Source: a virus. From it: DNA of 24,226 nt. Location: positions 1-24,226 of the IMG/VR virus record IMGVR_UViG_3300025508_000150; one strand, written 5' to 3'. Below, piece by piece: positions 1 through 24,226 of the stretch. The position numbers and the translations under genes were made by a program. Below the pieces are notes generated by a model. The model was given only the letters and a program-made list of their open reading frames with translations, ran no database searches and had not been told where the DNA came from. The first letter of the stretch is position 1; the number at the start of each line of letters is the position of its first letter.

Positions 1-241
1 CTATTTCCAACTCATGTTCCATATACTCAAACTTTTCGTAATCGTTTGATTGAGATGCTACAATCTCTGTAAGATGAGATTCTAACTTTGTTGAATACAT
101 TACCACATCCGAATCTACTTCGATTTCAAAGGTATGACCACCTTTTGGCTTCCAACTCTGTGGACAATCACCATTACCATCCCAATCATGGGCGCCGTAA
201 TTCTCATAGAACTGAGAATGAATTTTTAATTTACTTTTCAT
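1..241 (-). CDS. Small hypothetical protein, C-terminus cut by window edge
   Basis: An open frame starts at the ATG complementary to 239-241 and runs 80 codons to the left edge without a stop, so the C-terminus is missing. I do not recognise it. The N-terminal half is rich in aromatic and acidic residues (FYENYGAHDWDGNGDCPQSW, then KPKGGHTFEIEVDSD), which suggests a small beta-rich fold; the visible end is acidic and probably helical (SNDYEKFEYMEHELE). There is no signal peptide. Its ATG lies 3 bases after the stop of the upstream 90-residue gene, so it is almost certainly cotranscribed with it from the promoter near 571-602. It has no Shine-Dalgarno sequence and probably depends on translational coupling. 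Most likely an early accessory phage protein; function unknown. Confidence 0.7.
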   Translation of the reverse strand, partial: MKSKLKIHSQFYENYGAHDWDGNGDCPQSWKPKGGHTFEIEVDSDVVMYSTKLESHLTEIVASQSNDYEKFEYMEHELEI

Positions 242-244
242 AAC

Positions 245-517
245 TTATTTATTTAATTCAACCATTGAAAGAGGAACGTTGTAAGAACCAACTCCATTTA
301 ACACTTTGATTACACACTTAGTTCTGTTGATTTTCTCAACTCTACATTGCTTACCAATCATCTTACGGTGGTTAACTTTTACATTAGCCCCAACATAAAG
401 TTGTTGTTTTGCTTCGTAACCGGCCATAGCCTTTTTATTGTTGATGGTGGTAACTACCATTGAGTTTAGATTTCTCAACTCTTCGATTGTCATCTGATTT
501 AATTCTGAATAATTCAT
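245..517 (-). CDS. Small basic protein, possible KOW/SH3-like fold
   Basis: Ninety residues. The N-terminal 35 residues are probably helical (MTIEELRNLNSMVVTTINNK). The rest looks like a short beta barrel: LYVGANVKVNHRKMIGKQC, then RVEKINRTKCVIKVLN and a closing YNVPLSMVEL. This alternating hydrophobic pattern with G/N/K turns resembles KOW/SH3-type nucleic-acid or protein-binding barrels, but the match is by eye only. The protein is basic and lacks a signal peptide or membrane segment. It is the first gene behind the left promoter cassette. Its leader is A/T-rich with repeated TAAAAATT and no Shine-Dalgarno match. The downstream partial gene follows after 3 bases. A role in early takeover or nucleic-acid binding is possible but inferred. 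Confidence 0.75.
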   Translation of the reverse strand: MNYSELNQMTIEELRNLNSMVVTTINNKKAMAGYEAKQQLYVGANVKVNHRKMIGKQCRVEKINRTKCVIKVLNGVGSYNVPLSMVELNK

Positions 518-541
518 TTGTTTAATTTTTAATTTTTAATT

Positions 542-558
542 GGGTTAAACCTTAACCC
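542..558. promoter_or_regulatory. Leader inverted repeat, copy 1
   Basis: GGGTTAA-ACC-TTAACCC is a perfect 7-bp inverted repeat with a 3-base centre. It lies between promoter copy 1 and the 90-residue gene, so it can be an operator or a 5' mRNA hairpin. Confidence 0.5.
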
Positions 559-570
559 CTTATTACCTTA

Positions 571-602
571 CTAATGTACGACAATTATTTTGATTTACCA
601 AA
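571..602 (-). promoter_or_regulatory. Bacteroidota-like promoter, copy 1
   Basis: On the minus strand, TTTG (599-602) is followed by 20 bases and TACATTAG (571-578). This fits the TTTG / TANNTTTG layout described for Bacteroidota vegetative promoters. It lies upstream of the SD-less 90-residue gene. Copy 2 has the same 20-base spacing, which strengthens the call. Confidence 0.55.
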
Positions 603-627
603 CTTTCAATGTTAACAAATTGTTAAG
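595..627. repeat. 33-bp promoter-proximal repeat with palindrome, copy 1
   Basis: This 33-bp block matches 1044-1076 with two mismatches by eye. It includes the -33 TTTG and, directly upstream of it on the minus strand, the perfect odd palindrome TTAACAA-A-TTGTTAA (612-626). Position and symmetry suggest a dimeric regulator's binding site. Confidence 0.75.
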
Positions 628-628
628 T

Positions 629-967
629 TTAATATCCAATGAATTCCAACTTAACTTCAGGAACAATACCTTTACTTACTCCATATGGATATTCTTCATT
701 CAACCAAAAGTTCTGAACGTTTTCAAGCTCTCTAAGAGTTTCGTTATAGATATCTTCAAACTCATACCCAGTGCCATACCCAGTTGGACAAACAATAGAA
801 GAAACTTTTCGTAGAAGTTCTTCATCATCTGATTCTTTAGCGTTTTTTAGCTGAATTAATATTTCAATCTTCATCAAATCGGCCACCTTATCATTGTGGT
901 CATACATTTCGTTACTCCAAGGCTTTGTGATTTGGATTCCGTACTTAGTGTTTAGTGGCTTTTTCAT
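629..967 (-). CDS. Small acidic hypothetical protein
   Basis: One hundred and twelve residues, unrecognised. It starts MKKPLNTKYGIQITKPWSNE, has a likely amphipathic helix around 25-55 (DLMKIEILIQLKNAKES, then DDEELLRKV) and an aromatic acidic C-terminal half (GYEFEDIYNETLREL, then NFWLNEEYPYGV). There is no signal peptide or membrane segment. It is a single gene between two promoter cassettes: its own at about 1020-1076 and the next gene's at 571-627. The leader is A/T-rich without a Shine-Dalgarno sequence, unlike most of the structural genes. I infer an early or middle phage gene under the same control as the 90-residue gene. Confidence 0.75.
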   Translation of the reverse strand: MKKPLNTKYGIQITKPWSNEMYDHNDKVADLMKIEILIQLKNAKESDDEELLRKVSSIVCPTGYGTGYEFEDIYNETLRELENVQNFWLNEEYPYGVSKGIVPEVKLEFIGY

Positions 968-994
968 ATTTTTTAATTTTTACTTATTAAATGA

Positions 995-1008
995 GGTTAA
1001 CTCTAACC
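995..1008. promoter_or_regulatory. Leader inverted repeat, copy 2
   Basis: GGTTA-ACTC-TAACC is a shorter inverted repeat at the equivalent place between promoter copy 2 and the 112-residue gene. It keeps the GGTTA/TAACC arms of copy 1. Confidence 0.45.
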
Positions 1009-1019
1009 CTTTTACTATG

Positions 1020-1051
1020 TAAATATACGAAAAAAGCATGGTATTACCAAA
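1020..1051 (-). promoter_or_regulatory. Bacteroidota-like promoter, copy 2
   Basis: On the minus strand, TTTG (1048-1051) is followed by 20 bases and TATATTTA (1020-1027), again the TTTG / TANNTTTG layout. It drives the 112-residue gene. Spacing is identical to copy 1, while the spacer sequence differs, as expected if the two hexamer-like boxes are what is selected. Confidence 0.55.
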
Positions 1052-1076
1052 CTTCCAATGTTAAGAAATTGTTAAG
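1044..1076. repeat. 33-bp promoter-proximal repeat with palindrome, copy 2
   Basis: Second copy of the 33-bp block. Its palindrome (1061-1075, TTAAGAAATTGTTAA) has one broken pair compared with copy 1. It lies just after the stop of the last structural gene (1082). Confidence 0.75.
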
Positions 1077-1081
1077 TCTTT

Positions 1082-1714
1082 TTAAGGTTGGGCAAACTCT
1101 CTGTAATTTGTGATATAAGTTTTGAGAGATGGATATTTATCTGATGCTATTAGGGTGGTTCTTCTATTTGTGTTTTCTATACCTGCTTCTTTAATACTAC
1201 CATCGGGGTTCTTTATATCAACAGTAGGGCCGAAGATTTTCCATCTAATTTTAAACTTTTTCCATAATATAGAATCCAATCCCGTATCAGTACCTACTTT
1301 TCCAAAATCTTTTTTAGATAACTCTAAGAAAGAATCATCATTTATCTTTTGTGCAAAGTATCGTTCCATCCAACCTCGTTTAATATCAGAATTGGTTGGT
1401 GATATTATGGATGGGTTAGGTATAATTGATTTTTTTACATCCAATGTTTTTATATTATCGTACTCAAAGTTTTTTGCTAAATCAAATCCTACATCAGTTT
1501 GTTGATTTAATTTTTTGATATCTACATATGGAATTAATATTCTTGATTTACCATCTACAAATGATGCTTCTGAAAATACCTCACCTGTCGTATATGTATG
1601 ATATTGTCCAATGTATTCAACATTATCGGTAAACATCCATTCAGACCCATCGGTAATTAATCCAGGCGTTATCTGTGCTTTGGTGTAATATATACGGTTT
1701 CGTGTATCAGCCAT
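1082..1714 (-). CDS. Probable tail/baseplate structural protein of unknown role
   Basis: Two hundred and ten residues, soluble, no signal peptide. The N-terminal third is beta-like and aromatic (NRIYYTKAQITPGLIT, EWMFTDNVEYIGQYHTYTTG, then FSEASFVDGKSRILIPYVD). This style is familiar from uncharacterised structural proteins of environmental T4-type phages, but I cannot name a family. The middle has a basic stretch (KKFKIRWKIFGP), and the end is polar. It is the last gene of the structural run, starting 8 bases after the stop of the hub-like gene, which argues for a baseplate part or a protein linking baseplate and fibre. No lysozyme or spike signature is visible. It ends only 6 bases from the next promoter repeat and has no obvious terminator behind it. 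Confidence 0.65.
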   Translation of the reverse strand: MADTRNRIYYTKAQITPGLITDGSEWMFTDNVEYIGQYHTYTTGEVFSEASFVDGKSRILIPYVDIKKLNQQTDVGFDLAKNFEYDNIKTLDVKKSIIPNPSIISPTNSDIKRGWMERYFAQKINDDSFLELSKKDFGKVGTDTGLDSILWKKFKIRWKIFGPTVDIKNPDGSIKEAGIENTNRRTTLIASDKYPSLKTYITNYREFAQP

Positions 1715-1721
1715 TTTATTT

Positions 1722-3626
1722 CTATTTAATTCTCATTACAGTTTCATATGTAGTTGACCAATCACCCTGTCCATCAAATGAATGTTCAATTGAGATTATA
1801 GGAAAATCTACCGCATCGATGTTGTAAGCTTTTGGCATACGGTCAATTTTTATGGGAGACATATACTTTACCCCTGAAATTCCATCAATAGTTACCCCTA
1901 ATTTTAACATCATTGGAACTTCGGCATATGCCCCTGTCGCAATTGTATGGGAATTTTGGCCCACATATTTTTGAATAAGAGAAGCTAATGTACTTGCTTT
2001 TTCAGCACTCCACCCATCATCACCAATACTCTGTTTTGATTTTTTTATCATATCGGTTGTTGCTAGGGTACTTTCATTAGGTTTTGTATTAGCTTCTTTT
2101 AATTGCTCACACTTACTATATAACCCTGATATCGCCTTCATATTTGAACTTCCTTCTTTCATAGATTTTGAAGATGCCTTTATTAACAAATCTGTATTAA
2201 AATCACTTTGAAGGCTTACATTTCGTGTAATTGAGTTTTGTCCTAATACTGAAAATGTATATGGGGTAGGGTTTTTAACACCTTTAGTTGGTATCATAGC
2301 CCGATTTATAATGTCTATCTTATTTTGTTCGGTTGGAGTAGGTGTGGTGTTTGTTGAATCTAAGTTAGTAATTCTTGGTCGGGTTTGTAACCTAACAACG
2401 CCCCCGGTATCAGTTTCTATTATAGAAAATAGTTTTGATAAAAAGTCCATTGTTTTGGGTGGGGCTTTTGCTCCATCTTTTCCAGAAGCACTACCTTGTA
2501 AACTATTATAGGCTTCAGCTAACACGTTTGTATTAATAAAGATTTGGGAGATTTCACTAGTGCCAGCTGGCAATGTTATATTATAGTTTTTAGTGAAGTT
2601 AAGTCCTTCATCAGTTGCCCCATATTTACCAGCCTCTCCGATTGGTATAAAACTACTGTATGCGTTAGCTGAACCAAAATCTCTGAATTCCTTTGGTGCT
2701 AATTTATATTCGTTAGTAGTGCCATCAATATTAATCTCAAACAACCCATCTGCTTCTTTAGAAGTTGTGTTTAAATATCTAATTATTGAACCTAATCGTG
2801 TGTATAATATAGTCTGGTCAGAACCACCGGCATAAAAAGATAAATCCGTCCATCCGGATGGCTTTTCTAATTCCAATGCGGCGAAAGTGTACTTGTTGTC
2901 CGCAACTCTGAATTGACATTGATTATCTTCGAGTCCATCCGCGGTGTCTTCCTCACCATCTTCTATTCCGAATGCGGTCCTACCCAATAATATAAAAGCT
3001 TCAATTGCATTTACAAATGGTTTATTTTCTCCAATTATTTCAGGGTCCGTTAATCCAACGGACTTGGCGGTACGGTCTCCACCCATAGTTTCTTGTCCAA
3101 ACAACCCTGCTGCTGACATTGCTTTTACATTACAAGTATAACTACCATCGTTATCCATTGAGAATCCAAAATTATATATAGAAGCAAGGATTGAATCAGT
3201 ATTAATACCCGCCTCAGTAAGTCCTTTCCACCCAAAGGATACTTTCATCTCTGCCCCAAGTCTAAAAAACCCCTTTTCCACTTGATTCATTTGGCTCAAG
3301 CTCCAAACTTTAAAGGATGCCTCTATTTCATACAAATATGCATTGGTATAATCACTACCACCTTCATTTCTAATATTAACTGATTGGAGTGTTATGTTAG
3401 GTCTTCTTGGGCCTTCTTTACCATCAGTAGTATACAGATTACCTGAATGAGTATCACCTATTTTTAAAGTTGCATCCTCCACACAAATGTTGGTTGCGGA
3501 GTTGCCTGTAAGTTCTAAATTAATGTATGCGTATTTTTTGTACTTCCACGAGTCAGGCATTTTACTACGTCTGTCTAATTCTGCTTTTGCTTTTGCATCA
3601 AATCCTGGATTAAATATATTTGCCAT
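1722..3626 (-). CDS. Baseplate hub-like protein
   Basis: A 634-residue soluble protein. Residues 30-110 are beta-rich (YAYINLELTG, then IEASFKVWSL). Residues 109-134 (SLSQMNQVEKGFFRLGAEMK, then VSFGWKG) resemble the first barrel of hub proteins of the gp27/gpD type, in which a segment sets up an axis-facing ring. The middle (190-450) carries acidic loops. The C-terminus ends on a strand-rich motif, ISIEHSFDGQGDWSTTYETV, typical of the closing strands of tail hub proteins. Its position is right: downstream of tape measure and LysM-type baseplate genes. It starts 3 bases after the stop of the latter with no clear Shine-Dalgarno match, so coupling is likely. The gp27 analogy is by pattern and place and is moderate; a different ring protein of the baseplate is the alternative. 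Confidence 0.55.
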   Translation of the reverse strand: MANIFNPGFDAKAKAELDRRSKMPDSWKYKKYAYINLELTGNSATNICVEDATLKIGDTHSGNLYTTDGKEGPRRPNITLQSVNIRNEGGSDYTNAYLYEIEASFKVWSLSQMNQVEKGFFRLGAEMKVSFGWKGLTEAGINTDSILASIYNFGFSMDNDGSYTCNVKAMSAAGLFGQETMGGDRTAKSVGLTDPEIIGENKPFVNAIEAFILLGRTAFGIEDGEEDTADGLEDNQCQFRVADNKYTFAALELEKPSGWTDLSFYAGGSDQTILYTRLGSIIRYLNTTSKEADGLFEINIDGTTNEYKLAPKEFRDFGSANAYSSFIPIGEAGKYGATDEGLNFTKNYNITLPAGTSEISQIFINTNVLAEAYNSLQGSASGKDGAKAPPKTMDFLSKLFSIIETDTGGVVRLQTRPRITNLDSTNTTPTPTEQNKIDIINRAMIPTKGVKNPTPYTFSVLGQNSITRNVSLQSDFNTDLLIKASSKSMKEGSSNMKAISGLYSKCEQLKEANTKPNESTLATTDMIKKSKQSIGDDGWSAEKASTLASLIQKYVGQNSHTIATGAYAEVPMMLKLGVTIDGISGVKYMSPIKIDRMPKAYNIDAVDFPIISIEHSFDGQGDWSTTYETVMRIK

Positions 3627-3629
3627 AAC

Positions 3630-3926
3630 TTATTCGTTTAATGTGTTATATTGTTTTATAATTTCTAAATAATTTTGTGGTATTCTAAGCTGAACTCCTA
3701 TTGGAACTGTTAAATTACCTTTACCTATATTATTTGCTCTTGCTATAATCCACCATAAGGTTGCATCTTCATAATATTGGAATGCAAGATTATCTAACCT
3801 ATCGTGTCTAGCACCTATGATATAAATATCATTTAGATTACGCTCCATCAGAGGGTATTGGACTGATTTCCGATATCTCTTACCTTCTTCTGTCTTTACT
3901 ATTGTTATATCTTCATATCTATTCAT
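3630..3926 (-). CDS. gp53-like baseplate wedge / LysM-type protein
   Basis: Ninety-eight residues. Residues 39-67 (ARHDRLDNLAFQYYEDATLW, then WIIARANNI) followed by GNLTVPIGVQLRIP (70-83) form a LysM-like pattern: a helix with conserved YY.D..LWW, a second helix at the ARANN segment, then a VP.G..LRIP strand. The same pattern is found in T4 gp53 and in P2-type tail protein X. In phage tails such domains sit in the baseplate and join the tube or hub to the wedges. At 98 residues it is about half the length of T4 gp53 and consists essentially of this domain alone. A GAGG ribosome site precedes the ATG. It sits between the 1169-residue tail protein and the hub-like gene, as expected for a baseplate cluster. 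Confidence 0.72.
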   Translation of the reverse strand: MNRYEDITIVKTEEGKRYRKSVQYPLMERNLNDIYIIGARHDRLDNLAFQYYEDATLWWIIARANNIGKGNLTVPIGVQLRIPQNYLEIIKQYNTLNE

Positions 3927-3935
3927 AATCTACCT

Positions 3936-6900
3936 CTAAAATGCTGTATCATAAACTTTTTTCATTGCAGATGATGGCTTTTCTCCTAGAATTTTTAATC
4001 CTATTGATACATCAACACCCATTGGTAATTCGCCTAATGGGTTCTCTTCAAAATCTAAATTTAAATCCCAAGGAGTTTCATCTGACATTGAATATGATAA
4101 TGATTCGATGAATGCTTGTCGTTCTCTAAACAAAGAACCCAAACGGAAATCAATTAGTTGTCCGGTATATCCAGTACTGCCACCATATACCGGCATAGTG
4201 AATTTTGCTAACTGAGATAGTTTTTTATATATAGGCTGCATTTCAATACGAGAGGTTGCATAAACTTTAAAGGTAAACGATAAACTTCGTTCGAATGTTT
4301 TGTATTGATATGCCTGGTCCGCTCTTCCGTTATATTTAACAGTATCCCAAGATGGTGAGAATGTATCGGTTATTCCTGCAACCGTTCCTCTGAATTGAAT
4401 TTTCTTATTATCAGATGTTTTGAACCACAGCTGGATTAAATCATATGTGCCTTCGGCTGGCTCTTCACCTATATCAAGTGCGTTTATTTTATCGTATCGG
4501 TCTCCAGTAAGGTCTGTATTCCCCCAGTCTACTCTATTTTCACCTAATTTACCAGGATTACCAAAATTCAGGAATTTGTTTATGTTGTTCTCTCCGTAGT
4601 TTTCTTTTTCTGCTCTTTTATATTCATTACTATCTTCTGATAATAAACTTCTGAAATCTATATCTGCACCGGCCCCACTCTTTCTTTTAGGAATGTTTAT
4701 ATATGAAATGGTTTCGTAATCGGTAATAATTTCACCAGCCGGCCGCGCGTAACTTAAATCTTCTCCTTTTGCATTTGTTCCAATATACCTTGCCCCATCG
4801 GTCTGATTAGATTTTGGAACACCACCACCACCGAATTTATAGATGTCTTTTTTGTAATCCTTATTGATGTACCTGTCATGTAGGAAGAAAAGGTGTTCGG
4901 TACGTTCCTGTTGAGTTCTTTCACTCGGACTAAGATTTTCATCCGTTGCTTCCGTATTAGTTGAATCTGGTGCTTTCATTACGATACCAGCTGCTGTATC
5001 CAACCCATTTGCCAGTGACTTTCGCCCGTATTGGCTAAAGATAGTATATGGTGCAAAGTATCGCTCAAAGTCATCTGGTAAATGTTTTGGGCCGCCTGGA
5101 GCCTCATCACCTAAATTCTTTTTTATTTGTATAGCTTCGTTCCGAGTATCAAATTCCCGCTTTGCGAACTTACCGTTAGGTATTAACCCATATACTGAAT
5201 TAGGTCCACCCAAACTGGCGTTATTAAATTTCCATCCCAAGTTTGCTGATAAGTCGCCTGTTTTACTGGAATTGTAACTGATAGTTTTTGACCCTTTGTT
5301 GATACCAAATGATTCACCATAATACGCCACTAATCTATTATCGGTTGGGTATGCCGGGCCCGGAAATAGACCTAAACCCATATCACCAAAAGCTCCTGCG
5401 TCCAATTTCAATTTTTGTACTGATTCGTACCCACCATCCCCTTTATCAAATGGGGTGAATCCGTGTCTATTTGGGTGTAACCCAAGTTGTATGCCAATTG
5501 AAGATGCTAATGTGTTTATAGGTGTCCATATTTTTGTACGCCGTTTTAAGTTTATCTTTTCTACATTTGGATTTGATTGTTGTAATCCAAATTGCTTTAC
5601 ACCCCATAATAACCCTTTGATGGATACCATCCACTTACCAAGTCTAATTGCATCTATAACTGCTCTTGTAGTAGATGTTATTACACCACCTCTGATAAGT
5701 CCATCATCTAAATCAATGTTAGTACCCGGTATACCAAAGTTTTGAGGTTCATTTCCCTTCTTACCCTTACGTTGTATACCTCTAAGAATTAATGGATGGT
5801 CAAATACTGTCAGTCCAGTATTATGTGCATCATCTCTTAGATTGAATTTAGAATACATCTCATCTAAGAAAGATGGTGAATTACGCATCTCTTGTAGTTT
5901 GGATATTTTACCTTTAGTCAAATCTAATGCAAAGTCACCTCTTTGGAATGAATCCATATAATAGGTACTGTCTTGGTTGTAACTTTGTTTTTGACCTGAT
6001 GCTTGTTTTTGTAATTTAAACTTACCATAACCAGGTGCTGATGATAAATCAGGATGTATATAACTACTATAGTTACTGTATTCAGATAAATTGGAAACCC
6101 ATTTACTTTCATCTGGTAACTTACCTTTAGTCAAATCTACTGCAAAATTACCTGTTTGGAATGGTTGCAAATAATATGTGTTGCTCCTGTTGTTTATTTG
6201 CTTTGTACCTGATGGGTCACCACCAAAAGATTTCACAGTTAATAAATTAACATGCGTATATTTAGAAAAACTACTGTATTCAGATGAGGTAGTACTCCAG
6301 TTAGTTTGGTCTTTTGAAATCCCAATAAATTGTGAAGGTGCTAACTGGAATTGATTTAGGGAAAACCCACGTGCTTTTGATGAATTAATTGGAAAGAAAT
6401 CAACCGCTTTAAGTTTACTATATAATGATGAGTTTTCATTAAATGCATCTTTATCATCGGCTGTTATTTCGTTTAATCCTCTTTTGATTCCTGTAAACTT
6501 TGTTTCATCTCGATGTACTTGGTTTAAAGAAAACCCACGTGCTTTTGATGTTTCAATTGGAAAGAAATTAACCGCTTTAAGTTCACCATGTATTGAGTTA
6601 TTATTCCATACTTCTTGGTTTTTTGCAACCCCAGTAAACTTTGAATCGGCTGGGAGAGTTGCTCCAAATTTAGAGTTAAACCCTTTAGCATGTATATCTG
6701 TAATATAATTTACGTCTTTTGGTGTAGTTTCACCCAAAAACTTAGATGTGTTGTTAGATGGGGTTTGTGTAGTTTCCCCTAAAAACTTAGATGTGTTATC
6801 TGCTGAATTAGGAGTTGTTTCACCTAAGAACTTAGATGTGTTATCTGCCGAATTAGGAGTTGTTTCACCCAAAAACTTAGATGTGTTATCTGCTGAATTA

Positions 6901-7445
6901 GGAGTTGTTTCACCTAAGAACTTAGATTCCCTATTAGATAGAGTTGGTGTTGTTAATCCTAAGAAGTTTTCGTTATTATCAAATTTAGTAGGTGTTGTTT
7001 CACCTAAGAAGTTTTCGTTATTATCAAATTTAGTAGGTGTTGTTTCACCTAAGAACTTAGATGTGTTATCTGCTGAATTGGGAGTTGTTTCACCTAAGTA
7101 ACGTTCTTCTAAACTTAATGGTTTAGTAGTTGTTTCACCTAAGAACTTTTCAGAGTTATTAGATGGCGTAGGTGTTGTTTCACCTAAAAACTTAGATGTA
7201 TTGTTAGATGGTGCAGGTGTGGTTTCACCTAAAAACTTAGATGTGTTATCCATATTTTTTGGATTAACACCCTCTTTATTAGTAGTTGTTTGAGAACGTG
7301 GAATCTTTGGCGCTGATTCTACCATAGAACTTAAAGGTGTTTTGTTTAAGTTTTTGTTAACACTTACTCTTTCTTTAGATTCCAACGGGTCTTTCTTTGG
7401 CATCCTAAACTTTGAAAGGTCTGATTTTAAATCTTTTAATGCCAT
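3936..7445 (-). CDS. Large repeat-bearing tail/baseplate protein
   Basis: A 1169-residue soluble protein with clear tiers. Residues 1-66 are basic and low in complexity. Residues 67-246 are twelve 15-residue tandem repeats built on NTSKFLGETTPNSAD. Residues about 280-376 hold two copies of a longer unit (KARGFSLNQ, then F.GI). Residues about 388-515 hold two copies of another (SEYS.., TYY..FQ.G.FA.DLTKGK). Residues 515-1000 are Gly/Asn-rich. Residues 1001-1169 look like a compact domain (FRGTVAGITDTFSPSWD, GRADQAYQYKTFERSLSFTF, PIYKKLSQLAKFTMPVY) that I have seen as a recurring theme in baseplate and tube-initiator proteins of T4-type phages. The gene lies right after the tape measure, 2 bases after its stop, with an AGGAAA ribosome site. 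It may help start or cap the tube at the baseplate; the N-terminal repeats are probably an extended binding or spacer region. Both functions are inferred. Confidence 0.7.
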   Translation of the reverse strand: MALKDLKSDLSKFRMPKKDPLESKERVSVNKNLNKTPLSSMVESAPKIPRSQTTTNKEGVNPKNMDNTSKFLGETTPAPSNNTSKFLGETTPTPSNNSEKFLGETTTKPLSLEERYLGETTPNSADNTSKFLGETTPTKFDNNENFLGETTPTKFDNNENFLGLTTPTLSNRESKFLGETTPNSADNTSKFLGETTPNSADNTSKFLGETTPNSADNTSKFLGETTQTPSNNTSKFLGETTPKDVNYITDIHAKGFNSKFGATLPADSKFTGVAKNQEVWNNNSIHGELKAVNFFPIETSKARGFSLNQVHRDETKFTGIKRGLNEITADDKDAFNENSSLYSKLKAVDFFPINSSKARGFSLNQFQLAPSQFIGISKDQTNWSTTSSEYSSFSKYTHVNLLTVKSFGGDPSGTKQINNRSNTYYLQPFQTGNFAVDLTKGKLPDESKWVSNLSEYSNYSSYIHPDLSSAPGYGKFKLQKQASGQKQSYNQDSTYYMDSFQRGDFALDLTKGKISKLQEMRNSPSFLDEMYSKFNLRDDAHNTGLTVFDHPLILRGIQRKGKKGNEPQNFGIPGTNIDLDDGLIRGGVITSTTRAVIDAIRLGKWMVSIKGLLWGVKQFGLQQSNPNVEKINLKRRTKIWTPINTLASSIGIQLGLHPNRHGFTPFDKGDGGYESVQKLKLDAGAFGDMGLGLFPGPAYPTDNRLVAYYGESFGINKGSKTISYNSSKTGDLSANLGWKFNNASLGGPNSVYGLIPNGKFAKREFDTRNEAIQIKKNLGDEAPGGPKHLPDDFERYFAPYTIFSQYGRKSLANGLDTAAGIVMKAPDSTNTEATDENLSPSERTQQERTEHLFFLHDRYINKDYKKDIYKFGGGGVPKSNQTDGARYIGTNAKGEDLSYARPAGEIITDYETISYINIPKRKSGAGADIDFRSLLSEDSNEYKRAEKENYGENNINKFLNFGNPGKLGENRVDWGNTDLTGDRYDKINALDIGEEPAEGTYDLIQLWFKTSDNKKIQFRGTVAGITDTFSPSWDTVKYNGRADQAYQYKTFERSLSFTFKVYATSRIEMQPIYKKLSQLAKFTMPVYGGSTGYTGQLIDFRLGSLFRERQAFIESLSYSMSDETPWDLNLDFEENPLGELPMGVDVSIGLKILGEKPSSAMKKVYDTAF
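3939..4445 (-). other. Conserved-looking C-terminal domain of the 1169-residue protein
   Basis: Residues 1001-1169. It is a dense alternation of strands with SPSWD, a G-A-Y-YKTFERSLSF strand pair and PIYKKLSQLAKFTMPVY, unlike the loose repeat region before it. This is likely the part built into the virion tail; its family assignment needs a profile search. Confidence 0.5.
6708..7247 (-). repeat. 45-bp coding minisatellite (12 units)
   Basis: Twelve head-to-tail 45-bp units encode 15-residue repeats with an almost fixed FLGETT core and variable flanks (NTSK/NNEN/LEER; PNSAD/PTKFD/PTPSN). All are in frame with no spacers. Several neighbouring units (the NTSKFLGETTPNSAD set) are close to identical in DNA, suggesting recent expansion. 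Confidence 0.9.
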
Positions 7446-7447
7446 AG

Positions 7448-9880
7448 TTATTTCCTATATACGTTTTTAGATACACCCTGTCTACTTTGAATTTTTGTTA
7501 TTTCAGAAACTACTTTACCATCTACACTTATTAGTATAGGTTGAGATTGAATATCACCACGTAATCCATTAATAGCATCTATTAACTTAGAATCTGAATT
7601 ATCTGAATTTGAATCAGTATCATCCGAACCACCCATCATATCACCGATACTATCAGCAATTCCCATTAAAGTAGGTGCAAGTAGAACGGTTACTGCTCCT
7701 AATCCTGTAAGAGCTAATAAACCAGGTACTCCCATCATACCGATTGCAGCTAATCCAAACGCAACTCCCATAAGAGCAGGTCCTAATAGTAACATAGCAC
7801 CTACATTTTCCATAGTTACTGCATTCATCATATTAACAAGTCCATCAGCTACTGCTGTAATGATTGGTGGTATTGCTGCGAATACACCTATAAATATATT
7901 TCCGAATGCTTCTACTAATGGTGATAATAATGATAATGAGTATGCAAATGGAATCATAGCTACACCTAATGCAGCAAGTAATCCAATTCCAATCAGTACA
8001 GCTATTGCTGTAGCTGGATTACCAAATGCGGTTAAACCCGCTGCGAGTCCTGCAAAGTTAGTAGTTAGAGCAGCCCCCAGTCCAGGAATCGACATAAACA
8101 ATAGAAATGGAATCGCTAACATACCCAGAGCTAGTGCTGGTATGGCTAGTAACAATACCAATGCCCCAACAGCAGCTTGTGTCATTTGAGATAAACCTCT
8201 ACCTAATCCTGTAAAGTTGTCTTTCAATGCTTTTAGTTTAACTTTACCCATAAATAATAAGAATGGGATTGCTGGTAATGATAACAGAAGTGCCGGTCCG
8301 GCTAATGCCATATTAAATATACCTGCTAATACTTTACCCGAACCCATTGCTTTTAATCCACCGGCAAGTGATTTTAATCCTTTACCTGAACCTTGTGATG
8401 CTTTGGTAGGTTTTGCTTCGGAATTACTTAAATCAGTTTGGCCTCCTCCACCTTTGCCACCCATACCAGGTATAAGATTTTTTAAACCAACACTTTTACC
8501 TTGCATCAGATTCATAATACCCATCTGAGCGATGTACCCAATTAGGGCAGTTGTTCCTTCTTTAATTGCATCAGGAGTTCTTTGATACAAATCTAAAGCA
8601 GTTGCTAAGCCTTTATCGAGGTCACTACTTTCTTCAATCTTTTTAGCTTGGTCTCGCTTCTGAATTTGCTCTGATAACATATCAGATGACATCCCTATTG
8701 CTGCAGCGTATTGCTCCATCCCTAATGGGCCTAGTTCTTTGAATTTTTCCGCTGACATATTGGTTTTGTCCAATGCGGCATTTAATGCATCAGTATTCCC
8801 TGTGTTCATGAACTCCATTGCAGCGGCGGTCATACCTTGCATACCTTCCATTTGAGTGGCGGTAAGCTTATCTCCCAACATAATTCGTGCTTTTGCCTGA
8901 GCTTTCATGCTAGATTCAATATCCAACATATTATCAGCTATACCCCTCATATCACTTAAAGAACGGCCTTGCTTATTCATTGCAATGGTTTTTTGAGCTA
9001 AAAGTTTAATCTCTTTCTCACTCATACCAACCATAAGCTTTTGTTGAGATGCCATATCCTTAAATGTAACTGATGCCAATACACCTGCATCTTGTGCCAT
9101 CTTTGATATCTCTTCGGTCATATCATTAGCACTACCACCGGCAGATTCCATCGATTGTGCCATCTTGGCTGCATCTTCACCACCTACACCCATTTTGGAC
9201 ATAGCTGCCATCGAGTTTCTAAGGTCGTTTGTTAACCCAGCAGTCGTACCCATTGTAGTTGCAAAATCTTTGGTAGCTTGGTTGAGTTCTGCTATACTAA
9301 ACTTAGAGAATACAGCGGCCGCCGAGAAGTTCATCATTCCAGCTTCCATTGCAGCGGCACCACTCATACCTAATTCTTGGTTCAAATCAGATGCTAATCC
9401 AACAGTAGTTTTAAATATATCACCAATCGCAGCAGTAGTTCCTTTAAGTGCTTCCATAGCAAACCCTAAAGTAGTACCTGCTTTTAACATTTGACCTAAC
9501 GTACCTAACGAACCAAATAATTCATCTTTATATCCTTCTGCTAGGTCTTTAATCTCTTCTTCTAAATCTTTTTGTTGAATTTTACTTTTAGTGATATCAA
9601 TTGCTAGGTCCATTTGAACTACCATACTATCATTGATAATCTTTCCTGATTTTATGTACTCTTGTAAGTATGTTTGTTTTTCCTGTTCTAATACATTTAA
9701 TTGGTCTGCAAGGTCTGCTTGTCCTTTTACAGATTTATTTATCCTATCTTGGATTTCTGCAGCTGCTTTAGTAGTTTTAGCGGTTGTTGCTAGAATAGCA
9801 GAAATTGACTGGAAGCTATCTTTCGCTTCTCTAGCGGCATTCTTTATTTTTATGGTTTCATCTGATGCAGAGTTAGCCAT
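7448..9880 (-). CDS. Tape measure protein
   Basis: An 810-residue protein. Residues 1-120 are predicted coiled coil and charged (KNAAREAKDSFQSI, then LNVLEQEKQTYLQEYIKSGK). The middle is Ala/Met-rich helix (MESAGGSANDMTEEISKMAQ). Residues about 500-760 contain several long hydrophobic stretches (ALLLSLPAIPFLLFMG, GALVLLLAIPALALGMLAIP, TAIAVLIGIGLLAALGVAM). This combination, the size and the place directly after the tail chaperone pair identify a tape measure, which sets tail length inside the tube and is thought to form or prime the DNA channel across the host inner membrane. At roughly 1.5 angstrom per residue it predicts a tail near 120 nm (inference). The start overlaps the previous stop as TAATG; only a weak AGGT precedes it. 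I see no peptidase motif. Confidence 0.85.
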   Translation of the reverse strand: MANSASDETIKIKNAAREAKDSFQSISAILATTAKTTKAAAEIQDRINKSVKGQADLADQLNVLEQEKQTYLQEYIKSGKIINDSMVVQMDLAIDITKSKIQQKDLEEEIKDLAEGYKDELFGSLGTLGQMLKAGTTLGFAMEALKGTTAAIGDIFKTTVGLASDLNQELGMSGAAAMEAGMMNFSAAAVFSKFSIAELNQATKDFATTMGTTAGLTNDLRNSMAAMSKMGVGGEDAAKMAQSMESAGGSANDMTEEISKMAQDAGVLASVTFKDMASQQKLMVGMSEKEIKLLAQKTIAMNKQGRSLSDMRGIADNMLDIESSMKAQAKARIMLGDKLTATQMEGMQGMTAAAMEFMNTGNTDALNAALDKTNMSAEKFKELGPLGMEQYAAAIGMSSDMLSEQIQKRDQAKKIEESSDLDKGLATALDLYQRTPDAIKEGTTALIGYIAQMGIMNLMQGKSVGLKNLIPGMGGKGGGGQTDLSNSEAKPTKASQGSGKGLKSLAGGLKAMGSGKVLAGIFNMALAGPALLLSLPAIPFLLFMGKVKLKALKDNFTGLGRGLSQMTQAAVGALVLLLAIPALALGMLAIPFLLFMSIPGLGAALTTNFAGLAAGLTAFGNPATAIAVLIGIGLLAALGVAMIPFAYSLSLLSPLVEAFGNIFIGVFAAIPPIITAVADGLVNMMNAVTMENVGAMLLLGPALMGVAFGLAAIGMMGVPGLLALTGLGAVTVLLAPTLMGIADSIGDMMGGSDDTDSNSDNSDSKLIDAINGLRGDIQSQPILISVDGKVVSEITKIQSRQGVSKNVYRK

Positions 9881-10125
9881 TAGTCAACCTGTTTAGTTTC
9901 AATCATTTTTTTAACTGCATCAGGTATGGCATCCCAGCTACCATAATGGTCAATGGTACGTTTCTGAATCGCAGACCTATTATTAGCAATTTGCCTTTCT
10001 AAATCTTTTGACTTAGATTTTTTCTTAGATAATTGTATTTTTTGTAAAATCCTATCTACAAGCCCCTCTGATACGTTTATATTAGATAGTATTTCCTTCA
10101 ATTTAGATTTTGATATTTTTGCCAT
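9880..10125 (-). CDS. Small helical protein before the tape measure
   Basis: Eighty-one residues, very basic and helical in the first 50 (KSKLKEILSNINVSEGLVDR, then ILQKIQLSKKKSKSKDLERQ), ending IDHYGSWDAIPDAVKKMIET. Unrecognised. It opens a transcription unit: terminator hairpin upstream (10162-10185), ATATTTATA motif, then an AGAGGAAA ribosome site. It is joined to the tape measure by a TAATG overlap. Its position between chaperone pair and tape measure suggests an assembly factor that acts on the tape measure, but nothing in the sequence proves that. Confidence 0.7.
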   Translation of the reverse strand: MAKISKSKLKEILSNINVSEGLVDRILQKIQLSKKKSKSKDLERQIANNRSAIQKRTIDHYGSWDAIPDAVKKMIETKQVD

Positions 10126-10139
10126 ATGGTTTCCTCTAC

Positions 10140-10158
10140 TTATATAAATATAAATATA
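10140..10158 (-). promoter_or_regulatory. ATATTTATA element before the tape-measure operon
   Basis: Two overlapping ATATTTATA runs on the minus strand, immediately after the terminator stem and before AGAGGAAA and the ATG at 10125. A candidate late promoter. Confidence 0.4.
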
Positions 10159-10161
10159 GAA

Positions 10162-10185
10162 ATACCCAACATTTCTGTTGGGTAT
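10162..10185 (-). terminator. Intrinsic terminator after chaperone pair
   Basis: On the minus strand there is a 10-bp perfect stem ATACCCAACA/TGTTGGGTAT with a GAAA loop, followed by a T-rich tail. It lies 5 bases after the stop at 10190 and before the tape-measure operon. Confidence 0.85.
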
Positions 10186-10189
10186 CCTA

Positions 10190-10447
10190 TTATCTTTTTG
10201 ATTTAGCTTTTTTCATAGCTGTATCATGTTGCTTTTGTTCTTCTTTTTTAAATTCTATTATTTTACTGATGTAGAATGTTCTCGACCAAATCGGTAGGTT
10301 ATATACATCTGTAAATGTGAATCCACCATTTCCATGATAGATTAAATCAAATATTTGAGAATGCAACAGTTTTCGGTAGTTAAGACTTAGGCCAAAAAAA
10401 CCCCACGTCCATAGGCAGTAGCATATTCCTCCTTTCACCAGTTTCAT
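10190..10447 (-). CDS. Tail assembly chaperone second part (gp51-like), likely reached by frameshift
   Basis: An ORF of 85 codons that overlaps the upstream gp26-like gene by 68 bases in the +1 frame. The first 24 codons look like accidental out-of-frame text (GGICYCLWTWGFFGL). The meaningful part begins where the upstream ORF stops: NYRKLLHSQIFDLIYHGNGG, then FTFTDVYNLPIWSRTFYISK and a Lys-rich tail. This resembles the short ORF that follows gp26-like genes in T4-type phages. The annotated ATG has no Shine-Dalgarno sequence, whereas a GGGGTTTTTTTGG run lies in the overlap. I therefore think the sequence is mainly made as a C-terminal extension of the upstream protein, in the manner of G/GT tail chaperones. 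A strong terminator follows 5 bases after its stop. Confidence 0.65.
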   Translation of the reverse strand: MKLVKGGICYCLWTWGFFGLSLNYRKLLHSQIFDLIYHGNGGFTFTDVYNLPIWSRTFYISKIIEFKKEEQKQHDTAMKKAKSKR

Positions 10448-11264
10448 CTGATACGAATTCCCATTCTAAATCTATATCAGGTGTAACTTCACTTATATGC
10501 GTTCTTAAAGCCTTTGAATCTACTGCGAATAATTCATTTTCCACAAAATTGCTGATTATCTTTTGGTCGTATTCACCATCAACTGATAAAATCATATTTT
10601 TTAATCGAGTTGTTAAATCCTTAGAGGTTTCATCTTTTAATTTCTTACGTGCTTTTTTACTTTCTTCTAACTGATGTTTGATTTTACGTTCTTTACTTTC
10701 AGTTAAAGCTTGAAATGTTATCATTCTCTTAGAGCGGGGTAATTCAAATTCGTATTCGTTTTTGTTTAATTCAGTTTGACCTGAACCATCATACTCTTTG
10801 TTTTCAAATTGAGTTAAATCAATTGTATCTTTCTGAGTTGTGTTTGGTGAGGTTGGGTCATCAATTTCAACTTCATAATCTTTACCATAACCTAAAACAC
10901 GTGCTGCTATCATAATTGCGTTTTTATCACCTGTTACTAAATCAACGTATTTGATTGGTAATCCTTCACCATTCGATATAATTAGTGCTTGAAATAATCT
11001 ATCCAATACACTACCATCTTTAATGTATGATTGTGTTGTAAGGATATCTTCCTCTCTGGCAGTCATATATTTTAATTCTATCTTTCCTGATGATAGTGGA
11101 TTATCTTTTGGATAAACCAACCCATTTGAAGGTAATTCAATTATTTCTGTAGGGAATTTGTAATCTGAAACTTGCGTTTGTGCGTGTTGTTGCTTTGCGA
11201 GTTCCACCATATCTGAATTAGACATGGGCTTTGATGAATAATCATCTTGTAGTTTTTCACTCAT
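10380..11264 (-). CDS. gp26-like baseplate/tail assembly chaperone
   Basis: A 294-residue soluble protein. Residues 43-52 (ELPSNGLVYP), 67-96 (MTAREEDILTTQSYI, then LDRLFQALI) and 111-127 (TGDKNAIMIAARVLGYG) match the pattern of the T4 baseplate gp26 family. Residues 190-215 are a charged helix (KERKIKHQLEESKKARKKLK). The C-terminus ends LPMDVGFFWPKS, with the FFWP tail I associate with this family. The gene sits between tube and tape measure genes, the standard position of tail assembly chaperones, and overlaps the next ORF. It has its own leader with an ATATTTATA motif and a GGAGA ribosome site, insulated by a terminator behind the tube gene. The role is to guide tape-measure and tube assembly; it is probably absent from the mature virion. 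Confidence 0.72.
   Translation of the reverse strand: MSEKLQDDYSSKPMSNSDMVELAKQQHAQTQVSDYKFPTEIIELPSNGLVYPKDNPLSSGKIELKYMTAREEDILTTQSYIKDGSVLDRLFQALIISNGEGLPIKYVDLVTGDKNAIMIAARVLGYGKDYEVEIDDPTSPNTTQKDTIDLTQFENKEYDGSGQTELNKNEYEFELPRSKRMITFQALTESKERKIKHQLEESKKARKKLKDETSKDLTTRLKNMILSVDGEYDQKIISNFVENELFAVDSKALRTHISEVTPDIDLEWEFVSDETGERRNMLLPMDVGFFWPKS
10391..10404 (-). other. Candidate +1/-2 frameshift site
   Basis: On the minus strand the upstream frame reads GGG TTT TTT TGG. Seven T residues (10394-10400) let the P-site TTT re-pair one base forward or two back, after which the next codon is GGC in the 85-codon ORF frame. The upstream ORF stops 3 codons later (TAA at 10380-10382). Confidence 0.5.
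10428..10433 (-). promoter_or_regulatory. Internal AGGAGG inside the chaperone overlap
   Basis: A perfect Shine-Dalgarno core sits within the 3' end of the gp26-like gene. The nearest ATGs (one at 10422-10424) are in the gp26 frame, not the downstream frame. It could pause ribosomes or start a short peptide; it is about 27 bases before the T run, further than classical frameshift stimulators. Confidence 0.35.
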
Positions 11265-11295
11265 ATAGTAATCTCCGTTTTTATAACTTTGTTCG

Positions 11296-11307
11296 TATAT
11301 AAATATG
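11296..11307 (-). promoter_or_regulatory. ATATTTATA element before the gp26-like gene
   Basis: CATATTTATATA on the minus strand followed by CGA, matching the element at 14769-14780. It lies between the tube terminator and the gp26-like gene. Confidence 0.4.
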
Positions 11308-11323
11308 AAAAAAATACTTTATA

Positions 11324-11355
11324 AACAAAAAAACCCCACCATTTCTGGTAGGGTT
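11324..11355 (-). terminator. Intrinsic terminator after tail tube gene
   Basis: A 10-bp stem AACCCTACCA/TGGTGGGGTT (one T-G pair) with a GAAA loop, running directly into seven Ts. It lies 33 bases after the tube stop codon. Confidence 0.88.
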
Positions 11356-11387
11356 CTTAATTTTATTAATAATTCGGTAATTCTGAA

Positions 11388-11876
11388 TTAGAAATTTAGT
11401 ATTGCGTAATCAAATGTAAGTGTTAAATCAACAGTTGCGATATCTTCACCAGTATAATCCATATCTGAGAATTTTGCTGTTTGAATAAATGCACCTTTAA
11501 GTTTCCACTCTTCTACTTTATCACCAACAGGACCCAAACTGTTAAATGTGATATCTTTTTTGTAGAAATCAGAGTATCCATCTCGTCCGGTTACAGATTC
11601 GTGATGTAGTCTTACCCATTCCATTGCTGCTTGTGCTGCTGAAGGAACTACTGGGTCATATAGTGAAATTGTTAAATCACTCCACTCACTTCTACCTTTT
11701 ACATATCGTTTAACGTTAACGTGGTCTATTGTAACCTTACCGTTTGTTATTTCTGGTCTACCAGCAGCTTTAACTAAGTATGCTGGAATTCCTTCTATAT
11801 ACATAATGAACCTGTTTGACATCTTCGGTTCGAATGATGTAAACATTACTTCTGTTGGGTCTAATAATTGTGCCAT
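11388..11876 (-). CDS. Tail tube protein (gp19-like)
   Basis: One hundred and sixty-two residues, nearly the length of T4 gp19 (163). It contains the family pattern: SNRFIMYIEGIPAYLVKAAG near the N-terminus, TIDHVNVKRYVKGRSEW, LTISLYDPVVPSAAQAAMEW, LHHESVTGRDGY, and a C-terminal strand pair ending ATVDLTLTFDYAILNF. Stacked hexamers form the inner tube through which DNA passes. The gene is a monocistronic unit flanked by terminators, with an ATATTTATA element and an AGGAAAA ribosome site, which fits the need for many copies. No truncation is visible. Confidence 0.92.
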   Translation of the reverse strand: MAQLLDPTEVMFTSFEPKMSNRFIMYIEGIPAYLVKAAGRPEITNGKVTIDHVNVKRYVKGRSEWSDLTISLYDPVVPSAAQAAMEWVRLHHESVTGRDGYSDFYKKDITFNSLGPVGDKVEEWKLKGAFIQTAKFSDMDYTGEDIATVDLTLTFDYAILNF

Positions 11877-11904
11877 TTTTGTTTTCCTATGTTTCTATTT
11901 CTTT

Positions 11905-11916
11905 TATATAAATATA
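11905..11916 (-). promoter_or_regulatory. ATATTTATA element before the tube gene
   Basis: TATATTTATATA on the minus strand, just after the sheath terminator and about 30 bases before the tube start. A candidate late promoter for the monocistronic tube unit. Confidence 0.4.
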
Positions 11917-11925
11917 GTTTATTCT

Positions 11926-11969
11926 AAAAAATAGTTAGTTCCCCCAAAATTAGTAGGGGAACTTAACTA
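11926..11969 (-). terminator. Intrinsic terminator after tail sheath gene
   Basis: Stem AGTTCCCC/GGGGAACT (11937-11944 with 11956-11963), extended by an outer 5-bp TAGTT/AACTA pairing with one bulge, and followed by six Ts at 11926-11931 on the minus strand. It separates sheath from tube transcription. Confidence 0.85.
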
Positions 11970-11980
11970 TTGTCTATATA

Positions 11981-14368
11981 CTATTCTGGAAATGCAGCGC
12001 CAGTCGGTAGTACGTTGAAATCAAGAACTATAAATTCTGCTGTTTTCGCTGGTTGTAAGAAAATCTCACCTACCATAATATTTCTATCAATTACATCAGG
12101 AGTGTTGTTGGTATCATCCATAACTACTCTAAATGCGTATAAACCTTGTCTTTGTTGGATTGATTCCAAATAAGGATTTACAATTGATAAGAAACGATTT
12201 CGTGTCGCTGCTGTATTATTTTCAAATACTAAGTAACGAGTTGAAGATGCGATAAACTTCTTAACTGCGATTAATAATCTTCGTACATTGATTCTATCCA
12301 ATGCCGATGGTTTAGCCTGTAAGGTTTTTTGTCCAAATACAGTAACTCCTTGACCAGGGAACGTTGCGATAGGATTTACTCTACCTTCGTAAAGTGCATC
12401 TCTCTCAACTCTAGTCAATCTACTCTTAGCTTCAATAACTGAAGTTAATCCACCACGATTTAAACCAGCTGGTGCGAACCATTCGGCTGCTACTGAATCG
12501 TTAAATGCAATAACACCCGGTAGAACTACAGATGGCGGAACCCATACAGGTTTGTTTTTATCTGAATTTAGTATCTTAACCCAAGGGTGATAAGATGCTA
12601 CATAATTTGAATCAAATGGTTGAACTGTGTTTACAATTGTTGATATTGAATCAGCGTATGCTCCAGCATCCATTATAAAGAATGTATCCTGTCTGTCTTC
12701 ACACATATCTTTAGCGAATGTAGTAACAGATGAATGTAATCTGTGGATTAGGCCTGGCAATACTAACATATTAATATCAAATTCATCAGGATTAGATACT
12801 GAGTTAATAGCTTTTCTGTATGCTATCGTTCCAGTCGCTGTATTTGATGAACAATCATACCCTTGCGTATTTCCAGCTATAATATCACCAGCAGTACTTA
12901 CAATTCTATTTGGTTTGAATCCATCAAAACCACCTTGAAATGGTATTAAGAACTTACGAGAGTTAACTGATGTAGTTGCATCTGATAATGAAATAGAACC
13001 TGAGTTAGGTGATGCAGATGATGGGAAATTAGCTCCAGCTTCTTGGTTATAATCACCTAAGTAAAATGCCGTTCCAGCAGTTGCTGTTGATGAATCAGGA
13101 AATACTGATAAATAATTTACGTTATCCGTTGTAGATAAATCAAAATCAAATCCGTAAAACTTTTTAGCGTTATATGAACTATTAATTTGTTGATTTGCTA
13201 CAAATGCTGGATTTGGAAGTGTAAATGCCGTTCCGTAAGGATTTTGCAATGCTGCGAATCCGAATGGTACTAATGATACATCAACTGCTCCGTTATTAAC
13301 TGCGGTAGATACTTCAACTCTAATATTTGCTGATAGGTTGTTATAATCACCATTTGTTGATAATTTACCATTTGCATCAACTGTAATATATTTGTCACCA
13401 ATTACTCTAACTATATAGTTTGGAGAATCTGGGTTTAAGTTACAACCTTGAAATTGTTCAACTAAATTAGGTCTGATATCAGAATCAACTATACCAACGA
13501 ATGGTGAACCTACAATTTTGTCTTGGTCAACTCTTCGTACTACTACAGTAAATGAACCATATTCAGAACCTGGTACTGAACCTGCTACTTTAATGTCTTG
13601 GATACCAATTTTAAACTCATAGTTTGTAGCACTACCATGTGATAATGTATGGAACTTAAACAAATTAGTAGTGTTTCCACCAACTTTTTGAGATGTAATC
13701 CAAGGTGTTGAAGCTTCGGTGTATGCTTTAGAGTAATCAATATCAGAACTGGTTACTGCGGTTACTGCTACAGTTTCACCTGTTGCGATTGATGCTGATT
13801 GAAATATTTTAAAGTTTGATAACAGATATGCGTTTTCAGAACCTCTTGGAGAGAATCCAAATGCTTTAGTTATGTAGTTATCGTTTGTTGGGTTTAATGA
13901 AGAGGAAAATACCTTTCCTGTTACAGTTGAACCTGAAACTGTTAATAAAAACTCCGAACCTGTGTTTTCAGATACAGGCGTCGGTCCATTAAATACATCT
14001 GTATCAGATGTTACAGCCGTTGTTGGGTGTAATACTGCTACTGTTTTAACACCAAGCGCTGAGGATGATACTTGTAATGCTATTGGGTTTTCTAAAGTAT
14101 ACCCATCTTGTCCTAATACCCTAACGATTGTTGCTGTACCGGCATCTTCTAAATAAGCTTGTGCAGTATAAGGTAGGTATGAATCTTCAGTCAACCCTCC
14201 GAATACTTGTTGAAACTCTTGATACGATTGTACGGTTGTTGGTACAAATGCAGGTCCTTTAACTGTAGACCCTATTAATGCTGCACCAATTTCACCAATT
14301 CCTTGGGGTAGAAACGACAAGTCCTTTTCTCTGGTAAATACTCCAGGACTTACTATTCTTTCTGCCAT
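11981..14368 (-). CDS. Contractile tail sheath protein (gp18-like)
   Basis: A 795-residue protein. The N-terminus (SPGVFTREKDLSFLPQG, then GAALIGSTVKGPAFVP and YTAQAYLEDAGTATIVRVLG) is the classic sheath start. The C-terminal 145 residues have the conserved core: LTRVERDALYEGRVNPIATF, GQGVTVFGQKTLQAKPSALD, INVRRLLIAVKKFIASSTRY, VMDDTNNTPDVIDRNIMVGE and IFLQPAKTAEFIVLDF. The C-terminal domain forms the subunit network that drives contraction. The protein is about 135 residues longer than T4 gp18 (659), the excess being in the middle Ser/Thr/Asn-rich region, probably outward-facing beta domains. A strong AGGAG ribosome site precedes the start and a terminator follows the gene. Confidence 0.95.
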   Translation of the reverse strand: MAERIVSPGVFTREKDLSFLPQGIGEIGAALIGSTVKGPAFVPTTVQSYQEFQQVFGGLTEDSYLPYTAQAYLEDAGTATIVRVLGQDGYTLENPIALQVSSSALGVKTVAVLHPTTAVTSDTDVFNGPTPVSENTGSEFLLTVSGSTVTGKVFSSSLNPTNDNYITKAFGFSPRGSENAYLLSNFKIFQSASIATGETVAVTAVTSSDIDYSKAYTEASTPWITSQKVGGNTTNLFKFHTLSHGSATNYEFKIGIQDIKVAGSVPGSEYGSFTVVVRRVDQDKIVGSPFVGIVDSDIRPNLVEQFQGCNLNPDSPNYIVRVIGDKYITVDANGKLSTNGDYNNLSANIRVEVSTAVNNGAVDVSLVPFGFAALQNPYGTAFTLPNPAFVANQQINSSYNAKKFYGFDFDLSTTDNVNYLSVFPDSSTATAGTAFYLGDYNQEAGANFPSSASPNSGSISLSDATTSVNSRKFLIPFQGGFDGFKPNRIVSTAGDIIAGNTQGYDCSSNTATGTIAYRKAINSVSNPDEFDINMLVLPGLIHRLHSSVTTFAKDMCEDRQDTFFIMDAGAYADSISTIVNTVQPFDSNYVASYHPWVKILNSDKNKPVWVPPSVVLPGVIAFNDSVAAEWFAPAGLNRGGLTSVIEAKSRLTRVERDALYEGRVNPIATFPGQGVTVFGQKTLQAKPSALDRINVRRLLIAVKKFIASSTRYLVFENNTAATRNRFLSIVNPYLESIQQRQGLYAFRVVMDDTNNTPDVIDRNIMVGEIFLQPAKTAEFIVLDFNVLPTGAAFPE

Positions 14369-14438
14369 TTTATTCTCCTATTAATTTCTTATGGTTTATA
14401 TACTAATAAATACTTTAAAAAATTGGAAACGTTGATAC

Positions 14439-14738
14439 TTATTGCTTCGGTGTAAAAATACCTGTATTTATATCAAATTCACCATCACCATACTTTTCTT
14501 TTAAGTCTGCTGCTAGTGTCATTTCACTTTCTCTGATTTTTATATATGTTTGTTGAAGTTCTTCTTTATAAGTCATCAACTGATTGTTTTGGTTAGCTAA
14601 AACTAACAATTCAATCTCCAATTCACCTAATTTAGCGGTAACATCTGAATAATCATCTCTAAATTTGTGTATTTTCGTTATTTCTTCTTCTTGAAACTTA
14701 ATTACTTGCTTTTCTGTAACTTGCTTTATTTCTGCCAT
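14439..14738 (-). CDS. Small coiled-coil protein between gp15- and sheath-like genes
   Basis: Ninety-nine residues, with heptad-like helix over most of the length (QVTEKQVIKFQEEEITKIHK, ELEIELLVLANQNNQLMTYK, EELQQTYIKIRESEMTLAAD) and a short C-terminal GDGEFDINTGIFTPK hairpin. It is a probable dimer or trimer coiled coil without membrane segment. The function is unknown. It has its own ATATTTATA element at 14769-14780 but no clear ribosome site (leader rich in A). It occupies the slot where T4 has terminase genes 16 and 17, and its length and fold fit neither. A tail-assembly or head-tail joining helper is possible. Confidence 0.75.
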   Translation of the reverse strand: MAEIKQVTEKQVIKFQEEEITKIHKFRDDYSDVTAKLGELEIELLVLANQNNQLMTYKEELQQTYIKIRESEMTLAADLKEKYGDGEFDINTGIFTPKQ

Positions 14739-14768
14739 AACATTTTGTGTTTTAATTTATTACTATCG

Positions 14769-14780
14769 TATATAAATATG
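14769..14780 (-). promoter_or_regulatory. ATATTTATA element before the coiled-coil gene
   Basis: CATATTTATATA followed by CGA on the minus strand, upstream of the 99-residue gene. It occurs without a preceding terminator. Confidence 0.35.
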
Positions 14781-14785
14781 ATTAT

Positions 14786-15589
14786 TTATTTAGAAAGTTT
14801 AGTATTCCACGCAATTTTTGAAACTCCGAATGCTTTTTGTACATTTACAGTATTTCCTTTGTGTTCTGGAATTAAATATGCTTTGGCAGTAAGTGTTACG
14901 TTACTTCGTACAACTCTCTCTTCCCCAACACCGTTAGTAGTTTCAAATGAGTAGGAATCACCTTTGATTTGGAATTTATATCTCTGTCCGAACGAACCAC
15001 CATTGAAATAGATTATTTGTTCAACTACTTTATTCAAATCTTCCATATAATCACACCATACAATAACATCATATGATATATTCACATAATCAGGTGTATC
15101 TATGATATAGTTTTCTTGTACAGGTGATTGTCCTATTAATTCAGAGAATGAATCGTATTTGTTTTCTTGCGTATATTTCTTAGTAAACGTTCTTGAAGTA
15201 TCATCATCAGTTAAAACTTTTAATTTAGCATATTCTGTATTAACTTCTAATGAATTTCGTTTGAATGTAATTAATGGTGCTATAATCTTACCACTACTAT
15301 CTTTCATAAACCCATCACGTTGTGCAGATGCCCAATTTTCAGGAGTTGAATACATTACAGGAACAGGAATAAACTTTCCGTTCTCTTTAATAGTAGGTTT
15401 TACGTTAATCTCTAAGAAATCTTTAAAAGCTAAATCAATATCATAGATACCAACACTTGGTATTTTAACATCATCAGTTCTTCGAGATACTTGTTTGGCT
15501 TTATTCAATATGGGGTCATCTGAAAATGAACTTTGTGTTCTTTTCAAGTCTACCTTCTCATCTCTATTGTTTCTGTATTTGTATGCCAT
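14786..15589 (-). CDS. Tail terminator/sheath stabiliser (gp15-like)
   Basis: A 267-residue protein (T4 gp15 is 272). The central part FIPVPVMYSTPENWASAQRD followed by PLITFKRNSLEVN corresponds to the early strands of gp15, which runs FIRVPITYASKEHF. Residues near 175 (NISYDVIVWCDYMEDLNKVV, then EQIIYFNGGSFG) match the gp15 pattern in which a bulky strand is followed by a helix with a VVEQI core. gp15 forms the ring that ends the tail and binds the neck. The gene follows the gp14-like gene by 1 base with an AGGAAT ribosome site; the order 13-14-15 is as in T4. Confidence 0.75.
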   Translation of the reverse strand: MAYKYRNNRDEKVDLKRTQSSFSDDPILNKAKQVSRRTDDVKIPSVGIYDIDLAFKDFLEINVKPTIKENGKFIPVPVMYSTPENWASAQRDGFMKDSSGKIIAPLITFKRNSLEVNTEYAKLKVLTDDDTSRTFTKKYTQENKYDSFSELIGQSPVQENYIIDTPDYVNISYDVIVWCDYMEDLNKVVEQIIYFNGGSFGQRYKFQIKGDSYSFETTNGVGEERVVRSNVTLTAKAYLIPEHKGNTVNVQKAFGVSKIAWNTKLSK

Positions 15590-15590
15590 A

Positions 15591-16118
15591 TTATATTCCT
15601 ACCGGTAAATCATTGTTATCTCTGTTTATACCAACTCTGTAATCATCTCTCAAATTTAATTGAGATTTTTTAGCTACATGAGTTTCAAGCTTTATTGAAA
15701 TATTATAACCTTGTGTATCACCACCATCCCACGTTTCAGGATTCTTTCCTGCAAAATATTGATTTTCGGTTGTACTATCCACAACATGCTGTTCTGAATC
15801 CCACTCAATTACATCACCTATTTGGGGATATAAGTTACTATCAACTAATGTATCTCTTAAAAAGAAAAAACTTACTATTCTAGTGTAATCAGTACCAAAT
15901 TCATCGAATACTTGAGTTCTATCTGCTCTATCGATTATACATGGTAGTTTTACAGGACTGTAATAAGATTTAACCTTGCCTTCACCATATACATTCACAC
16001 TTGTCTCATCGATTACTAATTTATAATAATAAACCTCTGTATCAATTATATCATTGATAAGTTCTTTATTAACCTTTCTAAATAAACTAGCATCTCTACT
16101 TCCACCAAATAGTGCCAT
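15591..16118 (-). CDS. Neck protein (gp14-like)
   Basis: A 175-residue protein (T4 gp14: 256). It has INDIIDTEVYYYKLVIDETS at the N-terminus, then IDRADRTQVFDEFGTDYTRI. Next come PQIGDVIEWDSEQHVVDSTT and ENQYFAGKNPETW, the beta-barrel pattern of head-closure/neck proteins of the gp14 kind, where a QIGD loop and an ENQ...G strand are recurrent. The protein joins the connector to the tail terminator. It lies between gp13- and gp15-like genes, with an AGGAT ribosome site and only 4 bases after the preceding stop. Being shorter than T4's, it probably lacks peripheral insertions. Confidence 0.6.
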   Translation of the reverse strand: MALFGGSRDASLFRKVNKELINDIIDTEVYYYKLVIDETSVNVYGEGKVKSYYSPVKLPCIIDRADRTQVFDEFGTDYTRIVSFFFLRDTLVDSNLYPQIGDVIEWDSEQHVVDSTTENQYFAGKNPETWDGGDTQGYNISIKLETHVAKKSQLNLRDDYRVGINRDNNDLPVGI

Positions 16119-16122
16119 ATTG

Positions 16123-17277
16123 TTATCCTATGTAAACTGCTCTAGGGATTCTACTGAGAGTTGATTCCATAAATTCAGATTCATCTTTTTGGGCTTCTAA
16201 TAATGATTTACGAGAAGTTGCTTCTAAATTTTCTCTTAATTCTGCAATTAATATTTCTTTTTCTGTTGATGCTTCACCTCTTAAATCAGCTCCATCCAAA
16301 GTAATTTCTGAATTTGGAATTGGTACTGAACTAAACTTAGCTCTTACTGCACCTAACATTTCTTTTGCTAATGCTAATGCGTATTTATGAATCCAACGTT
16401 TTCCTACATGGTTTACTTTTGTATAAGTAATTCTATCATAAGGTACATTTGAATAATCTGATACTACTGAATTAGAAATAACACCGTTACTTCGCTCACT
16501 CTCTAAAATGTAATGAAAGTGTATTTTGTATGCCATTGTTGGGATTGGGAATATTCTAATTCTATTATTTTGAATATCAAACCCATATTGTGACCTACGA
16601 ATCATATCATTGAACTCAATTGCTTGAACTCTAAGTAAATCATCATAAAGTGGTTGCATCATAAATGAAACACCTGGAGAATAGTTACCCCAACCAAATG
16701 CATCCAACATACCATCAGAACCAACACCAGCTCCGGCTAATGGGTCAAAGAACCTTACCATAGCAGGTGGTGCATCGTGCAACATCTTTTTAATTTCAAA
16801 TTTATCAACTCCAGCAGTTCCACTTTCTAATGAAGCAACTGATGATGTTGTTAAATCATAAACTTGCTGACCTACTACAGTACTGAATGAACCTGTGTAA
16901 TATGTTAATCTACCACCACTACCTACTTCCGAACCGTAATCCTTTGCAAGTGATACTAACCCACCCATATTTCCATCAAGATGTGTTTGTGAAATGTTAG
17001 AACCAGTCGGAGAGCCTTTTAAATTTAAAAGATTCTCTCTAATGTTAAATTGATTTACTTGTGTTGAATATTCAGTAACTGCTTCTTCAAAGCAAGTATA
17101 AAAGTTAATGTCTTGCAATTCAATATCAACAATTGGATAACCCAATCGTTTGGCACACCAAGATGATACTTTATCAGCATCTTGCTGAAACTCATAATCA
17201 TTATCATAATGTCCAAACGGTGTCATATCTGGAAAGAATGATGATGAACCTGGCCATATTGGAATTTGTACTGCCAT
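16123..17277 (-). CDS. Neck/head-tail adaptor protein (gp13-like)
   Basis: A 384-residue protein. Residues 30-78 (QQDADKVSSWCAKRLGYPIV, DIELQDINFYTCFEEAVTEY, STQVNQF) follow the motif of T4-type gp13 adaptors in which a W-C..RLG.P..DI segment leads into a helix ending in a Y..VN. The rest is beta-rich with a C-terminal helix (ELRENLEATSRKSLLEAQKD). gp13 connects portal and gp14. It starts MAVQIPIWPGSSSFF and has a strong AGGAGA ribosome site behind an ATATTTATA element. It is the first gene of the connector block, after the third LamG gene. It is longer than T4 gp13 (309); the match is by motif and order only. Confidence 0.6.
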   Translation of the reverse strand: MAVQIPIWPGSSSFFPDMTPFGHYDNDYEFQQDADKVSSWCAKRLGYPIVDIELQDINFYTCFEEAVTEYSTQVNQFNIRENLLNLKGSPTGSNISQTHLDGNMGGLVSLAKDYGSEVGSGGRLTYYTGSFSTVVGQQVYDLTTSSVASLESGTAGVDKFEIKKMLHDAPPAMVRFFDPLAGAGVGSDGMLDAFGWGNYSPGVSFMMQPLYDDLLRVQAIEFNDMIRRSQYGFDIQNNRIRIFPIPTMAYKIHFHYILESERSNGVISNSVVSDYSNVPYDRITYTKVNHVGKRWIHKYALALAKEMLGAVRAKFSSVPIPNSEITLDGADLRGEASTEKEILIAELRENLEATSRKSLLEAQKDESEFMESTLSRIPRAVYIG

Positions 17278-17295
17278 TAATATCTCCTATTGTTT

Positions 17296-17308
17296 ATTAT
17301 AAATATGG
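17296..17308 (-). promoter_or_regulatory. ATATTTATA element before the gp13-like gene
   Basis: CCATATTTATAAT on the minus strand, about 20 bases before the AGGAGA-led gp13-like start. It is the entrance to the connector block. Confidence 0.35.
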
Positions 17309-17315
17309 TAGATTG

Positions 17316-18023
17316 TTATAATCCGAACCTACCTTTTGTTGCGTTATAATTTTGTAGTACTTCTGCTGCTGTTAATACTCTGTCATAATACAATGTGTTA
17401 TGTATTTTACCATTTAATGGGTATTTACTTCCACCTAACTCTAGTATTCCAGACGTGTTCGGAGTACCTCCACCACCATGTATAACAGTTTGACTAATAC
17501 CATTAAAATAAAGAGTACAGTTATTTACTATTGTAGTGGTATTAGTTCCACCAACTCCAGTAAATGTCAGACAGAGATTATTAGGCTCCGTTCTATCGTG
17601 GGGCACCTCCATACGGAACGCTCTGTAAGCGCCAGTCCCCCCCTCTCTCCAATAACAATATATTCGATTACTAGTTGACCAATAAAACCCTATAACTCCA
17701 AAATTATTTGTGCCGCCATCTCCACCTGCTTCAAAACAACTATCATTTACTGAGCAATCAGAAGTCCATAATTGAATAGTAAATGGAACATCTGCCCAAT
17801 TGGTAGCAGTTACTGGAGTAACTATCTTATCATTAGAACCATCAAAATCAAAAGCTCCACTAAATGTAGTATCATGTGTAGTTCCATTAGTTAGTGTACT
17901 ATCACTATTTCCTGATAAATCGTTAACTGCAGTTCCACTACCAGGGTATGATTTTTTATTTGCTGCATCTACAGAGAACACTAATCCATCTGTTACTATA
18001 TTTGGCCCACCATGCGTTCCCAT
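17316..18023 (-). CDS. LamG-like lectin-fold protein 3
   Basis: A 235-residue protein with the N-terminal signature NIVTDGLVFSVDAANKKSYP, GSGTAVNDLSGNSDS, then FDFDGSNDKIV, a lectin-fold body (PFTIQLWTSDCSVND, NNCTLYFNGISQTVIHGGGG) and the closing KIHNTLYYDRVLTAAEVLQN. This is the LamG/concanavalin A-like jelly roll common as a decoration or adhesin module in phage structural proteins. It has no signal peptide, as expected for a virion protein. Unlike its paralogues the middle is Cys- and Gly-rich and carries several aromatic loops. It starts inside the stop of LamG 2 (TAATG overlap). The likely role is attachment to polysaccharide or glycoprotein; the ligand is unknown. Confidence 0.75.
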   Translation of the reverse strand: MGTHGGPNIVTDGLVFSVDAANKKSYPGSGTAVNDLSGNSDSTLTNGTTHDTTFSGAFDFDGSNDKIVTPVTATNWADVPFTIQLWTSDCSVNDSCFEAGGDGGTNNFGVIGFYWSTSNRIYCYWREGGTGAYRAFRMEVPHDRTEPNNLCLTFTGVGGTNTTTIVNNCTLYFNGISQTVIHGGGGTPNTSGILELGGSKYPLNGKIHNTLYYDRVLTAAEVLQNYNATKGRFGL

Positions 18024-18748
18024 TATATAAACCTATTTTTTAATGCGTTATAATTTTGAAGTATTTCTGCTGAAGTCAGTACTTTGTTATATATTTTAAA
18101 TGCTCCGAAAGTACCTGGTAGATAGTTTGCGGCTCCGTTTCGACTACCTATACAAAGATTTGATGTGTTTGTTATTCCACCTGATATGGTGCCCGTACTT
18201 ACGCTTGTGGTATCATTTACAGTATCTATTATAATATCTATTCCACTTGCAGTACCCGAACCATCATATGTACATACGACATGATGCCAATTGTTACCTC
18301 TATAAGTATTATTTACAGTAGATACAATTATTCTCTTAGAGGTCGCATTTGTATTTCGTAGTGCAACTGCTATTTTACCTACATGAGCATTTCCTCTATA
18401 TGTTATTTCCACCCCTCTATAATTCCCGCTAGATTCATTTTTACCCATAATATATTTACTGGTATTTGCTGTCGACCTCACCCATATTTCGTAAGTGAAT
18501 GAATCATCATGGTCGAAATTAGCAACAGATGCGTTTCCAAAAGTCACAAAATCATTCGTACCATCTAAAGTTATAGTACCCCCAGCTTCAGTAGTATTAA
18601 ATGAAGGGTTATTAGTTAGTGTACCGACTTCATCACCTATTGTACTATTTAAATTAGTACCACTACCAATGTATGATTTTTTATTAGCCGCGTCAACTGC
18701 GAATATTAGACCATCTGTTACTATTTTTGGTGAATAATGAAATGCCAT
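18023..18748 (-). CDS. LamG-like lectin-fold protein 2
   Basis: A 241-residue protein sharing the ends of its two neighbours: KIVTDGLIFAVDAANKKSYI at the start and AFKIYNKVLTSAEILQNYNA at the end. The middle (HDDSFTYEIWVRSTANTSKY, NWHHVVCTYDGSGTASGIDI) matches the LamG core, including the FTYEIWVR strand and the WHHVVCTYDGSG strand. The N-terminus is diverged from LamG 1 and 3 by many silent changes. It follows LamG 1 with TAAATG and no gap. It is a likely adhesion or decoration module of the virion. Confidence 0.78.
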   Translation of the reverse strand: MAFHYSPKIVTDGLIFAVDAANKKSYIGSGTNLNSTIGDEVGTLTNNPSFNTTEAGGTITLDGTNDFVTFGNASVANFDHDDSFTYEIWVRSTANTSKYIMGKNESSGNYRGVEITYRGNAHVGKIAVALRNTNATSKRIIVSTVNNTYRGNNWHHVVCTYDGSGTASGIDIIIDTVNDTTSVSTGTISGGITNTSNLCIGSRNGAANYLPGTFGAFKIYNKVLTSAEILQNYNALKNRFI

Positions 18749-19420
18749 TTATATAAACCTACTTTTTGTTGCGTTATAATTTTCAAGTATTTCTGCTGCT
18801 GATAATGCTTTGTTGTAGATTTTAAATGATGCCATATTCCCATTTAGGAAGTTAGAGTTGGTTGCTACATATCTTCCAATTTCAGAAACAGAAGTACTCA
18901 TACTACTCACACTCTGGTTTGTAATAATACTACCATTAAGATATATTTTAATATTTCCCGCACTCGTATCAATTACAGCTGATATATTACTCCATACATC
19001 CCTAGTTAATAAGGTGGATTGGGTCATTTTAACTGCACCACCATTAAAATAGTAAAAGTTTCCGTAAGAAAGTCCTACTGCAGTCCCACCCTCACTAATT
19101 GCCAAACCTTTACCTCCCGTAACACCTGTAAAATATCCGTACCCACTATCATTAGCTCCCATTTTATACCAAAAGTTTAAAGTATAAATAGAATTTGTAA
19201 TAGTTGATGTTAAAGCTATATAATCATTAGTCCCATCAAAATTAACATTACCAGAATTTTCACTATCAAACGCAGGCCCATTGGTTAGTGTACCGGTATT
19301 TGCGTTTCCTGATAAATCATTCCATGCAGTTCCAGAACCTGGATATGATTTTTTATTTGCTGCATCTACAGAGAACACTAATCCATCTGTTACTATATTT
19401 GGACCTGTGCTTCCAGCCAT
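18749..19420 (-). CDS. LamG-like lectin-fold protein 1
   Basis: A 223-residue protein with the same N-terminal frame (NIVTDGLVFSVDAANKKSYP, SGTAWNDLSGNANTG, NFDGTNDYIAL), a LamG body (TNSIYTLNFWYKMGANDSGY, DTSAGNIKIYLNGSIITNQS) and the end ASFKIYNKALSAAEILENYN. It overlaps the stop of the 83-residue gene by one base. It has a poor ribosome site, so translation is probably coupled. Fold assignment is by motif and I give no ligand. Confidence 0.78.
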   Translation of the reverse strand: MAGSTGPNIVTDGLVFSVDAANKKSYPGSGTAWNDLSGNANTGTLTNGPAFDSENSGNVNFDGTNDYIALTSTITNSIYTLNFWYKMGANDSGYGYFTGVTGGKGLAISEGGTAVGLSYGNFYYFNGGAVKMTQSTLLTRDVWSNISAVIDTSAGNIKIYLNGSIITNQSVSSMSTSVSEIGRYVATNSNFLNGNMASFKIYNKALSAAEILENYNATKSRFI

Positions 19421-19671
19421 TATGGTAATTCCAAATCATCAACCCATTCTGAGCCGGTTAGTATTGTCATTATTTCAGTATAAGTGTATGGGCCTTCTTT
19501 TGTTGTTAATGAAGAAACTGATGTTGGTATATCACCATCCCATTTAACAAATGTTCTAGAACCTGATACATTTAGTCTAAGAGTATCTACTGATGTCTCT
19601 GCTACATCGTTAAAATCAATACTTCCAGTTTCAGAAGTATTAAATATCATAAAATCTCTTGTGCTACTCAT
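19420..19671 (-). CDS. Small hypothetical protein in the adhesion block
   Basis: Eighty-three residues, beta-rich, unrecognised: MSSTRDFMIFNTSETGSIDF, then LRLNVSGSRTFVKWDGDIPT and EIMTILTGSEWVDDLELP. It is acidic and soluble with no signal peptide. It has an AAGGAA ribosome site and runs into LamG 1 by TAATG. Its place between fibre and LamG genes suggests a small virion or fibre-associated piece. Confidence 0.65.
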   Translation of the reverse strand: MSSTRDFMIFNTSETGSIDFNDVAETSVDTLRLNVSGSRTFVKWDGDIPTSVSSLTTKEGPYTYTEIMTILTGSEWVDDLELP

Positions 19672-19692
19672 ATTATTTCCTTTTAATTAATT

Positions 19693-20121
19693 TTAACAAT
19701 CAAATTGACCATCAACTTGACCACTTCCATCGATAGAAATTCCAGATTCCCCACTTCCATACATATAAAATCCAGCTTCAGCAGTTGGGCCTGTGTCATC
19801 ATCTTCTCTATAATAAGTTACACCATTAGCATATGGGCTTCCACCCCCATCGTGATAAAATGCGGTATCACCTGCGTTACCACAACCTTCTTCCGGGCCA
19901 CCCCATGGGCCGTTTAATGCTTCTTCAGTTAATCCTGCTGATGCTGAATGGTCGTATGAATAAAATTCTGATAGTTTATGTGGTGTACTTCCATCGGGTT
20001 TAGCCGAACTTGCATCATTTACCTCCGTTGTTGATAGTACCGTTAATGAACCATTGACGTTGCCCATTTCCACTCTGATTTGGCTAATACTTATTGGGTT
20101 TCCACTAGCTGGTAATGCCAT
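19693..20121 (-). CDS. Small phage tail-associated protein with Gly/Asp-rich C-terminus
   Basis: A 142-residue protein. It begins MALPASGNPISISQIRVEMG, a start often found in short phage structural proteins and fibre adaptors (LPASG.IS..Q...E.G). Residues 60-142 form a Gly/Asp/Tyr-rich domain (GPWGGPEEGCGNAGDTAFYH, GGGSPYANGVTYYREDDDTG, GFYMYGSGESGISIDGSG) that ends in a terminal Cys; this looks like a small repeated beta-sandwich seen in environmental phage proteins. The ATG overlaps the fibre stop (TAATG), so it is coupled to the fibre. A fibre tip or linker is plausible. Confidence 0.65.
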   Translation of the reverse strand: MALPASGNPISISQIRVEMGNVNGSLTVLSTTEVNDASSAKPDGSTPHKLSEFYSYDHSASAGLTEEALNGPWGGPEEGCGNAGDTAFYHDGGGSPYANGVTYYREDDDTGPTAEAGFYMYGSGESGISIDGSGQVDGQFDC

Positions 20122-23100
20122 TATTTAATCCTATTTTTAAGTTCATCAATTTGTTTTTGTTGTTCTTTAATAGTTTCTATCAATAATGGTATTATTTTTT
20201 CATACCGAACTGCTTTCATACCACTATTTCGGGTTTGTACTGCTTCAGGTAGAACTGCTTCTACTTCTTGTGCAATAACACCAACATCATGTCCTTTATT
20301 ACCATGTACTACTGAATCTTCTCTCCAATCAAATTCATACCCACCTAATTCAAGTAATTTTTGTAATGGGGATTCAATTGGTGTGATATTATCTTTCCAT
20401 CTTCTATCTGATGTTGAGAATGCTACAACATCATTTGATGCATCAATTCTACCTGCAGTTACACTTCCCGTAAGAGCACCAACTGCCAATGAACCTGTTA
20501 TTACTACATTTTTACCATTTACTACAATACCTTCTTGATTATGAGTTCCTATTTTAACTGTATCATCAGAGAATACTTCAAAAATTGGTATACCTGATAT
20601 ATCGTTTACTGAGAAAAGAGAACCTGATAGTTCATCTGTTACTGAGAATAAAGTACCGAACCCACCTTCAATAGTAAATACATCCGTATCCCCAACAGAA
20701 CCCGAGCGATATATCTTTGTTGAGCCGTATACATCCAATGCAAGGCCACCTGAACCCGATACTACTATTGAGCCTGTAATTTGTGCATCACCTGTAAATG
20801 GGAATGTTGATGATGATACAATACCAGCTGGTAATTGTGCAGAACCACTTATAAGACCTGATGGTAATTGTGCAGAACCACTTATAATACCAGCAGGTAA
20901 ATTTGCCAATACATTCGCCGCATCGGTTACATCAGCACCAGCTTCAACATTCAAGTCACTTAGTACTTCAGCTACAGTTCTACCTTCAACCGATGTTCCA
21001 TCAATTTTTAAGAAATCATTATCTGCTACTGCAGCGTTAGCAACTAAAACATTTCCATTTGAAATACCACTTGCTAATCCTTTTACTAATGAAAGATTTG
21101 TAACTTCCGAATCCATTAATGCGCCAGCAGCAGTTACGTTAGTAGCATCTGTTACGTCTGCACTGCTTTCAACTGAATCTAATTTAGTTTCTTGTGCATC
21201 AGTCATTAACCTTTTATTAGTTGCATCTGTAAAGTTAGTAGTTGTAAATGTTGGAGTTGCCCCACTAACTACTGATTGGTCTAATGCTTTTACATTAGCA
21301 ATAGATGTTAATTCTGAATCCATTAATGCGCCAGCTGAAGTTACATTTGCTGTATCTGTTACGTCTGCGGATGCTTCAATTGCATCTAATTTATTTTTTA
21401 GAGTTGTTGTAAAATCATTAGCAGTTTGTGTAGGTAATGAAGTTAATCCACTACCATCACCAGCAAAAGAACCTGTAAACGAACCTGTAAATGGGGTTGT
21501 TAATGTATTAAATTGAGTTGAACCACTTATAAGGCCTGATGGTAATTGTGCTGAACCACTTATTACACCCAATGTATCAAGTGCGGCAACAACGTTAGTA
21601 GTATCGGTTACGTCTGCTGATGCCTCAATTGCATCTAATTTATCAAACATTGCTTTTGTCATTACACCTGCAACAGATGTTGATGCTGCTCCTATCGCAA
21701 CATTATCACCATCAGATGAATTAATTGTAACATTTGTTTCTGATGCTGTTTTTGTTAGGTTTGTAGAAACGTTTGTTACTTTTGCTGTATTGGTTGCAAC
21801 ATCAGATGCAATTGATGAACTTACAGAAGTAAAAGAGCCGGAAATTGATGCTGCCGTTAATACTTTAATTAATGCTAATGCAGAAACTTCCGAATCCATC
21901 AATGCCCCAGCTGATGTTACATTGGCTGTATCAGTAACATCTGCACTGCTTTCAACTGAATCTAATTTAGTTTCTTGTGCATCAGTCATTAACCTTTTAT
22001 TAGTTGCATCTGTAAAGTTAGCCGTTCCAAATGTTGGAGATGCTCCACTAACTACTGATTGGTCTAATGCTTTTACATTAGCAATAGATGTTAATTCCGA
22101 ATCCATTAATGCTCCAGCTGATGTTACATTAGTGGTATCTGTTACGTCTGCTGATGCTTCGATTGCATCTAATTTATTTTTTAGAGTTGTTGTGAAGTCA
22201 TTTGCTGTCTGAGCTGGAAGGGAGGTTAACCCACTACCATCACCAGCAAACGAACCTGTAAACGAACCTGTGAATGGGGTTGTTAATGTATCGAATTGTG
22301 TTGAACCACTTATAAGGCCTGATGGTAATTGTGCTGAACCACTTATTATTCCACTTGGTAAATTTGCCAATACATTTGCTGTATCTGTTACATCAGCACT
22401 TGCTTCGATTCCATCAAGTTTATCAAACATTTCGTCTGACATTAATCCCCAATTGTCCGTATCCGCAAGAGATAATGCTACATTATCACCATCCGATGAA
22501 TTAATTGCGAATCCAGTTCCACTTACTGTTTTAGTTAAGTTAGTAGAAACATTTGTTGCTTTTGCTGTATTGGTTGCAACATCGGATGCTATTGAAGAAC
22601 TTACTGCAGTAAACGAACCAGAAATTGATGCTGCGGTTAATACTTTAATTAATGCTAATGCAGAAACTTCAGAATCCATTAATGCTCCAGCAGATGTTAC
22701 ATTTGCTGTATCTGTTACATCAGCACTTGCTTCAATTGCATCTAATTTTGTTTTTAATGTATTTGTAAAATCATTAGCAGTTTGGGCTGGAAGGGAGGTT
22801 AATCCACTACCATCTCCAGCAAACGAACCTGTAAATGAACCTGTAAATGGAAGAGTTAATGTATCGAATTGAGTTGAGCCACTTATTATTCCAGCAGGTA
22901 ACTGTGCTGAACCACTTATTATTCCAGCAGGTAATTGAGCTGAACTACTAATTGTTCCAGCTGCTCCACCAACGCCTGTTAAATTTGAACCATCACCATA
23001 TAGTGAACCACTTACATATAGTGAACCTGTAAATTGATGTGTATCTAATATATCATCACCGAAAATGGTAGAGCCGCTACTGAATGAGGTAGTCATATGA

Positions 23101-24226
23101 GTTACTGATGAACTTACTACATATTCTTCTGCTGTTATTGTTTTAACTACCAACTCAGCGCCAACTAAAGAAGATAATACATTAGTGGTATCGGTTACAT
23201 CCGCACTTGCCTCTATCCCATCTAATTTATCAAATAGTGTAGTGTTCATTAGACCTGAAACAGATGTTGTTGCTACGGGTATTGTTGCGTTATCACCATC
23301 TGAAGAAGCGATTACTCTAGCTTCAGTAGTTCCAGTTATAGATAAATTTGTAGAAACGTTTGTTGCTTTTGCTGTATTGGTTGCAACATCGGATGCTATT
23401 GAAGAACTTACTGCAGTAAACGAGCCAGAAATGGATGCAGCCGTTAATACTTTGATTAATGCTAATGCAGAAACTTCAGAATCCATTAATGCCCCTGCGG
23501 CAGTTACATTTGTTGCATCTGTTACATCAGCTGATGCTTCGATTGCATCTAATTTATTTTTTAGAGTTGTTGTGAAGTCATTTGCAGTTTGGGCTGGAAG
23601 GGAGGTTAATGCTGACCCATCACCAACAAAAGAACCTGTAAATGACCCAGTAAATGGAGTTGTTAATGTATCGAATTGTGTTGAACCACTTATGATACCC
23701 GAAGGTAATTGAGCTGAACCACTTATGATACCCGAAGGTAAATTTGCTAATACGTTTGCTGTATCTGTTACATCTGCAGATGCTTCGATTCCATCTAATT
23801 TATCAAACATTGCTTTTGTCATTACACCTGCAACAGATGTTGATGCCGCTCCTATTGCAACGTTATCACCATCAGATGAGTTTATTGTAACATTTGTTTC
23901 TGATGCTGTTTTTGTTAAGTTTGTAGAAACATTTGTTGCTTTTGCTGTATTGGTTGCAACATCGGATGCTATTGAAGAACTTACAGAAGTAAACGAACCA
24001 GAAATGGATGCAGCCGTTAATACTTTGATTAATGCTAATGCAGAAACTTCCGAATCCATTAATGCTCCAGCGGCAGTTACATTGGTTGTATCTGTTACAT
24101 CTGCTGATGCCTCAATTGCATCTAATTTGTTTTTTAATGTTGTTGTAAAGTTTTCATCAGATGCTCCACTAATTCCTGTGATTCCACTACCATCTCCAGC
24201 AAATGAGCCTGTAAACGAACCTGTAA
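20121..24226 (-). CDS. Repetitive tail fibre with S74 auto-processing chaperone domain (5' end beyond window)
   Basis: The frame is open from the right edge to the TAA at 20121-20123, at least 1368 codons. A Met at 24059 is internal, since the reading frame continues upstream with the same repeats. Most of the protein is built from alternating units: PFTGSFTGSFAGDGSGLTSL, KLDAIEASADVTD, GALMDSEVSALALIKVLTAA and SGIISGSAQLPSGIISGS. These are typical of trimeric triple-helix fibre shafts. A distinct C-terminal stretch (TGSIVVSGSGGLALDVYGST, FSVNDISGIPIFEV) precedes the S74 domain. The final 96 residues begin SDRRWKDNITPIESPLQKLL and end with EQQKQIDELKN. In this family the chaperone cleaves itself at the Ser of SD.R.K. 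It is probably the receptor-binding fibre. Confidence 0.85.
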   Translation of the reverse strand, partial: TGSFTGSFAGDGSGITGISGASDENFTTTLKNKLDAIEASADVTDTTNVTAAGALMDSEVSALALIKVLTAASISGSFTSVSSSIASDVATNTAKATNVSTNLTKTASETNVTINSSDGDNVAIGAASTSVAGVMTKAMFDKLDGIEASADVTDTANVLANLPSGIISGSAQLPSGIISGSTQFDTLTTPFTGSFTGSFVGDGSALTSLPAQTANDFTTTLKNKLDAIEASADVTDATNVTAAGALMDSEVSALALIKVLTAASISGSFTAVSSSIASDVATNTAKATNVSTNLSITGTTEARVIASSDGDNATIPVATTSVSGLMNTTLFDKLDGIEASADVTDTTNVLSSLVGAELVVKTITAEEYVVSSSVTHMTTSFSSGSTIFGDDILDTHQFTGSLYVSGSLYGDGSNLTGVGGAAGTISSSAQLPAGIISGSAQLPAGIISGSTQFDTLTLPFTGSFTGSFAGDGSGLTSLPAQTANDFTNTLKTKLDAIEASADVTDTANVTSAGALMDSEVSALALIKVLTAASISGSFTAVSSSIASDVATNTAKATNVSTNLTKTVSGTGFAINSSDGDNVALSLADTDNWGLMSDEMFDKLDGIEASADVTDTANVLANLPSGIISGSAQLPSGLISGSTQFDTLTTPFTGSFTGSFAGDGSGLTSLPAQTANDFTTTLKNKLDAIEASADVTDTTNVTSAGALMDSELTSIANVKALDQSVVSGASPTFGTANFTDATNKRLMTDAQETKLDSVESSADVTDTANVTSAGALMDSEVSALALIKVLTAASISGSFTSVSSSIASDVATNTAKVTNVSTNLTKTASETNVTINSSDGDNVAIGAASTSVAGVMTKAMFDKLDAIEASADVTDTTNVVAALDTLGVISGSAQLPSGLISGSTQFNTLTTPFTGSFTGSFAGDGSGLTSLPTQTANDFTTTLKNKLDAIEASADVTDTANVTSAGALMDSELTSIANVKALDQSVVSGATPTFTTTNFTDATNKRLMTDAQETKLDSVESSADVTDATNVTAAGALMDSEVTNLSLVKGLASGISNGNVLVANAAVADNDFLKIDGTSVEGRTVAEVLSDLNVEAGADVTDAANVLANLPAGIISGSAQLPSGLISGSAQLPAGIVSSSTFPFTGDAQITGSIVVSGSGGLALDVYGSTKIYRSGSVGDTDVFTIEGGFGTLFSVTDELSGSLFSVNDISGIPIFEVFSDDTVKIGTHNQEGIVVNGKNVVITGSLAVGALTGSVTAGRIDASNDVVAFSTSDRRWKDNITPIESPLQKLLELGGYEFDWREDSVVHGNKGHDVGVIAQEVEAVLPEAVQTRNSGMKAVRYEKIIPLLIETIKEQQKQIDELKNRIK
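20124..20411 (-). other. Peptidase S74 intramolecular chaperone domain
   Basis: The last 96 residues of the fibre. The motif SDRRWKDNI carries the Ser (20409-20411) and the Lys of the family's Ser-Lys dyad; GVIAQEVEAVLPEAV is the second hallmark, and a coiled C-terminal helix follows. It folds the trimer and is then released. Confidence 0.88.
20870..24226 (-). repeat. Fibre shaft repeat array
   Basis: The shaft contains about eleven KLD(A/G/S)(I/V)E(A/S)SADVTD units, one of them in the edge segment, plus one degenerate unit (VEAGADVTD). The longer PFTGSF/KLD/GALMDSE modules recur at least five times. The repeats are near-identical as protein but carry many silent differences, so they are not recent DNA copies. 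Confidence 0.85.

Follow-up and report, generated by a model that had tools for sequence, protein, structure and literature searches.

The window analysed here, by which we mean the whole stretch of 24,226 bases, comes from an IMG/VR virus record, and all of its predicted genes lie on the minus strand. These genes include a tail sheath, a tail tube and a baseplate-wedge-like protein. Judging from its neighbours, a 210-aa gene at 1082-1714 (minus strand), without a family match of its own, appears to close the tail block. It is followed on the same strand by a 112-aa gene (629-967) and a 90-aa gene (245-517). The predicted model of the 112-aa product is alpha-helical (pLDDT 90), and a fold search with it returned nothing below E 0.001, the best hit being an uncharacterised phage protein at E 2.4e-3. 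The 90-aa product is modelled as a long helix with a small beta barrel (pLDDT 82, pTM 0.53); read by eye, the barrel may be SH3/KOW-like, and the fold search gave no match at E < 0.001. Elsewhere in the window, 45-bp tandem repeats occupy 6673-7302 within a 1169-aa gene, and 20121-24059 encodes a tail-fibre-like protein with a match to the S74 chaperone and an odd FTR_C match that is probably spurious.

Upstream of each of the two small genes, in intergenic DNA and on the strand of the genes, lies one copy of a 33-bp block. An earlier note on this DNA had described this repeat (595-627 and 1044-1076, two mismatches) together with a TTTG-N20-TANNTT core in both copies, and both descriptions are exact: the blocks are identical at 31 of 33 positions, and the cores are found on the minus strand. 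Copy 1, ahead of the 112-aa gene, begins directly past the stop of the 210-aa gene and carries TTTG at 1051-1048, followed after 20 bases by TATATTTA at 1027-1020. Copy 2, ahead of the 90-aa gene, carries TTTG at 602-599 and, after the same spacing, TACATTAG at 578-571. Scanning the window with up to three mismatches returned these two blocks and no third, and none was found in 100 shuffles. The core pattern by itself has two matches on the minus strand, which are the two copies, and also two on the plus strand; chance could therefore account for the core alone. It does not account for the 33-bp block and the recurrence of this block elsewhere. Upstream of the block the identity between the copies falls to 10/40, which argues against a recent duplication.

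The 33-bp block covers positions -61 to -29 of a composite promoter that extends beyond it. Along the minus strand, copy 1 has the layout TTAACA-N5-TTAACA-N8-TTGG-N19-TATATTTA-N4-GTAA, in which TTTG is the -33 element; copy 2 shares this layout, with TACATTAG in place of TATATTTA. In copy 1 the distal TTAACA box lies at 1070-1075, the proximal box 11 bp from it at 1059-1064, the -33 element at 1048-1051 and the -7 element at 1020-1027, with a predicted transcription start at 1015, the G of GTAAAA. The corresponding positions in copy 2 are 621-626, 610-615, 599-602 and 571-578, with a predicted start at 566, the G of GTAATA. The numbering follows F. psychrophilum, for which the available part of the source places the -7 box at -12 to -5 (PMC9723704); on that basis +1 would be the G of GTAA, and the two boxes would lie at -60 to -55 and -49 to -44.

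The earlier note had expected more copies elsewhere, which proved right for relatives of this virus and wrong for the remainder of the 24-kb window. An exact scan of IMG/VR returned 8 stretches in 7 contigs, and these 7 records hold 24 copies at up to three mismatches, all on one strand within each record, and no match to the reversed pattern. Of the seven, G004 is a near-copy of the window, as G006 is of G005. G005 (100,504 bases, of which 100,000 were fetched) is about 82-95% identical to the window across much of its length; copy 1 shows no change in it from the distal box to within the leader, whereas copy 2 has diverged and there is no 90-aa gene. Among 15 large records, 96 copies occur in 11 (3-29 each), again on one strand per record with none reversed, the 11 having been chosen for bearing the motif. 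Because such further copies exist in relatives, the co-regulated set that the note had proposed is likely. When the architecture was searched in IMG/VR without constraints on the flanks, at least 120 stretches were obtained, compared with 1 for one scrambled version. Among the matches listed, 73 of 119 loci share at least two gene families with the relatives of the window and 46 do not.

The class has the form TTAACA-N4/5-TTAACA-N8-TTTGG-N19-TAnnTT(T/A)(A/G), and in relatives of the window GTAA occupies the predicted start. Records G001-G007 and loci L064-L182 were fetched by the motif, and counts within them depend on that choice. Using the core with exact spacing as the sole criterion, nine records gave 58 matches, corresponding to 51 distinct promoters, of which 39 carry an exact tandem TTAACA pair and 46 at least one TTAACA. 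A core-only search for T(T/A)GG-N17-21-TAnnTTWR-N2-6-GTAA returned 51 matches in 8 records (mean of 1.85 and maximum of 4 in shuffles), a few of which fall within ORFs.

The TTAACA boxes are direct repeats 10-11 bp apart, in helical phase with the -33 box. Among 50 same-strand pairs within 40 bp of each other in six records, 24 are spaced at 11 bp, 9 at 10 bp, 5 at 12 bp and 12 otherwise; by eye, no promoter core was found after the 12-bp pairs. The gap between the boxes is 5 bases in 179 and 4 bases in 14 of the 193 phage promoters among the matches listed, a set that omits five promoters from the bacterial loci L056-L063. In the same listed set, the spacer after TNGG, allowed to range from 18 to 20, is 19 in 178/193. 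In 80 of the listed IMG/VR loci, 101 of 113 promoters have the 19-base spacer, and GTAA is conserved there though absent from the query. The start sequence and the end of the -7 box show opposite trends among the matches listed: GTAA is found in 27/28 promoters of the G records, 74/98 of other loci that share genes with these records and 15/67 of the remaining loci, whereas the full TAnnTTTG is found in 0/28, 7/98 and 36/67, respectively. In the core-selected promoters, each box has a preferred C (0.82 at -45, 0.65 at -56); positions -54 to -51 have no G and at most 0.08 C, while G reaches 0.33, 0.39, 0.08, 0.18 and 0.43 at -41 to -37.

These sequence comparisons place the two window copies in a class of phage promoters; they are not a local duplication. 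The proposal of a duplicated promoter/operator cassette with a Bacteroidota-type core is thus borne out in its promoter part, with TTTG, the spacing and the TAnnTT box all present, and needs revision in two others: the copies are family members, and the upstream part is a tandem direct repeat. A palindromic operator was considered and rejected, since the palindrome is lost in variant copies while the direct repeat is kept.

Because most loci had come by the motif, orthologues of the two small genes were fetched by protein. For the 90-aa protein, 16 loci were obtained, and the element is found in all 9 at 67% identity or more and in none of the 7 at 43% or less. The strict core picked out eight of the nine, and inspection by eye added L195 as a variant; seven of the nine have two exact boxes, and one letter is changed in L194 and L195. 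Several of these nine contigs are near-copies, and L187 is near-identical to the window. For the 112-aa protein the element is present in 3 of 4 loci, namely the contig near-identical to the window, G005 and the near-copy of G005; in the fourth (39%), a core-like sequence can be seen by eye, and boxes are absent. Among the motif-fetched loci, a core lies directly upstream of 6/16 homologues of the 112-aa gene and of 9/9 members of the 90-aa family. These counts make the link of copy 2 to its gene firm and that of copy 1 looser.

In five large records, an ORF start is found no more than 120 nt away from 61 of 68 promoters (25/29, 7/7, 13/13, 10/13 and 6/6 per record), compared with 10-18% of random places. 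In four records, none of 61 copies falls in the leading tail-gene block, taken from the start of the record to the last tail gene, a structural role being established for part of its genes; under uniform placement, the chance of such absence is 0.036, 0.037, 0.082 and 0.044 per record. G331 was left out of these 61 copies; its 7 copies lie at 143-160 kb and its tail homologues at 13-23 kb. The 210-aa gene or its homologue precedes the first copy in the window, G005 and G312, and in G333 it precedes cores at 38,322 (with one box letter changed) and 38,720. As an exception, the tail block of G313 ends without a copy. Behind core promoters in relatives are genes for a UvdE-type endonuclease, an AAA ATPase, a 5'-nucleotidase, a protein matching a cobalamin-biosynthesis PHROG and many small ORFs; a gp32-like gene starts 245 nt past a core without TTAACA boxes. 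Collectively, the promoters probably serve genes outside the tail block, and the position of these genes suggests that they are early or middle genes.

Other signals were seen in the tail region. A late-type box, YATATTTATA, has seven matches on the coding strand and none on the opposite strand of the window, against 0.88 expected, at 7889-7898, 10143-10158, 11298-11307, 11907-11916, 14771-14780 and 17298-17307 (minus strand); six of the seven are ahead of tail-region genes and one is intragenic. Shine-Dalgarno-like sites precede 21 of 27 structural-block genes of G005 versus 17 of 95 genes elsewhere (17/27 versus 15/95 with a stricter motif). In the window they precede 15 of 17 genes above 3600 (3630-24059) and none of the four below, two of those four being tail-region genes.

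Four of the 15 large records have no copy, namely a 310-kb phage, Mel-JY01, LR756508 and Flavobacterium phage immuto, and none of four phages with a matching sheath carries the element. On the sheath tree, the motif label requires three changes, with weak support. BLAST of the promoter against named phages gave weak matches only. Scanning bacterial genomes with the pattern including GTAA, which is present in 35 of the 120 viral loci listed, returned three stretches: one in a MAG labelled Mycoplasmatota, ahead of a tRNA-like sequence (by eye), one in a Prevotellaceae MAG, ahead of an ORF (by eye), and one in a Flavipsychrobacter MAG, with no ORF of at least 80 aa close downstream. The full host version was found in 0 of 296 genomes of the phylum of the Flavipsychrobacter MAG; since a control with scrambled boxes also gave 0, this search indicates only that the full element is rare there. 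We found no description of the element in the literature searched by title and start of abstract, nor any match to the box strings themselves. The class recurs in many large phages whose hosts are probably Bacteroidota.

The core shares with the Bacteroidota sigma-A promoter (-33 TTG/TTTG, -7 TAnnTTTG) the TTTG element and the N20 spacing, present in both window copies, the TAnnTT box and an expected start 5 nt past the box. It differs in the -7 box, which usually ends in TTTA or TTAG in the kin of the window (each window copy has 5 of the 6 specified letters of TAnnTTTG, and neither has all), in the GTAA start, and in the two extra upstream TTAACA boxes, which together with the full host core occur in none of the 296 genomes. 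It is likely that the host sigma-A polymerase reads the core. The leaders of the 90-aa and 112-aa genes are A-rich and have no Shine-Dalgarno sequence. A Bacteroidota host fits the core promoter, these leaders, the bS21 gene of G005 and, as far as the available part of that paper goes, the published bS21 phages of freshwater Bacteroidetes (PMC9723584). bS21 was found in three of eight records (G005, Mel-JY01 and LR756508); as a further point of comparison with that paper, whose main text is without the word "promoter", the structural block of G005 carries Shine-Dalgarno-like sites. Neither a spacer match nor a cultured host was found. A separate observation concerns the Microcystis phage Mel-JY01 (L207-L216, near 53694), which encodes bS21 and a sheath with 59% identity to that of the window, and which carries 12 Bacteroidota-like promoters versus 8.9 in shuffles; its Microcystis host label may deserve a check.

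Taken together, we consider it probable that both copies are promoters of a class with which this group of large phages expresses genes other than those of the tail block, probably in the early or middle phase, and that the host housekeeping (sigma-A type) RNA polymerase would start at the G of GTAA, at 1015 and 566. For the tandem TTAACA element, the reading that we place first, at somewhat less than even confidence, is that it strengthens the promoter by contacting the polymerase itself: two alpha C-terminal domains could bind one helical turn apart, near -53 and -42, which can be set beside the alpha-CTD site positions of UP elements. Such a contact would let phage promoters out-compete host promoters. 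The element shares with an UP element the A/T tract at -54 to -51 and an A-rich stretch one turn downstream. It differs in the conserved C of each box, in allowing G at -41 to -37 and in its strict 10-11-bp direct repeat; as neither the C nor the G is needed by a plain UP element, the latter fits less well, and because the second tract is not A/T-only we lowered our confidence in the contact slightly.

A possible but more doubtful reading is that the boxes form a tandem operator for a winged-helix activator of the OmpR/PhoB type, which would touch RNA polymerase just upstream of -33 and be encoded by the host in the lineage of the window and by the phage in one or more further lineages. The Bacillus PhoP box, TT(A/T/C)ACA, and the geometry suit this reading, 33 of 50 pairs being direct repeats with a period of 10-11 bp. 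The PHO box likewise consists of two 11-nt direct repeat units, according to the available part of PMC4415409, and such OmpR-family operators share with the phage element two repeats of 11-bp period beside a core promoter; the phage promoters differ in keeping the -33 element and in that no cognate regulator was found in the lineage of the window. One lineage does encode a stand-alone Trans_reg_C domain (L179, 2745-3128, minus strand, E 4.7e-19), and its gene is flanked by the same promoter before and after (L258, 7167-7626); the 15-kb contig concerned has 14 copies of the element. However, the search for PF00486 in 33 motif-bearing records gave only 3 with a match, of which two hold the same sequence, and it is absent from the other 30, six of which are contigs of 167-187 kb; the window, G001, G002, G003, G005 and G007, possibly fragments, are without it. 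Moreover, the promoter of the Trans_reg_C gene has both boxes in L179, but in the sequence shared by G319 and G331 one box is exact and the second degenerate, and the 310-kb phage, which encodes a 43% homologue of the OmpR-type protein, has no copy of the element. A phage OmpR-type regulator was thus rejected as the general reader, being too rare and having one homologue without the motif. The host Pho regulon was set aside as well: the pstS loci, from genomes that are not known hosts, gave no clear TTAACA tandem, with 12 of 38 ORFs in 30 loci (not all pstS) at a score of at least 9 against 19% expected.

It is improbable, in our view, that the boxes are a repressor operator that shuts the genes off, for example at the change to late transcription. 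The repeats do adjoin the -33 box, and a 67-73-aa helix-turn-helix-like protein (by eye) is present in 4 of 5 motif genomes and 0 of 2 controls; this protein is a lead, gene content having otherwise revealed no clear regulator in the five motif genomes compared with the two controls. Nevertheless, the boxes lie upstream of the -33 element and not across the start, and the copies do not conserve a palindrome of the sort expected for a dimeric repressor. That the element is a mobile or recombination sequence without a role in transcription, as the sharing of promoter and leader by different genes might suggest, is very improbable given the fixed spacing to the core, the strand bias, the siting before ORFs and the absence from the tail block.

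Some members of the class also carry a terminator within the promoter. We defined a strict terminator as a stem of at least 5 pairs with at least 3 G-C, followed by at least 5 T in the next 7 bases. Such a structure encloses the -33 box in 23 of the 193 unique phage promoters, in 9 of 140 clusters, among the matches listed, with a mean of 0.18 clusters and a maximum of 2 in 500 sets of shuffled spacers, and none on the other strand. The -33 box is usually in the 5' arm, and 15 arm pairs occur. For the looser terminator, hairpin-energy and covariation analyses, the five L056-L063 promoters were included, giving 198. Under the looser criterion, terminators were found in 13 of 143 clusters versus 1.73 expected (maximum 6), and in 4 on the other strand; we therefore kept to the strict criterion.

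Neither window copy has a strict terminator, and two copies elsewhere in the record of G005 do. Copy 1 has a weak terminator-like hairpin with one mismatch (1032-1056, minus strand), which covers the -33 element and spacer and runs into T6; the region 1020-1062 folds at -8.0 kcal/mol, and 8 of 200 shuffles are as stable. For copy 2 the fold is at -1.2 kcal/mol, with 176 of 200 shuffles as stable. A general RNA hairpin over the -33 box was rejected: the mean energy is -3.68 versus -1.99 for shuffled spacers, but covariation is absent, the dyad as a whole giving 35/130 versus 33 expected, and most promoters have only a fixed dyad. Leader hairpins, at 542-558 and 994-1009 in the window, were likewise rejected, being overall not above shuffles (mean z -0.16 across 130 leaders).

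In the subset with a terminator, read-through from upstream would fold the promoter sequence into an intrinsic terminator, so that the promoter would insulate its gene from the preceding one. Copy 1 of the window, which stands at the end of the tail genes, carries this hairpin in a weak form only. We tentatively propose, with doubt outweighing confidence, that across several lineages of large phages (about 100-290 kb) the class unites three parts within about 70 bp, namely a dedicated tandem operator of TTAACA boxes, a core of the Bacteroidota type and, for a subset of copies, an intrinsic terminator with the -33 box as its 5' arm, forming a self-insulated gene unit, and that the operator of one lineage is read by a phage-encoded, autoregulated protein of the OmpR type.

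The literature searched yielded no account of how transcription is programmed in large Bacteroidota phages. The class described here provides a searchable signature, with predicted starts, for promoters of large-phage genes outside the tail block, and a candidate strong promoter for Bacteroidota genetics. It also makes it possible to test whether densely packed phage genes are insulated by the fusion of a promoter with a terminator. Together with the late-type box and the Shine-Dalgarno-like sites of the structural block, it gives the outline of a testable two-step programme.

Follow-up and report, generated by a model that had tools for sequence, protein, structure and literature searches.

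Frameshifting in the genes of tail assembly chaperones is widespread in long-tailed phages, and its direction is usually -1. In phage lambda, a -1 shift near the 3' end of the gene between those for the tail tube and the tape measure protein produces gpGT, the minor long form of gpG (PMC5009743). A -1 frameshift on a poly-T run has also been published for the chaperones of T4-like phages, as PMC12846349 recounts of Vladimirov, Gautam and Davidson (2022). In T4 itself, gp26 and gp51 were proposed as tail assembly chaperones by Vladimirov 2022, according to the citing passages in PMC10885494 and PMC12846349. Shifts of +1 in phage structural genes are likewise known, in PSA and probably in the tail chaperone of HSTV-2 (PMC5009743), and there are 350 forward sites among the annotated SEA-PHAGES frameshifts (PMC10885494). 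In the open-access literature we found no paper on a +1 shift in the gp26/gp51 family.

The window analysed here is a stretch of 24,226 nucleotides from a marine phage (IMG/VR record IMGVR_UViG_3300025508_000150). We consider it very probable that it carries a tail assembly chaperone gene of the T4 gp26/gp51 family, which encodes two nested proteins by way of a +1 shift at a run of T. The short form would be ORF1 (10380..11264, minus strand), a gp26-like and thus G-like protein of 294 aa, whose link to PF12322 and phrog_150 runs through its relatives. The ORF finder reports a second ORF of 85 aa, ORF2 (10190..10447, minus strand), in the +1 frame relative to ORF1. The initial annotation had described an overlap of 68 bases between these two ORFs and the codons GGG TTT TTT TGG in the upstream frame, and both descriptions are correct: the overlap is 10380-10447, and on the minus strand the sequence across the site reads ATG GAC GTG GGG TTT TTT TGG CCT AAG TCT TAA, with the seven T at 10400 down to 10394 and GGGG directly before them (10401-10404). 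The codons GGG TTT TTT TGG lie 9 bases ahead of the ORF1 stop, and the protein ends in ...MDVGFFWPKS*. We define the shift site as TTT TTT TGG CCT (10389..10400, minus strand), 12 bases which are invariant in the close clade. The extension, a gp51-like and T-like domain which we call the T domain, would be read in +1 once the ribosome has shifted (10193..10396, minus strand), as judged from the fused translation and from frame-specific constraint. The predicted fused product has 357 aa and the junction ...MDVGFFGLSLNYRKLL....

The neighbouring genes are those expected from lambda. Upstream lies the gene of a gp19-like tail tube protein (11388..11876, minus strand), which matches phrog_4542 (E=7e-24) and, below the curated cut-off, PF06841 (E=1e-4). 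The next large gene downstream (7448..9880, minus strand) probably encodes the tape measure protein of 810 aa. This assignment is by position, as profile searches gave no family match for the protein; Flavobacterium phage immuto and Bacillus phage SP-15 have an annotated tape measure gene at the same position. The placement between tube and tape measure proposed in the initial annotation thus holds, by profile match for the one and by position for the other. The chaperone genes have a strong terminator-like hairpin on either side, the first between them and the tail tube gene (11329-11358, minus strand) and the second just after ORF2 (10160-10187, minus strand). The former ends in GTGGGGTTTTTTTG, a 14-mer identical to one at the shift site, and SP-15 likewise has an annotated terminator between its tube gene and gp26.

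Relatives of the locus were collected in several ways. A scan of IMG/VR gave 299 relatives, of which 80 were kept, and tblastn added named relatives: Microcystis phage Mel-JY01, Flavobacterium phage immuto, Bacillus phage SP-15, Streptococcus phage GXN1 and two uncultured phages. A tblastn match in Bacillus phage KKP_4048 was a chance match to another gene. Scans that started from immuto, LR756508, SP-15 and Mel-JY01, together with one of genome contigs, brought the collection to 281 short-form loci, in which the frame of the T domain was assigned with an HMM of this second domain. Of the distinct loci, 179 have the T domain in +1 and 7 have it in -1; in a further 7 it was not found, at least 4 of these being truncated. 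Since the relatives share descent, the counts over the 179 loci are not counts of independent events. The isolates Mel-JY01, immuto, SP-15 and GXN1 all have the same +1 offset, and the uncultured phage LR756511 is the only named relative without the second domain in +1. An insertion or deletion in a homopolymer is a common sequencing or assembly error and could split one ORF into two, but the same offset in 179 distinct loci, from independent assemblies and including several isolate genomes, has already refuted this explanation, to which we give practically no probability. The initial annotation had proposed to look for conservation of the T run and of the frame offset in relatives, and the two are conserved, the offset across these 179 loci and the site without variation in the close clade.

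All full-length close relatives among the 80 kept have TTT TTT TGG CC at the end of the short form, with the +1 frame open for ~67-71 codons beyond it. Across 36 non-redundant close relatives, TTTTTTTGGCCT (bases 0 to +11) has zero entropy. In the same 36 sequences, the mean entropy at frame-0 codon positions 1, 2 and 3 is 0.27, 0.16 and 0.81 over the 60 bases before the site, zero over the site's first 9 bases, and 1.13, 0.44 and 0.09 between +21 and +60. The position that is free to vary is thus the third of frame 0 before the site and the first of frame 0 after it, and the latter is the third position in +1. The part of ORF2 upstream of the shift site (10401-10447) is probably untranslated in the +1 frame, because the constraint there is that of frame 0 and because a +1-frame stop is found within 3 codons upstream of the site in 48/179 loci. 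In many close relatives this stop stands directly before the T run, as with the T_TAG in TTA GGG TTT. Protein-like sequence in the +1 frame begins at the T run, with the conserved residues FFGL, ~20 nt before the end of ORF1 and not at the ORF1 stop where the initial annotation had placed it.

These observations bear on the possibility that the two ORFs are simply separate genes, with the T domain initiated independently or made through translational coupling. ORF2 does have an ATG (10447), a start codon is present upstream of the site in 117/179 loci, two relatives (L200 and L205) have a stand-alone T ORF, and T4 has separate genes 26 and 51. On the other hand, the ATG of ORF2 has no Shine-Dalgarno sequence, as the initial annotation had noted, FFGL, read in +1 at the site, is conserved, and upstream of the site the constraint is that of frame 0 alone. 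Furthermore, ATG, GTG and TTG are all absent before the site in 61/179 loci. In these loci, and in the 48 with a near stop, the second frame can be entered only by shifting. As a start codon does exist upstream in the remaining loci, it is these two counts, and not the overlap alone, that carry the argument, and they leave separate genes as a very improbable explanation. The initial annotation had regarded relatives with clearly separated ORFs and their own ribosome sites as evidence against frameshifting. Apart from L200 and L205, no such arrangement was seen: these two have lost the usual slippery doublet, and their T domain is a separate ORF with its own ATG. Both are apparently derived from frameshifting ancestors. 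Within ORF1 of the window, ~8 codons ahead of the shift site, there is also an AGGAGG AAT ATG (10422-10433, minus strand) which could be an internal start and which is partly kept in relatives such as L092.

The core of the site is TTT TTT TGG in 129 of the 179 loci, TTT CTT TGG in 28 and TTC TTT TGG in 9; TTT CTA TGG and CTT TTT TGG occur 3 times each and other cores once or twice. In all 179 sites a +1 re-pairing is possible (on TTT before T or C, or on CTT before T), so that a re-pairable P-site codon and an extension in the +1 frame, two features of programmed +1 shifting, are found together throughout. The X XXY YYZ heptamer of programmed -1 sites is not seen in the window family, where the second ORF is in +1 and the run is preceded by T in 0/133 sites. 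From the codon usage of the same amino acids, T would be expected before TTTTTT in 63.5 of these 133 sites and G or C in 24, yet G or C is found in 126. As the base before the run is never T and mostly G or C, slipping by -1 is disfavoured.

The initial annotation had left the direction as +1 or -2, and of these the first is supported. A -2 slip like that of phage Mu would, at the T run, lead to the same downstream frame with one extra Phe (GFFFGLS), and at 136/179 sites the TTT of the second codon could pair anew two bases back. At the other 43/179, however, where +1 remains possible, no cognate -2 re-pairing exists (CTT to TTC, CTA to TTC, TTT to TCT), and a tandem -2 slip would need re-pairing with the G or C that is nearly always found before the run. 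We therefore regard -2 as very unlikely. Slippage of the RNA polymerase at the seven T, giving mRNAs with T6 or T9 that are then translated in the ordinary way into the second frame, would be in keeping with the homopolymer present in most relatives. Seven U are short for RNA polymerase slippage, though, and 33 relatives with a broken run (TTT CTT, TTT CTA), with at most 3 consecutive T on either side, keep the +1 offset; the conservation also reaches beyond the run into GGCCT. Transcriptional slippage thus seems very improbable. The broken runs, such as TTT CTT TGG and TTT CTA, argue at once against sequencing error, transcriptional slippage and a -2 slip, and leave +1 re-pairing of the P-site tRNA.

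The simplest account is a +1 slip of the peptidyl-tRNA-Phe on UUU_U, or on UUU_C or CUU_U in the corresponding relatives. Most ribosomes would read the 294-aa short form and terminate at the stop at 10380. In a minority, the tRNA-Phe on UUU in the P site of UUU UUU UGG would slip one base forward onto the overlapping UUU, and reading in +1 would then give the 357-aa long form with its gp51-like C-terminal domain. Slow decoding of UGG, the single Trp codon, in the A site perhaps helps the slip. By analogy with lambda gpG and gpGT (PMC5009743), the short form would be expected to coat the tape measure protein and the rare long form to recruit tail tube subunits. The comparison shows the frame switch with its position, the conservation of the site, the want of another start in many relatives and the membership of the family; from these we infer that the shift takes place in the cell, and from lambda its efficiency and the chaperone function.

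A similar re-pairing is known from the RF2 gene (prfB), where the P-site tRNA on CUU_U also moves by +1 onto UUU, and CTT_T is indeed found at the second codon in 29 relatives of the window. In the window clade, the spacing of GTGGGG-TTT-TTT-T equals that of AGGGGG-UAU-CUU-U in RF2. GGG precedes the site in 34/40 window-clade sequences, and it makes up only ~7% of the Gly codons in these genes. However, the A site of the window has the Trp codon UGG and not a stop codon as in RF2, and the G-rich element is limited to the close clade. Beyond that clade a Shine-Dalgarno-like stimulator is not conserved; the other clades have AAC, ACC or AGC before the site, so the G-rich element is not general. 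No conserved downstream (3') RNA structure was detected near the site, either with RNAalifold on sets of 63 and 14 relatives or by folding single sequences. PSA and the SEA-PHAGES forward sites share with the window the +1 direction in structural or assembly genes, but PSA uses a proline codon, and none of the forward sites is described in PMC10885494 as a gp26/gp51 relative.

The assignment to the T4 gp26/gp51 family (PF12322, phrog_150, phrog_634) depends on the relatives, through which the window proteins are joined to it as distant relatives. PF12322 matches 17/27 and phrog_150 22/27 members of the window-family alignment, while in profile searches the short-form protein of the window alone matched neither. 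In profile comparisons with hhalign, the short form aligns with cyanophage gp26 (probability 97.7) and the extension with cyanophage gp51 (probability 95.1); the match of the extension to phrog_634 is weak (E=0.02). This family assignment is in keeping with the title of Vladimirov et al. 2022 and with the citations of that work in PMC10885494 and PMC12846349. The predicted structure of the short form (pLDDT 84.8) matches T4-type baseplate hub proteins in a BFVD fold search, and its top PDB fold match is, weakly, the HK97 tail assembly chaperone 2ob9 (Foldseek E=2.2, VIA Z=5.5, 95 residues). A PDB sequence search returned one non-significant, unrelated match (E=0.81). In T4, gp26 and gp51 both match PF12322 and are encoded by separate genes on opposite strands, without a frameshift. 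There gp26 is the short form, and gp51 spans phrog_150 to its end as well as phrog_634, which makes it the long form as a separate gene.

Cyanophages and other T4-type phages differ in the direction of the shift. In this group, which comprises S-PM2, P-HM1, ACG-2014d, S-RIM8, S-CAM1, pf16, ACP17, Bhz51, CZ01, OLIVR6 and 80 IMG/VR loci, 81/81 distinct sequences have a T before TTT TTC or TTT TTT and the T domain in -1, the site (T_TTT_TTC/T) lying at most 2 codons before the stop. These phages apparently join the two parts at the homologous place as well, but through a step of one base back. They share with the window the protein family, the place in the gene, the logic of a short and a long form and the FF codons at the junction; they differ in that the window extension is in +1 and that the base before TTT TTT is mostly G or C and never T. 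Lambda shares the genetic position and the minor long form, but it shifts by -1 and is unrelated in sequence. Judged from this comparison, the window has the known G/GT-type frameshift of lambda in a +1 version, the direction being reversed within one family. A programmed frameshift in a gp26/gp51-like pair, as the initial annotation had proposed, is thus strongly supported, although the view that it would be an unusual version is right for the direction only, as shifting itself is usual and -1 is the rule on the cyanophage side.

In a tree of 122 short-form proteins, 67/69 plus-one rows fall into one branch (support 100/98), which includes L200 and L205; the placement of the long branches SP-15, GXN1, LR756511, L100 and T4 is uncertain. 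We think it fairly likely that the direction of the shift was reversed within the T4-type chaperone family, between -1 at T_TTT_TTC and +1 at V_TTT_TTT_T (where V is not T). The direction may be gated by the base ahead of the run, a change of this base together with a small downstream indel would convert one state into the other, and in derived lineages the shift would have given way to a separate gene. Two distant relatives, LR756511 (L086) and a locus in a Deltaproteobacteria MAG (L100), have the T domain in the -1 frame without a T_TTT_TTC site.

One homologous gene pair thus offers natural replicates of -1, +1 and no shift in which the Phe-Phe codons of the junction are the same, and the determinants of direction and efficiency can therefore be tested by single-base swaps. 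The annotations of the named relatives give separate short ORFs or nothing for the chaperone extension, and the long chaperone is absent from the annotation of phage genomes such as immuto, Mel-JY01 and SP-15.

Several other features of the window were observed. An ORF at 3936-7445 (minus strand), whose product of 1169 aa is without family matches, contains at 6727-7250 ~11.6 copies of a 45-base repeat with SKFLGETTP-type motifs. At 17316-19420 (minus strand) there are three tandem paralogues with a start like NIVTDGLVF(A/S)VDAANKKSY. The two of them that were scanned have concanavalin A-like lectin domains (PF13385), and the paralogues are likely receptor-binding or decoration proteins. A long repetitive fibre protein is encoded at 20121-24226 (minus strand); its gene has 33-base repeats, and a Peptidase_S74 chaperone domain forms its C-terminal part.
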